From positions 124,001 through 188,000 of the forward strand of contig JAPOVQ010000017.1 of assembly GCA_026708035.1 (NCBI GenBank): a stretch of 64,000 nt of DNA. The letters are read 5' to 3'. This document shows, one piece after another, positions 1 through 64,000 of this stretch. A program made the translations under genes and the position numbers. Below the pieces are notes generated by a model. That model was not told the DNA's origin. It made no database searches and saw nothing but the letters and a program-made list of their open reading frames with translations. Source of the stretch: Chloroflexota bacterium. GTDB taxonomy: Bacteria > Chloroflexota > UBA11872. Position 1 is the stretch's first letter, and every line of letters begins with the position of its first letter.

Positions 1-19
1 CCAGCCACCGAGCCACGGC

Positions 20-931
20 ATGATCGTGGCGCGCACGCGGGCCGAGCTGGCGGCGGCGCGGGCCGGACTCCCGGCTCCCGTCGGCGCCGTGTTCACGATG
101 GGCGGCTTACACGACGGCCATAGCGCCCTGCTGCGCGCCGCGCGCCGCGAATGCGCCTCCGTGGTGGGCACGCTCTTCGTGAACCCCATCCAGTTCGAGA
201 TCGAGCAAGACGCCGCGACCTATCCCGGCGACGAGGCGGCCGATTTGCGGCGCTTTGAAACCGAGGGCGCCGACGTTGTGTTTGTCCCCCCGGCCCACGA
301 AATCTATGGGCCGGCGTTCGCCACCCAGGTCTGCGTACCGACCCTCGGCTCCATGCTCGAAGGCGCCAGCCGGCCCGGCCACTTCGACGGCGTCGCCACC
401 GTAGTCGCCGTGCTGCTCAACCTCACGCGCCCCGAGCGCACCTACCTCGGGCAGAAGGATTGGCAGCAAACGCGGGTGATCCGGCAGGTCGTGCAGGATC
501 TTGCGCTCGGCGTGAAGCTGCGCGTGGTTGGCACCGTGCGCGAGGAGGCGGGACTGGCCCTGGGCACGCGCAATCTGCGGCTGTCGGATGAGGGCCGCAA
601 GGTGGCGCGCGTGATTCATCGCGCGCTGGCGGCTGGGGCCGGCGCCTGGCGGCGCGGCGAGCGGGGGGCGGACCGCCTGGAGGGCGCGATGCGGCGGAAA
701 CTGGAAGCCGAACCCGGCGTCACCTTCGACTACGCGGTTGCGCGCGATCCCCTCACGCTGGAGGAGCTAACCCCCCAGGCCGGCGCTGCCGTGCTTCTCG
801 TGGCCGTCTGGGTGGACGGCGTGCGGCTGATCGACAACTTCGTCCTTGGCGACGGTCTCATCGACATCGACCCCGCGCCGCTGCTGGCCGACGCCGCGGC
901 CGCGACTGGCGGCGGTCAGCCCCCGCCGTGA
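20..931 (+). CDS. panC: Pantothenate synthetase
   Basis: Condenses pantoate with beta-alanine using ATP, the last step of pantothenate (vitamin B5 / CoA precursor) synthesis in the cytoplasm. The 303-residue product shows the family order: MGGLHDGH near residues 27-34 (ATP-binding HxGH-type loop), FVNPIQF at about 53-59, GQKDWQQ (usual GEKDxQQ) and TRNLRLS (usual SSRNxYLS). These small departures from consensus are tolerable and the length is normal for the family. The ATG at 20 has no clear Shine-Dalgarno sequence, and only 19 bases precede it, so coupling to an upstream gene (often panB) cannot be checked. The stop overlaps the selB GTG start by four bases, suggesting translational coupling. 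Confidence 0.93.
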   Translation: MIVARTRAELAAARAGLPAPVGAVFTMGGLHDGHSALLRAARRECASVVGTLFVNPIQFEIEQDAATYPGDEAADLRRFETEGADVVFVPPAHEIYGPAFATQVCVPTLGSMLEGASRPGHFDGVATVVAVLLNLTRPERTYLGQKDWQQTRVIRQVVQDLALGVKLRVVGTVREEAGLALGTRNLRLSDEGRKVARVIHRALAAGAGAWRRGERGADRLEGAMRRKLEAEPGVTFDYAVARDPLTLEELTPQAGAAVLLVAVWVDGVRLIDNFVLGDGLIDIDPAPLLADAAAATGGGQPPP

Positions 932-2817
932 CGGCCGCGACCGACGCCCCGCCCGCGGCCACGGTTGGCACCGCGGGGCATGTCGATCACGGCAAGTCAA
1001 CCCTGGTGCACGCGCTCACCGGCATCGATCCGGATCGTCTCGCCGAAGAGAAGGCGCGCGGCATGACCATTGATCTGGGCTTCGCCTGGCTCACCCTGCC
1101 CAGCGGGCGCTCCGTGAGCCTGGTGGACGTGCCGGGACACGAGCGATTCATTCACAACATGCTGGCCGGCGTGGGGGGCATCGACGCCTGTCTGTTCGTG
1201 GTCGCCGCCGACGAAGGCGTGATGCCGCAGACGCGCGAGCATCTCGACATCGTGACCCTGCTAGGCATCGAGCGCGGCGTGGTCGCGCTGGCCAAGACGG
1301 ACCTCGTGGACGAGGAATGGCTCGAACTTGTCGAACAGGAGCTGCGCGAAACCCTGGCGGCCAGCTCGCTGGCCCAAGCGCCCATCGTCCCCGTCTCGGC
1401 GCGCGAAGGCCGCGGACTGGACGCGCTGCTGGAGGCGCTGGACGCGCTGCTCGCGCAGCCGTTGTCGCGACCGCAGGTCGGCGGACCGCGACTGCCGGTG
1501 GACCGGGCCTTCACCCAGCGGGGCTTCGGCACCGTGGTCACCGGCACCCTGGCCGGAGGGCCGCTGGACGTGGGAGATACGGTCCATCTCTATCCGGGCG
1601 GCGCGCGGACACGCGTGCGCGGCTTGCAGACCCATCGCGCGGCGGAGGACCGCGCCTGGCCGGGACGGCGCGTGGCGGTGAACCTCGGCGGCGTCGCGCC
1701 CGCCGACGTCCCGCGCGGCACGGTGGTCGCCGCGCCTGGGGCCGTCACCGAGACGCGACGCGTGGACGCCACGCTGCGCCTGCTCGCGTCGGCGCCGCGC
1801 GCGTTGAAACCTGGAGAGCGGGTGTCGTGGCATTCGGGCACCGCCGAGGTCGTCGCGGCGGTGCGCTACTTGGAAGCCGACTCCGTCCGGCCGGGGAGCG
1901 GCGGCTGGGTCCAGTGGCGGCTAGGCGAGGCCGTCGCCATCCGCAAGGGCGACCCTTATGTGATCCGGCGGCTCTCACCGCCGATGACCATTGGCGGCGG
2001 GGAGATCGTGCGCGCGGCGGCCCGCCACGTGCCTCGCGGCGACCCCGCCGCGCTGGCGGCCCTCGAACGCGCGCGCCGCGCCGCTCCCGCCGAGCTGGTA
2101 GCCGCGGCAGTCGACGCCGCTGGCCCGCTTACCGCCGCTGAGATCGCACGACGCGCCGAGTTGAACCTCGACGAAGTGACGGCAATCGTGGACGCGATGG
2201 AGCGCGAAGGCGGGCTGAGCGTTGTCGGCGGCTACGCGGCGCCGACCGGCGCGGTCGACGCACTGAGCCGGCGCATTCTTGCCCGACTGTCGCCAGGCAC
2301 TGCCGGCGGCCTGCCGCGGGCCGCGTTGCCCCAGCAACTGGGAGCCCCCGCGCCTCTCGTCGCGGCGCTGCTCGAACGCCTGGCCGACGATGGGAAATTG
2401 GTCCTCAAGGAAGGACGAGTTCTACCGCCGGGACGGGCGGAAGCTCCGCATGGTCCGGAGGCTGATCGCCTGCTGGCCGCGCTCGACCAGGGCGGCATCG
2501 CGCCGCCGGACCTGCCGACGCTGGCGCGTTCCCTGGGCGCCTCACCCGCGCTCCTCGACGCCCTGGCGGCCGCCGGTGAACTTGTACGCGTCACGCCGAC
2601 GTTTGGCCTCACCCAGGCGGGCTACGCGCGCTGGCGGCAGGCCATTGGCGAGGCCTTCGCCGTGAACGATCAGGTGACGGTGAGCCAACTCCGCGACCAG
2701 TTGGGCACCAGCCGCAAATACGTCCTGGCGTTCTTGGAGCACCTTGACGCCCGCGCGGTCACCCGGCGCGTCGGCGAAGCGCGCATCCTCCTGGACCTTA
2801 GCTGGCTGCCGGAGTAG
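928..2817 (+). CDS. selB: Selenocysteine-specific translation elongation factor SelB
   Basis: Delivers Sec-tRNA-Sec to ribosomes stalled at UGA next to a SECIS hairpin. The 629-residue protein opens with the P-loop GHVDHGKS (17-24), followed by the SelB-type switch region EEKARGMTIDLGF, DVPGHE and an AKTD guanine-specificity motif. An EF-Tu-like domain 2 follows, and the C-terminal ~250 residues look like tandem winged helices used to bind SECIS RNA. The REERGITIDLG-like phrase and the winged-helix tail separate it from EF-Tu and IF2. Start GTG 928 overlaps the panC stop (GTGA). A tRNA-Sec gene lies 60 kb away in the same window (62802-62899), supporting a working Sec system; selA and selD are not in view. 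Confidence 0.93.
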   Translation: MTAATDAPPAATVGTAGHVDHGKSTLVHALTGIDPDRLAEEKARGMTIDLGFAWLTLPSGRSVSLVDVPGHERFIHNMLAGVGGIDACLFVVAADEGVMPQTREHLDIVTLLGIERGVVALAKTDLVDEEWLELVEQELRETLAASSLAQAPIVPVSAREGRGLDALLEALDALLAQPLSRPQVGGPRLPVDRAFTQRGFGTVVTGTLAGGPLDVGDTVHLYPGGARTRVRGLQTHRAAEDRAWPGRRVAVNLGGVAPADVPRGTVVAAPGAVTETRRVDATLRLLASAPRALKPGERVSWHSGTAEVVAAVRYLEADSVRPGSGGWVQWRLGEAVAIRKGDPYVIRRLSPPMTIGGGEIVRAAARHVPRGDPAALAALERARRAAPAELVAAAVDAAGPLTAAEIARRAELNLDEVTAIVDAMEREGGLSVVGGYAAPTGAVDALSRRILARLSPGTAGGLPRAALPQQLGAPAPLVAALLERLADDGKLVLKEGRVLPPGRAEAPHGPEADRLLAALDQGGIAPPDLPTLARSLGASPALLDALAAAGELVRVTPTFGLTQAGYARWRQAIGEAFAVNDQVTVSQLRDQLGTSRKYVLAFLEHLDARAVTRRVGEARILLDLSWLPE

Positions 2818-2884
2818 CGCAGGCGGTGGAGCCACCGCCGCCTGTCCGCGGCACCCCTGCCTGACGCTCGCGCGACCCACTTCT

Positions 2885-2912
2885 GTGATTCCGAGCGCAG
2901 CGAGGAATCTAA
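2885..2912. repeat. Dispersed intergenic repeat, family A (copy 1)
   Basis: Copy of a short element with core ATTCCGAGCGCAGCGAGGAAT, whose ends ATTCC/GGAAT are inverted. Near-identical copies lie at 11712-11740 and 60813-60841. It sits in the convergent gap between selB and pgk. Confidence 0.8.
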
Positions 2913-2974
2913 GGGGCGGAAAGCATGCGCAACGCCCTTGGAATCCTCACGTTCGTTCGGAACGCCGCGGTCCG

Positions 2975-3015
2975 GCCCCCTCTACCCTCCGCGGGAGAAG
3001 GTTGGGGTGAGGGGA
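2975..3015. repeat. Dispersed intergenic repeat, family B (degenerate copy 1)
   Basis: A CCCTCT...GGAGAAGG...GGTGAGGGG element related to the copies at 25715-25755, 25798-25829, 30623-30666 and 30745-30784. It forms an imperfect hairpin followed by a GGGTGAGGG tail. Together with the family A copy it fills most of the 267-base convergent gap between selB and pgk; no other feature is seen there. Confidence 0.65.
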
Positions 3016-3084
3016 TAGAAGAGCCCGGTGGCCCGGGCTGCGCGTAGCCCGGGAGAGTGGCAAATGGGTCTTTCGGCCCCCGCC

Positions 3085-4260
3085 TCAGCCCTCCGGCAGC
3101 GCGGCCACGCCTGGCAGCTCGCGACCCTCGATTAACTCCAACGTGGCCCCACCGCCCGTGCTGAGGTGGGCGAAATCTCCGGCGCGGCCCGAGGCTTGAG
3201 CGGCGGCCACGGCGTCGCCGCCCGCCACGACGACCTGGGCGGGCGAGTCGGCGAGAAGCCGCGCCAACCCCAGCGTGCCGCCGGCGAACGGCGCCAGCTC
3301 GTAGACGCCAACCGGCCCGTTCCACAGCACCGTCCGCGCACTTGCGAGCGCCTCGGCGTAGGCCGCCAGCGACGCGGGACCAATGTCCAGAATCATGGAC
3401 TCGGACGGCACGGCGTCCAGCGCCACGGTGCTCGCGGACGCGTCGGCCGCGAGCTCATTCGCCACCACCGCATCCACCGGCAGCACCAGCCGGCAACCGG
3501 ACGCAATGGCGGCCGACCGAATGCGAGCGACGGCGTCGGACGCGCTCTCCGCCCGCGACCGCCCGATGTCAGCGCCGTCCGCCGCCAGGAAAGTGTTGGC
3601 CATCGCCCCGCCCAGGATCAGCACGTCAGCCGTCGCCGCCAGCCGCTCGAGCAGCGCGATCTTGTCGCCGATCTTGGCCCCGCCCACGATGGCCGCAAAC
3701 GGCCGTGGCGGCCCCTTCACGATCGGGTCCAACGCTTGCAGCTCGGCCAGCATGAGTTGCCCGGCGGCGGCGGGCAGCGCGTGGGCCAGCCCAGTCGTGC
3801 TGGCATGCGCTCGATGCGCCGTGCCGAAGGCGTCGTTGACGTAGAAATCGGCCAGCCGCGCCAGCGCGCGCACGTGGACCGGGTCGTTGGCCTCCTCACC
3901 GGGGTGGAAGCGAACGTTTTCTAGCAGCAGGACTTCCCCGTCCACGAGCTCGCGCGTGAGCCGCTCGACCTCGGGGCCCACGCTGTCGGGGGCCAGGGGA
4001 ACCGAAGCGCCGAGGCATTGCCCGAGGCGCTCCGCGACCGGCGCCAGCGATAGCTCCGGGCGCAGCGCACCCCGCGGTCGGCCGAGGTGAGACGCCAGCA
4101 CCACGCGCGCGCCGCGGTCGCGCAGGTCGCGAATGGTCGGCAGAGAGCCCTTGATGCGGGAGTCGTCCCGGATCGCGCTCCCGTCGAGCGGCACGTTGAA
4201 ATCGGCGCGGACGAATACCCGCCGGCCCTTGACGTCAAGGTCCGCCAGGCCGCGCTTCAT
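3085..4260 (-). CDS. pgk: Phosphoglycerate kinase
   Basis: Transfers phosphate from 1,3-bisphosphoglycerate to ADP in glycolysis (or the reverse in gluconeogenesis). The 391 residues are the normal bacterial length. The N-terminus carries VRADFNVPLDG (substrate-binding signature), then SHLGRPRG, ENVRFHPGEE, a GGAKIGDK nucleotide loop, and the C-terminal GGDAVAA and LSTGGGATLELIEG signatures. It starts at ATG 4258-4260, 42 bases after the gap stop, so gap-pgk is an operon read leftward. No triosephosphate isomerase follows; the gene ends in a repeat-rich convergent gap facing selB. Confidence 0.95.
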   Translation of the reverse strand: MKRGLADLDVKGRRVFVRADFNVPLDGSAIRDDSRIKGSLPTIRDLRDRGARVVLASHLGRPRGALRPELSLAPVAERLGQCLGASVPLAPDSVGPEVERLTRELVDGEVLLLENVRFHPGEEANDPVHVRALARLADFYVNDAFGTAHRAHASTTGLAHALPAAAGQLMLAELQALDPIVKGPPRPFAAIVGGAKIGDKIALLERLAATADVLILGGAMANTFLAADGADIGRSRAESASDAVARIRSAAIASGCRLVLPVDAVVANELAADASASTVALDAVPSESMILDIGPASLAAYAEALASARTVLWNGPVGVYELAPFAGGTLGLARLLADSPAQVVVAGGDAVAAAQASGRAGDFAHLSTGGGATLELIEGRELPGVAALPEG

Positions 4261-4302
4261 GCGGCGGACCGATCGGCGACGGACGCCACCAGGCGGTTGC
4301 GG

Positions 4303-5322
4303 CTAGACGGCGGCCGCCGCGGGCGTCCCGGCGGCGACCAGCGCCGCCGCGTCGGCCACGCGGCAGGCATAGCCCCACTCGTTGTCGTACCACGCGGCGA
4401 CCTTGACCAGGTCGTCGCCGATGGCCATGGTGCTCTCGGCCTCGACGATCGACGAGTGCGGGTCGCCGCGCAGGTCCACCGACACCAGCGGCTCGTCGTT
4501 GATCGCCATGATGCCCCGCAGCCGGCCCGCGGCCGCCTCGCGCAGGGCGTCGTTGACCTCCGACTCGCTCGCCGCACGCTCCAGGTGCGCCACGAACTCC
4601 ACGATGGACACCGTGGGCACGGGCACGCGATAGGCCGCGCCGTGCATGCGGCCTTCGAGCTCGGGAATCACCAGCCCGATGGCCTTGGCGGCGCCGGTTG
4701 ATGTCGGCACGATGCTCATCGCCGCGGAGCGGGCCTCGCGGATGTCGCCCGCCGGGCCGTCGACCAGCGCCTGCGACGCGGTGTAGGCGTGCACCGTGGA
4801 CATCAGGCCCTTCCGCACGCCGAATTCGCGGTGCAGCGTGTCCAGGGGCGGCGCCAGGCCGTTGGTGGTGCACGACGCGTTGCTCACGACGTGATGAGTG
4901 TCGGGATCGTAGCGGTCGTGGTTGACCCCCATGACGAGGGTCAAGTCGGCCCCCGTGGCGGGCGCTGTGATCAGCACGCGCTCGGCGCCGGCGTCCAGAT
5001 GCAGCGCGGCGCGATCCCGCGCGGTGCCGACGCCGGTGGCCTCGATCACCAGTTGCGCGCCCAAATCGCCCCACGGCAGAAGGTTCCACTCCCGCTGCGA
5101 GGTAGTCGGGATGCGACGTCCGTCGACCACCAGGTCCGTGCCATCCACGGCCACCTCGCCTGGAAAGCGCCCATAGTTGCTGTCGTAGCGCAGCAGGTGG
5201 GCCAGCATCTCCAGGTCCACCAGCTCGTTGATGCCCACGACCTCGGCCTGCGGCTGACGCTCCAGCAGCGCGCGAAATGCTTGCCGGCCGATCCGCCCAA
5301 ACCCGTTGATGGCAATGCGCAC
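4303..5322 (-). CDS. gap: Glyceraldehyde-3-phosphate dehydrogenase
   Basis: Oxidises glyceraldehyde-3-phosphate with NAD(P) and phosphate. It begins VRIAINGFGRIGRQAFR (Rossmann loop) and carries the active-site segment SNASCTTNGLAP and the C-terminal WYDNEWGYACRVAD. I place the start at GTG 5320-5322 (339 residues): GGGAGGG lies about 8 bases upstream and the protein then begins exactly at the usual N-terminus. The frame stays open 114 bases further upstream, but that part has no family similarity. First gene of the gap-pgk operon, with a -10-like TATACT upstream. Confidence 0.95.
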   Translation of the reverse strand: MRIAINGFGRIGRQAFRALLERQPQAEVVGINELVDLEMLAHLLRYDSNYGRFPGEVAVDGTDLVVDGRRIPTTSQREWNLLPWGDLGAQLVIEATGVGTARDRAALHLDAGAERVLITAPATGADLTLVMGVNHDRYDPDTHHVVSNASCTTNGLAPPLDTLHREFGVRKGLMSTVHAYTASQALVDGPAGDIREARSAAMSIVPTSTGAAKAIGLVIPELEGRMHGAAYRVPVPTVSIVEFVAHLERAASESEVNDALREAAAGRLRGIMAINDEPLVSVDLRGDPHSSIVEAESTMAIGDDLVKVAAWYDNEWGYACRVADAAALVAAGTPAAAAV

Positions 5323-5358
5323 GTCGTGCCCTCCCGCGCAGCGCCCGATCGCGCGTCG

Positions 5359-5364
5359 AGTATA
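5359..5364 (-). promoter_or_regulatory. Candidate -10 box of gap-pgk
   Basis: TATACT on the minus strand, 37 bases upstream of the gap GTG start, in the divergent gap between gap and hpnC. No convincing -35 hexamer is seen at 16-18 bases, so this is only a candidate. On the plus strand, TAGAAT at 5417-5422 is a similar candidate for hpnC. Confidence 0.35.
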
Positions 5365-5489
5365 GGCCCGACCGTGCGGCGAACGCTCACGCCCGATCGC
5401 GCTCCACGGCCCCGCGTAGAATTGCGCCCCAGGCACCCTTCAGCATCCAGGCCGCGCCGCACGTGCCGGGCGCGGCGGGCGGAGCCGCC

Positions 5490-6368
5490 ATGTCAAGTGT
5501 GAACGCCGCGCCCGCGCCTCCGATCCCGGACGGTGTGCCTCGGCGCGACGCGGTGATGGCGCGCGCCTCCGGCGAGAATTTTCCCGTCGCCATGCGGCTG
5601 CTGCCGCCGGACGCGCGCCGCCACCTGCTCGCCGTCTATGGATTTGCCCGGCTCGTGGACGAGCTGGGCGATGCGGCCGAAGGCGATCGCCTGGCCTTGC
5701 TCGACTGGCTCGACGACGAGGTGTCGGCCATCTACGCCGGGCGGGCGCCGGCGCACCCGATCATGCGCCGGCTGGTCGCCACCGTCCGCGCGGCGGACAT
5801 CCCCGACGAGCCGTTCCGCCGCCTCATCCAGGCCAACCGCCAGGATCAGACGGTCCACACTTACGAGACCTTCGAGGAGCTTGTGGGCTACTGCGAGCTG
5901 TCGGCCAATCCCGTGGGACGCATGGTGCTGCACGTGTTTGGCGCGTTCACGCCCGAGCGCGTGTGGCTGTCGGACCAGATCTGCACCGGCTTGCAGTTGG
6001 TCGAGCACTGGCAGGACATTGCCGAGGACTACGACAGCGGCCGTGTCTACGTGCCCCGTGAGGACCTGGAGCGCTTCGACTGCCGGCCCGAGGACTTCGG
6101 GCTGCGCGTGACCACGCCCGAGTTTCGCGAGCTCATGGCATTCGAGGTCGACCGTGCCGAGGCGCTCCTTGACCGCGGCGCCTCATTGAGCCGGCTGCTC
6201 CCCGGGACCTACGGGATGGCCATCGCGGCGTTCACCGAGGGCGGGCGGGCCGCGCTGCACGCGATTCGCGACGCCGACTACGACGTGCTGGGACGCGCGC
6301 CCCGCCCGACGCTGCGGCACAAGGCGCGCGCCGCGCGCGCCTTGGCACGCCTCTGGATGAGCTGGTAG
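5490..6368 (+). CDS. hpnC: Hydroxysqualene synthase HpnC
   Basis: Squalene/phytoene-synthase-fold enzyme that converts presqualene diphosphate to hydroxysqualene in the HpnCDE route. The protein carries ARASGENFPVAMRLLPP, the acidic motif LVDELGD, and QDIAEDYDSGRVYVP as second acidic motif. The DELGD form, rather than DDxxD, is typical of HpnC. I choose ATG 5490 because GGAG sits five bases upstream, giving 292 residues; an in-frame GTG at 5463 would add nine. Three bases separate its stop from hpnD. First gene of a five-gene hopanoid operon. Confidence 0.9.
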   Translation: MSSVNAAPAPPIPDGVPRRDAVMARASGENFPVAMRLLPPDARRHLLAVYGFARLVDELGDAAEGDRLALLDWLDDEVSAIYAGRAPAHPIMRRLVATVRAADIPDEPFRRLIQANRQDQTVHTYETFEELVGYCELSANPVGRMVLHVFGAFTPERVWLSDQICTGLQLVEHWQDIAEDYDSGRVYVPREDLERFDCRPEDFGLRVTTPEFRELMAFEVDRAEALLDRGASLSRLLPGTYGMAIAAFTEGGRAALHAIRDADYDVLGRAPRPTLRHKARAARALARLWMSW

Positions 6369-6371
6369 CCC

Positions 6372-7208
6372 GTGGAAGTCGACGCCGCCTACGACGTCTG
6401 CGAGCAGATCACCCGCTCGCGCGCCGCGAACTTCTATTGGGGCATTCGCCTGCTTCCGCCGCCGAAGCGACGGGCGCTCAGCGCCGTCTACGCCTTCGCG
6501 CGGCAGATCGACGACATCGGCGACGGTTGCCTGCCGCCGCCCGCCAAGGCCACCGCGCTGGCGGAAGCGCGGCAACGGCTTGAGTCCACGGGCAATGGCG
6601 CCGTCGACCCGGTCATGACGGCGTTGCGCCACGCCGCCGATCGATTCCCCGTGCCGCTGGACGCGTTTGGCGATCTGATCGACGGCGTGGAGATGGACGT
6701 GCGCGGCGACACCTACGAGACCTTCGACGACCTGGTGGTCTATTGCCGCCGCGTCGCCGGCAGCATCGGGCGACTCTCCCTGGGCGTGTTCGAATCACGC
6801 GACATGGCCCGGGCCGAGCCGCTGGCCGACGAGTTGGGCGTGGCGCTCCAGCTCACCAACATCCTCCGCGACGTGCGGGAGGACCTGGCGCAGGGCCGCG
6901 TGTACCTGCCGCGCGAGGACCTCGCGGCATTCGCTTGCGAGCTGCGCCCGCCGCTCACGGCGACCCCGGCGTTCGCGGCGCTGATTCGTTTCCAGGCCCA
7001 GCGCGCCCGGCGGCAATTCGACATGGGGTTGCAGCTGCTGCCGTTGCTCGACTGGCGCAGCACCGCCTGCGCCGCCGCCATGGCCGGCATCTACCGGCAG
7101 GTCCTGAAACGCATCGAGCAAGACCCGGCCGCCGTGACCCGCGGGCGGGTATCGCTGTCCACCGGGGCCAAGGTGCGCGTCGCGCTGTGGAGCCTGCTCC
7201 GCGGATGA
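6372..7208 (+). CDS. hpnD: Presqualene diphosphate synthase HpnD
   Basis: Joins two farnesyl diphosphates into presqualene diphosphate, the first committed step to hopanoids. The 278-residue protein has the two Mg-binding Asp-rich motifs in good form: RQIDDIGD near residue 53 and NILRDVREDLAQGRVYLP around 163-180. The intact DDIGD and RDxxED motifs, compared with the weaker ones in the preceding gene, support calling this one HpnD and the other HpnC. Start is GTG 6372, directly after hpnC; the stop overlaps the hpnE ATG (ATGA at 7205-7208). Confidence 0.9.
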   Translation: MEVDAAYDVCEQITRSRAANFYWGIRLLPPPKRRALSAVYAFARQIDDIGDGCLPPPAKATALAEARQRLESTGNGAVDPVMTALRHAADRFPVPLDAFGDLIDGVEMDVRGDTYETFDDLVVYCRRVAGSIGRLSLGVFESRDMARAEPLADELGVALQLTNILRDVREDLAQGRVYLPREDLAAFACELRPPLTATPAFAALIRFQAQRARRQFDMGLQLLPLLDWRSTACAAAMAGIYRQVLKRIEQDPAAVTRGRVSLSTGAKVRVALWSLLRG

Positions 7209-8548
7209 GCCGCCACTTCGTCGTGGTTGGCGGCGGACTGGCGGGATGTTCGGCGGCGCTCACCTGCGCCGACGCCGGGGCGCGCGTGACGCTGCTCGAG
7301 GCGCGGCGGCGTCTCGGTGGGGCCACCTACTCGTTTCAGCGCGACGGGCTGTGGTTCGACAACGGCCAGCACGTGCACCTGCGCTGCTGCACGGCCTACC
7401 GCGCCTTCATCGACCGCATCGGCGCCTCCGACATGGTCACCATGCAGCGCCGGCTCGCGATCCCGGTCATCCGGCCCGGGCACGGCGTGGCCTGGATCAA
7501 GCGGGCCAATCTACCGGCTCCGCTGCACCTTGCCCTCAGCCTGGGAACCTACCGGCACCTGTCGGTCGTCGAGCGCCTGCAATTGGCGCGCGCGCTGATC
7601 GGGTTGATGCGCCTCGATCTGCGCGACGTGTCGCTGGACGCCCACACCTTCGGGCGCTGGCTGCGCGCCCGCGGCCAGTCGGACGGCTCGCTCGAGGCGC
7701 TGTGGGACCTGATCGTGCTGCCCACGGTGAACCTGCCGTCGGCGGAGGCCTCGTTGAGCCTCGCGGCCATGGTCTTCAAGGTCGGTCTGCTGCGCGATCG
7801 GTCGGCAGCGGACATGGGTTACACGACGACCACCCTGGGCCGCGCGCATAGCGACCAGGGACTGCGCGCCCTGCGAGCGGCGGGCGTGGACGTGCAGCTC
7901 GGCGTCGCCGTTTCGGAGGTGGGAGTTGAGCCCGGGGGAGAGTTGCGCGTGCGGCGGCAAGGTGAAGACCTGGCGGCCGACGCCATCGTGCTGGCGGTGC
8001 CGCACTCGCAGGCGGCGCGGCTCGTGCCGGCGGACGCCGATCCCGAGGCGGCGCGGTTCGCGGACCTGGGAGCCGTGCCCATCGTGAACTTGCATGTGAT
8101 CTACGACCGGCCGGTCATGCCCCATCCGTTCGCGGCCGGCGTCGGCACGCCCGTGCAGTGGGTCTTCGACCGTACCCAGGCCGCCGGGCTATCCGAGGGC
8201 CAGGCGCTGGCCGTCTCGCTCTCGGGCGCCGTCGCCTACGCCCAGGTGCCCACCGACGTGTTGCGCGAGCAGTTCGTCGCCGAGTTGGCGCGCCTCTTTC
8301 CCCGCGCGCGTGAGGCGCGGGTTCGGGGGTTCTACGTCACGCGCGAGCACCAGGCCACGTTTCGCCAGGGTCCGGGCAGCCTGGCGCGGCGTCCCGGGCC
8401 CCGCACCACCCTGCCGAACCTGGCTCTTGCCGGCGCCTGGACCGACACCGGCTGGCCCGCGACCATGGAGGGCGCCGTGCGGAGCGGCAACCGCGCGGCG
8501 GATCACGCGCTGAAGGCGCTGGGCCTGCCGACGCCGGTCGAGGCATGA
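7205..8548 (+). CDS. hpnE: Hydroxysqualene dehydroxylase HpnE (FAD-dependent)
   Basis: Amine-oxidase-fold flavoprotein that reduces hydroxysqualene to squalene, closing the HpnCDE route. It begins MSRHFVVVGGGLAGCSAAL, a dinucleotide-binding GxGxxG loop, then LEARRRLGGATYSF, and ends with an FAD-contacting segment ALAGAWTDTGWPATMEGAVRSG (in full at 8423-8488). A long open frame runs upstream over hpnD, but the real start is ATG 7205, which overlaps the hpnD stop and places the Rossmann loop at the N-terminus (447 residues). Next gene is squalene-hopene cyclase. Confidence 0.9.
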   Translation: MSRHFVVVGGGLAGCSAALTCADAGARVTLLEARRRLGGATYSFQRDGLWFDNGQHVHLRCCTAYRAFIDRIGASDMVTMQRRLAIPVIRPGHGVAWIKRANLPAPLHLALSLGTYRHLSVVERLQLARALIGLMRLDLRDVSLDAHTFGRWLRARGQSDGSLEALWDLIVLPTVNLPSAEASLSLAAMVFKVGLLRDRSAADMGYTTTTLGRAHSDQGLRALRAAGVDVQLGVAVSEVGVEPGGELRVRRQGEDLAADAIVLAVPHSQAARLVPADADPEAARFADLGAVPIVNLHVIYDRPVMPHPFAAGVGTPVQWVFDRTQAAGLSEGQALAVSLSGAVAYAQVPTDVLREQFVAELARLFPRAREARVRGFYVTREHQATFRQGPGSLARRPGPRTTLPNLALAGAWTDTGWPATMEGAVRSGNRAADHALKALGLPTPVEA

Positions 8549-8583
8549 CCCGCGCGTACCCGCCGGGACGCGCCGCGCGTTGC

Positions 8584-8621
8584 TATATTCGCCAGGCGGC
8601 GGACCCCTCAACGACAAGGAG
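8584..8621 (+). promoter_or_regulatory. Candidate -10 box and Shine-Dalgarno of shc
   Basis: TATATT at 8584-8589 resembles a -10 hexamer but lacks a good -35 partner, so an internal operon promoter is only possible. AAGGAG at 8616-8621 is a strong ribosome-binding sequence 12 bases before the GTG at 8634. Confidence 0.3.
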
Positions 8622-8633
8622 TGGCGTCGTCTC

Positions 8634-10604
8634 GTGATTCGACGTGTGACGGACCCCGCCTCCGGAACCCGTCCCGGTCCCGTGCGCACTGGGGCGTCCA
8701 GCGACGTCCGCGAAGGCGCGCGCGTGGCGCTGGAGCGCGCCTCCAGCCAGCTGCTCGAACAGCAAGACGCCCAGGGCGTCTGGCGTGGCGAGCTTGGCAC
8801 CAACGTCACCATCGAGGCCGAGGACCTGTTTTTGCGCGAGTTCCTGGACATCCTCGAGCCCGACGTCTTGCGGGCGACGGCGGCATGGATTCGGCAGCGG
8901 CAGCGGGACGACGGCACCTGGGCCAACTTCCACGACGGCCCCGGCGAGCTCTCCACGACGGTCGAGGCCTATGTCGCCCTGCGCCTGGCGGGCGACGCGC
9001 CCGAAGCCGAGCACATGCAGCGCGCCGCCGCTTGGATCGTGGATCAGGGCGGGCTGGCGGCCACCCGCGTGTTCACCCGCATGTGGATGGCGCTGCACGG
9101 CTGGTGGGACTGGGACGAGCTGCCGGCCATTCCACCCGAAATGATCTTCCTGCCCACCTGGGTGCCGCTCAACATCTACGACTTCGGTTGCTGGGCCCGG
9201 CAGACCATCGTGGCGCTCAGCATCGTGCGCGCCTATCGCCCGGTCAGGCCCGCCGACTTCACCATCGAAGAGCTGCGCAGCGGGACGGCTCCGCGGGTGA
9301 GCGCCTCGCTGCGCACGTGGAAGGGGTGGTTTACCTGGATCGACCGGGCGCTGCAGCGCTACGAGCGGCGGCCGCTGGGATGGCTCCGCGCCGCCGCCCT
9401 GCACCGTGCCGAATCCTGGGTCATGCGGCGGCAAGAAGCCGATGGCTCCTGGGGCGGCATTCAGCCCCCTTGGGTCTACTCCATCATTGCGCTGCGCCTG
9501 CGCGGCTACGGCATGACCCAGCCCGTCATCAAGCATGCTCTCGAGGGCCTTGAACGGTTCACGATTTGGGACGGGGGCGTGCGTCGCCTCGAGGCGTGTC
9601 AGTCGCCCGTCTGGGACACCGCGCTGGCGCTGGTGGCGCTGGCCGACGCCGGCATACCGCCCGACGCCCCGGCCTTGCGCCGCGCCGGCGAGTGGCTGGT
9701 CGGCGAAGAGGTGTCCCAGCAAGGCGATTGGGCGATCCGTCGCCCCTATCTCCACCCCGGCGGCTGGGCCTTCGAGTACGAAAACCGCAACTACCCGGAC
9801 GTCGACGACACCGCCGAGGTCATCCTCGCCCTGCGCCGCGTCGACGTGCCCAACGCCAAGGGGGCCATCGACCGCGGCGTCGCCTGGACGCTCGGCATGC
9901 AATGCGTGGACGGCGGCTGGGCGGCGTTCGACGCCGACAACACCCGCACGCTGTGCCGCGCGCCGGCATTCTGCGACTTCGGCGAGGTCATCGACCCGCC
10001 CAGCGCCGACGTGACCGCACACGCGATCGAAATGCTGGCCCTCGAAGGCAAGACCTACAACGCCCGCGTCCAACGCGGGATCGCGTGGCTCCGGTCCGCG
10101 CAAGAGCCCGACGGCTCGTGGTTTGGGCGCTGGGGCGCCAACTACATCTACGGCACCGGGGCGGCGGTTCCCGCCCTGGTTGCGGCCGGCGTCTCACCCG
10201 ACGACCCGTCCATCCGACGCGCCGTGCACTGGCTGGCCGCGCGCCAGAATCCCGATGGCGGCTGGGGCGAGGACCTCAGGTCCTACGACGATCCCGCAGG
10301 CTGGTCGGGTCGAGGCGCCAGCACCGCCTCGCAGACGGCTTGGGCGCTGCTCGCGCTCGTGGCGGCCGGCGACGACGGGTCCGTGACGCGCCGCGGCGTC
10401 GAATACCTCGTCGACACCCAGCGCGAGGACGGCTCGTGGGACGAACCGCTATACACCGGCACCGGCTTTCCCGGCGCCTTCTACATCAACTATCACCTCT
10501 ATCGCTTGATCTTTCCCGTCATGGCGCTGGGGCGCTACGTGAACGGCTGGCACGCCGGGCGGCTCACGCGGTTCGTACTGGACGGAGCTCATGGAACGTC
10601 GTAG
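8634..10604 (+). CDS. shc: Squalene-hopene cyclase
   Basis: Membrane-associated triterpene cyclase turning squalene into hopene/hopanol. The catalytic acid motif DVDDTA is at about residues 389-394, and QW repeats (for example QEPDGSWFGRWG, QNPDGGWGED, QREDGSWDE) recur through the alpha/alpha barrel, with YYNYHLYR-like YINYHLYRLIFP near the end. With GTG 8634 the protein has 656 residues, within the usual 630-680. A TTG at 8580 would add 18 residues that look unrelated, and a GTG at 8646 is also possible. Lies 85 bases after hpnE and 34 before hpnH. Confidence 0.93.
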   Translation: MIRRVTDPASGTRPGPVRTGASSDVREGARVALERASSQLLEQQDAQGVWRGELGTNVTIEAEDLFLREFLDILEPDVLRATAAWIRQRQRDDGTWANFHDGPGELSTTVEAYVALRLAGDAPEAEHMQRAAAWIVDQGGLAATRVFTRMWMALHGWWDWDELPAIPPEMIFLPTWVPLNIYDFGCWARQTIVALSIVRAYRPVRPADFTIEELRSGTAPRVSASLRTWKGWFTWIDRALQRYERRPLGWLRAAALHRAESWVMRRQEADGSWGGIQPPWVYSIIALRLRGYGMTQPVIKHALEGLERFTIWDGGVRRLEACQSPVWDTALALVALADAGIPPDAPALRRAGEWLVGEEVSQQGDWAIRRPYLHPGGWAFEYENRNYPDVDDTAEVILALRRVDVPNAKGAIDRGVAWTLGMQCVDGGWAAFDADNTRTLCRAPAFCDFGEVIDPPSADVTAHAIEMLALEGKTYNARVQRGIAWLRSAQEPDGSWFGRWGANYIYGTGAAVPALVAAGVSPDDPSIRRAVHWLAARQNPDGGWGEDLRSYDDPAGWSGRGASTASQTAWALLALVAAGDDGSVTRRGVEYLVDTQREDGSWDEPLYTGTGFPGAFYINYHLYRLIFPVMALGRYVNGWHAGRLTRFVLDGAHGTS

Positions 10605-10638
10605 CTTTCTCGTGCTGGCTCCCGGACTCTAGGCGCTC

Positions 10639-11649
10639 ATGGGCGTTCCTCTGCGGCAAACGGTGACCGTTGCCCGCTATCTGATGACGCAGCGGCTGCG
10701 CGGGCGCGAGAAGTTTCCGCTGATCGTCGAGCTCGAGCCGCTCTACGCCTGCAACCTGGCCTGCGCCGGCTGCGGCAAGATCCAACATCCGGTCGCGACG
10801 CTGCGCAAGCGCATGCCCGTCGAGCAGGCCGTGGCCGCCGTCGAGGAATGCGGCGCGCCCATGGTGTCCATCGCCGGCGGCGAGCCGCTGGTGCATCCCG
10901 AGATTCACAAGATCGCCGACGAGCTCGTGCGGCGGCGCAAGTTCGTCTACCTCTGCACCAACGCCCTGCTGCTCGAGCGCAAGCTCTCGCTCTTCACGCC
11001 GTCGCCCTACTTCGCCTTCGCCATTCACATCGACGGTTTGCGCGAGCGGCACGATGAATCGGTGTGCCAGGAAGGCGTGTTCGACAAGGCGGTGGAAGCC
11101 ATCAAGGCGGCCAAGCACGCCGGATTCCGCGTCACCACCAACACCACGTTCTTCACCCACGACACCCCGGACAACGTGCGCGCGGTGCTGGACTTCCTCA
11201 ACGACGAGTTGGAAGTGGACCACATGATGATCTCCCCCGGCTACGCCTACGAGAAGGCCCCCGACCAGGAGCACTTCCTGCCGGTGGAGCAGACGCGGCG
11301 GCTCTTCCGCGAAGCCTTTCGCGGCGGCGGGCGCAAGCGCTGGCGCCTCAATCACAGCCCGCTCTTCCTCGACTTCCTGGAAGGCAAGGTCGACTACGAC
11401 TGCACCGCCTGGGGCATACCCAGCTACTCGATCTTCGGCTGGCAGCGGCCCTGCTATCTCATGGCGGACGGCTACGTCGAGACCTACCAGGAGTTGATCG
11501 AGACCACGGATTGGGACAGCTACGGCCGCGGCCGCGATGAGCGCTGCGACAACTGCATGGCGCACTGCGGCTACGAGCCCACCGCCGTGGCCGCCACCGG
11601 CAGCTCGCTGCGCGAGTCCCTCCGAGCCTTCGCCTCCGCGCTGAACTAG
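10639..11649 (+). CDS. hpnH: Adenosyl-hopene transferase HpnH (radical SAM)
   Basis: Radical SAM enzyme that couples a 5-prime-deoxyadenosyl group to hopene, giving adenosylhopane, the first step to C35 bacteriohopanepolyols. The cluster-binding motif is C38-x3-C42-x2-C45 (LYACNLACAGCGK), followed by SIAGGEPLVHPEI and a C-terminal cysteine set (RCDNCMAHCGYEPTAV) that fits the family's SPASM-like end. 336 residues, ATG start. As the last gene of the hpnCDE-shc-hpnH operon it shows that side-chain-extended hopanoids are made; hpnG and later genes are not in the window. Confidence 0.92.
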   Translation: MGVPLRQTVTVARYLMTQRLRGREKFPLIVELEPLYACNLACAGCGKIQHPVATLRKRMPVEQAVAAVEECGAPMVSIAGGEPLVHPEIHKIADELVRRRKFVYLCTNALLLERKLSLFTPSPYFAFAIHIDGLRERHDESVCQEGVFDKAVEAIKAAKHAGFRVTTNTTFFTHDTPDNVRAVLDFLNDELEVDHMMISPGYAYEKAPDQEHFLPVEQTRRLFREAFRGGGRKRWRLNHSPLFLDFLEGKVDYDCTAWGIPSYSIFGWQRPCYLMADGYVETYQELIETTDWDSYGRGRDERCDNCMAHCGYEPTAVAATGSSLRESLRAFASALN

Positions 11650-11711
11650 CCCCGCGGCCCGGCGCCCAACCGGCCTGCCGCGCCCACCCTGGCATTCGAG
11701 CGCCCCGCTCC

Positions 11712-11740
11712 CGTCATTCCGAGCGCAGCGAGGAATCTAA
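11712..11740. repeat. Dispersed intergenic repeat, family A (copy 2)
   Basis: CGTCATTCCGAGCGCAGCG plus AGGAATCTAA, matching copies at 2885-2912 and 60813-60841. It lies in the 265-base gap between hpnH and the PadR gene; apart from this and the operator at 11822-11857 nothing else is seen in that gap. Confidence 0.85.
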
Positions 11741-11813
11741 AGCGCGCGTCCTCTACCTCCAGGCAAAGTCACGGCCGGTCAACTCCCATCACCCCCCCCG
11801 CCGAATGTCGGAG

Positions 11814-11843
11814 TTGGCCATCTATATCGCGCTACGATATATT
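11814..11843 (+). promoter_or_regulatory. Candidate sigma-70 promoter of the PadR gene
   Basis: TTGGCC (11814-11819), an 18-base spacer and TATATT (11838-11843). The -10 lies inside the palindromic block 11822-11857, so a bound repressor would cover it. Start of transcription would be near 11850, leaving a leader of about 65 bases. Confidence 0.45.
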
Positions 11844-11857
11844 GATTCGCGATATAG
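11822..11857. promoter_or_regulatory. Multi-palindrome operator upstream of PadR gene
   Basis: Two nested inverted repeats share half-sites. CTATATCGCG (11822-11831) is inverted as CGCGATATAG (11848-11857) with 16 bases between. ATATCG (11824-11829) is inverted as CGATAT (11835-11840) with a 5-base spacer. Three copies of the CGATATA-type half-site sit within 36 bases over the likely -10, as expected for an autoregulated PadR repressor. The repeats are directly visible; the binder is inferred. Confidence 0.6.
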
Positions 11858-11914
11858 CATGTGGCCCTTCAGAGTCTGACCAGGGTCATCCTTTCGAAAG
11901 AAGGTGGTTGGCCA

Positions 11915-12280
11915 TTGCCGAATCGAAGCCCCCTGGATCCGCTTCCTCTCCCCGTCGCCCAGCTTCACATCCTGTTGGCCTTGGCGCCTGGCGACAAGCA
12001 CGGCTACGCGATCATGCGAGAGGTCGAGGCTTTGACCAATGGAGCGGTCACGATGGGCCCCGGCACGCTGTACGGGGCTGTGAAGAAGATGCTGAAGTCG
12101 GAGCTTGTCGAGGAGAGCGACGAACGGCCAGACCCCGAACTGGACGATCAGCGTCGCCGCTACTACCGGATCACCGGTCTTGGCAAGCGTGTGCTCGACG
12201 CTGAGATCAACCGCATGGAGCGGCTGGTGCATGCCGCCAGGTTGATACAGGCGACCGCCACGCGAAGGCCCAGTGCCTGA
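11915..12280 (+). CDS. PadR family transcriptional regulator
   Basis: Winged-helix repressor of the PadR family: after PLPVAQLHILLALAPGDKHGYAIM comes the wing region GPGTLYGAVKKMLKSELVEESDE (11936-12121) and RRRYYRITGLGKRVLDAE. About 121 residues from TTG 11915, which has AAGGTGG seven bases upstream. A GTG at 11861 is in frame but sits inside the palindromic operator, so I prefer the TTG. The stop overlaps the start of the next gene (12273), so the two are probably co-expressed. Ligand unknown; PadR proteins next to prefix-domain membrane proteins usually control their own transcription unit. Confidence 0.85.
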   Translation: MPNRSPLDPLPLPVAQLHILLALAPGDKHGYAIMREVEALTNGAVTMGPGTLYGAVKKMLKSELVEESDERPDPELDDQRRRYYRITGLGKRVLDAEINRMERLVHAARLIQATATRRPSA

Positions 12281-12806
12281 GGCGTTCCACGAGCGCGTGT
12301 ACCGCTGGTTGCTCGCCTTGTATCCGAGAGAACACCGGCGGGAATACGGGGAGTTGATGGTCCAGCTCTATCGGGACCGGATGCGTCGCGATGGCAAGGG
12401 ATTCGCCGGACTGTCCGTCTGGATTCACCTGATCGTGGACCTCTGTGGATCTGCTGCGAGAGAACACACGGAAGGAGTTGACATGAAGAGTCGAACAAGG
12501 TTTGGGATCGCGTTGGCCGGCGTGGTTGTAGCCGGCGGCATCGGCGCGGGTGTCCTCTTGGCCAATTCGGACGGCGAGCCGAGCGTCTCGTTGTCGTGGC
12601 AGGAGACAGACGTGGCTGCGAACGGCGAACCGGAGGTTTCGCTGTCGTGGCTGCCAACTGGTGACGCTGGATCGAGCGCCCTCATTGCCGGTTCGGGCGC
12701 CGAGCCGAGGGTCTCCCTGTCGTGGCAGCAGACAGACGCGGTTGCGCACGGCGAACCGAAGATCTCGCTGTCATGGGAGAAGGCGGATCAGATCGCTCCC
12801 GAATAG
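12273..12806 (+). CDS. Membrane protein with prefix-like domain and four SLSW repeats
   Basis: Function unknown. Residues 1-65 resemble the helical prefix domain found on PadR-linked permeases (RWLLALYPREHRREYGEL...LYRDRM). One membrane segment follows at about 78-97, then a tail with four copies of GEPxVSLSW at residues 101-109, 118-126, 143-151 and 160-168. Spacings of 17, 25 and 17 show that a two-repeat unit was duplicated (42-residue period, also visible in the DNA). A very strong internal start exists at ATG 12483 with AAGGAG at 12472-12477, in frame, which would yield a 107-residue protein with only the membrane segment and repeats. The GTG at 12273 has AAGG five bases upstream and overlaps padR. 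Confidence 0.7.
   Translation: MPEAFHERVYRWLLALYPREHRREYGELMVQLYRDRMRRDGKGFAGLSVWIHLIVDLCGSAAREHTEGVDMKSRTRFGIALAGVVVAGGIGAGVLLANSDGEPSVSLSWQETDVAANGEPEVSLSWLPTGDAGSSALIAGSGAEPRVSLSWQQTDAVAHGEPKISLSWEKADQIAPE
12472..12485 (+). promoter_or_regulatory. Internal ribosome-binding site and alternative start
   Basis: AAGGAG at 12472-12477, five bases before ATG 12483, lies inside the 12273-12806 reading frame at the boundary between the prefix-like domain and the membrane/repeat part. It is among the best Shine-Dalgarno matches in the window, so a second, shorter product is likely. Confidence 0.55.
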
Positions 12807-12891
12807 CGCGGGGCTGTTCAAGCGGAGACTTTCCGCGGGGCGGGACCGAACGGACCCAAAAGTATGGTCACCACCCAGAGACTCTGGCCTG

Positions 12892-13362
12892 CTACGTGGC
12901 GGGGCCGTCGCCGGCCCCGCCCTGCCGCGGCGCCGACCCGCCGGCCTGCCCCTGCCCGCGACGAAACACGAGCCATGACACGCTCGTCGAGATGGCCGCC
13001 GTAATGAGCGCCCCCAGCAGCGCCCAGCCGAAGCTCTCCACGTAGATCGGCGGAATGATCTGGCCGGCCAGCCAAAACATGAACGCGCCCACCACGAAAT
13101 GCCCGAACCCCAGCGTCACGACCATGAAGCAGCAGGTGAGCGGCAGGGTGGCCAGGTACATCAGCGGGCGCACGTAGACGTTCAGCGCCGCCAGCACCGC
13201 GGAAAATGCCGCCGCCGTCGCCCAGTACATCAGCGATCCGGTCTCCGGCAGCCGGACATACGGGTCCAGCAGCAGGGCCGTCAGCAACACGCCCAAGAAC
13301 GCTCCGGCCCAGTGCACCGCGAACTGGTGAACCGTCCGCTCGAAGTTCCAGCGCACCCGCAC
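12892..13362 (-). CDS. Phage holin superfamily IV-like four-helix membrane protein
   Basis: Small integral membrane protein of the type annotated as mycobacterial 4-TMS phage holin (PF04020-like). About four membrane segments are visible: FAVHWAGAFLGVLLTALLL, YWATAAAFSAVLAALNVYV, the PLMYLATLPLTCCFMVVTLG segment, and FGWALLGALITAAISTSVSW, with the family's VRPxxxxxxLPL phrase. GTG 13362 (or 13356) gives about 156 residues and begins 14 bases after the upstream oxidoreductase stop, so the two form an operon. No phage genes are nearby; this family is common on chromosomes and its role is uncertain. The frame stays open upstream to 13524 but overlaps the oxidoreductase. Confidence 0.7.
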   Translation of the reverse strand: MRVRWNFERTVHQFAVHWAGAFLGVLLTALLLDPYVRLPETGSLMYWATAAAFSAVLAALNVYVRPLMYLATLPLTCCFMVVTLGFGHFVVGAFMFWLAGQIIPPIYVESFGWALLGALITAAISTSVSWLVFRRGQGQAGGSAPRQGGAGDGPAT

Positions 13363-13376
13363 CGGGGGTTGGCCGT

Positions 13377-14390
13377 TTACGACGCCGCCACCGACGGCTC
13401 GGCCACTTTGACCAGCACCTTGCCGACATTCGCGCCCGTGAACAGGCGCAGAAAGGCCGCCGGGGCGTTCTCCAGGCCCTCGACGATGTCCTCGCGATAC
13501 TTGAGACGTCCCGCGTCGATCCAACCCACCAGCTCCCGCAGAGCCTCATCGGTGCGGTCGAAGTAGTCGTTGGCGAAGAAGCCCTCCATGCGGGCGCACG
13601 CCAGGGCCAGCGGCACCGAATGCCGCGGCGCCACGTCCGGCTCCTCCAGGTTGTATTGCGAAATGAAGCCGCACAGCACGACGCGGGCGTACATGCGCAG
13701 GTGTTGCAGCGCCATGTCCAGGATGCGGCCGCCGACGTTGTCGAAGTACACGTCCACGCCGTCGGGACAGGCGCGTTTGAGGGCGGTTGCCAGGTCGTCG
13801 GTGCGGTAGTTGATCGCCGCGTCGAAGCCGAGGTCCTGCGTGAGGTGCCGGCACTTGGCCTCCGTGCCGGCAATGCCCACTGCGCGGCAGCCCTTGATGG
13901 CGGCGATCTGGCCCACGGCGGAGCCGACGGCACCGGCGGCGCCCGACACCAGCACGGTCTCACCTGGGCGCGGCCGGCCAACCTCGAGCAGGCCGAAATA
14001 GGCCGTGAGCCCGGGCATGCCCAGGATGCCGACGCCGGTCTGGATGGGGGCGATTGCTGGATCGATCACGCGGAGCTCGTCTGCCGCCAGCGTGCCGTAG
14101 GCCTGCCACCCGATGCGTCCCACCACGGTCTGCCCCACGGCCACGGCGGGAGACGCCGTCGCCGCCACCTCGCCCACCACCTCGGCGGTGACGACTTCGC
14201 CGACATTGGTCCGCGGCCCGCGGATGGCCCAGCGCATATAGGGGTCCACCGAGAGCCACAGCGTGCGCACCAGCGCCTCGCCGTCGCCCGGCTCGGGGAT
14301 CGGCGTCTCCTCGAGCCGAAAGTTCTCGGCTGTCGGCATGCCATGGGGCCGGCTGGCGAGGACGTAGCGCCGGTTGGCGGATTCAGTCAT
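13377..14390 (-). CDS. NADP-dependent MDR oxidoreductase (CurA/PTGR-like)
   Basis: Zinc-independent medium-chain dehydrogenase/reductase of the prostaglandin-reductase/curcumin-reductase group, which reduce alpha,beta-unsaturated ketones with NADPH. Visible signatures are DPYMRWAIRG, GMPGLTAYFGLLEVG, the nucleotide loop VSGAAGAVGSAVGQIAAIKG, and DVYFDNVGGRILD. No structural or catalytic zinc cysteines are present. ATG 14388-14390 gives 337 residues starting MTESANRRYVLASRP, the usual N-terminus; no clear Shine-Dalgarno sequence. Divergent from the GNAT gene and followed by the holin-like gene. Substrate unknown. Confidence 0.85.
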   Translation of the reverse strand: MTESANRRYVLASRPHGMPTAENFRLEETPIPEPGDGEALVRTLWLSVDPYMRWAIRGPRTNVGEVVTAEVVGEVAATASPAVAVGQTVVGRIGWQAYGTLAADELRVIDPAIAPIQTGVGILGMPGLTAYFGLLEVGRPRPGETVLVSGAAGAVGSAVGQIAAIKGCRAVGIAGTEAKCRHLTQDLGFDAAINYRTDDLATALKRACPDGVDVYFDNVGGRILDMALQHLRMYARVVLCGFISQYNLEEPDVAPRHSVPLALACARMEGFFANDYFDRTDEALRELVGWIDAGRLKYREDIVEGLENAPAAFLRLFTGANVGKVLVKVAEPSVAAS

Positions 14391-14540
14391 GGGTGTCTGC
14401 ACGCGGCGCGGGGGTGCCATGGTACCCACGGCGCATTGGCGAATTGCATAGAATCTGCATGAGCGCTGCATCGGCGCTCAATCGGCTCCCAATAGCATCC
14501 AATGGGCTTGGTGCGATCGCCGCACCCAGGGAGGACCATT

Positions 14541-15239
14541 GTGAGCGTATCGCCGGGCGTCGCGGGCGCGAGCGTCGCACAAGCTCAAGGCAGGGCGACC
14601 CACGGCCGCCTGCTGCTGCGAGATGCTCGGCCAACCGACCGGCTCCCCGCGGGAGCGCTGCTGCGCGAGGCGCTGACTCCGCAGCTCGCCGACGCCATAT
14701 TTGGCCTGGGCGCTTCCGGCGCCACGCGGTACTTCGAGCGGCTGTTTCAGCTTCCGGGCACTCTGTGGAGCTATGACATCACCACGCTGGCCGAGCTCGA
14801 CAGCGAGGTGGTGGGCTTGGTGTCGCACGCGCCGTGGGCGGTGCTTGCCCAGCGGCGCCGGTCAACCCTGTGGGGCTATTGGCGCGCCTACGGGCTTCGC
14901 GGGCTGCTGAAGTTGATTCCTCGCATCCGCGCCCTCATGCGCGCCAGCCCGGCCGTGCCGCCGGACCATTGGTTCATTCCCTGCCTCGCCGTGGCGCCCG
15001 AGCACCGCGGCAACGGCGTCGCGCACGCCCTATTGCAGACGGTGTACCGGCACGCCGATGCGCATGCCCCGGCGTGCAGCCTCTACGTGCCGACCAGCAA
15101 TGCGACCGCGCGCGAGTTCTACGACCGCGCGGGCTACGTGGAGCGAGAGGGGGCGGACTCGGAGTTGCTCCACCGTCTCGCCGGCGTGCGTGGACGGGTC
15201 CGATTCGAGCGGACGCTCGCCAACGGCAAACCCGCCTAG
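14541..15239 (+). CDS. GNAT family N-acetyltransferase
   Basis: Acetyl-CoA-dependent acyltransferase of unknown substrate. The acetyl-CoA loop is CLAVAPEHRGNGVAHALL (motif A, R/QxxGxG/A form), followed by SLYVPTSNATAREFYDRAGY (motif B). The start is GTG 14541 because AGGGAGG at 14528-14534 is well placed six bases upstream; the frame is open to 14502. About 232 residues. It stands alone between the divergent oxidoreductase and the minus-strand YdeI-like gene. Confidence 0.82.
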   Translation: MSVSPGVAGASVAQAQGRATHGRLLLRDARPTDRLPAGALLREALTPQLADAIFGLGASGATRYFERLFQLPGTLWSYDITTLAELDSEVVGLVSHAPWAVLAQRRRSTLWGYWRAYGLRGLLKLIPRIRALMRASPAVPPDHWFIPCLAVAPEHRGNGVAHALLQTVYRHADAHAPACSLYVPTSNATAREFYDRAGYVEREGADSELLHRLAGVRGRVRFERTLANGKPA

Positions 15240-15252
15240 CGGCGCGGCGCCA

Positions 15253-15504
15253 CTAGCGCCCGCGCGATGAAGGGCGCCAGGCCATCTTCATGTAGCGGTC
15301 GCCCTGCTCGAGCTCGTCCAGCATTTGTGCCAGTCGCCGCAGCTTGGTCGGCTCGCGCTTCGCCCGGTCGATCCAGCCGAGGTAGTCGTTGCGCTGATAC
15401 GGGGGCCGGCGGCGGTACGCGTCCATCAGGCCGCGTTCGAGCAACGCGCGCTCGACGAACTCCGGCATTGGGTTCAGGGGCCGCTTCAGGGTCGACGGCG
15501 GCAT
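15253..15504 (-). CDS. YdeI/OmpD-associated family small protein
   Basis: Eighty-three residues with the conserved C-terminal helical region of the YdeI/OmpD-associated (PF13376-type) family: LMDAYRRRPPYQRNDYLGWI then DRAKREPTKLRRLAQMLDEL. ATG 15502-15504 has GAGG about six bases upstream; the frame could extend to 15537. Family members are small cytoplasmic proteins with a suggested role in bacteriocin resistance, but their biochemistry is unclear. Only this domain is present. Confidence 0.7.
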   Translation of the reverse strand: MPPSTLKRPLNPMPEFVERALLERGLMDAYRRRPPYQRNDYLGWIDRAKREPTKLRRLAQMLDELEQGDRYMKMAWRPSSRGR

Positions 15505-15661
15505 ACGCGCCTCACGCCATCGAGTCGACGATGCCAAGGATACGCAGCGCGCCGGTCGGACCGCCGCTCAATCTCACCCAATCGAACCCCCGGCGCATCA
15601 AGCGACGCGCCTCCCGCTGACGTTCTAACCGTGATTTCGAACATCCGCCGCGTCCGGTAAT

Positions 15662-17119
15662 ATGGCCGTCCCTCTCGCGACGGTGACGCAAATGACGATC
15701 GCTCGACTCCCCGGCTTCGGGGAGTCTCGCAGGCCGCTCCAGCTCCCGCGGCGGCAGCTCCTACAGCTTGGCGCGGGGGCCGCGCTCGGCGGCGCGCTGC
15801 ACGTGGGGCCGGCACGGCTGGTCGCCCAGGACCGCGCCCCCTGGTGGGTCTTCGTGTCCGAGCACCGCGCCGACCTCGGCTATGTCGTGGAGGATATTCC
15901 GCAGGGCCAATTCGCCTCGACCTACACGTCGCTCGGCGGCAGCGCGGTGGCGGGTGCGGGCATCAGCGCGAGGTTTCGCGACGGGTCGGGCGATCCACTC
16001 TGCCAGGCATTCGAGCGTCTCGTGCTGCACGTATCGCCGGTCACACGGAGCGTCCGGCCGGTGCCGCTGCTCAAGATGGCGAGCGAGGGCGGATTCGACG
16101 ACTTCCTCGAGGCCGAGCATGGAATCCCCCCGGCCTGGACCGCTCGTGCGGCTTCCAGTCTCGGGATTAGCGGCGATTTCGCAGAGGCCTACCACGCCTT
16201 CGGCAACTGGCCCGTCTTGGGCGCGCCGGCGACGCCGCCGGTGCGCGTGCAGGGCGTGGTGATGCAACGATTCGACAACGCCGTGATCAGGCTGCCTGAC
16301 GGCGGTGGGCCCGAAGACGCCGAGTTGGCGCCCGTACCGCTCTATCTGCGGGCGGCCGGATACTTTCCCGACACGCCCTTCCTGCCGCGCTCGCTGCCGG
16401 TATATCCGATGGAGGCGCCACCGGTGATCCGCCACGGCGACGCCACGCAACCGTATCTCTTCGTCACGGTCGACGACTGCTGGGACCCGGAAATGACCAG
16501 CCGCGCCCTCGACATTGCCCGCGACGAGCGGATCAAGATCACGTTCTTTCCCGTCGGTACGGTGCTCCGGACGAACCCGGACCTCTGGCGCCGGGCAATC
16601 TTCGAGGGACACTCGATCGAGAACCACACGTATTCGCATCTGCCGTTGCCTGACCTGAGCGATGGCCGCATTCGCTGGGAGCTGGACGAGGCCGGACGCC
16701 AGGTCAATTCCGCATTGGGCTACGCGTACCCACAGCTGTTCATGCGGCCGCCGCTGGGTGCGGGCATTCCAGACGCGCGGAACCGCCTGGTTCGAATCTC
16801 GCAGGCTGCGGGGCTCCACATTGCCATGTGGACGGTAGATTCCAAGGGATGGCACTACCCTCGCGACGGTGGTACCCGCGCGCAAGACTTCGTGCTGGGC
16901 AACCTGACCGAGAAACTTCAAACCGGGGCAGTTCTACTTCTCCACGCCCTCGCCAGCGACATTGCCGCGCTGCCCCGGCTCGCGCGCGAAATCCACAGCG
17001 CGGGCCTCCAGAGCGTGAACCTGCGTGACCAGCTGCATCTCCCCGGCCAGACCATCGACAACGGCGATCCGTCGTCGACGTGCCCGGAGACCCTCCCCGA
17101 TGCGGCGGAGTGGTGCTGA
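15662..17119 (+). CDS. Exported polysaccharide deacetylase (NodB-type)
   Basis: Carbohydrate esterase 4 protein, probably removing acetyl groups from an extracellular glycan. A twin-arginine-like signal (LPRRQLLQLGAGAALGGAL, about residues 28-46) leads a region of roughly 200 residues with no recognised fold, then the NodB domain: VTVDDCWD (D271-D272), ENHTYSH with zinc ligands H322 and H326, MRPPLGAG, and TGAVLLLHAL near the end. 485 residues from ATG 15662; ATG 15692 is an alternative start that still keeps the signal. It stands alone, convergent with copA. Confidence 0.82.
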   Translation: MAVPLATVTQMTIARLPGFGESRRPLQLPRRQLLQLGAGAALGGALHVGPARLVAQDRAPWWVFVSEHRADLGYVVEDIPQGQFASTYTSLGGSAVAGAGISARFRDGSGDPLCQAFERLVLHVSPVTRSVRPVPLLKMASEGGFDDFLEAEHGIPPAWTARAASSLGISGDFAEAYHAFGNWPVLGAPATPPVRVQGVVMQRFDNAVIRLPDGGGPEDAELAPVPLYLRAAGYFPDTPFLPRSLPVYPMEAPPVIRHGDATQPYLFVTVDDCWDPEMTSRALDIARDERIKITFFPVGTVLRTNPDLWRRAIFEGHSIENHTYSHLPLPDLSDGRIRWELDEAGRQVNSALGYAYPQLFMRPPLGAGIPDARNRLVRISQAAGLHIAMWTVDSKGWHYPRDGGTRAQDFVLGNLTEKLQTGAVLLLHALASDIAALPRLAREIHSAGLQSVNLRDQLHLPGQTIDNGDPSSTCPETLPDAAEWC

Positions 17120-17160
17120 CTGGCCAGCGCGCGCGGGTGGAGACGATTGCTAACTGAGGT

Positions 17161-19653
17161 CTAGAACGCCCCGTCAGGCCGTCTGCGGCCGCCCGCGCCG
17201 AACCGCCGCAGGCGCAGCGAGTTCCCCACCACCGACAGCGACTCCAAGGCCATCGCCAACGCGGCCAGCATCGGGTCGAGTTGCACGCCCAGCAGGGGGA
17301 AGAACGCCCCGGCGGCGAGCGGAATGACCAGAATGTTGTAGCCAAACGCCAACGCCAGGTTCTCCTTGATGGTGCGCACCGTGCGACGGCTCAGGCGAAC
17401 GGCCGTCAGCACGCCGCGCAGATCGCTGCGCACCAGGGTGACGTCTCCCGCCGCCATGGCGATGTCGGCGCCCGCCCCCATGGCGATGCCCAGATCGGCC
17501 TGGGCCAGCGCCGGGGCGTCGTTGATGCCGTCGCCCGCCATCACCACCCGCGCGCCCCGCGCTTGCAGCTCGCGGACGACCGCTGCCTTGTCGTCGGGTC
17601 GCACGCGCGCGCGCACTTCGTCGATCCCACCCGCGCGCGCCACCGCCTGCGCCGTCTCCGGTCGGTCGCCGGTGAGCATCACCACTCGCAGGTCCATGCG
17701 CCGCAGCGCGGCCACCGTGTCGGCCGCCTCGGGCCGCACGGTGTCGGCCACCGCCAGCACCCCGGCCAGCTGGCCATCGATCGCCGCGTACAGCGGCGTG
17801 CGACCCTGCGCCGCCAACCTCGCGACATCGAAGTCATCGGCGTCCAGCGACACACCGGCCTGCGCCAGCAACTCCGACGTGCCGACGATGACTGGACGTT
17901 CCTCCACGATGGCCTGCACGCCGCCGCCGGTGACCGAGTGAAACTCGTCGGCCCGTGGGACCGCGACGCCCCGAGCCCTGGCGCCGCGTACGATCGCGCG
18001 ACCGAGCGGGTGTTCCGAGTCGGCCTCGGCGCCCGCCGCCAGCCGCAGCAGTTCGGCTGGCGGGATGCCGTCGTGCGGCAGCACGTCCACCAGCTCGGGC
18101 TCGCCGTGGGTCAGCGTGCCGGTCTTGTCCAGCAACACCGTGTCGATCTTGCCCGCCGCTTCGAGCGCCTCGCCGCTGCGAATCAGCACCCCGTGCTCGG
18201 CGCCCCGGCCCGTCCCGACCAAGATGGCCAGGGGCGTGGCCAGGCCGAGCGCGCAGGGACACGCGACCACCAGCACGGCCACGAAGCTCACCAGCGCGTG
18301 TGCCGCCCTGGGGTCGGGGCCGACCGCCGCCCACACCGCCAATGCGGCCAGCGCAATCACAATCACCGCGGGCACGAACCGCCCGGCCACGCGATCCGCC
18401 AGCCGCTGCAGCGGCGCCTTGGTGGTCTGGGCTTGCTCCACCAGACGCACGATCTGCGCCAGCACGGACTCGCGGTCCACCGCCGTCGTGCGGATGCGGA
18501 GACGCCCCGTGGTGTTGAGCGTCGCCCCGACCACCTGGTCGCCGGCGGTTTTCTCCACCGGCACGCTCTCGCCCGTGATCAGCGATTCGTCGACCGCCGA
18601 TGCGCCGTCCACGACCTCGCCGTCCACCGGGATCTTGGCGCCCGGCGAGACATGGACGATGTCGCCGACTTGCACGCTGTCCAGCGGAACCTCGACACGC
18701 TCACCGTCGCGCTCGACCAGCGCCGTTGCCGGCCGCAGGTTCATGAGGCGCTTGATTGCGTTCGACGCCTGACCCTTGGCCCGCGCCTCGATCCAACGTC
18801 CGAGCAGCACCAGGCCGATGATGATCATGGCCGTGTCGTAGTGATGCATGGCGGCGCCGTTTTCCAGGAGCGAGGGCCAAATCGTCAGCACCAGGCTGGA
18901 CCCATAGGCCGCGCTGGTGCCCACGGCGATCAAGGTGTTCATGTCGGCGCCGCCGCGGCGCAGCGCCGTCCACGTCCCCCGGTAGAAGCGCCACCCGAGC
19001 ACGAACTGCACCGGCGTCGCCAGCGCCAACTGCACGACCGGGTTCGCGAATACCTCGGGCCGCCAGAGGCCCGGGATATAGGTCGCGCCCGCCCAGAGCA
19101 CCAGCAGGCCCAGGCTCACGGCCGCCGCGGCCTGCCAGCCCAGCAGCCGCTGCTCGCGGCGCCGCGCGGCGTCCCATGAGCCGACCTCGCGTTCGGCGGC
19201 GCCCGCCGCCGGCGGTGCGACAAGCTCGTACCCCGCCGCCTCCACCGCGGCGGCGAGGTCGGCGAGTGTCGCCGTGCCCCGAATCGCCCGCACGTGCGCC
19301 CGCTCCGAGGCCAGGTTGACCGCCGCCTCGAGCACGCCCGGCGCCCCACGCAGGGAGTCTTCCACGCGCGACACGCACGAGGCGCAGCTCATGCCCCCGA
19401 TCTGCGCGTGCATTTCGGTGGTCGGCACGTCGTATCCCGCCGCCTCCACCGCCGCCGCAAGCGCGGCGGTGTCCGTCCGGGCCGGGTCGAACTCCGCCGC
19501 GGCCGTTTCGGTGGCGAGGTTCACCGTCGCCGCCACCACCCCCTCGACACCCGACAACGCCTCTTCGACGCGCCCGACGCACGAGGCGCAGGACATCCCG
19601 TCAATCCGGAGCGTCACCTCGGTCGTCTCGCGCGCGGGCGCGGCGGTGGTCAC
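17161..19653 (-). CDS. copA: Copper-exporting P1B-type ATPase
   Basis: Pumps Cu(I) out of the cytoplasm. It has two N-terminal heavy-metal domains with GMSCASC (C22 and C25; second copy near residue 88), membrane segments including the metal-transfer motif [12 protein letters not shown], the TGES actuator loop ([10 protein letters not shown]), phosphorylation site DKTGTL (D509), and the hinge [20 protein letters not shown]. The YN and MxxSS-type residues in the last helices ([31 protein letters not shown]) mark Cu(I) specificity. 830 residues; GTG start overlaps the csoR stop by four bases (GTGA). Confidence 0.95.
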
Positions 19654-20027
19654 GTCGGGCCCGCCTCCGTCGGCGCGGGCTCCGGGACCGATCCGCCGTC
19701 GGCGAGCGCCTCGGCCACGCTCTCGAGGACCTCTCCCGTCGACGCGACACGACGCAGGTGCCCCGTTCCCTTCATGACCTCCAGCAGCTCGCGGATCACG
19801 CGCTCGCGCTCGGCGGGGTCGTCGCTGCGGATGGCGGCAGCGACGCAGGTTTGGAGGTGACGCTCGAGAATGGCGGCGTTCACCCTTTCGATGGCGCCCT
19901 GAATCGCCAGCGTCTGCTTGAGGATGTCTGTGCAGTAGGCCTCGTCCGCAATCATGCGCTCGACGCCGCGCGCGTGCCCCTCGATTGACCTCCAGCGATT
20001 GACGAGTCGCCGCGTCGCATCGTCCAT
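19650..20027 (-). CDS. csoR: CsoR family copper-sensing repressor
   Basis: Four-helix repressor that releases DNA on binding Cu(I). The Cu(I) ligand set is intact: C32, H57 and C61, with the same 25- and 4-residue spacings as characterised CsoR proteins. I choose ATG 20025-20027, giving 125 residues beginning [21 protein letters not shown]; an in-frame GTG at 20054 would start inside the operator. The acidic C-terminal tail is somewhat long. It is the first gene of csoR-copA, with a CsoR-type palindrome immediately upstream. Confidence 0.93.
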
Positions 20028-20041
20028 GGATTTGCTCTTTC

Positions 20042-20065
20042 TACCCCACCCCACCTGGGGTGCAT
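20042..20065 (-). promoter_or_regulatory. CsoR-type operator
   Basis: Perfect inverted repeat CACCCC-ACCT-GGGGTG at 20047-20062, in a longer TACCCCAC context. It matches the known C-tract/G-tract layout of CsoR operators and lies 15-40 bases upstream of the csoR ATG. Occupation would shut off csoR-copA until copper binds. Confidence 0.75.
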
Positions 20066-20253
20066 CTCAAACCTACGACATAGAGGCGTCCGGGGCAATG
20101 GGCGCCACTTCGCGAAGTCTGTGGGACAGCCGGTCGTGGGACGCGGGGCCGTTGCCGCGCGGCCTGGCGACCGACCACGTGCGGTCGCTTGTAGCGCGTC
20201 GGATAGAGCCCGGCGGCGGCCCGTCCGCCGGACGGCTGACCGGCGGTGGGCGC

Positions 20254-22503
20254 GTGGCTATCCTTGACGCGCGGCGCGAGGCGTGCGCCGGTGCACGGAG
20301 GGCCGGACCGATCGATCAGGCGCTCTGGCTGCTTGCACTGGTCGCGTTCGCCGTGCTCGGGGTGCCCTGGGCGCGCCTGGCCTTCGGACGGCTGACCACC
20401 CGCGGCCTCGCGCTCGCCGCGCCCCTCGGGTTCTTCCTGTTTCACTACGTCGCCTGGCTCGGGCTGTTCACCGGCTGGTTCCGCAACGGCACGACCTACG
20501 CCTGGGCCGCGCTCGCGGTCTTCGCGGCCGCGACGGCGGCGCTGGCCTGGCTCATGCGGGCGGACCTGCGCGAGCTTTGGCCGCGCCGGCGCCTCTGGGT
20601 CTGGGGCATGGCGGCGCTCCTCGTCGCCTACGGCGTCGGCGTGGGGATGCGCTGGCTCAATCCCGAGATCGCCGGCACCGAAAAGCCCATGGACCTGGCA
20701 CTGCTCAGCGCCACCATGCGCAGCCCGGACTTCCCACCGCTCGACCCGTGGTTTGCGGGCGAGACGATCAACTACTACTACCTGGGCTACTCGATGGGCG
20801 GCGCCCTGGCGCACCTGGCGGGTGCGTCGCCCGCCGTGGCCTACAACACCTACCTCGCCACGCTGCTGGCATTGCTCGTCGTGGGCGTCGGCTCGGCGGG
20901 CTACGACCTGGCCGCGATGCTCGGCGCCGGGCCGCGGCGCGCGCTGCGGGCGGCGGTTGGGTCGGTGCTCGTCGGAGTCGTCGCCGGCAACTTGGCCATC
21001 ACGCGCGCCGTGGTGACCGAGGAGTTTCGCGGCCAGACCGGCTTCTGGCCGGGCATTGGGTGGAACGCTTCACGCGTCATCGAGCGGCAGCCGGTCGATG
21101 GCGTGGCTGACAAGACGATCAACGAGTTCCCGGCCTTCTCCTTCATTCTCGGCGATCTGCACCCTCACGTGATGGCGCTGCCATTTGCCGTGATGGCCGC
21201 CGGCCTCGCGTTGCAAGGCATTGCGGTCTGGTGGCGGCCCGGCGCCGACAGGAGCTGGACGCCGTGGGCAGGCTCGCTGCTCGCGGGACTCTTGGTCGGC
21301 GGCCTCTACGGGCTGAATGCGTGGGACCTGCCGACCTATGGGGTCCTCGTCATCGGCGCGGCCTTCCTGGCGCACCTTGGCGGGCCGGGGACGCGCGCCT
21401 GGGGCCGGCTGCTGGTCCACGCCGCATTGATCGTCGTGGCGGCGGCCGTCGCCTGGCTGCCCTACAGCCTGAACGTCACCCTGCTCAGCGAGGGACTGGG
21501 GGTGGTGCCCACGCGCACGCTAGCGCTGCACTTCCTGCAGGTGTTCGGTCTGCTGGGCTTGCTCGCCGTGGCGGGGCTGGTCGCGCTGCTGGCGGACGGC
21601 TCGCGGTCGACGCGCGTCTGGCTCGGCGTGAGCGCGGCCGTCGCGGCACTGGCCGTGCTGGTCACCGGCGGGGAAATCGCGGGCGTCCTCCTCGTCGTGC
21701 TGGTCCTGGCGGTGGCGGCGATGGGGCGCCCGCAAGCCGCGCCGGGACCGTTCGCCCTTGGCCTTCTGGTGGCGGCCGCGTTCGGCCTGATGCTGGTGGT
21801 CGAGCTGGTCCACGTGGACGACTTCTTCGGACCGCCCTATGTCCGCATGAACACCGTGTTCAAGGTGCACTACCAGGCATGGGCCTTGCTGGCGATTGCC
21901 GCGGGTCCGGCGCTCCTCGTAACCTGGCGCAAGCTTTCCGACGCCGGCGGCCCGGGGTGGGCGGTGGCCCGCGCCGGTTATGCCAGCGTGGTCGCGGTGC
22001 TGCTGGTGCTGGCGTTGAGCTACTCCGCGGTCGCCCTGCGCGACAAGGCGGCCGACAGCAAGGTCAGCGGCACGATTGACGGGCTGGCGCAAGCCGAGCG
22101 GCTGCACGCCGACGATCTGGCAGCGGCGCGCTGGCTGGCGCGAAACGCGGGGGACGCGGCCGTCGTTCTGGAAGCGCCGGGTACTCCGTACAGTGAGATG
22201 TCACGCATCGCCACGTGGTCGGGTGTGCCGACCGTGATCGGCTGGACGCAACATGAGCAGCTATGGCGCGGGAGCATTCCCGAGATCGGCGAGCGCGCCG
22301 ACGCCGTTGACCGAATCTATGCGGCGGCGGATGCCGCGGAAGCCCTGCGACTCATGCGCCGCTACGGCGTGACGCACGTGGTGTTCGGCCGCATCGAGCG
22401 GGCCCGCTACGACGCAACCGCGGCATCTCGCCTGCGCGCCTACCTCGAGCCCGTGGCGCAGTTTGGCGGCACAACCGTCTTCGCGGTGCCGGCCAATCCA
22501 TGA
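20254..22503 (+). CDS. DUF2298 (Chlor_Arch_YYY) polytopic membrane protein
   Basis: Large membrane protein of the Chlor_Arch_YYY family, thought to resemble GT-C glycosyltransferases. Key features: D147 in the first outer loop (EKPMDLALLSATM), then FPPLDPWFAGETINYYYLGY with the YYY at 174-176, and NEFPAFSFILGDLHPHVMALP. About a dozen hydrophobic segments follow, then a soluble C-terminal region of roughly 160 residues. GTG 20254 is chosen because the first membrane segment begins shortly after it; the frame is open back to 19954 over csoR, and an ATG at 20098 is possible. It overlaps the next gene (ATGA at 22500-22503). Confidence 0.85.
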   Translation: MAILDARREACAGARRAGPIDQALWLLALVAFAVLGVPWARLAFGRLTTRGLALAAPLGFFLFHYVAWLGLFTGWFRNGTTYAWAALAVFAAATAALAWLMRADLRELWPRRRLWVWGMAALLVAYGVGVGMRWLNPEIAGTEKPMDLALLSATMRSPDFPPLDPWFAGETINYYYLGYSMGGALAHLAGASPAVAYNTYLATLLALLVVGVGSAGYDLAAMLGAGPRRALRAAVGSVLVGVVAGNLAITRAVVTEEFRGQTGFWPGIGWNASRVIERQPVDGVADKTINEFPAFSFILGDLHPHVMALPFAVMAAGLALQGIAVWWRPGADRSWTPWAGSLLAGLLVGGLYGLNAWDLPTYGVLVIGAAFLAHLGGPGTRAWGRLLVHAALIVVAAAVAWLPYSLNVTLLSEGLGVVPTRTLALHFLQVFGLLGLLAVAGLVALLADGSRSTRVWLGVSAAVAALAVLVTGGEIAGVLLVVLVLAVAAMGRPQAAPGPFALGLLVAAAFGLMLVVELVHVDDFFGPPYVRMNTVFKVHYQAWALLAIAAGPALLVTWRKLSDAGGPGWAVARAGYASVVAVLLVLALSYSAVALRDKAADSKVSGTIDGLAQAERLHADDLAAARWLARNAGDAAVVLEAPGTPYSEMSRIATWSGVPTVIGWTQHEQLWRGSIPEIGERADAVDRIYAAADAAEALRLMRRYGVTHVVFGRIERARYDATAASRLRAYLEPVAQFGGTTVFAVPANP

Positions 22504-24233
22504 TCAGCGAGCAGACCGGTCAGGTTGGCAGATCGGACGAAATCCGCGCCTGGCTGGCGGGTCCCGCGGGCTTCGGGCTGAGCCGCGGCGAGGTGCTGCT
22601 GTACCTCGCGATCCTGGCGCTGGCAGCCGGACTGCGCTTCTACGACCTCGGCGACCGGACCTTCCACCACGACGAGGCCATTCACGCCAAGGAATCCGTG
22701 GAGATGATCCGCGGCAAGCAGTACCGCTACGACCCCGCCTACCACGGGCCCCTGCTGTATTTCACCAACACGCTGTTCTTCATGGCGGTTGGCCACGACG
22801 ACGTCACGGCGCGCGTGATCCCGGCCCTGGTCGGCGTGGCGACGGTGGCGGCGCTTGTCCTGCTGCGCCCCGAGTTGGGCCGCATCGGCACGCCGCTGGC
22901 CATGACCGCCATGACGCTCTCGACGGCGTTCCTGTACTACTCGCGGTTCGTTCGCAACGACATCTACGTCGCGCTGTTCACGCTCGTGCTCGTCGGGGCG
23001 CTAGTGCGCTACATGTCCCAGCCGCGCCGTCGCTGGATTTATATCGCCTGGGTCGCGCTGGGGCTCTCATTTGTGACCAAGGAAAACACCTATATCCACG
23101 GCGTGCTGCTGGTCGGGCTGCTGGCCGCATTCGGCCTCGTGGCGTGGGCCGCGGCGCGCCGCCCGTCGCGCAAGTCCGCGCCGGTGGTGGGCACGATTCA
23201 CTCGGCCATGACCCACCTGCGCCGCGACGCCGAGCACCTCGTCTACGGCTTCCTCGTGTTCGTGCTCATCGCGTTCCTCTTCTACACCTCGTTTCTGACC
23301 AACCTCACCGGGTTTCGCGACGCCTTCGTCGACTCGGTGGACTATTGGGCCGCGGTCCACGAGTCCGAGCGCGTCAACCAGCCGTGGTTCTACTACCCGA
23401 TGTTTCTCCTGGTCTACGAGCCGTTCGCGTTGCTCGTGGGCGCGTTCGCGCTTACCCGCCTGACCACGGCCCGCACGCCGCTGCCGTGGATCCTGGTCCT
23501 GTGGGGCGTGGTCGGCATGGGCATCTACTCGACGCTCGGCGAGAAGGCCCCCTGGCTGGTGCTCCACGTGATGTGGCCCTTCCTGGTGCTGGCGAGTTGG
23601 TACGCCGGACGGCGACTGGAATCGGGCCAGCCGGCCATGCTGCGCGCCGCCATGGCCGTGTTGGTAGTTGGGCTATTCGCCTGGACCGTGCGCTTCGGCG
23701 TGCCGACCACCTACGAACGCGGAGACGTGCCCATTGACTTTGTCATGTATGTGCAGACCTCACCGGACGCGCTGAAGGGCGTCGCCGCAATCGAGGCCTC
23801 CGGCCAGGCCACCGGGGAGGCCAACCACGTGCGGGCGGTGGTTGAAAACGAGTTCGCCTGGCCGCTGGCGTGGTACTTGCGGAACTACCCGAACATTGCC
23901 TATGAGAAAGAGGTGACCTTGGAGCAGGCGCTCAGCTCGCAAGTCGTGCTATTGAAGAAAGAGACGTCGGCGCGGCTGCGCCTGGATACCCACGGATATT
24001 CCTCGGAGGTCCTGCCGCTGCGGCGCTGGTTCCCCGAGTTCGCCTACCGCGGCTGGACGCTTGGGTTTCTGGGCAAGTTCTTCAACGATCCCAAGGCCCG
24101 CGATACCTTTTGGGATTGGCTCGTTCGGAGAGAGCGGACGCCAGTGCCCATCGGCAGCTTTGACTACGTGTTGCACATCCGCGACGACATGGACATGCAG
24201 ACCGTCCAGCCCGTCGGCGAGGCGCTCAAGTGA
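22500..24233 (+). CDS. TIGR03663 family (Agl23-like) membrane protein
   Basis: Polytopic protein of the flippase-activity-associated Agl23/TIGR03663 family, related to GT39/GT-C glycosyltransferases. The first outer loop carries FHHDEAIHAKES (acidic catalytic-type residues) after LRFYDLGDRT, then YRYDPAYHGPLLYF, AFLYYSRFVRNDIY and VTKENTYIHG, with around ten membrane segments and a soluble tail. 577 residues. Start and stop overlap both neighbours by four bases, so the trio 20254-25555 is one operon. The likely job is transfer or handling of a lipid-linked sugar at the membrane; the substrate cannot be told from sequence. Confidence 0.85.
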   Translation: MISEQTGQVGRSDEIRAWLAGPAGFGLSRGEVLLYLAILALAAGLRFYDLGDRTFHHDEAIHAKESVEMIRGKQYRYDPAYHGPLLYFTNTLFFMAVGHDDVTARVIPALVGVATVAALVLLRPELGRIGTPLAMTAMTLSTAFLYYSRFVRNDIYVALFTLVLVGALVRYMSQPRRRWIYIAWVALGLSFVTKENTYIHGVLLVGLLAAFGLVAWAAARRPSRKSAPVVGTIHSAMTHLRRDAEHLVYGFLVFVLIAFLFYTSFLTNLTGFRDAFVDSVDYWAAVHESERVNQPWFYYPMFLLVYEPFALLVGAFALTRLTTARTPLPWILVLWGVVGMGIYSTLGEKAPWLVLHVMWPFLVLASWYAGRRLESGQPAMLRAAMAVLVVGLFAWTVRFGVPTTYERGDVPIDFVMYVQTSPDALKGVAAIEASGQATGEANHVRAVVENEFAWPLAWYLRNYPNIAYEKEVTLEQALSSQVVLLKKETSARLRLDTHGYSSEVLPLRRWFPEFAYRGWTLGFLGKFFNDPKARDTFWDWLVRRERTPVPIGSFDYVLHIRDDMDMQTVQPVGEALK

Positions 24234-25555
24234 AGATTGCCATCGTCGGAGCCGGCATCACCGGGCTCACCCTGGCCTACCTGCTCCGAAAACGCGGGCA
24301 TGCGGTGGAGGTGTTCGAAGCCGGCGGCGCGCCCGGCGGTGAGCTGGCGACGGTCGAGGTCGGCGGTGAGCCCATCGAGCGCTTCTATCACCACCTGTTC
24401 ACCCACGACCGGTTCATGATCGGGCTGTGCGAGGAGCTCGGCATTGCGGATCGGCTGGATTGGCACGAACCGCTGATGGGCTTCTACGCGGGCGGGCGGG
24501 TGCATCCCTTCACCTCACCGCTCGATCTGCTGCGCTTTGGACACTTGTCGCTGCCGGCCCGCGTACGGCTCGGCTTTGGAACCGTCCTCCTGCAGCGCCG
24601 CCGCAGCTACGCCGCGTTCGAGGACCGGACGGCAGCCGAGGTGATGCCGCGCTACACCGGGCGCGAAGCCTTCGAGAAAATATTCCGACCGCTCCTGGAG
24701 GCCAAGTTCGAGCGTCACTGGGAAGGCGTGTCCATGGCCTGGATGTGGGCCCGGCTGATGTCGCGCGCCCGCACCCGCACGCCCGATAAGCGGCGCGAGC
24801 GCCTGGGCTACTTTCGCGGCGGATTCCGCGTGGTGGTGGATGCGTTGGCGCGCACGATCACCGAACGCGGGGCGGCGCTGCATCTGCGCTCGCCGGTCCA
24901 GGAGGTCACCATTGGATCGCCCGGGGCGCCCGCGCTGCGCGTCGGCGGGCAGGCGGTCGACGCCGACGCCGTGGTGGCGACCGTGGGCCTGCCGATCATC
25001 CGGCGCATCCTGCCCGAGGAGCGGCGCGACTTCACCAACTCCCTGGCGGCCACGAACTACGTCGGCGCCTGCGTGGTGCTGATGGAGATAGAGCGCCAGC
25101 TTTCGGAGTACTACTGGACCAACATCGGCGACCGCAGCCTTCCCTTCGCCGGGCTGATCGAGCACACCAACATGGTCGAGCGCGAGCGCTACGGCGGCCA
25201 GCGGCTGCTCTACGTCAGCAACTACCTGCCGCCCGAGCACGAGTTTTTTCACATCGACGACGACGCCCTGATCGACCGGTTCGTCGAGCCGATTCAACGA
25301 GTCTTCCCGCGCTTCGCCCGCGAGCAGATCGGGCGCTCCTGGATCTCGCGTGATCCCGTGGCGCAGCCGGTGATCGCCGCCGGCTACCAGCGACGCAAAC
25401 CGGCCTATCGCTCACCCATCCCCGGCTTCTACATCTGCAACACGTCGCAGATCTATCCCGAGGACCGGGGCACCAACTACAACGTGCGCATCGCCCGCGA
25501 GTGCCTGGAGGTACTCGACGGCGACGCGTCCGAGCTGACGCGCCGCCAGCCCTAG
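24230..25555 (+). CDS. NAD(P)/FAD-dependent oxidoreductase (protoporphyrinogen oxidase-like)
   Basis: Flavoprotein of the amine-oxidase/UDP-galactopyranose-mutase-like group. The N-terminus is KIAIVGAGITGLTLAYLL with LEVFEAGGAPGG-type FAD contacts, and the C-terminus has SPIPGFYICNTSQIYPEDRG, where an FAD-binding aromatic/acidic segment is expected. 441 residues from GTG 24230, overlapping the Agl23-like gene (GTGA). In this position with DUF2298 and Agl23-like genes it probably modifies a lipid-linked sugar or prenyl substrate, but that is inferred from context only. Confidence 0.8.
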   Translation: MKIAIVGAGITGLTLAYLLRKRGHAVEVFEAGGAPGGELATVEVGGEPIERFYHHLFTHDRFMIGLCEELGIADRLDWHEPLMGFYAGGRVHPFTSPLDLLRFGHLSLPARVRLGFGTVLLQRRRSYAAFEDRTAAEVMPRYTGREAFEKIFRPLLEAKFERHWEGVSMAWMWARLMSRARTRTPDKRRERLGYFRGGFRVVVDALARTITERGAALHLRSPVQEVTIGSPGAPALRVGGQAVDADAVVATVGLPIIRRILPEERRDFTNSLAATNYVGACVVLMEIERQLSEYYWTNIGDRSLPFAGLIEHTNMVERERYGGQRLLYVSNYLPPEHEFFHIDDDALIDRFVEPIQRVFPRFAREQIGRSWISRDPVAQPVIAAGYQRRKPAYRSPIPGFYICNTSQIYPEDRGTNYNVRIARECLEVLDGDASELTRRQP

Positions 25556-25564
25556 ACGCGGGAT

Positions 25565-25590
25565 GTAGGGGCGCCCCTAGTGGGCGCCCG
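25565..25590. repeat. Dispersed intergenic repeat, family C (copy 1)
   Basis: GTAGGGGCGCCCCTAGTGGGCGCCC-type element with self-complementary GGGCGCCC parts; other copies at 47393-47417, 60880-60902 and 62739-62764. First of four repeats packed into the 289-base gap between the FAD gene and comB. Confidence 0.75.
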
Positions 25591-25617
25591 CCCGACCCAC
25601 CGGGCCTCTCGTCAAGG

Positions 25618-25644
25618 GTAGGGGCGGGTTTCAAACCCGCCCGT
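25618..25644. repeat. Palindromic intergenic repeat, family D (copy 1)
   Basis: GGGCGGGTTT-C-AAACCCGCCC, a perfect 10-base inverted repeat with a single central base (25622-25642), preceded by GTAG as in family C. Related to the 22-base palindrome at 44593-44614. Confidence 0.75.
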
Positions 25645-25714
25645 CCGCCCGGCCTAGTCTCCCTTGATGAAACCCTTGCGCAACCCGCCCCCTTGAGACC
25701 GGACAGCCGGTCCG

Positions 25715-25755
25715 GTCCCCTCTCCCCTGATGGGAGAGGGATAGGGTGAGGGTGA
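25715..25755. repeat. Dispersed intergenic repeat, family B (copy 2)
   Basis: CCCTCTCCC-ctgat-GGGAGAGGG hairpin followed by ATAGGGTGAGGGTGA. It is the best-formed copy of the family in this window; a partial copy follows at 25798-25829. Confidence 0.8.
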
Positions 25756-25797
25756 TCCGGCGCGTGGGCGTGGCATGTCGACCACCTGCTCAAAGGC

Positions 25798-25829
25798 CTC
25801 CTGATGGGAGAGGACTGAGGTGAGGGTGA
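25798..25829. repeat. Family B repeat, partial copy
   Basis: CTCCTGATGGGAGAGGACTGA then GGTGAGGGTGA; it lacks the 5-prime arm of the neighbouring full copy. It ends 16 bases before the comB stop. Confidence 0.65.
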
Positions 25830-25844
25830 ACGGCGCTTGAAGCC

Positions 25845-26597
25845 TCACCCATCCTCCAGCAGCCGCAGGCGACCCTCGCCACCCAACTCCGGCACCGCCG
25901 ACGAAGCGTCCAGCACCGCGCAATAGGGGACATCCTCTACCAATCCCACGCCGGCCAGCGCCTGCGCGCTCTGGGACTCCGCCAGCGCCGCCCCCGCGTC
26001 CGGCTGCGCCTGCGCCACCCGCAGCGCCACGATCGCCGTCTCGTCGAGCTCGACCTCCGGCTGAAGTTCGAGGATGCGCGCCACGATGGCCCCCGCCGTG
26101 TAGACATCGTCCAGCGCCAGCGTCCCTTCCTTGCCGGCGCACACCACCGTCATTGATCCGCCCGCTCCCGCTTCTTCCAACAGGCGTCGCGCAATGGCGT
26201 CTCGGTTGCGCAGCGCGCCCACGAATGTCTTTCGCGCCGCCGACCAGCGCCGCAGGGCATTGGTGCCGTTGGTGGTGACGAAGACCGCTCGCCGGCCCGC
26301 GTATTCGCCAGCGGCCACTTCTCGCGGCGAGTTGCCGAAGTTGTAGCCCTCGGGCCGAAGTCCGCCCTCTTCGCCACCGAGCAGCACGCCGGACCCCAAG
26401 CGTGGCGCCGCCGCGCGGGCCGCCGCATGATCGGCTGCCAGCCAGACCTCGGGATCGCCGGACCCGGCCAGCTCGACGAGCGTGGTGGAGGCGCGAATCA
26501 CGTCGACCACCGCGCACACGTCGACCGGATCGGGCTCGATGACCTCCGGCAGCAATGCCACGCGCAGCCGCGCCGCGGTGGAGGCGGGGCTACTCAT
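25845..26597 (-). CDS. comB: 2-phosphosulfolactate phosphatase family protein (ComB-like)
   Basis: Mg-dependent phosphatase family that hydrolyses 2-phosphosulfolactate to sulfolactate. Signatures seen are AVVDVIRASTTLVELA, LLGGEEGGLRPEGYNFGNSP and FVTTNGTNALRRW, in the order expected for the family, plus CAGKEGTLALDDVYTAG. About 250 residues from ATG 26595-26597 (MSSPASTAARLRVALLPE); a TTG at 26609 would add four. No comA, comC or other sulfonate gene is adjacent, so the substrate in this organism is inferred from family alone. Stands alone in a repeat-rich neighbourhood. Confidence 0.82.
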   Translation of the reverse strand: MSSPASTAARLRVALLPEVIEPDPVDVCAVVDVIRASTTLVELAGSGDPEVWLAADHAAARAAAPRLGSGVLLGGEEGGLRPEGYNFGNSPREVAAGEYAGRRAVFVTTNGTNALRRWSAARKTFVGALRNRDAIARRLLEEAGAGGSMTVVCAGKEGTLALDDVYTAGAIVARILELQPEVELDETAIVALRVAQAQPDAGAALAESQSAQALAGVGLVEDVPYCAVLDASSAVPELGGEGRLRLLEDG

Positions 26598-26862
26598 CGG
26601 CGGTGCCAACGGCGCGCGGCGTGGAGTGGCGCATGCCTCCCGAAAGTAACCGACGGGGCCACGGGGTGATTGGTGCGCGCGTCACGCCGATCGATAGGCC
26701 GTTTAGCAGGTGGTGGCGAGGCTCAGGGCGTATAGCGCCAGCGTGGTGGCTTATGTAGTATTCGCTACGAAACGGCACGCACGCTCGGCTTGGCCGAAAG
26801 GTGGCATGCTGCTTCGAGGTCGCCGCCGCTGACATCACAGCCAAACCTGGAGGCAAGCGCCA

Positions 26863-27756
26863 ATGTTGAGTCCCGCTGCCCGAATCATCGTTCCCTCCGG
26901 TTGGCGGCCGCGGATGCGCCGGCGCATGGCCCAGGGCGGCCTGTCGCTGCTGATCATCGGCTGTTTGGCGGTTGCCGTGTTCGCCTGCGGCGAATCCGAG
27001 TCGGAGGAGCCGCCTACCCCGGAGGCCGCACCCGCCCAAGCGGCTGCAGCTACCGCCGCCCCTGAACCGACCGCAGCGCCCACCCCAACTCCTGCTCCGA
27101 CCCCAACCCCAACGCCGACCCCCGCCCCGACGCCGACGCCTACGCCGACGCCGCTAACCGAGGCTGACGTCCTCCAGCGCGCCGGCGCCGTAATGAGCGC
27201 CGCCAAGACGTTTGATTTCTCGCTGACGCATGAGGTGGGCACCAGTGAGTTCCTGCCCGGCCTGGCGGTCGAGGAGGTGAAGGGCCAACTCGAGATACCC
27301 GACAAGCTGAGCGTGGAATTCTCCGGCCTGTTTGGCGATATCCCAATCCAGGTCGAGCTCATCAAGGTCGGCGACCTGCACTACATCACCAACCCGCTCA
27401 CGGGAGTGTGGGAAGAGGTCCCGGCGGCGAACTCTCCCGTCGGCTTCTTCAGACCCGAGGAGGGGATAGCCGAGATCATGTCGTCGATCGCGGCGACCTT
27501 CGACGGTCCGGAGGGCGATGTCTTCAGTCTCTCGGGGACGCTGCCCGCCAGCGCCTTCGCGGCGCTGATCGGGGACACCCTGGAGGACGCCGTCGTTGAC
27601 GTGAACATCGAGATTGACGCGGACAGCTTCCATTTGACCAAGATCCGGTTCGCCGGTCAGGTCAGCCCGCTCGACGACCCCAGCGTCGTGCGGATTGTCG
27701 AACTGTCCCGGTTCGACGAGTCCGTCTCGATCGAGGCCCCCGACACCGGTTCCTAA
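26863..27756 (+). CDS. LppX/LprAFG-like lipoprotein
   Basis: Exported lipoprotein of the LprG/LppX type, a fold with a hydrophobic cavity that carries lipids or glycolipids. A hydrophobic signal ends at C42 (AVFACGE), followed by a long Ala/Pro/Thr linker with PTPTP repeats (about residues 50-98) and the LprG-like domain (SLTHEVGTSEFLPGLAVEEV, VELIKVGDLHYITNPLTG). GGAGG lies nine bases upstream of ATG 26863. The next gene is an MFS exporter 92 bases downstream, the same pairing as LprG-Rv1410c in mycobacteria. C34 is a second, less likely lipidation site. Confidence 0.8.
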   Translation: MLSPAARIIVPSGWRPRMRRRMAQGGLSLLIIGCLAVAVFACGESESEEPPTPEAAPAQAAAATAAPEPTAAPTPTPAPTPTPTPTPAPTPTPTPTPLTEADVLQRAGAVMSAAKTFDFSLTHEVGTSEFLPGLAVEEVKGQLEIPDKLSVEFSGLFGDIPIQVELIKVGDLHYITNPLTGVWEEVPAANSPVGFFRPEEGIAEIMSSIAATFDGPEGDVFSLSGTLPASAFAALIGDTLEDAVVDVNIEIDADSFHLTKIRFAGQVSPLDDPSVVRIVELSRFDESVSIEAPDTGS

Positions 27757-27848
27757 GGAGCCCGTGGTCCACGGAGCACGGCCCCGAGGGAAGGCCATGA
27801 GCGCGGGTCGAGCCGGCATTCGGCCGTGGCCGCCGGCGAGGCCTTAGC

Positions 27849-29366
27849 GTGTTCCGCGTCTCCCCCTATATCGCGCTCATCCCCGTCTGTCTAGGCGTAT
27901 TCGTCGCCGCCGACGACCAGACGGTGATGGTCACGGTGCTGCCGGACATCATGTTCGACTTTCGGATTCCGCCGATCGAGCTGGACTACGCGTCCTGGAC
28001 CATCACCGCCTACCTCCTCGGATACGTGGCCGCCATGCCGTTGATCGGCAGCATGTCGGACGCCTTCGGCCACCGCCGCATGTTCGCCATCGCCACGGTG
28101 TTTTTCATGATCTGCTCGGTGGTGGCCGCCCTTTCGCCCAGCCTGCCTTTCCTGATCGGCATCAGGGTCTTCCAGGCCGTAGGCGCCGGCGCGATGCTGC
28201 CGATCGCGATCGCAGTCGTCGGCGACCTGTTTCCCCGGGGCAGCCGCGGCATCGCGCTGGGTATCGTCGGCGGCTCGGCGGAGGCGGGCGGCGTCATCGG
28301 TCCGCTCTGGGGCGGCCTGGTCGCGCGCTTCCTCGACTGGCCCTGGGTGTTCTGGATGAACCTGCCGCTCGGCGCGCTCGTCCTGATCGCCCTCTTTCTG
28401 CTGCTTGGCCCGAGCCCGAGGTTCAAGTCCTCGTTGGACTACGTCGGCGGGTTTTTCATCGCCGTCGCCCTGGCGTCCCTGACGCTCGCGCTCTCTCGCA
28501 TCGATCGGCTGGACCTGGGGATGCTCGGGCTCCTGGCGCTCACAGCCGTGGCCCTGATCGCCTTCATCTACCGCCAGCGGACGGCAGCGGTGACGCTGCT
28601 TCCCAACTCGATGTTCCGCAGCCGCACGGTCGTGATGGCCAACGTCGCCCATTTGATGGTCGGCGTGTCGCTAATCATTGGCATGGTCACCATTCCCATC
28701 ATGACCACCTATCTGATCGGCCACTCGCCGCTCGAAGGCGGACTCCGGCTCATGCGCATGACCGTGGCGATGCCGGTCGGGGCCGTGATCGGCGGACTCG
28801 CCTGCCAACGCATCGACTACCGCATCCCGAGCGTGATCGGCCTGATCCTGGTGGCAATCGGCTACGCCTTCATGACCACCTGGGACCTGAGCGTGGCCGA
28901 CCCCCAGCTCACGATCCATCTGGCGCTCGCCGGACTGGGTTTCGGCTTCCTCATTGCTCCCATAGCCCTGGGCGCCACCGAGCCCGTCGGCCACGGCGAC
29001 CGCGGCTCCGCCGCCGCCGCGGTAACGTCGATGCGGCTGGTGGGCATGACGCTCGGCCTGGCGGCGATCACGGCCTGGGGGTCCCAGCGGTTTTCGCTGC
29101 TGGTGGCCGGCATCCCCATGCCCGTGCCGCAGGAAGGCGAGGCGATCGAAGTCTCGCGCCAACGGGTTGCCGAGTTCCAAGAGACCCTCACCAACATCGG
29201 CATGGACGTGTTCGTCACGTTCTTCGCCGTCGCGGCCGTCGTCGCCGCCCTGGGCATCCTCCCCGCCATCTTCATGACCTGGAACCGCGCCCGCAGCCGC
29301 GAGATGGAGGATGCGGGCGCAGGCACCCCGGAGCCGGAGGCCCCGCGCCACCCCCAGACCGCGTGA
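27849..29366 (+). CDS. MFS transporter, DHA2/EmrB-like (P55-type)
   Basis: Major facilitator with about 14 membrane segments in 505 residues. The N-terminal helix contains VFVAADDQTVMVTVLPDI; motif A is GSMSDAFGHRRMF, and GGVIGPLWGGLVARFLDWPW is the motif C-like region of proton antiporters. Start GTG 27849. Its position right behind the LprG-like lipoprotein gene, together with the family, suggests the two move a lipid or drug-like amphiphile out of the membrane, as the mycobacterial LprG-Rv1410 pair does. That is inference from gene pairing; substrate unknown. Confidence 0.82.
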   Translation: MFRVSPYIALIPVCLGVFVAADDQTVMVTVLPDIMFDFRIPPIELDYASWTITAYLLGYVAAMPLIGSMSDAFGHRRMFAIATVFFMICSVVAALSPSLPFLIGIRVFQAVGAGAMLPIAIAVVGDLFPRGSRGIALGIVGGSAEAGGVIGPLWGGLVARFLDWPWVFWMNLPLGALVLIALFLLLGPSPRFKSSLDYVGGFFIAVALASLTLALSRIDRLDLGMLGLLALTAVALIAFIYRQRTAAVTLLPNSMFRSRTVVMANVAHLMVGVSLIIGMVTIPIMTTYLIGHSPLEGGLRLMRMTVAMPVGAVIGGLACQRIDYRIPSVIGLILVAIGYAFMTTWDLSVADPQLTIHLALAGLGFGFLIAPIALGATEPVGHGDRGSAAAAVTSMRLVGMTLGLAAITAWGSQRFSLLVAGIPMPVPQEGEAIEVSRQRVAEFQETLTNIGMDVFVTFFAVAAVVAALGILPAIFMTWNRARSREMEDAGAGTPEPEAPRHPQTA

Positions 29367-29442
29367 CCGGCACCGTCTGAGGGGAGTCCGGCCTGTGCCG
29401 TACGCTGGCGGGCCAGACGAACAGTTGGTGTACGTGAGGCTC

Positions 29443-30672
29443 ATGGCGGCTGGGTGGCGCTTGGGATTGCTGGCAGTGGCTGGGTTGGCTGTCGCCGGCG
29501 GCGTGGCTCTGGCGGGGCGCGGGCAGCGAACCACGCTGGTCAATTGGTCGCTCACGCGGCGCATGGCGCTGCGGCTGGCGGACGCCCAGGGTGAGCCGGC
29601 GTCGGCCCCCGAGCTCACCGCCGCCTACACGGACCTCGTCGCCCGCAGCTATGCCGCCGTAAGCGACTACACCCAGGCGCCGATGCCGCCAACGATGGAT
29701 TCCGTGCAGGTGCTGCGGCGCGGGGATTGGATCGGCGCCAACTTGGACAACTTCAGGCGCATCCTGCGACCGGTCATCGAGGCCTACGACCACGCCCAGG
29801 CCGGCGGCGGCGTGGGCTCACGAGTGCTGGGCGTGACCACGCAGGCCGGCGTCTCCACGCAACTGGGGGTGCTCCTGGGGTTCCTGGGCCGTCGAGTCTT
29901 GGGCCAATACGACATTCCGCTGCTCGACCCCGAGCCCGGCCCCGCCGCGATCTACTTCGTGGACGCCAACTTGCGAGCCGTGGCCGCCCGCGCGGGCGTA
30001 CCGGTCGACGACCTGCGGCTGTGGGTCACGCTGCATGAGGTCACGCACGCCTTTCAGTTTCATGCCGGGAATCCGCCCTGGCTGCACGGATACATGTCCG
30101 GCCTGCTCGAGGACTACCTGGAAGAAGCCGTGGTGACGCTGGGGCAGCACGGTGAGCTGCGGGCGCGGCTCAGTGCGGCGGTTCAAGAATTCCAGCGCGG
30201 CGGGCTGCGCCAATCCGGCTGGCTGCGCCTGGCGCTGTCGCCGCGGCAGGTGCGCACCATCGAGCAGATTCAGGCCCTGATGACCGTCGTCGAGGGCTAC
30301 AGCAACCACGTGATGCACGCCACCGGCGCCCGCCTCATACCGGGCTATACCCACCTGGCCCGGCGCATGAAGGCCCGCGAACGCTCGCAGGCCACCTGGG
30401 TGCGGCTGCTCACGCGGGCGCTCGGGCTCGACATGAAGCTGGAGCAATACCGCATCGGCGAGGCGTTCGTGGACGCGGTGGTGAGGCAGCGAGGCATGGC
30501 CTTTGTCAACCGGCTGTGGGAAGGTCCGGAGCACCTGCCGACGCTGGCCGAGACGCAGGACCCCGCCGCCTGGATGGCCCGCGTGGAGCCGGAGGGCCCG
30601 GCGGACGCGGCCAGCGCAAGCGACCCTCACCCTAACCCTCTCCCATCCCAGGGAGAGGGAACCGGACCGTGA
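29443..30672 (+). CDS. DUF2342 zinc-dependent metalloprotease-like protein
   Basis: Zincin of the family annotated as DUF2342 / F420-biosynthesis-associated. The zinc motif is HEVTH at 198-202 (TLHEVTHAFQFH), with family phrases NWSLTRRMAL and QIQALMTVVEGYSNHVMHATG, the latter supplying the downstream glutamate. An N-terminal hydrophobic stretch (GLLAVAGLAVAGGVALAG) suggests membrane attachment. ATG 29443 has GTGAGG four bases before it, giving 409 residues; the frame is open further upstream. The last ~20 residues (SDPHPNPLPSQGEGTGP) are the translation of a family B intergenic repeat that has become the 3-prime end of the gene. Confidence 0.8.
   Translation: MAAGWRLGLLAVAGLAVAGGVALAGRGQRTTLVNWSLTRRMALRLADAQGEPASAPELTAAYTDLVARSYAAVSDYTQAPMPPTMDSVQVLRRGDWIGANLDNFRRILRPVIEAYDHAQAGGGVGSRVLGVTTQAGVSTQLGVLLGFLGRRVLGQYDIPLLDPEPGPAAIYFVDANLRAVAARAGVPVDDLRLWVTLHEVTHAFQFHAGNPPWLHGYMSGLLEDYLEEAVVTLGQHGELRARLSAAVQEFQRGGLRQSGWLRLALSPRQVRTIEQIQALMTVVEGYSNHVMHATGARLIPGYTHLARRMKARERSQATWVRLLTRALGLDMKLEQYRIGEAFVDAVVRQRGMAFVNRLWEGPEHLPTLAETQDPAAWMARVEPEGPADAASASDPHPNPLPSQGEGTGP
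30623..30666. repeat. Family B repeat inside the 3-prime end of a CDS
   Basis: CCCTCACCCTAACCCTCTCCC-type copy with GGGAGAGGG arm, inverted relative to 25715-25755. It provides the C-terminal codons of the DUF2342 gene. Confidence 0.8.
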
Positions 30673-30744
30673 TCGGGATCCGGCACAGGCGCTGACGCTG
30701 CTCGCAGGACCGCTACCCACCAGTCAGGTCCGCGGTTGCGTCCG

Positions 30745-30784
30745 GTCCCTTCTCCCCTGGTGAGAGAAGGCTAGGATGAGGGGA
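30745..30784. repeat. Family B repeat (copy in sir upstream gap)
   Basis: GTCCCTTCTCCCCTGGTGAG then AGAAGGCTAGGATGAGGGG, a diverged copy. The 249-base gap between the DUF2342 gene and sir holds this element and no recognised gene. Confidence 0.7.
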
Positions 30785-30921
30785 TTCCCCCCGCGCACCT
30801 TTGGCGCACGGCGTTCCGGCCTGTAGACTTCCCGCACCCGGTCAATCAACAATCCCGGGTCGGCCCATCTGGCAGAATCAGTCACGCAGCAGGGGCCGCG
30901 GCGCGCCTGGAGGCTTGTGCA

Positions 30922-32706
30922 ATGGCAGTCACGCATTCGACCGACACGCCTGGGCGCGTCATTCCCATCAGCGACGAAGAGTTCGAGGACTTCGACACCG
31001 AGGCCACGGCCTTCCTGCGCGGTGAGCGCGATCCGGACCTGTTCACCGGCTTTCGGTTGAAGCAGGGGGTCTACGGGCAGCGCCAGGCCGACGTGCAGAT
31101 GATCCGGGTCAAGCTGCCGTTCGGCGGCGTTTCCGCCGATCAGCTCGACGCCTTCGCCGAAGTGGCCGAGCGGTTCGCCCCGCTCAAAAAGGGCCACATC
31201 ACCACACGCGAGAACGTGCAGTATCACCACGTGCCCCTGCCGCTGGCGGCCATGGCGATCCGCGTGCTGGGCGACGCCGGCCTGTCATCCCGCGAGGCTT
31301 GCGGCAACACCGTGCGCAACGTCACCGGCGACCCGTGGGGCGGCATCTGCAACGACGAGGTCTACGACGCCACGCCCTACGCCGGGGCCTTCGTGCGCTA
31401 CTTCGTGCGCCACCCGCTCACCCAGCTTCTGCCGCGAAAGTTCAAGGTGGCGTTCACCGGCTCCGAGACCGACCGCGTCGTCACCGACATCCACGACCTG
31501 GGCTTCATCTCGCAGGTTCGGCACGAAAACGGCAAAGAAGTCCGCGGTTTCCGCATGGTCACCGGCGGTGGACTCTCCATCATGGCCAAGCGCGCGTTCG
31601 TGCTCTACGACTTCGTGCCGCTGACGGAGTACCTCCGCGTCTCCGAGGCCGTGCTGCGCATCTTCGAGCGCTCCGACGACCTGCGCCGCAACCGCGCCAA
31701 GGCCCGCATCAAGTTCCTGGTCCATCGCGTCGGCATCGACGCGTTCCGTGAGATGGTCGAGGAAGAGTTGAAGGGCGACTGGGCCAAGCGCGACTACCCG
31801 CTCGACGGTCTGGTGTACCTGGACGACGAGGCCGCCGAGGCGCCGGCGCTGAATGGCCATGTGCCGACGGTTGCCGAGGCCGACCGCGACATGTTCGAGC
31901 GGTTCATGCGCTCCAACGTGCAGGCGCAGATTCAAGAGGGCTACGCCGCCGTCGAGGTCAAGGTCACCCGCGGCGACCTCTCGCCGGAGCAGTTCCGCGG
32001 CCTGGCCACCATCCTGCGCACCTACGGCTCCGGGCGCGCGCGCACCACTCCGTGGCAGAACATCGTGCTGCGCTGGATTCCGCAGAACCGCGTCTACGAC
32101 GTGTGGCGCGAGCTCTACGCGATGGACCTGGGCAACCCCGGCGCGCTCGAGATCACCGATGTCGTCAGCTGCCCCGGCACCGACAGCTGCAAGCTGGGCA
32201 TCACTTCGTCCATGGGCCTCAATCGCGCCGTGCAGGGCAAGATCGAGGAGATGAACATCCAGGACCCGCTCACGCGGCAGATCCTGGTCAACATGAGCGG
32301 CTGCCCCAACTCCTGCGGCATGCACCACGTGGGCAACATCGGCTTCCATGGAGCGGCCATCAAGAGCGGCGACCGGCAGGTGCCGGCCTATCACGTCTTC
32401 GTCGGCGGCAACCGGCGCGCCGGCGAGCCCATGAAGCTCGGCACGCTGCTGCGCACTCGGCTCCCGGCCAAGCGCGTGCCGGTGGCCGTCGAGCGGCTGA
32501 TCCTGGACTACGAAGATAACCGCGAGGAGGACGACGAGCCGTTCAACGATTACGTCGACCGCCTGGGCAAGGTCTATTTCAACGACCTGCTCAAGGACCT
32601 GGCGCTGCCGCCCGAATTCACCGACGAGAACCGGGAGCACTTCGTGGACTGGGACCGCGACCGCCTCTACGTGCTGGAGCGCGGCGAAGGCGAGTGCGCG
32701 GTCTAG
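30922..32706 (+). CDS. Ferredoxin-type sulfite/nitrite reductase
   Basis: Siroheme/[4Fe-4S] reductase performing the six-electron step, most likely sulfite to sulfide given cysH-cysC-sat downstream. The cluster ligands are C417, C423 (SCPGTDSC) and C461, C465 (SGCPNSC), the classic C-x5-C / C-x3-C set. The two-fold repeated ferredoxin-like halves are visible (GHITTRENVQYHHVPL and RTTPWQNIVLRWIP). 594 residues from ATG 30922, GGAGG eight bases upstream. Nitrite reductase NirA has the same layout, so the substrate is inferred from context. A hairpin terminator lies 68 bases past the stop. Confidence 0.88.
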   Translation: MAVTHSTDTPGRVIPISDEEFEDFDTEATAFLRGERDPDLFTGFRLKQGVYGQRQADVQMIRVKLPFGGVSADQLDAFAEVAERFAPLKKGHITTRENVQYHHVPLPLAAMAIRVLGDAGLSSREACGNTVRNVTGDPWGGICNDEVYDATPYAGAFVRYFVRHPLTQLLPRKFKVAFTGSETDRVVTDIHDLGFISQVRHENGKEVRGFRMVTGGGLSIMAKRAFVLYDFVPLTEYLRVSEAVLRIFERSDDLRRNRAKARIKFLVHRVGIDAFREMVEEELKGDWAKRDYPLDGLVYLDDEAAEAPALNGHVPTVAEADRDMFERFMRSNVQAQIQEGYAAVEVKVTRGDLSPEQFRGLATILRTYGSGRARTTPWQNIVLRWIPQNRVYDVWRELYAMDLGNPGALEITDVVSCPGTDSCKLGITSSMGLNRAVQGKIEEMNIQDPLTRQILVNMSGCPNSCGMHHVGNIGFHGAAIKSGDRQVPAYHVFVGGNRRAGEPMKLGTLLRTRLPAKRVPVAVERLILDYEDNREEDDEPFNDYVDRLGKVYFNDLLKDLALPPEFTDENREHFVDWDRDRLYVLERGEGECAV

Positions 32707-32731
32707 TTGGTCGCGCCCGTTCGTGCTCGAG

Positions 32732-32760
32732 TTGACGTGTGAACCGGCGACACTGATACT
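32732..32760 (+). promoter_or_regulatory. Sigma-70 promoter ahead of the NYN gene
   Basis: TTGACG (32732-32737), exactly 17 bases, GATACT (32755-32760). Transcription would start near 32767, just before the hairpin at 32774-32820. Confidence 0.65.
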
Positions 32761-32773
32761 TCAAGTTAATACT

Positions 32774-32820
32774 CCCCGCCGTCCACTGCCTTCGGGCGGT
32801 GAACTGGCGGGGTTTTGTTG
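32774..32820 (+). terminator. Rho-independent terminator-like hairpin between sir and the NYN gene
   Basis: Outer stem CCCCGCC (32774-32780) with GGCGGGG (32806-32812), inner stem CACTGCC (32784-32790) with GGCGGTG (32795-32801, one G-T pair) closed by a stable TTCG tetraloop, then TTTTGTTGTT. It can end sir transcripts, but it also lies between the promoter at 32732-32760 and the NYN start at 32831, so it may attenuate that gene or release a roughly 55-base RNA. Confidence 0.75.
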
Positions 32821-32830
32821 TTAGCGAAGT

Positions 32831-33442
32831 ATGGCCGACCGCGTCAAGATCTATATCGACGGGCAGAACGTCTATAACTGCGCCCGCGTCGCGTTCTTTC
32901 CGCACAGGCACGACCGCCACTTTACGGACGGCCAATTCGATCCGATGGCGCTCGGTCGCCTCTTGGCATCACGCGATACGCGCGGCTTCGCCCGCGACGT
33001 GGACGAGGTACGCGTCTACACCGGCCGACCAGATTCGGCGAAGGATCCAAGGACCTACGCAGCGCACATGAAGCAGTGCGCACGCTGGACGGCCGACGGC
33101 TGCACCGTCATCCACCGACCACTCCGCTACCCGTTTGACCATCCCCGCGTCCCGGCGCAAGAAAAGGGCATTGACGTGCAATTGAGCATCGATGTCGTGG
33201 CAGGAGCGATTGACCGCGACTACGACATTGCCGTGGTTTTCTCGACAGACACTGATTTGCGACCGGCGATTGAGTTTGTCGCCAACCGGTTTACTGGTCT
33301 TCCGCGCATCGAGCTGGCGGCGTGGAGTAGCCCAACAAGCGTCCGGCGCATTCCGGTGAGCGGAGATCGAGCCGTGTGGTGCCACCATCTGGATCACTTC
33401 GACTACGAGGAAGTAGCCGATGCGACGGACTACACCAAGTGA
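32831..33442 (+). CDS. NYN domain protein (LabA/DUF88-like, PIN-fold)
   Basis: Predicted ribonuclease-fold protein of the NYN/LabA-DUF88 group. The conserved acidic residues are visible: KIYIDGQNVYN (D10), EKGIDVQLSIDVVAGAI, and VVFSTDTDLRPAIEFV, with the N-terminal fingerprint DGQN/DGxN of the family. 203 residues from ATG 32831. It has its own promoter and a structured leader, and sits between sir and cysH, which have their own promoters, so it need not belong to sulfur metabolism. AT content is slightly higher than its neighbours, compatible with transfer. Target RNA unknown. Confidence 0.8.
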   Translation: MADRVKIYIDGQNVYNCARVAFFPHRHDRHFTDGQFDPMALGRLLASRDTRGFARDVDEVRVYTGRPDSAKDPRTYAAHMKQCARWTADGCTVIHRPLRYPFDHPRVPAQEKGIDVQLSIDVVAGAIDRDYDIAVVFSTDTDLRPAIEFVANRFTGLPRIELAAWSSPTSVRRIPVSGDRAVWCHHLDHFDYEEVADATDYTK

Positions 33443-33497
33443 ATCGTGAGTCGAGCAACCAGCGCTGCCGGAGCCCGTGGAACGATGCCGCCAATTC

Positions 33498-33525
33498 TTG
33501 ATAAAACCGATCAACTTTATATACT
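33498..33525 (+). promoter_or_regulatory. Sigma-70 promoter of the cysH operon
   Basis: TTGATA (33498-33503), 16 bases, TATACT (33520-33525). The start of transcription would be about 33532, leaving a leader of only about 22 bases before cysH, too short for a riboswitch. This locally AT-rich patch stands out from its surroundings. Confidence 0.7.
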
Positions 33526-33556
33526 TACTCTCCCTGTCGATTCCGCATGGTGAGTG

Positions 33557-34312
33557 ATGGCGCTGGCCGCCCAGGCCGTGGCAGACATCGAATTGCCGGA
33601 TTCCCAACCGACGGTCGATTCGGCTGAGATCGAGGCTGCGGCACAACGCCTCGAGTCGGCGGCGCCCGAGGACATTCTCCGCTGGACCGTCGAGCGCTTC
33701 GGTCCCGACGTGGCGGTCTCGTGCTCGTTCGGCGGGCCGAGCGGCATCGTGCTGGTGGACATGCTGGCCCGGTTGGCGCTGCTCGACCAGGTCGACGTGT
33801 ACGTCGTCGATACGGGGCTGCTGTTCCAAGAAACCCACGCGCTGCGCGCCGAGGTCGAGCGCCGCTATGGCTTCACCGCCACGGTGTTCGCGCCGGCCCT
33901 GAACCTGGATGAGCAGGCGGCGGCCTACGGCGACGCGCTCTGGACGCGCGACCCGAACGCCTGCTGCGCCATGCGCCGCGTGGCGCCCAATCGAGAGGCG
34001 CTCAGCCGGCGGGGCGCCTGGGTCGCCGGGCTCCGCCGCGACCAGTCGCCCACCCGCGCAAACACGCCGGTGGTGGCCTGGAACGACCGTCACGACCTCG
34101 TCAAGGTCGCGCCGCTGGCGAACTGGAACGAAGCCATGATCTGGGACTACGTACGCCGCTACGACATTCCCGTCAACGCCCTCCACGCCCAGGGCTACCC
34201 CAGCCTTGGCTGCACCCCGTGCACCACCCCGGCCCGCAATGGCGAAGACCTCCGGGCCGGTCGCTGGCGCGGCTCCGACAAGACCGAGTGCGGTCTGCAC
34301 TGGCAAATCTGA
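33557..34312 (+). CDS. cysH: Assimilatory adenylyl-sulfate (APS) reductase
   Basis: Reduces activated sulfate to sulfite using thioredoxin. The paired cysteines C136-C137 (NACCAMRRV) and C219-x2-C222 (LGCTPC) would hold a [4Fe-4S] cluster, which marks APS rather than PAPS reductases; the catalytic cysteine is C245 in KTECGLHWQI. The nucleotide loop is SCSFGGPSG. ATG 33557 is used (251 residues); GTG 33554 would add one residue. It starts the cysH-cysC-sat-hemC-cobA-hemD-hemB run. The presence of cysC beside an APS-type reductase means PAPS is probably made for other uses, such as sulfation. Confidence 0.9.
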   Translation: MALAAQAVADIELPDSQPTVDSAEIEAAAQRLESAAPEDILRWTVERFGPDVAVSCSFGGPSGIVLVDMLARLALLDQVDVYVVDTGLLFQETHALRAEVERRYGFTATVFAPALNLDEQAAAYGDALWTRDPNACCAMRRVAPNREALSRRGAWVAGLRRDQSPTRANTPVVAWNDRHDLVKVAPLANWNEAMIWDYVRRYDIPVNALHAQGYPSLGCTPCTTPARNGEDLRAGRWRGSDKTECGLHWQI

Positions 34313-34361
34313 CGACACGCCCGCCACGACCCATCGTCTGCACGAAAGGACCCCGCACCGC

Positions 34362-34937
34362 ATGAATCACGACGGCGTCACCATTTGGTTCACCGGCCTC
34401 TCGGGCGCCGGCAAGACCACCCTGGCCGACCTATTGGCGCCTGAGCTGGAAGCCCGCGGACATCGCGTCGAGAAGCTCGACGGCGACGTGATCCGCACCC
34501 ACCTGAGCAAGGGACTGGGGTTCTCCAAGGAGGACCGCGACACCAACATCCGGCGCATCGGCTGGGTGTCGGCCATGGGCACCCGCCTGGGCGGCACCAT
34601 GATCGTCTCCGCCATCTCGCCGTACCGCGACCTGCGCCGCGAAGTCCGCGCCATGACAACTGCGTTCTTTGAGGTCTACGTCCAGTGCCCGCTCGATGAG
34701 CTGGTGCGCCGCGATCCCAAGGGGCTCTACAAGAAGGCGCTGGCCGGCGAGATCGCCAACTTCACCGGCGTCTCGGACCCCTACGAGGAGCCGGAGCAGC
34801 CCGAGGTGGTGGTGAACACCGCGGGCGAATCGCCGCAAGCGTCGCTGGAGAAGATTTTGAACGCGCTGGAGAGGCACGGATATCTCGTCGGAAGCAAGGA
34901 GCCGCTGGCGCCGGTGGCTGCTGGGGTTGCCCGATGA
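34362..34937 (+). CDS. cysC: Adenylylsulfate kinase
   Basis: Phosphorylates APS to PAPS with ATP. P-loop GLSGAGKTT near the N-terminus, then the CysC motif [20 protein letters not shown] and [14 protein letters not shown], and [14 protein letters not shown]. 191 residues from ATG 34362; AAAGGA lies about 11 bases upstream. The frame is open further back, but the protein begins canonically here. Stop overlaps the sat start (ATGA at 34934-34937). Confidence 0.93.
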
Positions 34938-36019
34938 CCGCCATTGCCGCGCCTTCGGCCCTGCGCCTGGGCGAGCGCCACCTGGGCGATGTCGAGATGT
35001 TGCGGGTCGGCGGCTACGCCCCGCTGACCGGCTTCATGACCCGCGCCGACTACACGCGCGTGGTCGACGAGATGCGCCTCGCCGACGGCGCGCCGTGGTC
35101 CATGCCGATCACGCTGGCCGTCGACGACGAGACGGCGGAGACCGTGGCCGAAGGCGGCGCCGTGGCGCTGCTCGACCAATCCGACCGTGTTGTGGGACAT
35201 CTCGAAGTCCAGGAGAAGTTCGGCTACGACAAGCGGCGCGAGGCCCAAGAGGTCTATCGCACCACCGATGAGGCGCACCCCGGCGTCGCGGCGCTGTACG
35301 CGCAGGGCGACACCCTGCTGGGCGGTCCGGTGCGCCACGCCGTCGAGGGCCCCACGGGTCCGTTCCCCGACTACCGGTTGACGCCCGACGAGCTGAAGGC
35401 CGAGTTCGAGAATCGAGGCTGGCGCACGGTGGTCGGGTTTCAGACGCGCAATCCGGTCCACCGCGCGCACGAATACATCCAAAAGGCGGCCCTTGAGACC
35501 GTGGACGGGCTGCTGCTCCACCCGCTGGTCGGCGAAACCAAGGGCGACGACGTACCCGCGGACGTGCGCATGCGTTGCTATCACGTGCTGCTCGAGAAGT
35601 ACTACCCTCTCGATCGCACCATCCTGGCCGTGTTGCCGGCGGCCATGCGCTATGCGGGTCCGCGCGAGGCGATATTTCACGCGCTCATGCGCCGCAACTA
35701 CGGCTGCACCCACTTCATCGTGGGGCGCGACCACGCCGGCGTCGGCAACTACTACGGCAGCTACGATGCACAGCACATCTTCGCGGAGTTCGATTCCAAC
35801 GAGCTTGGCATCACGCCGCTGTTCTTCGAGCACGCCTTCTGGTGCCGCGCGTGCAACGGCATGGCCACCACCAAGACGTGTCCCCACGAGCCGTCCACGC
35901 GCACCTTCCTCAGCGGCACCGCCGTGCGGGACATGCTGCGGGCGAATCAAGCGCTGCCCGTCGAGTTCACCCGCCCCGAGGTGGCGCATGAGCTGGTGGC
36001 GGCCTACCGGCGCGACTAG
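34934..36019 (+). CDS. sat: Sulfate adenylyltransferase
   Basis: Makes APS from sulfate and ATP. The active-site motif [12 protein letters not shown] and the GRDHAGVG loop are present, with [14 protein letters not shown] and the cysteine/histidine set [17 protein letters not shown] that binds zinc in bacterial homodimeric Sat. 361 residues without a C-terminal kinase domain; cysC is separate just upstream. Nine bases separate it from hemC. Confidence 0.94.
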
Positions 36020-36028
36020 CGCAGCGCC

Positions 36029-36937
36029 GTGAGTGGCGCGGCGCCCTCGGTGCTGCGCGTGGCCACGCGCGGGACGCCGTTGGCGCGCGCCCAAACCAGC
36101 CTGGTTGTCGCCGCGCTGCAGCGCGTCCATCCGCGGGTGCAGTGCGAGACGGTGGTCGTGCGCACGGCCGGCGATGCCGACACCGCGCGGCCCATCGCCG
36201 ACCTTGGCGAGCGCGGCGTGTTCACCAAGGCGCTGCAGGACGCCCTGCTCGAAGGCCGGGCGGACGTTGCGGTGCATAGCTACAAGGACCTGCCCACCGA
36301 GCCGGTGCCCGGGCTTACGATCGCCGCCGTGCCGACGCGCGGCGACCCGCGAGAAGCGCTGGTGGCCGGGTCCGCGCGCTCGCTGACCGACCTCGAGCCC
36401 GGCGGGACCCTCGGCACCGGCAGCCCCCGGAGGCGCGCGCAGGCGCTGCGCCAGCGTCCTGACTTGAACATCGTGCCCCTGCGCGGCAGCGTGGGAACGC
36501 GCGTGGCCGCTCAGCGGGAGGGACGCATTCACGCAACGATCATGGCCGTCGCCGGCTTGCAGCGCGCCGGGCTGGACGCGGCGATCTCCGTCGTGCTCGA
36601 GTCCCCGGACTTTCTGCCGGCCCCCGCCCAGGCCGCGTTGGCCGTGGAGGCGCGGACCGACCGTCCCGAAATCCTCGCGCTCGTTGCCGCGATAGACGAC
36701 GCCGCGGCACGCGCCGCCACCACCGCCGAGCGCGCGTTCCTGCACGACCTTCAGGGCGGCTGCTCGTTGCCGGCGGCGGCCCTTGCCACCGTGAATGGCG
36801 ACGAATTGGTGCTCGATACCGCCGTCTACGTCGAGGATGGCTGGGCCGTGCGCACCCACCGGCGAGGTCCCGCCGCCGAGGCGGCCGCGCTGGGCCGCGA
36901 GGCAGCAGCCGAGACCGTGGCCCGAGGCGTGACGTGA
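36029..36937 (+). CDS. hemC: Hydroxymethylbilane synthase (porphobilinogen deaminase)
   Basis: Polymerises four porphobilinogens to hydroxymethylbilane. Signatures are RVATRGTPLARAQT, VHSYKDLPTE, GTGSPRRRAQ and RGSVGTRV; the dipyrromethane-bearing cysteine is in FLHDLQGGCSLP. 302 residues from GTG 36029. It overlaps cobA by four bases. Placed behind the sulfate genes, it feeds both heme and the siroheme that sulfite reductase needs. Confidence 0.94.
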   Translation: MSGAAPSVLRVATRGTPLARAQTSLVVAALQRVHPRVQCETVVVRTAGDADTARPIADLGERGVFTKALQDALLEGRADVAVHSYKDLPTEPVPGLTIAAVPTRGDPREALVAGSARSLTDLEPGGTLGTGSPRRRAQALRQRPDLNIVPLRGSVGTRVAAQREGRIHATIMAVAGLQRAGLDAAISVVLESPDFLPAPAQAALAVEARTDRPEILALVAAIDDAAARAATTAERAFLHDLQGGCSLPAAALATVNGDELVLDTAVYVEDGWAVRTHRRGPAAEAAALGREAAAETVARGVT

Positions 36938-37680
36938 CGGCGCAGCCCGGCACCGTGCACCTCGTGGGCGCCGGCCCCGGCGATCCAGGGCTCATCACCG
37001 TGCGCGGCCGGCGGATCCTCGAAAGCGCCGACGTGGTGGTGTTTGATCGCCTCGTGGCTCCGGAACTGCTCGAAACCGCCAGGCCGGACGCGATGCGCGT
37101 ATCCGCCGGCAAGGCTCCCGGAGGCCGCGGGCCGTCGCAGGCCCGGATTAATGCGCAGATCATCGAGCATGCAAGGGCCGGGCGGTCCGTCTGCCGGCTC
37201 AAGGGCGGCGATCCGTTCATATTTGGACGCGGCGCCGAGGAGATCGCGGACGTGGCGGCTGCTGGGATCCCCTGGGATGTCGTGCCGGGCGTGACCTCGG
37301 CCGTCGCCGCGCCCGCCGCCGCCGGCATTCCGCTGACCCATCGCGACTGGGCCTCGACCGCGACCCTCGTGACAGGGCATGAGGGCAAAGACAAGGACGG
37401 CGCCCCGGTCGACTGGGCCGCGGTCGCCGACGCCAGCGGCACAATCGTCATCCTCATGGGCGTCGCCACCCTGAAAAGCACCTGCGAGCAGCTCATCGCC
37501 GCCGGGCGCCCCTCGTCGGAGCCGGTGGCCGTCATCGAGCGGGCCACCTGGCCCGATCAGCGCATCACGCTCGGCACGTTGGCCGACATTGCCGGCACGG
37601 CTGAGCGGATAGGCGTGTCTAACCCGGCGGTGGTCGTCGTGGGAGCCGTGGTTCGGGCGCTGCCAGGCGGCTCGGAATGA
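36934..37680 (+). CDS. cobA: Uroporphyrinogen-III C-methyltransferase
   Basis: SAM-dependent enzyme adding two methyl groups to uroporphyrinogen III to give precorrin-2, the branch point to siroheme and cobalamin. Motifs VHLVGAGPGDPGLITVRG, YDRLV-like VFDRLVAPELL, RLKGGDPFIFGRGAEE and VVPGVTSAVAAPAAAGIPLTHR are all intact. 248 residues. No CysG-type dehydrogenase/ferrochelatase domain is attached, so the last siroheme steps must be encoded elsewhere. It overlaps hemC and hemD by four bases each. Confidence 0.93.
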   Translation: MTAQPGTVHLVGAGPGDPGLITVRGRRILESADVVVFDRLVAPELLETARPDAMRVSAGKAPGGRGPSQARINAQIIEHARAGRSVCRLKGGDPFIFGRGAEEIADVAAAGIPWDVVPGVTSAVAAPAAAGIPLTHRDWASTATLVTGHEGKDKDGAPVDWAAVADASGTIVILMGVATLKSTCEQLIAAGRPSSEPVAVIERATWPDQRITLGTLADIAGTAERIGVSNPAVVVVGAVVRALPGGSE

Positions 37681-38450
37681 GCCGGCAGCCACGCGTCGTG
37701 GTGACACGCCCGCAAGACGCCGCCGACGACCTGGTCCTCCGGCTCGAGGCGTTGGGCTTCGAGGTCGTGCACGTGCCCGCGATCGAAATCGGGCCGCCGC
37801 GCAGCTACCAGGCGTTGGACCGCCTGGTGGCCGACCCCGCGCAGGCCGACTGGCTGCTCTTCACCAGCCGCAATGCCGTGCGCTACTTCGTGCAGCGCAG
37901 CCGGCGGCTGCGGCGACCCCGGGCCGTGCCCGACGGAGTTAAGGTCGGGGTGGTCGGTCCGGCGACGCGCGCCGCGTGCGCTCGGGCCGGCATCGACGTG
38001 GACCTGGAGTCGTCGGGACGCAGCGGCCACGATCTGGCCCAAGAGGTCATGGCATGCGCTGAACCCGCAGCCGCCGTCGTGGTCGTGCAAGCCGAGGACG
38101 GGCGGCCCGATGCGACCGAGTTGCTCACGATGGCTGGATTTCAGGCGCGGTCGATAGCGGCGTACCGCACCCGAAACGCCAGGGTGCCGGCGGCGGTGGC
38201 GGAGGCCATCAAGGACGGCGAGGTCGATGCGCTGGCCTTCGCCAGCCCATCGAGCGTCGTCAGCTTCGCCATCGCGCTCGGCGGCCTAGGCAAGGCGGCG
38301 GCGTCGGTTCGGATTGCGGTCATCGGGCAGACCACGGCGGATGCCTGCCGGCGCGCCGGACGCGCACCCGACGCCGTGGCACCGGAGTCCTCCGCGGCGG
38401 CGCTCGCCGATGCCGTCGCCGAAGTCGTGCAGACGGCGGGGGCCGCCTGA
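37677..38450 (+). CDS. hemD: Uroporphyrinogen-III synthase
   Basis: Cyclises hydroxymethylbilane with ring D inversion. A divergent family as always: RVVVTRPQDAADDLVLRLEA at the N-terminus, DWLLFTSRNAVRYF, VGVVGPATRAACARAG and ALAFASPSSVVSFAIALG near the C-terminus follow the usual pattern. 257 residues; ATG overlaps the cobA stop, and its TGA overlaps the hemB ATG (TGATG). The position between cobA and hemB makes the call secure despite low sequence conservation. Confidence 0.9.
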   Translation: MSRQPRVVVTRPQDAADDLVLRLEALGFEVVHVPAIEIGPPRSYQALDRLVADPAQADWLLFTSRNAVRYFVQRSRRLRRPRAVPDGVKVGVVGPATRAACARAGIDVDLESSGRSGHDLAQEVMACAEPAAAVVVVQAEDGRPDATELLTMAGFQARSIAAYRTRNARVPAAVAEAIKDGEVDALAFASPSSVVSFAIALGGLGKAAASVRIAVIGQTTADACRRAGRAPDAVAPESSAAALADAVAEVVQTAGAA

Positions 38451-39469
38451 TGGCTGCTGACGAGTCGCGACCTGAAGCCTGGACGCCGCCGGTCGTGCGC
38501 CCGCGCCGGCTGCGCGCCACCGCGTCTCTGCGCCGGATGCTCCGCGAGACGCGGCTCTCGGTCGACCAGTTCGTCTACCCGCTGTTCGTCGCCCCCGGCA
38601 GCGACATCGTCGAACCCATCGACGCCATGCCAGGGCAGTTCCTGCGCTCGGTCGATCGCGTCGTGGACGAGGCGCGCCGCGTCGCGGCGCTGGGAATCCC
38701 TGCCGTTCTGCTGTTCGGTCGCGCCGCCGCCAAAGACGCGCGGGGCAGTGAGTCATCATCGCCGAACGGCGCCGTGCAACGCGCCGTGGAGGCCATCAAG
38801 GCCGCGTCGCCGGAGCTGACGGTGATAACCGACGTGTGCCTCTGCGCCTATACCGACCACGGGCACTGCGGCATCGTCGACGGCGAGCAGATCGACAACG
38901 ATCGGTCCGTGGCGCGCATCGTGGACACGGCGCTGTCGCACGCGGACGCGGGCGCGGACCTGGTGGCGCCGTCCGACATGATGGACGGCCGCGTGGCGGC
39001 CATCCGGGCGGCCCTCGACGCCGCCGGACACGCCGACGTGGGAATCCTGGCCTACGCGGCCAAGGCCGCCAGCGCCTTCTACGGACCGTTTCGCGAGGCG
39101 GCCGACTCGGCGCCCGCATTCGGCGACCGCCGCAGCTATCAGCTGGACCCCGCGAACGCGCGTGAGGCCCTGCGCGAGGTCGAGTTGGACGTGGCCGAAG
39201 GCGCCGACATCGTCATGGTCAAGCCGGCGCTGGTGAACCTCGACATCGTGGCGCGCGTGCGCGACCGCGTCACGGTGCCGGTGGCCGCCTACTTCGTCAG
39301 CGGGGAGTACGCCGCCATCAAGGCCGCCGCCGCCCAGGGCTGGCTCGACGAACGCGCCGCGGCGCTCGAAGCCCTCACCGCCATCGTCCGGGCGGGCGCG
39401 CAGATCGTCGTGACCTACTTCGCGCCGGATGCGGCCCAATGGCTCCGCGACGAGGAGATGCGCGACTGA
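38450..39469 (+). CDS. hemB: Porphobilinogen synthase (delta-aminolevulinate dehydratase)
   Basis: Condenses two 5-aminolevulinates. The zinc-site motif CLCAYTDHGHCG is cysteine-rich (zinc-type active site), one active lysine lies in AYAAKAASAFYGPFREAADS and the Schiff-base lysine in DIVMVKPALVNLD. 339 residues. Last tetrapyrrole gene of the run; hemA and hemL are not in the window. A 31-base overlap with the transporter gene downstream is possible, depending on that gene's start. Confidence 0.95.
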   Translation: MAADESRPEAWTPPVVRPRRLRATASLRRMLRETRLSVDQFVYPLFVAPGSDIVEPIDAMPGQFLRSVDRVVDEARRVAALGIPAVLLFGRAAAKDARGSESSSPNGAVQRAVEAIKAASPELTVITDVCLCAYTDHGHCGIVDGEQIDNDRSVARIVDTALSHADAGADLVAPSDMMDGRVAAIRAALDAAGHADVGILAYAAKAASAFYGPFREAADSAPAFGDRRSYQLDPANAREALREVELDVAEGADIVMVKPALVNLDIVARVRDRVTVPVAAYFVSGEYAAIKAAAAQGWLDERAAALEALTAIVRAGAQIVVTYFAPDAAQWLRDEEMRD

Positions 39470-40350
39470 CCGCAAGCGCCTGGCGGGGCATCGCCATGTC
39501 GGTGACCGCGGCCTTGCTCTTCATGTGGAGCGGCGCCGTTACCCGGCTCACCGTCCCGGCGTCGCCGGCCGTGGTGACGTTCGGTCGCCTGGCGGTCGCG
39601 GTGGCGGTGGTGCTCCTCATCACCATGGCGCTGCGCCGCCCGCTGCGGCCGGCGCTCAGTCTGCGCCACGCCGTGCTCGGGGTGACGCTGTATCTGCACT
39701 TCTACCTGTTCACCGTGGCCGCGCAGACCTCCACCGTCGCCCACGCGCTGTCCATCACCTATACGGCCCCCATATTCGTCGCCGCCGGCTCGGCGCTGCT
39801 GCTGCGCGAGCCGCCCTCGCGAATCCAGCTGGCCGGCGTTGCCGCCGCCATTGTGGGGATCGGCATCCTCGCCGGCTTCGATCCGGGCGAGCCCGGCGTC
39901 TCGCTGCTCGGCGACCTGGCGGCGCTGGGATCGGCCGTCACCTTGGCGGCCTACGTCCTCGCGGGACGCTGGCTGCGCCGCGCGAATCCGCTGGAGACCT
40001 ACGTTTCCGGCGTCTACGGCTGGGCGGCCCTCGCGGCCCTCCCCGGCGCCGCGGTCACCCTTGACGTCGTTGCCCTCGGGGATGCGTGGCTGTGGATCGC
40101 GCTGCTCGGCATCGGGCCGCTGGCGGTTGGCCACACCCTCATCAACGCCGCCTTGCGCCGGCTGCCCGCCACCGTGCCCAACGTCATCGCGGCGCAGGAA
40201 GTGCCCGCGGGAGTCCTCATTGGCATTTGGTTGGTGCAGGAAGTGCCGGGGCCGACGACGCTCATCGGCGGCCTCGTCGCCCTTGGCGGCGTCATCGCGG
40301 TGATTGCCGGCACGCCGGATAGCCGCGGCCGCTCAGCCTCGCCGGCCTAA
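39439..40350 (+). CDS. EamA/DMT family transporter
   Basis: Ten-helix drug/metabolite transporter built from two EamA repeats: the first begins around MSVTAALLFMWSGAVTRLTV, the second around LGDLAALGSAVTLAAYVLAG, and it ends with ALGGVIAVIAG. The longest frame starts at ATG 39439 inside hemB (303 residues). ATG 39496 would begin right at the first membrane helix and avoid the overlap; neither has a strong Shine-Dalgarno sequence. Substrate unknown. Convergent with the histidine kinase, whose stop overlaps by four bases. Confidence 0.8.
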   Translation: MAPRRGDARLTASAWRGIAMSVTAALLFMWSGAVTRLTVPASPAVVTFGRLAVAVAVVLLITMALRRPLRPALSLRHAVLGVTLYLHFYLFTVAAQTSTVAHALSITYTAPIFVAAGSALLLREPPSRIQLAGVAAAIVGIGILAGFDPGEPGVSLLGDLAALGSAVTLAAYVLAGRWLRRANPLETYVSGVYGWAALAALPGAAVTLDVVALGDAWLWIALLGIGPLAVGHTLINAALRRLPATVPNVIAAQEVPAGVLIGIWLVQEVPGPTTLIGGLVALGGVIAVIAGTPDSRGRSASPA

Positions 40351-42350
40351 GGCGCGAACCTCAGCGTCGCCTCCGCCCCGGGTCCGTCGTCGCGCGGCGC
40401 GATGGCCACCGCGCCTTCCAGGTTGCGCTCCGACAGATTGCGCACGATGGACAGGCCCAGACCGAGATCGGATTCGAGATCGAAGCCCGGCGGCAATCCG
40501 CGGCCGTTATCGGCCACCGTCACGATCAGGGTCGGGCCGTCGACCTCCGCCGTCACGTGAATCTGTCCGGACGGACGCCCTTCCAATCCGTGCTGGAGGG
40601 CGTTCCACAACAGCTCGTTGACGACGAGGGCGAAGACCGAGGCCTTATCCGAGGTGATCTGCGCAGCCTCGGCCTCGACCTGGATCTCCACCGACCGGCC
40701 GCTCACCGCCAGGTCGGCGCGCATCAGCGTCACCATGGCCTCGATGATCTCGCCCACCGACGCCAGCCCGATGTTCTGGCGGGACAGCAGGTCGTGCACC
40801 TGCGCCATGCCCGCGATGCGGCCGGCGCTGAGCTTGAGCAGCTCGGCCGCCTCGTCCGTCTGCGCGCGCCGCGCCTGCATCTCCAGGAGCGACTTGATGG
40901 TCTGCATGTTGTTCTTCACGCGATGGTGCAGCTCTTGCAGCAGCAGCGACTGGCTCTCAAGGCTGCTGCGCGCCTCCTCGAACAGGCGCGCGTTTTCCAT
41001 GGCGATCGCCGCGTGATTGCCGAAGGTAAACGCCAGGTCCACCTGCTCCTGGCTGATCTCGCCGGGCTGCAGGCTGTAGAGGCTCACCGCCCCCAGCACG
41101 TCGTCGCCGGTGATGAGCGGCACCGAGAACATGGCGCGGTAGCCCTCCCGGCGCACGAGGTCGGGCGGCGCCTGCAGCAGGTCGCTGTTCATCGAGTCGG
41201 GCACCACCACCGGCGCGCGCGTCTGCACCGCGCGGCCCACCGCGCCCTCGCCCAGCGCCAGCCGGTGCTGCGCGTACTCCCGCCCGAGATTGAACGACGT
41301 GATGATGCGGAGCTCGTCGTCCGTCACGCGCCAGATGGCCGCCTTCTCCATCCCCGTCAGCTCGGCGGCCTGACGGGCAATCTGGGCCAGTACTGACTGA
41401 AGCTCCAGGTTGGACGCCAGCGTGCGCGCGAGGTTTTGCACCGACGTGAGCTGCTCGACCTTGCCGTGCAGCGCGTCGTCGGTTTCGCCGTGCAGGCGCG
41501 CGTTCTCCACCGCGATGGCGATGTGGCCGGCGGTGATCTCGGCAAACCGGATCTCTTCCCGGGCGAAATCGCGAAACTCGGTCGACGTCACGTTGAGCAC
41601 GCCAATCAGCCGGTTGACGGTGAACAACACGATGGGCACCGCCAGAAAGCTGCGCAGCCGCTCTTCGCCCAATCCGGGCACGTATTTGAAGCGCGGGTCC
41701 GACCACACGTCGCGCACCGGCACCGGACGGCCAATCTTGGCGGCCTCGCCGACGATGCCCTCGCCGATGCTCAGCGTGAGCTGACCCACCGCCTCGGGGT
41801 TGAAGGAGCGCGTGCCCCGCAGGATCAGGCGATCGATGGCCGGGTCGTAGAGATAAATCGTGACCTCGGGCGCATCCAGCACTTCGCCCACCGACTCGAC
41901 CGTGAGCCGGAGTACCTCTTCCAGCTCCAGCGACGAGTTAATGGCCGCGTTGATGCGGTCCAGTCCCTCGATGGTCTCGGTGAGTTGCCGCTCGCGCTTG
42001 GTGGGGCTTGAAGTGAGCGCCACCACGGAGCTGTGCCCCTGGAGCAGGGCTTCGACGACCAGCGCCTGCAACTCCTCCAGGCGCTCGGCGGCGTGCAGCC
42101 GCTGCGACGCGTCCAGACGGGCCAGGTAGTCGGTCGCGGCGTGCCCCAGCCGTCGAATCGCCGTCGAGGCCAGCACCGCCGCCGAGCCTTCATGACTGGC
42201 GGCTTCCGCGCCGGCGGCGTTCAGGTGCTGGCGGAATTCCAGGGAGACGCCCAGGTGCAGCGCCAGGCGCGCCAGTTCGTGGGGCGGCGCGGTGACGCGT
42301 CCGCCTTCGCGGTCGGCGAGCCACAGGGCCAAGCTCTTGGCGTCAACCAT
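40347..42350 (-). CDS. GAF-GAF-HWE/HisKA_2 sensor histidine kinase
   Basis: Soluble sensor kinase: an N-terminal helical region (about residues 1-130), two GAF domains (around 140-290 and 310-460), a HisKA_2-type phosphoacceptor helix ELHHRVKNNMQTIKSLLEMQ, and an HATPase with VVNELLWNALQHG and DNGRGLPPGFDLESDLGLGL. No membrane segment, so it senses something in the cytoplasm. ATG 42348-42350 gives 667 residues; ATG 42383 is possible, and the frame is open to 42569 over ftsZ. No response regulator is adjacent. It lies 64 bases behind ftsZ on the same strand. Confidence 0.85.
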   Translation of the reverse strand: MVDAKSLALWLADREGGRVTAPPHELARLALHLGVSLEFRQHLNAAGAEAASHEGSAAVLASTAIRRLGHAATDYLARLDASQRLHAAERLEELQALVVEALLQGHSSVVALTSSPTKRERQLTETIEGLDRINAAINSSLELEEVLRLTVESVGEVLDAPEVTIYLYDPAIDRLILRGTRSFNPEAVGQLTLSIGEGIVGEAAKIGRPVPVRDVWSDPRFKYVPGLGEERLRSFLAVPIVLFTVNRLIGVLNVTSTEFRDFAREEIRFAEITAGHIAIAVENARLHGETDDALHGKVEQLTSVQNLARTLASNLELQSVLAQIARQAAELTGMEKAAIWRVTDDELRIITSFNLGREYAQHRLALGEGAVGRAVQTRAPVVVPDSMNSDLLQAPPDLVRREGYRAMFSVPLITGDDVLGAVSLYSLQPGEISQEQVDLAFTFGNHAAIAMENARLFEEARSSLESQSLLLQELHHRVKNNMQTIKSLLEMQARRAQTDEAAELLKLSAGRIAGMAQVHDLLSRQNIGLASVGEIIEAMVTLMRADLAVSGRSVEIQVEAEAAQITSDKASVFALVVNELLWNALQHGLEGRPSGQIHVTAEVDGPTLIVTVADNGRGLPPGFDLESDLGLGLSIVRNLSERNLEGAVAIAPRDDGPGAEATLRFAP

Positions 42351-42414
42351 GTCGGCGCCATTATCGGTGGACGGCGGCCTCATGTGGTCGGTTGGGCCGA
42401 AGGCGCCCGGTTCG

Positions 42415-43551
42415 TCAGCGGCCGGCGGCGCCGGTTTCGTCGCGATTGGCTGGCGTGGGAACCATCGTAAAGGGAGATCTGGCGGTCGCGGTTCGCGATG
42501 TCCGGCGGCGGGCGCGACGACCCGGCGTCGACGTTTGCGCGGCTGACGCCGGCCGGCATCCCGTGGCAATCAGTGTGATGCGCACGCCCTGGGACAGGCG
42601 CGGATCGATCACCGAGCCGAAGATGATGTTGGCGTCGTCGGCCACCACGTCGGCCACCGCCTGCGCGGCCGTATTCAACTCGACTAGCGTGACGTCTTCC
42701 GAGGCGGTGACGTTGAGCAGCACGCCCCGCGCGTCCTCGATGCTGGTTTCGAGCAGCGGGCTGTGCATGGCTTCGTTGACGGCCGTGACTGCCCGGTCCT
42801 CGCCGGAAGCTTCGCCCACCCCCATCAGCGCGGGGCCGGCGTTGGACATGACCGCGCGCACGTCCGCGAAGTCCACGTTGACGATTCCGGTCGTGAGGAT
42901 GAGGTCGGTGATGCCCTGCACGCCGCGCTGCAGCATCTCGTCGGCGAGCACGAAGGCGTCGCCAATGCCCATGCGCGGATCGGACATCTTCAACAGCCGG
43001 TCGTTGTGGACCACGATGAGCGCGTCCACCTGCTCGCCAAGCGCCTGAATCCCGTCCGCGGCGATCTGGCCGCGGCGCGTGCCCTCGAAGGTGAACGGGC
43101 TCGTCACCACGCCAACCGTCAGCGCGCCCTGCTCCGAGGCGATCTCGGCGATTGCCGGCGCGGCGCCGGTGCCCGTGCCGCCGCCCATCCCTGCCGCAAT
43201 GAACACCATGTCGGCGCCTTCCGTGGCCTCGGCCAGGGCGCCGGCGCTCTCGCTGGCCGCCTTCGCGCCGCGCCGCGGGTCGCCGCCCGCGCCGAGCTGC
43301 CCGGTGGTGTGCGTTCCGATCTGCACGATCTCGGAGGCGCGCGAGCCGCGCAGCGCCTGGGCGTCGGTATTCACGGCCACGAACTCCACGCCGTTGAGCC
43401 CGGCGTCGATCATGCGGTCCACCGCGTTCACCCCGGCGCCGCCCACGCCGATCACCCGAATCTGAGTGAAGCCCGTCGCCCGCCCCGGCAGCGGGGCGTC
43501 GCGCGACAGGATGCGCGGCACCAGCCCCGGCGGCCGGTTGTTGGCGTCCAT
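42415..43551 (-). CDS. ftsZ: Cell division GTPase FtsZ
   Basis: Tubulin homologue forming the Z ring. Intact nucleotide-binding elements: RVIGVGGAGVNAVDRMI, NTDAQAL, the tubulin signature GMGGGTGTGAAP, and the T7 loop NVDFADVRAVM. ATG 43549-43551 gives 378 residues. The C-terminus after ITLIATG is a basic, Thr/Ala-rich 50 residues without the usual acidic-hydrophobic conserved terminal peptide (IPxFLR type) that binds FtsA or ZipA. It is not in a dcw cluster; parA is immediately upstream (28 bases) and a histidine kinase downstream. Confidence 0.93.
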   Translation of the reverse strand: MDANNRPPGLVPRILSRDAPLPGRATGFTQIRVIGVGGAGVNAVDRMIDAGLNGVEFVAVNTDAQALRGSRASEIVQIGTHTTGQLGAGGDPRRGAKAASESAGALAEATEGADMVFIAAGMGGGTGTGAAPAIAEIASEQGALTVGVVTSPFTFEGTRRGQIAADGIQALGEQVDALIVVHNDRLLKMSDPRMGIGDAFVLADEMLQRGVQGITDLILTTGIVNVDFADVRAVMSNAGPALMGVGEASGEDRAVTAVNEAMHSPLLETSIEDARGVLLNVTASEDVTLVELNTAAQAVADVVADDANIIFGSVIDPRLSQGVRITLIATGCRPASAAQTSTPGRRARRRTSRTATARSPFTMVPTPANRDETGAAGR

Positions 43552-43579
43552 GCGCGCGGGGTCGAAGCCGCCGCGGTCG

Positions 43580-44356
43580 CTAGGCGGCACGCGTGAGCAC
43601 CTCCTCGGCCAGGGCCTCGTAGGCGTTGACCGCCCGGCGCACCCCGCGGCCACGCGCTCCGGGCGCAAAAATCGACAGCCCGGAGCTCGACGCTTCCAGG
43701 ATCTTGCTATTCGTTGGAATCTTCGAGGCGAACATCTCCGCCTCCCACTGCTCCTGCAGATATCCGGCCACGTGCTTTTCCTCGCGCAGGCGTCGGTCGA
43801 ACTTGTTGAGCACGATGCCAAGCACGCGCAGGTTCGGATTCACGATGGTCACCTCTTCGATGCTCTCCGTGAGCATCTGCAGGCCGCGCAGAGAGAAGAA
43901 GCGCGCCTCCGTGGGAATGATGACCCACTGCGCGGCGACCAGCGCGTTGAGCGTCAGCACGCCCAGCGACGGCGGCGTGTCGACGAGCACGAAATCGTAG
44001 TCGTTGTCGATGCGCATCACGTGCTCGCGCAGGCGCATCTCGCGACCCAGCTTGGTCTGAAGTTCGCTCTCCACCGCCGCCAGCTCCGGCGTGCCCGGCA
44101 CAAGGTCGATGGCGATGTCCGTGGAGTCCTGCACGCGATAGCGCGGCAGCTCGGCGTCGCGGTGCAGCAGGGAATCCGCCAGCGAGGGCGACACGGCCTT
44201 GTCGAGGCCGAACGAAGACGTGAGGTTGCTCTGCGGGTCCGTGTCGATGACCAACACGCGCAGATCGTGGCGGGCCAACGTGACGGCAAGGTTGGCGGTG
44301 GTCGTGGTCTTGCCGACGCCGCCCTTCTGATTGGCAACGGCGATGGTGACAGCCAT
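43580..44356 (-). CDS. parA: ParA/Soj family ATPase
   Basis: Deviant-Walker ATPase for chromosome or cargo positioning. MAVTIAVANQKGGVGKTTTTANLAV carries the signature lysine (full stretch 44282-44356), then VLVIDTDPQSNLTSS, DFVLVDTPPSLGVLTLNAL and GIVLNKFDRRL. Start ATG 44354-44356 with GGAG seven bases before it (258 residues). No parB follows; ftsZ does, so it may position the division site or serve ParB encoded elsewhere. It lacks a MinD-type amphipathic membrane helix at the C-terminus. Confidence 0.88.
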   Translation of the reverse strand: MAVTIAVANQKGGVGKTTTTANLAVTLARHDLRVLVIDTDPQSNLTSSFGLDKAVSPSLADSLLHRDAELPRYRVQDSTDIAIDLVPGTPELAAVESELQTKLGREMRLREHVMRIDNDYDFVLVDTPPSLGVLTLNALVAAQWVIIPTEARFFSLRGLQMLTESIEEVTIVNPNLRVLGIVLNKFDRRLREEKHVAGYLQEQWEAEMFASKIPTNSKILEASSSGLSIFAPGARGRGVRRAVNAYEALAEEVLTRAA

Positions 44357-44539
44357 AGGCGTCTCCGAGCGCTGCCGCCCACGGGCCCCCACGGCAGACA
44401 AACGCCCGGAGCGATGGTAGGCGTCGCCCGCAATTGAGTCAACATAATTGTCGCCGGGGGTTCCGGCTCACAGGAAGTTCGTCATTCCGTGAACGTCCGC
44501 CATTCCCGCGTAGCGAGACCTTTGCGCAACCCCTCCGTC

Positions 44540-44559
44540 ATTCCGGCGAAAGCCGGAAT
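44540..44559. repeat. Palindromic intergenic element, family E
   Basis: ATTCCGGC-gaaa-GCCGGAAT, 8-base perfect arms, preceded by CCGTC as in family A. One of two palindromes in the 400-base gap between parA and the sigma factor gene. Confidence 0.75.
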
Positions 44560-44592
44560 CCAGGGACCGCTCAACCTGTTAGCGCACGAGTA

Positions 44593-44614
44593 GGGGCGGT
44601 TCGCGAACCGCCCC
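44593..44614. repeat. Palindromic intergenic repeat, family D (copy 2)
   Basis: A perfect 22-base palindrome made of GGGGCGGTTCG and its complement CGAACCGCCCC, preceded by TA as in 25618-25644. Confidence 0.8.
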
Positions 44615-44683
44615 CACCTCTATTTGCAATGGTCTCCGGCGGCGGGAATCGGCAATCCAGCCTCGGATTTCGCCGTCGCCGCT

Positions 44684-44710
44684 GGGAACGATTGCCCTCC
44701 AAACGGCGTA
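44684..44710 (+). promoter_or_regulatory. ECF-type promoter (GGAAC-N17-CGTAC) upstream of the sigma gene
   Basis: GGAAC at 44684-44688, 17 bases, CGTAC at 44706-44710. The GGAAC -35 is the hallmark of ECF sigma promoters and the CGTA/CGTC -10 is common among them. It lies 47 bases ahead of an ECF sigma gene, so autoregulation is likely. Confidence 0.6.
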
Positions 44711-44756
44711 CTTGTCTATGCAATACCCCGCCAAGCGCGGGCCATGAGGGCGGCTT

Positions 44757-45296
44757 ATGACGGATGAACAGGCGGTCCTGCGTTGTCAGGACGGCGATCG
44801 TGAAGCCTTCCATCACCTGGTGGAACGCTACCAGGACCTGCTCTATCGCACGGCCATGCTGATGACCGGAAGCCGGGCGCTGGCCGAGGAGCTGGTCCAA
44901 GGAGCCCTGCGCTCGGCGTGGCGGGGCATCCACGGCTTCCAACACGGGTGCCCGGTCAAACCCTGGCTGATGCGCTATCTCGCCCGCGAGGGCGTGTCGC
45001 AGCGCCGCCGCCGGCCGACGGCCGGCGTTGTCCCAGCCGGTCCCGGGCAGCCGGACGACTCCGACGAGTCGCGGCACGAGCGCCAGGAGATGCGTCAGGC
45101 TCTGGCGGGCCTCGACGCCGACCAGCGGCACCTCCTGGTGCTGCACTACTTCGCCGATCTCACCGTCCCCCAGCTGGCGAAAGCCCTCGACGCTGGCGAG
45201 GACACCGTCAACACCCGCCTCGGCCGCGCGCTCGGTCAACTGCGCGAGGGACTTGAGGCACAAGGTGCCCAGGAGGTCGCCAACGATGGCTCCTAA
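44757..45296 (+). CDS. ECF-type RNA polymerase sigma factor
   Basis: Alternative sigma factor with only regions 2 and 4. Region 2 is REAFHHLVERYQDLLYRTAM followed by SRALAEELVQGAL; region 4 is LAGLDADQRHLLVLHYFADLTVPQLAKAL with the DNA-binding helix after it, and DTVNTRLGRALGQLRE. 179 residues from ATG 44757, GAGGG seven bases upstream. An ECF-type promoter precedes it. Its end overlaps the membrane VWA gene by 11 bases, the usual place for an anti-sigma factor; no separate zinc-type anti-sigma gene is present. Confidence 0.87.
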   Translation: MTDEQAVLRCQDGDREAFHHLVERYQDLLYRTAMLMTGSRALAEELVQGALRSAWRGIHGFQHGCPVKPWLMRYLAREGVSQRRRRPTAGVVPAGPGQPDDSDESRHERQEMRQALAGLDADQRHLLVLHYFADLTVPQLAKALDAGEDTVNTRLGRALGQLREGLEAQGAQEVANDGS

Positions 45297-47322
45297 CTAC
45301 TCCACCGACGAATCCCTGGGCGAAGCGCTGCGGGAGTATTTCGCGGCGGAAGCCCCCGAGCTGCGCGCGCCGACGAACCTTTGGGACACCCTCGAGGGGC
45401 GTCTCGAGGAGCCCCGGCGCATGCCGCGCATTCGACGCAAGGTCCTGGACGCCGCCTCGCGCTATTGGTTCCCCACGTTGGCCACCGGCGGAGCGGTCGC
45501 GGCGGGCGCCGTGCTGGCGGTCTGGGCGAGTTCGGCCAACTTCGGCGCCGGCGAAACGTATGAGGCAGTGGCGGAGGCCTACGCGCCGCCGGCCGCGACG
45601 GCAGCTCCGACGGCAGCGGCATTCCAGCCGATCCTCGCGACGCCAACCCCGAGGGTCGTCGTCCGAGAAGTGATCAAGGAAGTCCCGGTCGAGACCGTGG
45701 TGACGAAGGAAGTCATCAAGGAAGTCGCGGTTGAGAGGGTGGTAACGCAGGAAGTGATCAAGGAGGTCGAGGCCGTACGGGAGGTCGTGGTCGAGAAAGT
45801 CGTCGAGCGTTCGTCGGCTGCGTACTCACGCGCCCCCACCGCCCAGGCGGCACCGGCGCCCACGGCCCGCCCGGCGGCCACGACCTTCCAGGACAACCGG
45901 CGGCAGCCGGTGGTCGCCACGGCCGATGACGCGGTGTCGACCTTCAGCCTGGACACCGATCGCACGTCCTACCAGTTGGCGCTCAACTGGGCGCGGCAGG
46001 GCTACGACATCGAGCCGGACTCGGTGCGGGCCGAGGAGTGGATCAACGCCTTCAACTACCAATACGCCCAACCTGCCGATGCGTGGGGCTTCGCCATTAC
46101 GAGCGACGTCGTGGCGCATCCGCTGGACGAGCGCAAGCACCTGGCTCGCATCGGGTTCCAGGCGGCGGAAGTGCCGGACGACCGGCCGCTCAACGTGACG
46201 CTGGTGCTCGACGCCTCGGGCTCTATGCGCGACGGCAACCGGGTCGACATCGCGCGGGCGGCGGCGGAGACCATTCGTCAAAGCCTGCGCCCGCAGGATC
46301 GCGTGGCCGTGGTGCACTTCACCACGGATGTGATCCACGACCTCACGGTTAACCATCGCGCGCCGGACGACTCGGCAGTCTGGCGGTCCATTCGCCGTCT
46401 CGAGCCGCATGGGAGCACCAACGTGCAGGCGGGGCTGAACCTGGGCGTGCGGCTGGCCAACCAGGCGCGTCTGGAACGGCCCAGCGCCTACAACTACGTC
46501 ATCCTGATGTCGGACGGCGTGGCCAACGTGGACGCCACCAATCCGTTCGCGATCCTGGAGTCGGCCTACGACCGGAACGCCGGCAATCCGCTGCGGCTGA
46601 TCACGGTCGGGGTGGGCATCAACAACTACAACGACGTGTTGCTGGAGCAGCTGGCCCAGCACGGCAACGGGTGGTACCGCTATCTGGACGATACCGCCCA
46701 GGCGCAGCGCACCTTTAGCCGGGCGAACTGGCTGGCGTTGTCGACACCGTTCGCGGACCAGACGCGGGCCCAGGTCACCTGGGATCCCGACGTGGTCAAG
46801 TCCTGGCGAATCATCGGGTATGAGAACCGGGTGACGTCGGATGCGAGCTTCGCGGAAGACCGCAAGGAGTTCGCGGAGCTGCCGTCGGGCGCCGCCACCA
46901 CGGTGTTCTACGAGATTGAGCTGCACGACCGCTATCGCGGTCGCGCGTCCCAAGACCTGAAGCTGGGCCGGGTGGAGTTGCGCTGGGTGGTGCCGGAGAC
47001 GGGCCAGTCGCGCAGCCAGCAGGTTGAGGTGACGGGCCGGAGCAACCTGAGTTTCGGCAGCTACGAGGCGGACCCGCTGCTGCGGCTGGGCGGCATCGTG
47101 GCGCTGGCGGCGGACCGCTACAGCAGCCTGCCGCGGGGCGCGGACGACGGCACGGCGGGTGTGTCCACCGACCTGGCGATCCTGCAGGAGGAACTGCGGG
47201 CGCTGGCCGGGCCGCTGGGCGGGCTGGACGCCTACCGGGACTTCAGCTTCGTGCTGGAGCGCATGGCGGAGCGCGCCTACACGCAGGCCCCGCCGGAAGC
47301 CCCCTCCGGCTACAGCCGCTAG
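45286..47322 (+). CDS. Membrane-anchored von Willebrand factor A protein (YfbK-like), candidate anti-sigma
   Basis: Residues 1-60 are a charged cytoplasmic helix region, 61-83 a membrane segment, then a stalk (about 95-200) with KEVIKEVxVE heptad-like repeats and Pro/Ala stretches, a YfbK-type leader domain (TFSLDTDRTSYQLALNWARQ), the VWA domain with MIDAS D309-A-S311-G-S313, and a C-terminal DUF3520-like region. AGGAGG lies nine bases before ATG 45286, inside the sigma gene. 678 residues. The layout (cytoplasmic helices, one membrane pass, extracellular sensor) and the 11-base overlap with the sigma gene suggest an anti-sigma role. YfbK itself is poorly understood. Confidence 0.82.
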   Translation: MAPNYSTDESLGEALREYFAAEAPELRAPTNLWDTLEGRLEEPRRMPRIRRKVLDAASRYWFPTLATGGAVAAGAVLAVWASSANFGAGETYEAVAEAYAPPAATAAPTAAAFQPILATPTPRVVVREVIKEVPVETVVTKEVIKEVAVERVVTQEVIKEVEAVREVVVEKVVERSSAAYSRAPTAQAAPAPTARPAATTFQDNRRQPVVATADDAVSTFSLDTDRTSYQLALNWARQGYDIEPDSVRAEEWINAFNYQYAQPADAWGFAITSDVVAHPLDERKHLARIGFQAAEVPDDRPLNVTLVLDASGSMRDGNRVDIARAAAETIRQSLRPQDRVAVVHFTTDVIHDLTVNHRAPDDSAVWRSIRRLEPHGSTNVQAGLNLGVRLANQARLERPSAYNYVILMSDGVANVDATNPFAILESAYDRNAGNPLRLITVGVGINNYNDVLLEQLAQHGNGWYRYLDDTAQAQRTFSRANWLALSTPFADQTRAQVTWDPDVVKSWRIIGYENRVTSDASFAEDRKEFAELPSGAATTVFYEIELHDRYRGRASQDLKLGRVELRWVVPETGQSRSQQVEVTGRSNLSFGSYEADPLLRLGGIVALAADRYSSLPRGADDGTAGVSTDLAILQEELRALAGPLGGLDAYRDFSFVLERMAERAYTQAPPEAPSGYSR

Positions 47323-47392
47323 GCCTATCGGCGCCTGCCGGTCACCCCGACCGGCAGGCGCCTGGGCTGCGGTATTCACCGACGACCCGGAC

Positions 47393-47417
47393 GGGCACCC
47401 ACCAGGGGCGCCCCTAC
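47393..47417. repeat. Dispersed intergenic repeat, family C (copy 2)
   Basis: GGGCACCCACCAGGGG then CGCCCCTAC, reverse orientation relative to 25565-25590. It lies in the convergent gap between the VWA and NIPSNAP genes. Confidence 0.75.
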
Positions 47418-47438
47418 ACGTCAGGGTGAATCGCCGAC

Positions 47439-47762
47439 CTACGGCAGCGGCGAATAGTCCGTCGGCTCGAGGAACCGGTTGTGAATCCGAGCCACAATCT
47501 GCCCGTCGGATTCCGTTTCGGCCCGCAGTTGCAGCCACTCGGGGTCCTTGATGAAGGCGCCCCATTTCCGCTCGCGGTCGGCCATGTCCGCAAAGCGCGT
47601 CAGATACACCAGCCGGTCGCTGCGGCCCACGACCTCGTGCCAAAACCCGACCACCTCCACGCCGTGCCGCTCGAAGAAGCCCAACGTGTGCTCGCGAAAC
47701 CGAGCGTCGATCACCGGCATCTTGCCGGGAAGAATCTCGTAGATGCGCAATTCATACAGCAT
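47439..47762 (-). CDS. NIPSNAP family protein
   Basis: Small dimeric alpha/beta-barrel-type protein: MLYELRIYEILPGKMPVIDA, HTLGFFERHGVEVVGFWHE, then DRLVYLTRFADMADRERKWG, and AFIKDPEWLQLRAETESDG, all typical NIPSNAP phrases. 107 residues; ATG 47760-47762 with GAGG about ten bases upstream. The frame stays open far upstream over the trkA genes, but that part is a shadow. Function of bacterial members unknown. Divergent from the TrkA pair. Confidence 0.85.
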   Translation of the reverse strand: MLYELRIYEILPGKMPVIDARFREHTLGFFERHGVEVVGFWHEVVGRSDRLVYLTRFADMADRERKWGAFIKDPEWLQLRAETESDGQIVARIHNRFLEPTDYSPLP

Positions 47763-47849
47763 GGTGGGGCGACCTCGGACGGCGAGCGCGCGGGAGCGTA
47801 GCATGGAGGCTGCGGGGACCGGGCGGTTGCGTCGGGGAGGCGCGGAGAC

Positions 47850-48260
47850 TTGTACGCCATCGTGATTGGCTGCGGACGCGCCGGCGCCGAGATTGCCGCG
47901 CGCATGGCTGCTTCGGGCGACTCGGTCGTCGTCATCGACCGCGACAGCCACGCGTTCCAGCGGCTGCCCGAAGACTTCGCCGGCACGACGCTCGTGGGCA
48001 CCGCCATCGACCTCGACGTCCTGGAGGCCGCCGGCGTGGCCCGCGCCGACGTGCTGGTGGCGGCCACCTACGGCGACAACTCCAATCTCACCGCCGTGCA
48101 GCTGGCGCGCCTCAAATACGACGTGCCGCGCGTGATCGCCCGTGTAAAGGACCCTGTGCGCGCCCGCGTCTTCGCCGATCGCGGCATCGAGACCATCTGC
48201 TCCACGGACATCATCGCCGGCGCGATCATGGACCGGCTGGCCGGCTCCCCGGCGGCTTAG
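47850..48260 (+). CDS. TrkA-N (RCK N-terminal) domain protein
   Basis: NAD-binding regulatory subunit of potassium channels or transporters. MYAIVIGCGRAGAEIAARMA is the Rossmann loop, VVVIDRDSHAFQRL the acidic ribose-binding end, then GVARADVLVAATYGDNSN. Only the N-terminal domain is present (136 residues). TTG 47850 start. It sits one base ahead of a full-length TrkA-like gene, so the two probably form a heteromeric gating ring. No Trk/Ktr channel gene is in view. Confidence 0.85.
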   Translation: MYAIVIGCGRAGAEIAARMAASGDSVVVIDRDSHAFQRLPEDFAGTTLVGTAIDLDVLEAAGVARADVLVAATYGDNSNLTAVQLARLKYDVPRVIARVKDPVRARVFADRGIETICSTDIIAGAIMDRLAGSPAA

Positions 48261-48261
48261 G

Positions 48262-48933
48262 GTGTTCATCATCATCGCTGGCGGCGGCAAGGTGGGCGCC
48301 GCGCTGGCGCACGATTTGCCGCCCGGCGGGCACGAGATCGTCCTCCTCGAGAAAGACCGCCGCAAGGCGCAGGACTTGGAAGATGATCTTGGCGCCTCGG
48401 TGATTCCCCAGGACGCCTCCGAGGGCCGCTGGCTCTCGACGGCGGGCGTGGCGCGGGCCGACCTCGTGATCGCCGTCACCGGCGACGACGAGGACAACCT
48501 CATCATCTGTCAGCTCGCTCGCGCGCTCTCCAAAGGTCGGGCCCGCACCATCGCGCGTCTCAACAACCCCAAGAACCAAGACGCCTTTCGCCTCCTCGAG
48601 ATCGAGGCCATCGTCAACGCCACCGACCTGGTCATGAGCATGATCGAGCGCGACCTGGGCGCGGCGTCCGTGGTGCACCTCATGCGCCTGCGCTCCGCCG
48701 GCCTCGAGCTCGTCGAGCTGACGGTGGCCAGCGAATCGGCCGCGGCCGGGGCGTCGGTCTCCGACCTGCAGTTGGAGCAGTTGGGCGCCCGCGTGGCCGT
48801 CGTGCTGCGCGGCGACGACGCGCTGTTCACGTTCACCGACCTCGTGCTCAGGTCCGGCGATACGGTGGTGGCGGTCGTGGACATCGCCAACGAAAGCGCT
48901 GTCCGCTCCCGCTTCGACGCCGCACACTTCTAG
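48262..48933 (+). CDS. TrkA family potassium uptake regulator
   Basis: 223 residues with both RCK_N (MFIIIAGGGKVGAALAHDL, IVLLEKDRRKAQDLEDDLG, ARADLVIAVTGDDEDNL) and RCK_C (about 135-220, ending LRSGDTVVAVVDI). GTG 48262 directly follows the short TrkA-N gene. The usual GxGRxG is AGGGKVG here. It is followed by a large folded dyad at 48964-49035 that could end transcription. Confidence 0.87.
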   Translation: MFIIIAGGGKVGAALAHDLPPGGHEIVLLEKDRRKAQDLEDDLGASVIPQDASEGRWLSTAGVARADLVIAVTGDDEDNLIICQLARALSKGRARTIARLNNPKNQDAFRLLEIEAIVNATDLVMSMIERDLGAASVVHLMRLRSAGLELVELTVASESAAAGASVSDLQLEQLGARVAVVLRGDDALFTFTDLVLRSGDTVVAVVDIANESAVRSRFDAAHF

Positions 48934-48963
48934 GAAGGGTCTGAATTAGGCGGTGGACTGCAC

Positions 48964-49035
48964 CCCATCCGTTCGCCCCCGTATCAAGTACGGGGCAGGC
49001 TCTGAGCCTGTCGAAGGGGAAATCGAACGGATGGG
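48964..49035. repeat. Cloverleaf-like dyad downstream of trkA
   Basis: Outer perfect 12-base arms CCCATCCGTTCG (48964-48975) and CGAACGGATGGG (49024-49035) enclose two perfect 7-base hairpins: CCCCGTA-tcaag-TACGGGG (48977-48995) and CAGGCTC-t-GAGCCTG (48996-49010). It lies between convergent trkA and rplY genes and has no T-run. Possible roles are bidirectional terminator, mRNA end protector or a small repeat element. Confidence 0.75.
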
Positions 49036-49128
49036 TGGTCGATGCGGCCATCATTGGGACGATCGCACCCGCGATCCAGAGAGATTGTCCAGCCGTCCCG
49101 CGCCCAATCGCCTGGGCGCGAGAGCCGA

Positions 49129-49800
49129 CTACGCGGGAGCCTCTTCCTCCGGCGGCGCTTCGGCGGCCTCGCCTTCCTCGCCGGGCTCGATCTCCACTTC
49201 TTCGAGATCGACCTCTTCTTCCTCGAGATCCTCAGCCTGCGCCCGCAGCACGTTCACCGAAATCACCGTTTCGGCGGAATCGCCCACGGGCGTGTAAACG
49301 CCGTCCGGCGCGCGCAGGTCGGCCACCACCACTTCGTCTCCAGGAGCTTCCAAGCCGGAGACATCGGCCACCAGCGTCGATGGGATTTCGGTGGGCAGCG
49401 CCTCGACCTCCAGCGTGGTGAGCGATTGAATCACCGTCACGCCCATGACCGCGGCGGCCGGCGCCGTCCCTTGCAGCTCGATCGCCACCTCAACCGTCAC
49501 CGGCCTGGTGAGGTCGACGCGGCGGAACGTCGCGTGCAGCAAGCGGTCCGTGATCACGTCCAACTCGTAGTCGTCGAAGAGCACGGCTTCGGTGCTGCCG
49601 TCGCATTCGAGGTCGAGCAAGCGACCGTCGGCGCCGTGCCGCACCAGGGTGGCCAGCTCACGCTCATCCACCTGAACGGCGGTTGACGGCTGATTCGGCG
49701 TGACGAGATTCGCCGGAATCACTCCCGACCGCCGCAGGCGCTTGACGGCCCGGCCCCGCACGGTGCGGGAGGACGCCCGGAGGCGTGGACGTTCAGGCAC
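49129..49800 (-). CDS. rplY: Ribosomal protein L25 / general stress protein CTC
   Basis: 5S rRNA-binding protein of the long (CTC, TL5) form. The N-terminal L25 domain includes RTVRGRAVKRLRRSGVIPA and DGSTEAVLFDDYELDVITDR, then the TL5 beta domain (VTVIQSLTTLEVEALPTEIP) and an acidic Glu-rich tail, common in high-GC bacteria. 223 residues. GTG 49798-49800 with AGAGGA about seven bases upstream; an ATG is absent nearby. It stands alone. Confidence 0.9.
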   Translation of the reverse strand: MPERPRLRASSRTVRGRAVKRLRRSGVIPANLVTPNQPSTAVQVDERELATLVRHGADGRLLDLECDGSTEAVLFDDYELDVITDRLLHATFRRVDLTRPVTVEVAIELQGTAPAAAVMGVTVIQSLTTLEVEALPTEIPSTLVADVSGLEAPGDEVVVADLRAPDGVYTPVGDSAETVISVNVLRAQAEDLEEEEVDLEEVEIEPGEEGEAAEAPPEEEAPA

Positions 49801-50125
49801 TCGGAGTTCCTCTGGGATGGGTTCGGCGATTACGCCGCGAGCGGGGCACGCGGCGCCAGCGTGTCAAGCACGAGCCGCGCGTAGCACGAGTCTAGAAACG
49901 TCGACCCCGCGCGTCAACGTGCCGATGCGATCAGCCTCACAACGACTGTTACCGAGTGGGAGGGTGGCGCCTCAGAAGACCGGCTACCGAAATCCGTGAT
50001 CCAGCAGCTGGTGTGAAGACCGACGCAAGCCAGCGTTGCGGTCTTGCCCCCCTTCTACGTACCATCGCCGCCGGTCGCGAAGCGCGACGCCCAGCCAGTG
50101 GCGGAACATTGACCAGCCTCACCAG
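49801..50125. other. Gene-free divergent gap
   Basis: About 325 bases between rplY and the methyltransferase gene. I see no RNA gene, convincing promoter or listed repeat here. The methyltransferase frame is open from 50036, so part of this stretch could be coding if an upstream TTG is used. Confidence 0.5.
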
Positions 50126-50890
50126 GTGCTGTCGAGTATCGGGTATTGGACTTCATTGATCTCTCGGCTGCTCAATCGCCACGGGATTCCGACTCCGGGC
50201 GTTGTTGACCAGACGATTGACGGGGCGGCCGTTCAGTATTTCGGCTGGCTGGTTGATTGGCTCGACGAAGACCTGAACGGGGCGCTCATTCTGGATGCGG
50301 GATGCTGGAATGCGCCCTTTGGTACGTACCTTCGAGCATCCGGGGTCAGCGTGGACTACGTTGGAGTCGACCTGAGCCGTCAGGCGCTGCGGTACGCCCT
50401 AGGGCTCGAGGAGAGTCTCCACGTTCTCCGAGCCGATTTGGCGCAACCGACCCTGCCATTCGCTTCGGAGGCCTTTGACGGCGTGACGCTGATCTTGACC
50501 TACGAGCATTTGCCGCGCGGCACTGAGCCGGCGTTGATCCGGGCGCTGGCTGAAGTCTTGAAGCCCGGCGGGTGGCTGGTTGTGATTACCGAGCTCAACA
50601 GTCTCCTCGCCCCGCTTGATCCGGCGTGGGCCTTCGGGCACCGGCACTACTCGCCCGGCGACCTCGAACCGGTGTTCCAGTCCGCCGGCCTGGACATTGA
50701 GGACATGCGCATCAATGGAGGCGTGTGGCACTGCCTGGAAATAATCGCCGCCTATGTCGCCAAGCATATTTTTCGACGCCGGCTCTACCGGCCGGCCTGG
50801 CTGTGTGCGCGTACCACCCGCGAATACGAGCCGGTGCCGCGCTGGCTGGGATCGCGCCTGTCCTTCAAGTGTCGGCGGCCGGCTGGCTGA
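50126..50890 (+). CDS. Class I SAM-dependent methyltransferase
   Basis: Methyltransferase_11-like protein. Motif I is LILDAGCWNAPFGTYL, unusual because the GxGxG loop is replaced by GCWNAPFG; VDYVGVDLSRQALRYAL is motif II, DGVTLILTYEHLPRGTEP motif IV, and VLKPGGWLVVITELNSLL motif V. The start is uncertain: GTG 50126 (254 residues) or TTG 50036 (284), neither with a clear Shine-Dalgarno sequence. Its substrate is unknown and no neighbouring gene explains it; the layout resembles small-molecule or lipid methyltransferases. Confidence 0.75.
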   Translation: MLSSIGYWTSLISRLLNRHGIPTPGVVDQTIDGAAVQYFGWLVDWLDEDLNGALILDAGCWNAPFGTYLRASGVSVDYVGVDLSRQALRYALGLEESLHVLRADLAQPTLPFASEAFDGVTLILTYEHLPRGTEPALIRALAEVLKPGGWLVVITELNSLLAPLDPAWAFGHRHYSPGDLEPVFQSAGLDIEDMRINGGVWHCLEIIAAYVAKHIFRRRLYRPAWLCARTTREYEPVPRWLGSRLSFKCRRPAG

Positions 50891-50940
50891 GCCACGATCC
50901 GCCGTGACGCCGTCTCCCGGCGCCAGCGTGCATCCGTCGG

Positions 50941-53787
50941 CTAGCGCACTCTGAACGTCACCGGGTCCGACGCCGTCTGGTTGCCCGCCCGATCCGTCGC
51001 GATCGCCCGCAGCGTGAAGGTGCCCGGCTCGGCCGTCCACCGCAGGCGATACGGGGCGCGTTGCACCTCGCCAATGGCCTCGCCGTTCATCTCGTAGGCC
51101 ACCGCCGCCAATCCACCCGCGTCCTGCCACACCGCCCGCAGCTCGAGCACGCCCGCCGGACGATCGTCGCCGTTGGCCAGGCCCGCCACCGCCACTGCCG
51201 GCGGAGTGTTGTCCACCACAAATCGCCGGAACACTAGGTCCTCGCGTCCATTCGACGCGCGCACCGCCAGGCGTAGCGTGTAGGGACCGTCGGGGAGTTG
51301 GCTGGTGTCGATCGCCCGCAGCGGCCCCTCCGTCACGGGGCTCCCGCCAACCGTGCCAATGCGAATCCAGCTCCCCGGGGCCGGTCCCGCGCCATAGCGC
51401 AGCTCGAAGTCCCTGAATTGGGGTCCCGCCGCCGTCCCCTGGACGTCCAGCACGCTGCGCACGCGCTCCGACGGCGCGGGGCTGGTGATGGCCGCCTGCC
51501 CCGACGCGCCAGAGGACGGCGCTGCCGCCTCGACGAACGCTTCGGGCGGCAGCCGCAACGACGAGTCCTCCGGCAGCGTTCGCTGCCACTCCTCGGCTTC
51601 GGTCGGCAGCACCACGAACACCTGCTCCTCTACCTCGTCCCGTGGCGTATCCGGCGTGGCGAGAAGCCCCGTCGGCACGTGGATCTCAAATGCCTGGTGC
51701 ACCATGTCCCGCTGCGCCGGCACCGTGCCGGTGAGGAAGAACTCCTCGCGTGTCTCGGGTGTGAACGGCGATGGCAACAGGCCGGACAGCGCGTCAATCT
51801 CCTGCACCACCACCGTTGCCGGCTGCGGCCATGCCAGCGCCGGCTGGCCCTCCAGCGCCGCCGTCATGAACCGCTGCCAGATTGGCGCGGCTCCGCGCAC
51901 GCCGGTCACGTCGTCCATCGGCGTCCCATCGGCATTGCCCACCCACACCCCCGTCACCAGCTGGGGCGTGTAGCCGACCGTCAGCGCGTCGCGCGTGTCC
52001 TCCGTCGTGCCGGTCTTGGCGGCAGCCGCGCGTCCGGGCAGCTGGAGATTGCGCCGCGTCTCGCCGAATCCAAGCACCCGGGCGTTTTCGTCGCTGAGGA
52101 TCGACGTCATCAAGAACGCCAGCCCGGGACTGATCACTTGCGACGCCGCGATCCGGGTCGGCGGTTCCGCCACGTCCGCGAGCACTCGCGCGCTGCAGCC
52201 GTCATCCCCCAACTGCTCGACCACCCGCCCCTGGGCGTCCAGAATGCAGAGGATGCCCGTGGGCGCGACCGACCGCCCTTCGTTGGCGAAGACGCCGTAG
52301 GCGCTCGTCAACTCGATCAACCGCACCTCGTTGGAGCCCAGCGCCAGCGCCGGGCCGATGCGCGAGGGGTCCGTCAGCGTCGTGATGCCCAGCCGCTCGG
52401 CCATGGCCACCGTGGGACTGAGACCGACGTTCGCATCGATCTGCGTCCGTACCGCCGGAATATTGAGCGAGCTTCCCAGCGCCGTGCGCAGGCTCACCGG
52501 TCCGCTGAACCGCTCGCTGTAGTTCCGCGGCGCGTACGGCTCTTGCCCCGCGATCGGCACGATCGTTGGAATGTCCAGCAGCATGGTCGCCGGGGTGTAG
52601 CCCCGCTGCAGGGCGCTGGCGTACATGACGGGCTTGAAGGCCGATCCCGGCTGCCGCGGCGCCAGCGTCACGTTCACCTGGCCGTCGATCGTCGCGTCGT
52701 TGAAGTCCAGGCTGCCCACCATGGCCAGAACCTCGCCCGTGCCAGGCCGCAGCGCCACCAGCGCCGCGTTCGTCACCGTCTGGTCGGCCAGCGTGGCGAC
52801 GTGTTCTCGCGCCGCCGTCTCGGCCTGCTCCTGCAGGTCCAGGTCCAGCGTGGTGACGATGCGCCAGCCCTGCCAGCTCACGTCCGGCCCGTAGCGCGCT
52901 TGCACTTCGTCCAACACGTACTGGAAGAAGTGGGGCGCGCGTACCTCGGCCGCCTGCGGCGGCATGATCGTGATGACCTCGCGGCGCGCCGCCTCCACTC
53001 GCGCCGGCGACGCCAGTCCTGATTCTTCGAGCCGGTCCAGCACCCGCAGCTGCTCCCGGCGCGCCGCTGCCGGGTCCACGTGCGGATTGTCCGTGGACGG
53101 CGACCGCAATAGCCCCGCCAGCAGAGCGGCCTCCGCCAGCGTCACGTCACGCAGCGGCTTCCCAAAATAGGTGCGGGCGGCCGCCGCCACCCCATAGCTC
53201 AAGCTGCCGAAGTAGTTCTGATTGAGGTAGAGCCCTAGGATTTCGTCTTTCGAGAACTGCTCGCTGAGCTGCCACGCCAGCACGGCTTCCTTGACCTTGC
53301 GCTCCACCGTCTCCTCGGGCGTGAGCAGCACGTTCTTGACCAGTTGCTGCGTGATGGTGCTGGCCCCGGAGACGATTTCGCCGCCCGTGAAGTTCTGCCA
53401 CAGGGCGCGCACGATGGCCCTCAGCTCAACCCCCGGGTTCTCGTAGAACGTGGCGTCTTCCGCCGCGATCACCGCCGCCTTCACATCGGCGGGAATCGCC
53501 TCCGGCGGCACCAGCGTGCGTCGGCCCTGGCCCAACAGCTCGCCCAGCTGGCGGCCGCGCCGGTCGACGATCGTGGTGGTTTGAAAGAGGCCGGAACCGA
53601 CGTCCAGGATCTCCTCGACCTCGGGCACATCCGTCAGCAGGGTGCTGGCGGCCGCCGCGGCCGCGCCCACGCCGCTGGCCGCAATCACCGCGAACACCAG
53701 CGTGCCGGCCAGGATTGCCACTGAAGCGGCGCCCGTCAGCAACCACACCCAAGCCGCGACCGCGCCGCGCGAGCGCCGCCGCCGCAT
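50941..53787 (-). CDS. Class A penicillin-binding protein (transglycosylase-transpeptidase)
   Basis: Bifunctional cell-wall synthase anchored by one helix (AVAAWVWLLTGAASVAILAG region). The GT51 domain has AAEDATFYENPGVELRAIVR and SGASTITQQLVKN; the transpeptidase domain has the SxxK serine in RQPGSAFKPVMYA, SSLNIP (SxN) and AAKTGTTEDTRDA (KTG). The C-terminal ~200 residues add Ig-like/Big-type segments (VLDVQGTAAGPQFRDFELRY; NTPPAVAVAGL), ending in VTFRVR. ATG 53785-53787 has GGAG eight bases upstream (948 residues); ATG 53853 is also in frame. A peptidoglycan synthase this complete shows the organism makes a wall. Confidence 0.9.
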   Translation of the reverse strand: MRRRRSRGAVAAWVWLLTGAASVAILAGTLVFAVIAASGVGAAAAAASTLLTDVPEVEEILDVGSGLFQTTTIVDRRGRQLGELLGQGRRTLVPPEAIPADVKAAVIAAEDATFYENPGVELRAIVRALWQNFTGGEIVSGASTITQQLVKNVLLTPEETVERKVKEAVLAWQLSEQFSKDEILGLYLNQNYFGSLSYGVAAAARTYFGKPLRDVTLAEAALLAGLLRSPSTDNPHVDPAAARREQLRVLDRLEESGLASPARVEAARREVITIMPPQAAEVRAPHFFQYVLDEVQARYGPDVSWQGWRIVTTLDLDLQEQAETAAREHVATLADQTVTNAALVALRPGTGEVLAMVGSLDFNDATIDGQVNVTLAPRQPGSAFKPVMYASALQRGYTPATMLLDIPTIVPIAGQEPYAPRNYSERFSGPVSLRTALGSSLNIPAVRTQIDANVGLSPTVAMAERLGITTLTDPSRIGPALALGSNEVRLIELTSAYGVFANEGRSVAPTGILCILDAQGRVVEQLGDDGCSARVLADVAEPPTRIAASQVISPGLAFLMTSILSDENARVLGFGETRRNLQLPGRAAAAKTGTTEDTRDALTVGYTPQLVTGVWVGNADGTPMDDVTGVRGAAPIWQRFMTAALEGQPALAWPQPATVVVQEIDALSGLLPSPFTPETREEFFLTGTVPAQRDMVHQAFEIHVPTGLLATPDTPRDEVEEQVFVVLPTEAEEWQRTLPEDSSLRLPPEAFVEAAAPSSGASGQAAITSPAPSERVRSVLDVQGTAAGPQFRDFELRYGAGPAPGSWIRIGTVGGSPVTEGPLRAIDTSQLPDGPYTLRLAVRASNGREDLVFRRFVVDNTPPAVAVAGLANGDDRPAGVLELRAVWQDAGGLAAVAYEMNGEAIGEVQRAPYRLRWTAEPGTFTLRAIATDRAGNQTASDPVTFRVR

Positions 53788-54002
53788 CAGCGAGCTCCGC
53801 GCAAGCCTCGCCCGCGCGTCACGATTGACCTGGCGGCCGCCGGATGGCCGCATCTGCGAGCTACGCACCCGCACCAGCCTCACTCTCGGAGAACTCCATT
53901 CTAAGCGTGCGCGCTTCCTCCTCCCGTTACGCCGGCCCTTAAGCTGACACTCGCTGCCGGCGGCGATCGAAGGGAGCAGCAGCGTCAATTGAGGCCGCGC
54001 GA

Positions 54003-56834
54003 ATGATCGTTGATTGGACGATCGTCCCGGGATTGCTGCTGCTGGCGGCGGAACTCGTCGCGCTCGCCGCCCTGGGCTACGTGGTCGCCCGCACCGTGCT
54101 CCGGCAATCCGACGAGCGCATGGCCCTGGCCCAGGGCCTGGTGCTGGGGCTGGCGCTCTGGGGCTTCGTCGTCAACGTCGTCATGTACGTCATCCCGGCC
54201 CCCGCGGGTGTGATCGCGGCCTGGGTGGTCACGCTGGCGCTCGGCGCTGGCCTGGCCTGGCGCGCCGGCCGCCCGCTGCGGCCGGCGCTGCGCACGGCGG
54301 CGGTCTTCCTGACCGCGGTTCTGGGAATGCTCTGGGTGGCGCTGGCGTGCCGCCAGATGTTGTCACTCTCCGACTGGGAGATTCATCTCGGACTGGCGGC
54401 GTCAATCCGGGCTGGGGGGTTCCCGCCGGTGCTCCCGTGGCAGCCGGGTATGCCCGCGCCCTATCACTACGGCGTCGACATGCTCATCGGCCTTTTGGCG
54501 CCACCGTTCGGCCCCGACCTGGCGTTTGTGACGGAACTGGTGGGCGCCTATGTGTGGGTGGGCTTCGCCCTGACCGTGGCCACACTGCTGAACCAGCGCG
54601 GGTCGTGGACGGTCGCCGTGGCGCTGGCGCCGCTCCTCCTGACGGCCGGCGCGTGGACGCTGGCCAGCTTCGACGACCCGCCGACCGTCGCGATCTTCCC
54701 CCTTCCCGCGGGAGCGCCGCCGGACGATTTGTTGGCGGCGCTTGGAGAGGCCTATTGGCCGTCACCGCGCTTTCCCTGGCCGGCCCTGGTCGATGCGCCG
54801 CTGGGGAATGTCTGGACGCCCTCGTTCCCTCTCGCGTATGCACTGGCCTTCATCGTGCTGGAGCGGGCGGTCGGCATGGGCCGCCGGTGGTCCTGGTCGT
54901 CGGCGCTGACACTCGGCGTGCTGCTCGGGTTCCTGGGTCTCGTGTCGGAGGCCGTCGCCTTGGTCGCCCTCGCCCTGTGGGCCCTCCTGGAAGCTGTGCC
55001 GGTCATGGCGTCCTGGCGGTCGCGTGCCTCCGACGGCCGGGCGGTTCTGCGCGCGGCTTCCGGGCCGCTCGTCGGGGCGTTGCTGCTGGCCGTAAGCGGC
55101 GGAGTGCTCACGGGTGCGCTGACCGAGGCGTCCGGAGGGGGGCTCTCCGTGAGGTGGACGGGCGACCTGGGTCGCGGCGGTCCGCTGGGAAAACTCATCG
55201 AAGGGCCAGACGGCCTCTGGGTCCTCGGTCTCGGCCCCCTCGTCGTCTCGGCGGTCGCGGTCCTGCTGGCTTGGCGCGATCGCCTGGTGTTGGCGTTGGC
55301 GGCCGCGAGCGGCGTGTTTCTGCTCGCCGGCCTCGTGCTGCACTACGACCCCTTTCCGGTGGACGTCACCCGCATGGCCGGTCACGCGCGGAACTTCGCC
55401 CTCTTGGGGCTGCTGGTGGCGCTGAGCGTTCGCCTGCCCATGTTGCGGCCCCGCTGGCGCTACGCCGCCGGCGCACTGGTGGTCGCCCTGGTCGTTTGGC
55501 CAACCGCGATTGCGCCGGTCCATGCCGTCGGATTCGCCCTCGGTCGAGGACCCCGCTTCGCCAATGCCGAGCTAGGGCCGCAGGAACACCGAGAGTGGTT
55601 TCTGGGGCGCTACGCGCTGGGACGCTTCACCGACGAGGAGTTCATGTCCGATCGCATGGCGTCCTACATCGGCGAGCACACGGCGGCCAAGTCCCGGATC
55701 CTCTCGCCCAGTCCAGGGGCCTTGACCGTCGCCACGGGACGTCCCAACGCCTCGGGCTTCGCATCGGTTCCGCACATCGTGGCCGTGCGCGGGCCGGCCT
55801 ATGCCGATGCCGTCGGCATGCTGGACCCTGCGGCCGTCAGTCAGCTCGGGTTCGACTACGTGCACGCCTCGGATGAATGGCTGGCTCGCCTGCCGCCTCG
55901 CGCCCTGCGCCGCCTTGAGAATCCCGACTTCTTTGAGCTGCTCACGCGTGACGGCCCCGACGCTCTCTATCGCGTGCGGCCCGCCTTTCGGGAGCTCGAT
56001 GCGGACCCGGCGTCGTTCGAGGCACTCCGGCGCGCCGTGCCATCGGCCGCCGCGGTGTATCTGTCGCCCACGATCGATCGGCTGCACGCCGCGCACGTGG
56101 CGTCGGTCCTCGCCCATGCCCAGCTGTTCGGCGAGGTGGATTGGTCGCGTCTGCATGCGCTCCGAACCCCGGCGCAGACCGCACCGCTGAGCGGGCGGAC
56201 CCCCGACGTCGTGGTTACGTCCGCCAGGGCCGCCCCATCGTCGCTTCCGTTGCTGGCACAGCGACGGCCGGTGTGGGCGAATGACGATCTCGCCGTCTAC
56301 GCCCCTGGCGGCGCGGTGAGCCCTGTCGCTCAACCGGAGGCGCCGACGTTCAGCGTCCGCCTGTCCAACGTGAGCCTCGACGGTGCCCGCATCGCCTTCA
56401 CCGCCACCTTCGCCGACCGCGCGCCCGAGCGCTGGATCAAGCAAGACTGGAAGGTTGTTCCCGCGGACGTCTCCGCGCCATGGGCGTTCCCGCAGGTATC
56501 GCTGAATGCTTCCGGGCGCCCGTACGAAGCCGCGCAGTGGTTTCTCGGCCAGGTCGTCTCTGGGTCCAGCCTTGCGAGCCACGTTTACACCTACGACCCC
56601 ATCGAGCGCCGGCTGAGCCAGCAAGGCGATGATGGCCGGTTCACCGCCGTGCTGGCCGGCGGCAGTTCGTTGGCCCCGGGCACATGGATGCTGGTCGTCG
56701 GCCTGCAGCACGGATCGCCGTGGGCCTGGGAGGAAGTGGCGCTAATTCCGGTCATGCAAATCGTCGTCGCGGACACTGGTGAGGTCACCTACGCTGTCTT
56801 CGAGGGCGCCCTGAGCGTGAGACTGGCCGAATAG
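54003..56834 (+). CDS. Large polytopic membrane protein, tandem paralogue 1 (GT-C-like?)
   Basis: 943 residues: about 12 hydrophobic segments (residues 1-500) and a soluble C-terminal part (about 510-943). It is not a family I can name. The first outer loop has SDWEIHLGLAASIRAGGFPP (D124) and PWQPGMPAPYHYG (YHYG 154-157). This parallels the DUF2298 protein at 20254, where D147 is followed by FPPLDPWFAGETINYYYLGY, so a distant GT-C-like relationship is likely. Other landmarks: GHARNFALLGLL and NASGF/GFDYVHASDEWL in the tail. ATG 54003 with GAGG upstream. Its neighbour at 56920 is a full-length paralogue sharing even the upstream sequence. Confidence 0.75.
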   Translation: MIVDWTIVPGLLLLAAELVALAALGYVVARTVLRQSDERMALAQGLVLGLALWGFVVNVVMYVIPAPAGVIAAWVVTLALGAGLAWRAGRPLRPALRTAAVFLTAVLGMLWVALACRQMLSLSDWEIHLGLAASIRAGGFPPVLPWQPGMPAPYHYGVDMLIGLLAPPFGPDLAFVTELVGAYVWVGFALTVATLLNQRGSWTVAVALAPLLLTAGAWTLASFDDPPTVAIFPLPAGAPPDDLLAALGEAYWPSPRFPWPALVDAPLGNVWTPSFPLAYALAFIVLERAVGMGRRWSWSSALTLGVLLGFLGLVSEAVALVALALWALLEAVPVMASWRSRASDGRAVLRAASGPLVGALLLAVSGGVLTGALTEASGGGLSVRWTGDLGRGGPLGKLIEGPDGLWVLGLGPLVVSAVAVLLAWRDRLVLALAAASGVFLLAGLVLHYDPFPVDVTRMAGHARNFALLGLLVALSVRLPMLRPRWRYAAGALVVALVVWPTAIAPVHAVGFALGRGPRFANAELGPQEHREWFLGRYALGRFTDEEFMSDRMASYIGEHTAAKSRILSPSPGALTVATGRPNASGFASVPHIVAVRGPAYADAVGMLDPAAVSQLGFDYVHASDEWLARLPPRALRRLENPDFFELLTRDGPDALYRVRPAFRELDADPASFEALRRAVPSAAAVYLSPTIDRLHAAHVASVLAHAQLFGEVDWSRLHALRTPAQTAPLSGRTPDVVVTSARAAPSSLPLLAQRRPVWANDDLAVYAPGGAVSPVAQPEAPTFSVRLSNVSLDGARIAFTATFADRAPERWIKQDWKVVPADVSAPWAFPQVSLNASGRPYEAAQWFLGQVVSGSSLASHVYTYDPIERRLSQQGDDGRFTAVLAGGSSLAPGTWMLVVGLQHGSPWAWEEVALIPVMQIVVADTGEVTYAVFEGALSVRLAE

Positions 56835-56919
56835 GTGGCGCGGCGCCGCGGAGTCTTGAGCCGGCGCCAGGTGCGGGCCGCCGGTGAAAGGATAGGCACC
56901 GTCACTTGAGGCCGTGCGC

Positions 56920-59721
56920 GTGACCGTTGATCCCGCAGTGATCCCCGGATTGCTGCTGCTGGCGGCGGAACTCATCGCGCTCGCGGCCGTGGGCTACGTC
57001 GTTGCCCGCACCGTGCTCCGCCAGAGCGATGAGCGCTTGGCCTTGGCGCAGGGCCTCGTCATCGGGCCGGCGCTGTGGGGCTTCGTCGTGAACGTTGTCC
57101 TCTACGCCCTCCCGGCGCCCGCGGGAGTGGTTGCGGCCTGGGTGCTCACGCTCGCGCTCGCCGCCGGACTTGCCTGGCGCGCCGGCGAGTCCGTGCGGCC
57201 TGGGCTGCGCACGACGGCCGCCGTGGTGGTCGCGGCCCTGGCGCTGTTCTGGGTCGCGCTGGCCAGCCGCCAGCTCCTGACGATTGTTGAAGATTTTCTG
57301 CATCTGGGACTGGCGGCATCCATCCAAGCCGGCGGGTATCACCCGCCCGCCTTTCCCTGGAGCCCGGATCTGCCCACCGCCTATCACTACGGCTCCAATC
57401 TGTTGATCGGTCTCTTGGCCCCGCCGTTCGGACCCGACCTGGCACTCGTGACCGAGGTGCTGGGCGCCTATCTCTGGATGAGCTTCGCCCTGGTCGTGGG
57501 CACGCTGGTCTTCAGCCGGGGATCGTGGATCGCGGTGGTGGTCGCAGCCCCGCTGGTGCTCACGGCCGGCGCCTGGACGCAGGTCCACTACGCGCCGCCG
57601 CCGGGCATCGTGCAGCTCCCCGGCCCCGGCGAGCTGCCGGCGCTCAACGCCAGCGTGCGCACCTGGCTGGCGGAGGTCTACTGGCCGACGCTGGACGCAC
57701 CCTGGGAGACGGTGCTCGAGGCGTCACCGCCAAATATCTGGAAGCCGTCGTTCACGCTGGCGTATGCGCTGACGCTCGTGGTGCTGGAGCGGGTTACCGC
57801 CGGCAGCCGCCGCTCCTGGCCGTCGACGCTGGTCCTGGCGGCCCTGGTCGGATTCCTGGGTCTGGCCGACGAAGCCGTGGCCGTGATGGTGGTGGCCCTG
57901 TGGATCTTGCTCGAGGTGGCGCAGCTGGTTGCGGCCAGACCGGCGCGCGCGCGGCGCCTGCGCGAGGCTCTGCGCGCGGCTGCGGGACCGCTGCTGGCCG
58001 CGCTCGTTCTGGCCGTTGGCGGCGGCGCCATCACGGGCCTCCTGACCGGGCCGTCCGGAAGCGGCCTGGCGCTGGCCTGGATGGACGATCCGGGCAGCCG
58101 TCGACCGATCGGCGACTTCATCGACATTTCCGGCGGTCTGGGCGTGCTTGGTCTTGGCGTAGTCGTGATCGTCGCCGTCGCCGTGCTGCTCGCGCGGCGC
58201 GACCGCCTGGTGCTGGCACTGGCGCTTGGGAGCGGGCTCTTTCTGCTCGCGGCACTCACGCTGCACTACGAGTTCTCACGGGATGTCGTGCGGCTGGACG
58301 GTCATGCGCGAAACTTCGCGCTCATGGCGCTGCTCGGCGCGCTGAGCGTCAGCCTGCCGGCCCTGCGCCTTCGGTGGCGCTACGCCGCCGCCACGCTGGT
58401 CTTCGTCCTGGTCACCTGGCCGACGATCGTGACGCCCCTGCGCAGCATCGGCGTGGGCCTCGGCAACGGCATCCAGCTCGCCAATGCGGAGTCGGGCCGT
58501 CGGGAGCACGCCTCGGACTTCCTCGGACGCTATGTGGCCCGGAGCGGCATGTCCGATCGCGTCGCCGCATACATCCGTGATCGCACTGCGGCCGATGCGC
58601 GCATCCTCGCCCCGGATCCGATCGCGATGTCCATCGCCACGGGCCGCGCGAACGCGTCGGGCTTTACCGACTTCATTGGCTTCTCGAGAGTGCGTGGGCC
58701 GGAGTATGTGGACGCGATCCGCCGGCTCGAGCCTTCGGCAATTCGCCGGCTGGGCTTTGACTACGTGCAAGCCACCGACGATTGGCTGGCCTACCTTCCG
58801 CCGCGGGCGGCGGGATGGATCGAGAATCCGAATTACTTCGAGCCGCTATTGCGCGACGGTGCCTCGGCGCTCTTCCGCATCCGGCCCGAGTTTCTGGCCA
58901 TTGAATCGCCGCCCGATCCTGCGTCGTTCGAGGCCTTGCGCCAGGCGGTGCCGCCGTCGGCGACGGTGTATCTGTCGCCGTCGATCGGCTACCTGGGGTG
59001 GGTGCGGGCCGCGTCGGTGCTGTCCCACGCGCAACTGCTCGGCGAGGTGCGCGTGTTCGGTGAACACCTGCGGCCCGGCTTCGACACCCAGCCGCTCGGT
59101 GGTCGCACGCCGGATCTCGTGGTCACCTCGGCGCGCCTCGCGCCGTCGGCTTTTCCGCCCGGCCGGCGAACGCCGATCTGGTCAAACGATGATTTCGCGG
59201 TCTACGCCCCGGGCGGTACCGTGCCGCCGATCATGCCCGCGGCCGAGACGCTGCTAAGCGTGCGGATGTCGTCGGTGAGCATCGATGACGGTCGGCTGGC
59301 GTTTACCGCGACGCTGGCGGACGATGCGGCGCGGCGCTGGACCGGCCAGGATTGGGTGATCCTGGCGGCTGACGACTCGCCGTGGGCGTTGCCGCGCGAC
59401 CTCGGGACCGACGGGCGCAGCTATCTGGCGGCGCAGTGGTTCGTCGGGCAATTCCATCCGGGTCAGGGAGTGATTAGCAAGCGGTACGTGTTCGACGCCC
59501 GCGCGGCGAGCCTGTCCCTGGAGGTCGAAGAGGGACGTTTCGTTCCCCTGGAGACGTCTGACAGCGGGCTCGGCCCCGGCGTGTGGACGCTCGCGCTGCG
59601 GCTGCGACACAACTGGACGGAGGCCGCTCTAATCCCGGTGGTGCGCCTCACGATCGCCGAAGATGGCGCGGCGACCTTTGCGGTCTTCGAGGACGCGCTC
59701 GGCGTGACGCCCATTCCATAG
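56920..59721 (+). CDS. Large polytopic membrane protein, tandem paralogue 2
   Basis: 933 residues, the same architecture as its upstream neighbour. The first ~85 residues are nearly identical between the two (IPGLLLLAAELIALAAVGYV, then VARTVLRQSDERLALAQG), and similarity falls towards the C-terminus. The outer loop reads EDFLHLGLAASIQAGGYHPP then PTAYHYG. I choose GTG 56920 because alignment with the first copy puts the starts together (GTGACCGTTGAT versus ATGATCGTTGAT); a GTG at 56914 is in frame. Eighty-five bases separate the copies. The probable role is sugar transfer or lipid-linked glycan handling, by remote resemblance only. Confidence 0.72.
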   Translation: MTVDPAVIPGLLLLAAELIALAAVGYVVARTVLRQSDERLALAQGLVIGPALWGFVVNVVLYALPAPAGVVAAWVLTLALAAGLAWRAGESVRPGLRTTAAVVVAALALFWVALASRQLLTIVEDFLHLGLAASIQAGGYHPPAFPWSPDLPTAYHYGSNLLIGLLAPPFGPDLALVTEVLGAYLWMSFALVVGTLVFSRGSWIAVVVAAPLVLTAGAWTQVHYAPPPGIVQLPGPGELPALNASVRTWLAEVYWPTLDAPWETVLEASPPNIWKPSFTLAYALTLVVLERVTAGSRRSWPSTLVLAALVGFLGLADEAVAVMVVALWILLEVAQLVAARPARARRLREALRAAAGPLLAALVLAVGGGAITGLLTGPSGSGLALAWMDDPGSRRPIGDFIDISGGLGVLGLGVVVIVAVAVLLARRDRLVLALALGSGLFLLAALTLHYEFSRDVVRLDGHARNFALMALLGALSVSLPALRLRWRYAAATLVFVLVTWPTIVTPLRSIGVGLGNGIQLANAESGRREHASDFLGRYVARSGMSDRVAAYIRDRTAADARILAPDPIAMSIATGRANASGFTDFIGFSRVRGPEYVDAIRRLEPSAIRRLGFDYVQATDDWLAYLPPRAAGWIENPNYFEPLLRDGASALFRIRPEFLAIESPPDPASFEALRQAVPPSATVYLSPSIGYLGWVRAASVLSHAQLLGEVRVFGEHLRPGFDTQPLGGRTPDLVVTSARLAPSAFPPGRRTPIWSNDDFAVYAPGGTVPPIMPAAETLLSVRMSSVSIDDGRLAFTATLADDAARRWTGQDWVILAADDSPWALPRDLGTDGRSYLAAQWFVGQFHPGQGVISKRYVFDARAASLSLEVEEGRFVPLETSDSGLGPGVWTLALRLRHNWTEAALIPVVRLTIAEDGAATFAVFEDALGVTPIP

Positions 59722-59810
59722 GCTCGCCCTCGATGGGTGGTACGCGCCGTGCCGGTTCCGCCGCCTCAAGTACCCTCGCCACGAAACCTCGCCGCAAATC
59801 GGACGCTGTC

Positions 59811-60800
59811 GTGAGCGAGATCCGCATCGGCCTCATAGGATTCGGCGCGTGGACGCGCAGCGCCTATGTCCCGGCGCTTCGCTTGGACGGTCGCGCCACG
59901 GTGACGGCGGTGGCGGCGCCCAGCGCCGAAACTCGTAGCCGGGCCATTGCGGAGCTTGGGCCGGAGATCGCCGTGTTTGCCTCGGCGCCCGAACTCGTGG
60001 CCGCCGCCGACCTGGACGCCGTCACGGTCGCGGTTCCCGATCGGGCGCACGAGCCGGTGCTGGCGGACGCGCTGGCGTCAGGCCTGCCGCTCCTGTTCGA
60101 GCCGCCCGTGGCTTCCGACCGGCCCGGGGTGGAACGCATGCTGGAGTCGCTCCGCGACGCGCCGCAACTCGTGCATCCCGACCTCGAGCTCTCCTACCTG
60201 CCCGTCGTCGCGCACCTGCGCGAGGCGCTGGACGCCGGCGCGATCGGTCGGCCGCGAACCGCGAGCGTGCGGCTCCAAGCCGGGTGGGGCCATCCGCCGC
60301 GGCACGAGCTGAGCGTGGTGCACATGCTGGCCGGGTGGTATCTCGACATGCTGGACCGCGCGCTCGGCCGCACGGCGCGCCGTGTACTGGTGCTCAACGG
60401 CGACGACGCACCGGGGCTGATGCAGTCGCGCGCCGTCGCTCACCTGGACTACGGCGACGTACTGGGCACGTTCCAAATCAACATCGGAGCGGTCGGGCCG
60501 CTGCGCATCGACCTGGAGGTCAACGGCGTCGACGGCGACATCGTCTGCGATCCGCTGGCGGGCGCCTGGCGCCTGCGCACGCGGGAGTTTCCCCACTGGC
60601 GCCTGGCGCGTCAGCCGGCGCTGGAACCGCCGGCCGGGTGGCCCGGCGTCCACGAATGCCTGCGCGCCTTCCTCGACGCCGTCGAACAGGGCGCGACGAA
60701 TACCGGCATGCGCGACGCGATCATTCGTCAGCATGAGGTCGGCCTAGCCGCCGACCGGTCCTGCGAAACAGGCGCCTGGGAAGACGTCCGGCCGGCCTAG
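59811..60800 (+). CDS. Gfo/Idh/MocA family oxidoreductase
   Basis: NAD(P)-dependent sugar-type dehydrogenase fold. IRIGLIGFGAWTRSAYVPAL is the Rossmann loop, followed by ADLDAVTVAVPDRAHEPVLADAL and the LLFEPPVASD segment. There the usual EKP is EPP, so the catalytic-type lysine of the family is missing and activity may differ. The C-terminal alpha/beta domain includes RTASVRLQAGWGHPPRHEL. GTG 59811 gives 329 residues; ATG 59733 would add 26. It follows the tandem membrane paralogues by 89 bases and may act on the same sugar. Confidence 0.78.
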   Translation: MSEIRIGLIGFGAWTRSAYVPALRLDGRATVTAVAAPSAETRSRAIAELGPEIAVFASAPELVAAADLDAVTVAVPDRAHEPVLADALASGLPLLFEPPVASDRPGVERMLESLRDAPQLVHPDLELSYLPVVAHLREALDAGAIGRPRTASVRLQAGWGHPPRHELSVVHMLAGWYLDMLDRALGRTARRVLVLNGDDAPGLMQSRAVAHLDYGDVLGTFQINIGAVGPLRIDLEVNGVDGDIVCDPLAGAWRLRTREFPHWRLARQPALEPPAGWPGVHECLRAFLDAVEQGATNTGMRDAIIRQHEVGLAADRSCETGAWEDVRPA

Positions 60801-60812
60801 TCTCACCCTTCT

Positions 60813-60841
60813 GTCATTCCGAGCGCCGCGAGGAATCTAAG
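60813..60841. repeat. Dispersed intergenic repeat, family A (copy 3)
   Basis: TGTCATTCCGAGCGCCGCGA then GGAATCTA, differing from the other copies by one base in the core. It lies in the convergent gap between the Gfo/Idh/MocA and DUF4202 genes. Confidence 0.85.
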
Positions 60842-60879
60842 GCGCCACCCTTGGTCTTCCCGCCAATCATCTTCTCAGG

Positions 60880-60902
60880 CGCCCACCAGGGACGCCCCTA
60901 CG
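60880..60902. repeat. Dispersed intergenic repeat, family C (copy 3)
   Basis: GCGCCCACCAGGGACGCCCC then TAC, the same orientation as 47393-47417. Confidence 0.75.
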
Positions 60903-60941
60903 CGAAGGGCCCGGCGGAATCGCCCCGAGGCGACCGCGGCG

Positions 60942-61538
60942 CTAGGCCAGATCCGCCTCCAGGGCTGCTTCGAGCGCCTCCCGCTCGTCGGACGGCAAAT
61001 CCAGTGCCAACGCCAATTCCCTGGCCGCCGGCGACATCTTGCGCCAGGTCTTTTGCGCGATGTCGGCGATCTTGGCTGCTGGATACCGAGCGCGCAGGTC
61101 GGCGAACTGCGTCTCGAGGAAGACCAGGCAGAGCCCGTCCTCCAGCGTTTGCGCCTCGGGGTCGCGGGTGAGGTTGTGCTTTCGCACCAACTGCTGGACG
61201 CGCGCGATTTCATCGGCGCCGTAGCCGGCGTCCTGCAAGACGCGTCCGACCTCAGCGGCGTGCATGGCCTGCAACGCCGTGCGCCAGCGCAGGTAGCCGC
61301 GCCGGCCGCTCGGATACTCGTCGCGAGGGATGGTCCAGCGGCGGATATGGTGCGCGCGCGCCGCCAGCAGCAGCGCCTCACCGGCGCCGGGACGCAGGCG
61401 CCGCACCCAGGCCGTGAGCATCGCGGCGTGGGTGAGCTCCTTGGGGCGGGCCTCGCCGTCGACGATCAGCGTGTGCGGGTCGTCGGCGTTGGCTGCGTCG
61501 ATGCGCCGGATGGCGTCGCGAAAGCGCTCGGTTTTCAC
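60942..61538 (-). CDS. DUF4202 family protein
   Basis: 198-residue protein with the DUF4202 pattern: RRIDAANADDPHTLIVDGEA, RPKELTHAAMLTAWVRRL, LLAARAHHIRRWTIPRDEYP and GRRGYLRWRTALQ, then VQQLVRKHNLTRDPEAQTLE. Conserved histidines in AHHIRRW and KHNL recall metal-dependent HD-like folds, but no activity is established. ATG 61536-61538. It is divergent from the DAO-type gene by 53 bases. Confidence 0.82.
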   Translation of the reverse strand: MKTERFRDAIRRIDAANADDPHTLIVDGEARPKELTHAAMLTAWVRRLRPGAGEALLLAARAHHIRRWTIPRDEYPSGRRGYLRWRTALQAMHAAEVGRVLQDAGYGADEIARVQQLVRKHNLTRDPEAQTLEDGLCLVFLETQFADLRARYPAAKIADIAQKTWRKMSPAARELALALDLPSDEREALEAALEADLA

Positions 61539-61591
61539 GGGCGGATTCTCGCACGGACTGGCGCGACGCGGCTCGGGTATCGTGCCGCACC

Positions 61592-62683
61592 ATGAGCGGG
61601 CAGTCGGCGGACGTCGTGATCTGCGGGGGCGGCGCGCTGGGCGCCGCCCTGGCCTACGAGCTCGCCGGTCGCGGCGTGCGGCCGCTCCTGGTCGAATCGC
61701 GCGCCATTGCGTCGGGAGCCAGCGGCAAGGCCGCCGGGCTGCTCTCGCCGGCGTCCGACGCGCGCGCCGCCGGCCCGTTGGGACCGCTGTGGCGGGCCAG
61801 CTTGGCGCGGCATCACGCGCTGGTCCGCGAGTTGGACGCCCACGGAGCGCCCGGCTACGGGTTCGAGGAGAGCCCGTCGCTGCTCATCACCGCCGACGCT
61901 GCCGAAGCCGAGACCTTACGGGAGGCCGCCCCGTCCAAATGGCTGGAACCCGACGAGGTGCGCGCCCGCTGCGCCTGGATCGACGGCCCCATCGAGGGCG
62001 GCCTGCTGCGGGAAGCGAGCGCCGAAGTCCAACCCGCCGCCTTCACTCAGGCATTGATTCGGGCCGCCGAGTCTCGTGGCGCGCGCGTCGAGCAGGGACG
62101 CGTGACCGGGCTGAGTGTGACGGGCGGAGGCGTCACCGGGGTGCGGGTAGATGGCGAGGTGATTCGCACTGACGCCGTAGTTCTGGCCATGGGGCCCTGG
62201 ACTAGCGAGGTCGGGGCCTGGCTCGGGCTGCCCGTGCCCGTCACGCCGCTCAAGGGCCAGATCCTCCGTCTGCGCCTGCCGCCCGCGCAGGCCGAGACCC
62301 GATTCTCGGACACGGACGGCAACTACATGGCGCGCAAGGCCGACGGCCTGGTCTACGTCGGCACTACTGAAGAATCGGTCGGATTCGACGAGACCCCAAC
62401 CGTCGCGGCCCGACGCCAGATCCTGCGCCAGGCCGGCCGCTTCGTCTCCGCCGTGTCGCGGGCCGAGGTAGTGAAGCAGACGGCCTGTCTCCGCCCGCTC
62501 TCACCCGACGGCCTGCCGATCCTGGGAGCCGCGCCGGGGCTTTCCGGCGCATACATCGCCACCGGCCACGGGCGCGCGGGATTGCTGCTCGCCCCCGGCA
62601 GCGCGGCTGCCCTAGCCGCCCAGATCACCGGCGAGCCGCCCGCCATCGACCTGACGCCCTTCGACCCCGCCCGATTCGCCTGA
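61592..62683 (+). CDS. DAO family FAD-dependent oxidoreductase
   Basis: Amino-acid/glycine oxidase-type flavoprotein. VVICGGGALGAALAYELAGR is the FAD loop, LVESRAIASGASGKAAGLLS the ribityl contact region, PLKGQILRLRLP the D-amino-acid-oxidase-like core, and AYIATGHGRAGLLLAPGSA the C-terminal FAD segment. 363 residues from ATG 61592. Related to ThiO, sarcosine oxidase and glycerol-3-phosphate dehydrogenase; no thiamin genes are near, so the substrate is open. Confidence 0.83.
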   Translation: MSGQSADVVICGGGALGAALAYELAGRGVRPLLVESRAIASGASGKAAGLLSPASDARAAGPLGPLWRASLARHHALVRELDAHGAPGYGFEESPSLLITADAAEAETLREAAPSKWLEPDEVRARCAWIDGPIEGGLLREASAEVQPAAFTQALIRAAESRGARVEQGRVTGLSVTGGGVTGVRVDGEVIRTDAVVLAMGPWTSEVGAWLGLPVPVTPLKGQILRLRLPPAQAETRFSDTDGNYMARKADGLVYVGTTEESVGFDETPTVAARRQILRQAGRFVSAVSRAEVVKQTACLRPLSPDGLPILGAAPGLSGAYIATGHGRAGLLLAPGSAAALAAQITGEPPAIDLTPFDPARFA

Positions 62684-62738
62684 TCAACGCCTTCCCACGC
62701 TGCACGCAGCGCGGGCCACCGGCCGGCGACCCCTTCCT

Positions 62739-62764
62739 GTAGGGGCGTCCCTCGTGGGCGCCCG
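62739..62764. repeat. Dispersed intergenic repeat, family C (copy 4)
   Basis: GTAGGGGCGTCCCTCGTGGG then CGCCC. It lies between the DAO gene and tRNA-Sec; the rest of the 330-base stretch 62684-63013 holds only the tRNA gene. Confidence 0.75.
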
Positions 62765-62801
62765 GACCGGAGCCGTTCGATGCCGTGTTCACTCACTCGG
62801 C

Positions 62802-62899
62802 TGGCGGAGGTGCATGGGAGTCGAACCCACCTAGGACGCTGACCAGCGCCCCACAACGGTTTTGAAGACCGCGAGAGCCACCCGGCCCCTTCCACCTCC
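62802..62899 (-). tRNA. selC: tRNA-Sec (anticodon UCA)
   Basis: 98 bases including an encoded CCA end (62802-62804). The anticodon loop CTTCAAA (62861-62867) gives anticodon TCA at 62863-62865, on a 5-pair stem. The acceptor arm is GGAGGTGG with GCACCTCC (seven pairs plus one G-G mismatch, the long Sec form), joined directly to a 5-pair T stem with TTCGACT loop. There is a long variable arm (GGCGCT-ggtc-AGCGTC) and a six-position D stem. These are the traits of bacterial tRNA-Sec and not of tRNA-Ser. It matches the selB gene at the other end of the window. Confidence 0.93.
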
Positions 62900-63013
62900 A
62901 CCGCCACGCTAGCAGGTGCGCTGGCTCTGCGCCGGAACGGACGCCTCTGTGAGCGGCTTCGGGTACTGACCAATCCATAACCGCGTCGTGGCGTGGAGTG
63001 ACCGGAGTTCTCG

Positions 63014-63391
63014 TCAGTAGGGGGACGCGAGGTCGGCAAACATCGGAAAGTGCCGCACGTTTGTTGTCAGGAGCTCAGCCTCAAGCACAAGCGCCGTGCC
63101 GGCGATGAGATAGTCGACGTCGTCAATGCCCCGGTACGCCTCGCGATACCGGCGTGCTAGCCCCGCTGCGGTTCGGACCACCGCCTCGTCGACGGGAGCC
63201 CAAGCGAGCACCGCAAAGAAGCTTTCGAGGATGTCTCGCTCATGGGGACGTACCCCGGCCAGCAATTCAAAACGGACAACCTCGGTGGCGGCGATCGTTT
63301 CCCCGGTCCCGATCAGCTCTTCCAATAGATGGGTCGCCGGCGCGGCGCCGCGCAGATAGTCGATGGCCACCGACGTGTCCAGAAGCTTCAC
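63014..63391 (-). CDS. vapC: VapC-type PIN domain toxin
   Basis: Predicted Mg-dependent ribonuclease toxin. PIN acidic residues appear at [15 protein letters not shown] (D5), [11 protein letters not shown] (Glu) and [20 protein letters not shown] (Asp), with [12 protein letters not shown] at the end. 125 residues; its ATG overlaps the antitoxin stop (ATGA at 63388-63391). Target RNA unknown. It lies next to tRNA-Sec, but nothing in the sequence links the two. Confidence 0.88.
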
Positions 63392-63648
63392 TCCAAGCCG
63401 AGCTTGCGAAGTCGCTCATTCAGATCCCCACGGATGGCATCCACGTACTCGGCGCCGGTGAAGGGGCGGTCGCTCCACAGACCGGCGCTAGCGCGGAGCG
63501 CACGTAGCTTGTCGGCGGTCGACATGGTTCCGAACGTCCGACGCACGGCGCGCCGGATCAGTTCCGATCGCGAGGCGCCGGTGGCGCGGGCGGCATCATT
63601 GAGGAGCGCAAGCTCCTCCTCGCCAAGATAGACTTGCGTCCGTCCCAT
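63388..63648 (-). CDS. vapB: Ribbon-helix-helix antitoxin (VapB/CopG-like)
   Basis: Antitoxin with an N-terminal ribbon-helix-helix: [20 protein letters not shown] then [20 protein letters not shown]; the C-terminal half would wrap the toxin. ATG 63646-63648 gives 86 residues; the frame could extend six residues upstream, but that would include the operator. A -10-like TATAGT ends six bases before this ATG, so the message may be leaderless, and a perfect palindrome lies immediately upstream as the likely autoregulatory operator. Confidence 0.85.
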
Positions 63649-63654
63649 GGCGCT

Positions 63655-63673
63655 ACTATACACCATATGGTGT
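63655..63673 (-). promoter_or_regulatory. VapB operator/promoter with perfect palindrome
   Basis: ACACCATATGGTGT at 63660-63673 is a perfect 14-base palindrome, abutting TATAGT (63655-63660, minus strand). The ATG of the antitoxin follows six bases after the -10. Binding by the antitoxin would block this promoter. Confidence 0.65.
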
Positions 63674-63778
63674 TAACCGGCATCTAAGCGCGCGGCATGC
63701 GCCGTGAGGTCGCACGCATAGTCCGAGTCGGTGCACTTTGCGGTAGCTTGGCGGGTTCGCCGCCGCCGCGATAACCGC

Positions 63779-64000
63779 ATGTCCCCCGACCGCCCCAACA
63801 TCCTCTGGTACTGCACCGACCAGCAGCGGTTCGACACCATCGGCGCGCTGGGCAATCCGCACGTTCGCACGCCGAACCTCGACCGCTTCGTGGCGCAGTC
63901 GGTGGCGTTCACGCACGCCTACTGCCAGAGCCCCATCTGCACGCCCAGCCGCGCCAGCTTCCTCACCGGCATGTATCCCAGCCGGGTCCGCAACGCGCGA
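63779..64000 (+). CDS. Sulfatase (partial, cut by window end)
   Basis: First 74 residues of a type I sulfatase/phosphonate monoester hydrolase-like enzyme. It begins MSPDRPNILWYCTDQQRFDT, holding the metal-binding DQ motif, followed by NPHVRTPNLDRF, and carries the CTPSRASFLTG signature in which the cysteine is converted to formylglycine. No signal peptide, so it is probably cytoplasmic. ATG 63779; no strong Shine-Dalgarno sequence. The rest lies beyond 64000. The substrate class (sulfate ester or phosphonate) cannot be told from this fragment. Confidence 0.85.
   Translation, partial: MSPDRPNILWYCTDQQRFDTIGALGNPHVRTPNLDRFVAQSVAFTHAYCQSPICTPSRASFLTGMYPSRVRNAR

Follow-up and report, generated by a model that had tools for sequence, protein, structure and literature searches.

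We found that two tandem genes of a Chloroflexota bacterium, W1 and W2, are members of an unnamed, lineage-restricted, and strongly amplified family of membrane proteins, which is a sister family of DUF2298/YYY rather than a part of it. Judged from a predicted structure, W1 and W2 are probably GT-C glycosyltransferases with lipid-linked sugars as donors, which would make or decorate an extracytoplasmic glycan; each ends in a beta-sandwich that possibly binds sugar. The features below lie in the window, i.e., the whole 64,000-nt stretch of DNA that was analyzed.

54003–56834, forward strand: W1, predicted GT-C-fold membrane protein of 943 aa, first of the tandem pair (open reading frame, AlphaFold2 model, GT-C structural matches)
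56920–59721, forward strand: W2, paralogue of W1, 933 aa, GTG start at 56920, 57% identical to W1 overall
53984–54001, forward strand: repeated start context before W1, GTCAATTGAGGCCGCGCG, exact in the sequence
56901–56918, forward strand: repeated start context before W2, GTCACTTGAGGCCGTGCG, exact in the sequence
54003–54332, forward strand: W1 5′ segment, codons 1–110 (helices, dS, hybrid loci)
56920–57249, forward strand: W2 5′ segment, codons 1–110 (hybrid loci, dS)
54288–55547, forward strand: predicted GT-C transmembrane core of W1, residues 96–515 (AlphaFold2 model, structural matches)
54372–54374, forward strand: W1 Asp124, candidate catalytic acid (conservation; position as in GT-CA enzymes, PMC12041299)
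57289–57291, forward strand: W2 Glu124, same position as W1 Asp124
54462–54473, forward strand: W1 YHYG, residues 154–157 (conservation of H155)
55371–55373, forward strand: W1 Arg457, candidate phosphate-binding residue (invariant, 95/95)
55635–55979, forward strand: W1 exoplasmic subdomain, approximately residues 545–659, like the AglB globular domain and DPY19
56340–56822, forward strand: W1 C-terminal beta-sandwich, approximately residues 780–940, with invariant W811/Q814/W816
20254–22503 (mechanical open reading frame from 19954), forward strand: DUF2298/Chlor_Arch_YYY protein, distant homologue of W1 and W2
50941–53988, reverse strand: class A penicillin-binding protein, divergent neighbor of the W locus, kept in three sister species

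W1 and W2 are co-oriented and separated by 85 nt, and both open reading frames are present as in the original prediction of a tandem pair of membrane proteins of about 940 residues. The start context is repeated exactly, as had been noticed; in three sister species it stands before the syntenic gene as well, and it was found upstream of none of the other 12 paralogues in the genome. Also present are YHYG, the Gly/Phe-Pro-Pro stretch, and an acidic residue at position 124, which is D in W1 and E in W2. The first 85 or so residues had been called nearly identical, which is somewhat strong wording for a segment that is indeed strongly alike (83–85% amino acid and about 82–84% nucleotide identity over the first ~90 residues). 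Identity is not flat along the two copies and drops, as proposed, toward the C-terminus (37–45% amino acid, 54–56% nucleotide). Neither protein has a meaningful Pfam or NCBIfam match. Weak Pfam matches (NiFe_hyd_3_EhaA, DUF6798, DUF4597, DUF7103, and DUF2919) were disregarded; all those with a stated cut-off fall below it, and DUF6798 was listed by E-value alone (0.021).

The suggestion of a GT-C-like fold was supported by an AlphaFold2 model of W1 built with 83 family sequences (pLDDT 90, pTM 0.90), which has the multi-TM core fold of the GT-C (GT-CA) superfamily. In VIA-align the best 32 rows were all solved GT-C enzymes (Z 8.1–13.2), with AftA first (Z 13.2, 488 residues, rmsd 6.0) but tied with OST and ArnT (ArnT: Z 12.9 over 428 aa), and with Pmt, AglB, AftD, PglB, DPY19, and Emb also among the top rows, several of them tied. 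Foldseek agrees (AftA: E = 1.1e-4), although low TM-scores over the whole model (0.33 for AftA, by query length) make the match a distant one. With E-values up to 10 allowed, a profile search of PDB sequences listed no GT-C chains, and an O-fucosyltransferase match from the same search was dismissed as chance-level. The model thus supports assignment of the W1/W2 family to the GT-C-like fold class, and sequence and prediction together support its DUF2298 homology, domain order, and residue conservation.

In the model, three N-terminal helices (5–31, 38–63, and 68–87) come before the GT-C core, the first helix of which spans residues 96–117, so that codons 1–110 encode the three extra transmembrane helices and most of the first core helix. 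The exoplasmic part folded alone with pLDDT 89.5. Its first subdomain (residues 545–659) resembles the globular domain of AglB (3vu0: Z 9.2, rmsd 2.8, 108 aa) and DPY19 (Z 8.4), and is followed by a second small alpha/beta part (residues 661–775); Foldseek with the exoplasmic part alone gave no match below E = 0.001. The terminal beta-sandwich has mid-range matches (Z 5–6.5) to sugar-binding and other sandwiches, and these do not single out sugar-binding domains: a Wzt domain scores Z 5.4–5.5, and C2, VPS26, and ASF1 are at an equal level. The sandwich is variable except for W811, Q814, and W816, which are invariant in 83 sequences; by analogy it might bind carbohydrate, a weak suggestion.

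Residue conservation points to a candidate active site. Position 124 is D or E in 89 of 95 family members, H155 is kept in 94, and E178 and R457 in all 95. In the model, D/E124 sits directly before helix 125–136 and after the first transmembrane helix of the GT-C core. An Asp that sits at the tip of JM helix 1 is reported to be essential in GT-CA enzymes (PMC12041299), and D/E124, which matches this acid in position only, is a candidate catalytic acid; R457 is a candidate for binding the donor phosphate. The six remaining copies (L073, L056, L058, L044:1176, L064:19036, and L063:12841) have H, N, or R at position 124 and may be inactive or altered. Some of the changes to H or R are inherited, because they recur in sister genes of other genomes.

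The protein at 19954–22503 matches both DUF2298 (1.1e-100) and Chlor_Arch_YYY (1.4e-151), in agreement with its original identification from position 20254 as a DUF2298 protein. W1 and W2 had been described as distant relatives of DUF2298/YYY within one GT-C-like superfamily, and this relation was recovered by profile comparison. Against the DUF2298 and Chlor_Arch_YYY models, W1 and W2 gave no match at E 1 and did not reach the curated cut-off, and BLASTP aligned only 26 residues. Alignment with hhalign of 83 family members to 26 DUF2298 proteins, however, covered 611 columns (E = 5.6e-7; 564 columns and E = 3.7e-7 when repeated locally), whereas controls with an unrelated NuoL-type multi-TM family and with reversed alignments gave E ≥ 0.027 over ≤ 151 columns. 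Furthermore, the Pfam DUF2298 model matched about two dozen family members when run over the genomes of relatives, although only one passed the cut-off (29.8 vs. 27.8 bits). Because the controls are clean and the Pfam model finds family members, common ancestry of the two families is well supported at the level of sequence profiles. The two also share the order of transmembrane helices, a FPP..PW...Y(H/Y)Y loop, and the first exoplasmic domain; W1 and W2 differ from DUF2298 (PF10060, TIGR03662) in an additional C-terminal ~280 residues that include the beta-sandwich, and in copy number, with a few DUF2298 proteins in the genome vs. 14 W-family copies. A large unannotated protein family is thereby tied to DUF2298, and the model gives it a fold and a likely chemistry.

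Several known systems share the GT-C core with the W family. Among them, mycobacterial AftA is the best structural match, and the genes of the arabinosyltransferases EmbA/B/C are clustered paralogues; the arrays of the W family differ in reaching about 12 genes. The likeness to AftA and Emb is one of fold, in contrast to a sequence-detectable relation, which the PDB search did not find. EmbC has a carbohydrate-binding module at its C-terminus that requires conserved Trp (PMC3044687), and W1 ends in a beta-sandwich that may be comparable. The oligosaccharyltransferases AglB/STT3/PglB, together with DPY19, share with W1 both the core and a similar first exoplasmic subdomain, but W1 adds the second alpha/beta part, the beta-sandwich, and the extra N-terminal helices. 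ArnT and other PMT-type transferases also have the core; the W family differs in having no PMT_2 Pfam match and a larger exoplasmic part. A literature search found no relevant report of tandem GT-C genes in Chloroflexi.

From fold and conservation we infer catalysis, the types of donor and acceptor, sugar binding by the sandwich, and differing specificities of the paralogues. Each protein would draw a sugar from a membrane polyprenyl-phosphate donor and, at the outer face, transfer it to a surface glycan (or glycoprotein) that the beta-sandwich holds, with the paralogues varying in acceptor or donor. The W811/W816 sandwich would be an analogue of the EmbC module and hold the growing glycan as that module does. 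Several GT2 proteins in the genome resemble dolichyl- or polyprenyl-phosphate sugar synthases, all below family cut-offs, and could load the lipid carrier. Neighboring Gfo/Idh/MocA and SDR oxidoreductases and GH106 and GH32 proteins in this genome were not taken as evidence. Several points count against the glycosyltransferase reading: a fold is no proof of catalysis, 6 of 95 members lack D/E124, the TM-scores are low, the matches of the beta-sandwich do not single out sugar-binding domains, a search of the genome found no GtrA-type flippase family, and the array neighbors when clustered yielded no conserved partner gene common to most arrays.

Two other functions were weighed. The proteins could be OST- or ligase-like oligosaccharide transferases, which would transfer an entire preassembled glycan instead of single sugars from a lipid pyrophosphate to an S-layer or to secreted proteins. 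In favor of this, OST and AglB rank high among the matches of the whole model, and the closest matches of residues 545–659 are the AglB globular domain and DPY19. Yet a single-sugar transferase, AftA, is best in both searches (with Z tied with OST and ArnT), and one general ligase hardly explains 14 differing paralogues, so we regard this function as unlikely. Less likely still is that many copies have ceased to be enzymes, the GT-C scaffold now serving as a surface receptor or membrane-anchored lectin in which the beta-sandwich is the working part. The invariant Trp residues of the sandwich and the replacement of the acidic residue by H, N, or R in six members would fit such a role, but the other 89 keep D/E124, E178 and R457 are kept throughout, and copies at array ends that lack the sandwich retain the core, this short form recurring in other species. 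Glycosyl transfer from lipid-linked sugars remains the reading we favor.

The original prediction counted three members of the superfamily here, which is too low: a search of the 3.46-Mb, 96% complete Chloroflexota MAG found 14 paralogues, besides the DUF2298 proteins. The W locus has two of them, contigs C8 and C23 have tandem arrays of seven and four, respectively, and C35 has a single copy; genes of an array share direction and are mostly 70–320 nt apart, with one gap of 689. At about 2.8 kb each, the 14 genes occupy about 1% of the genome, and they suggest an unusually large set of tools with which surface sugars are built. Of 18 further genomes from the GTDB family of this MAG, 17 had strong matches (5–18 per genome), and the 18th (76% complete) had a distant homologue only. 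In one species about 12 copies follow one another within 34 kb (G003:C2). The arrays are not an assembly artefact because they are seen in genomes that were assembled separately, including one that is a single contig. Across 301 Chloroflexota genomes of 179 genera, full-length members were limited to three genera of two families, and a few other genomes had single distant homologues each. Three distant homologues from other lineages (L087, L088, and L089; 975–1044 aa) keep the order of acidic residue and YHYG, and may show the unamplified state of the family.

Full length and an own start codon characterize 13 of the 14 copies, and the short copy recurs elsewhere, which rules out antigenic variation from silent cassettes. 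The short copy is the last gene of the seven-gene C8 array (L029:2090-4438, G000; 783 aa) and has no beta-sandwich. Two other species have array-end copies whose tail, SRATNESWTT, is nearly the same, so the short form has been inherited and is not fresh decay. The lone copy on C35 (L031:8100-10886, G000) starts about 30 nt past the apparent 3′ end of a tRNA gene, and two of its orthologues likewise start just past an apparent tRNA gene end.

The pair is older than had been thought. A tree of 95 members places W1 beside a gene of jk18xA (88% identical) and puts W2 together with genes from RHO3 and jk18x1, all with high support. Since each copy groups with orthologues of other species, the W1/W2 split predates these species, and the recent duplication originally proposed is ruled out by the tree and by the orthologues of each copy in other species. 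The locus is syntenic in four species, with the penicillin-binding protein gene on one side in all. G002 has W1 alone, with the flank from beyond W2 attached behind it. Two sister species (G001 and G003) have a single gene, with upstream DNA of W1 type (0.79–0.83 vs. 0.51–0.54) and a gene body of W2 type from about codon 110 (0.84–0.87 vs. 0.62–0.63 at the switch), a hybrid sequence as expected if a crossover within the shared 5′ segment had deleted the rest. Furthermore, dS between W1 and W2 is 0.40 (0.26–0.60) in codons 1–110 vs. 0.94 (0.81–1.08) in the rest. Because dS is lower there and W1/W2 hybrids occur in two sister species, we conclude that the 5′ part has recombined, in line with the gene conversion proposed originally; on sequence comparison, codons 1–110 are the recombining and most conserved part of W1. 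Sequence and prediction support the copy number as well as a history in which copies were gained and lost with 5′ recombination.

The gradient between W1 and W2 could alternatively reflect only stronger functional constraint on the N-terminus, without recombination. All 14 copies are more alike at the N-terminus in amino acids (0.72 vs. about 0.51), and only slightly so at four-fold sites (0.54 vs. 0.49 elsewhere; random 0.41). As the family-wide likeness is mostly at the amino acid level, limited residue choice and recombination both contribute, and constraint may explain most of the pattern in the family as a whole. As the sole cause for W1 and W2 it is contradicted by the reduced dS and by the joining of W1-type upstream DNA to a W2-type body in G001 and G003; nor does the N-terminus evolve more slowly between close orthologues, dN/dS being 0.32–0.42 vs. 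0.19–0.22 in the next region (three pairs). Constraint alone is accordingly a poor candidate for the pair, and recombination of the 5′ part is preferred. Identical runs near alignment column 356 were left out since they are inflated by shared gaps. Two more candidate 5′ exchanges were noticed in other arrays (C8e; L052:10001 vs. L044:13050), and C23c and C23d (L030:6794-13107) are identical over a tract of 375 nt although their background identity is ~85%, a sign of recent conversion.

More speculatively, the arrays might form a diversity system driven by recombination through the shared 5′ segment, in which unequal crossing-over and conversion would delete, duplicate, and hybridize tandem GT-C genes so that sister strains differ in surface glycans. 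We consider this a long shot; if true, the arrays would yield strain-specific surface glycans, e.g., against phages or in host recognition. In any case, the arrays and the species-specific hybrids form a natural series for studying how GT-C enzymes shift specificity.

The relatives that have names are MAGs from series of isolates such as RHO, COS, and jk18x. A study of demosponges sampled Rhopaloeides odorabile and Coscinoderma matthewsi (PMC8163846), and judging from the isolate codes the RHO and COS MAGs are likely of sponge origin; the bacterium of the window is probably sponge-associated as well. With sponge hosts, as the codes suggest, surface sugars would be a likely interface with host and phages. 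Beyond the W locus, ARAGORN predicts a selenocysteine tRNA gene in the window at 62802–62899 on the reverse strand.
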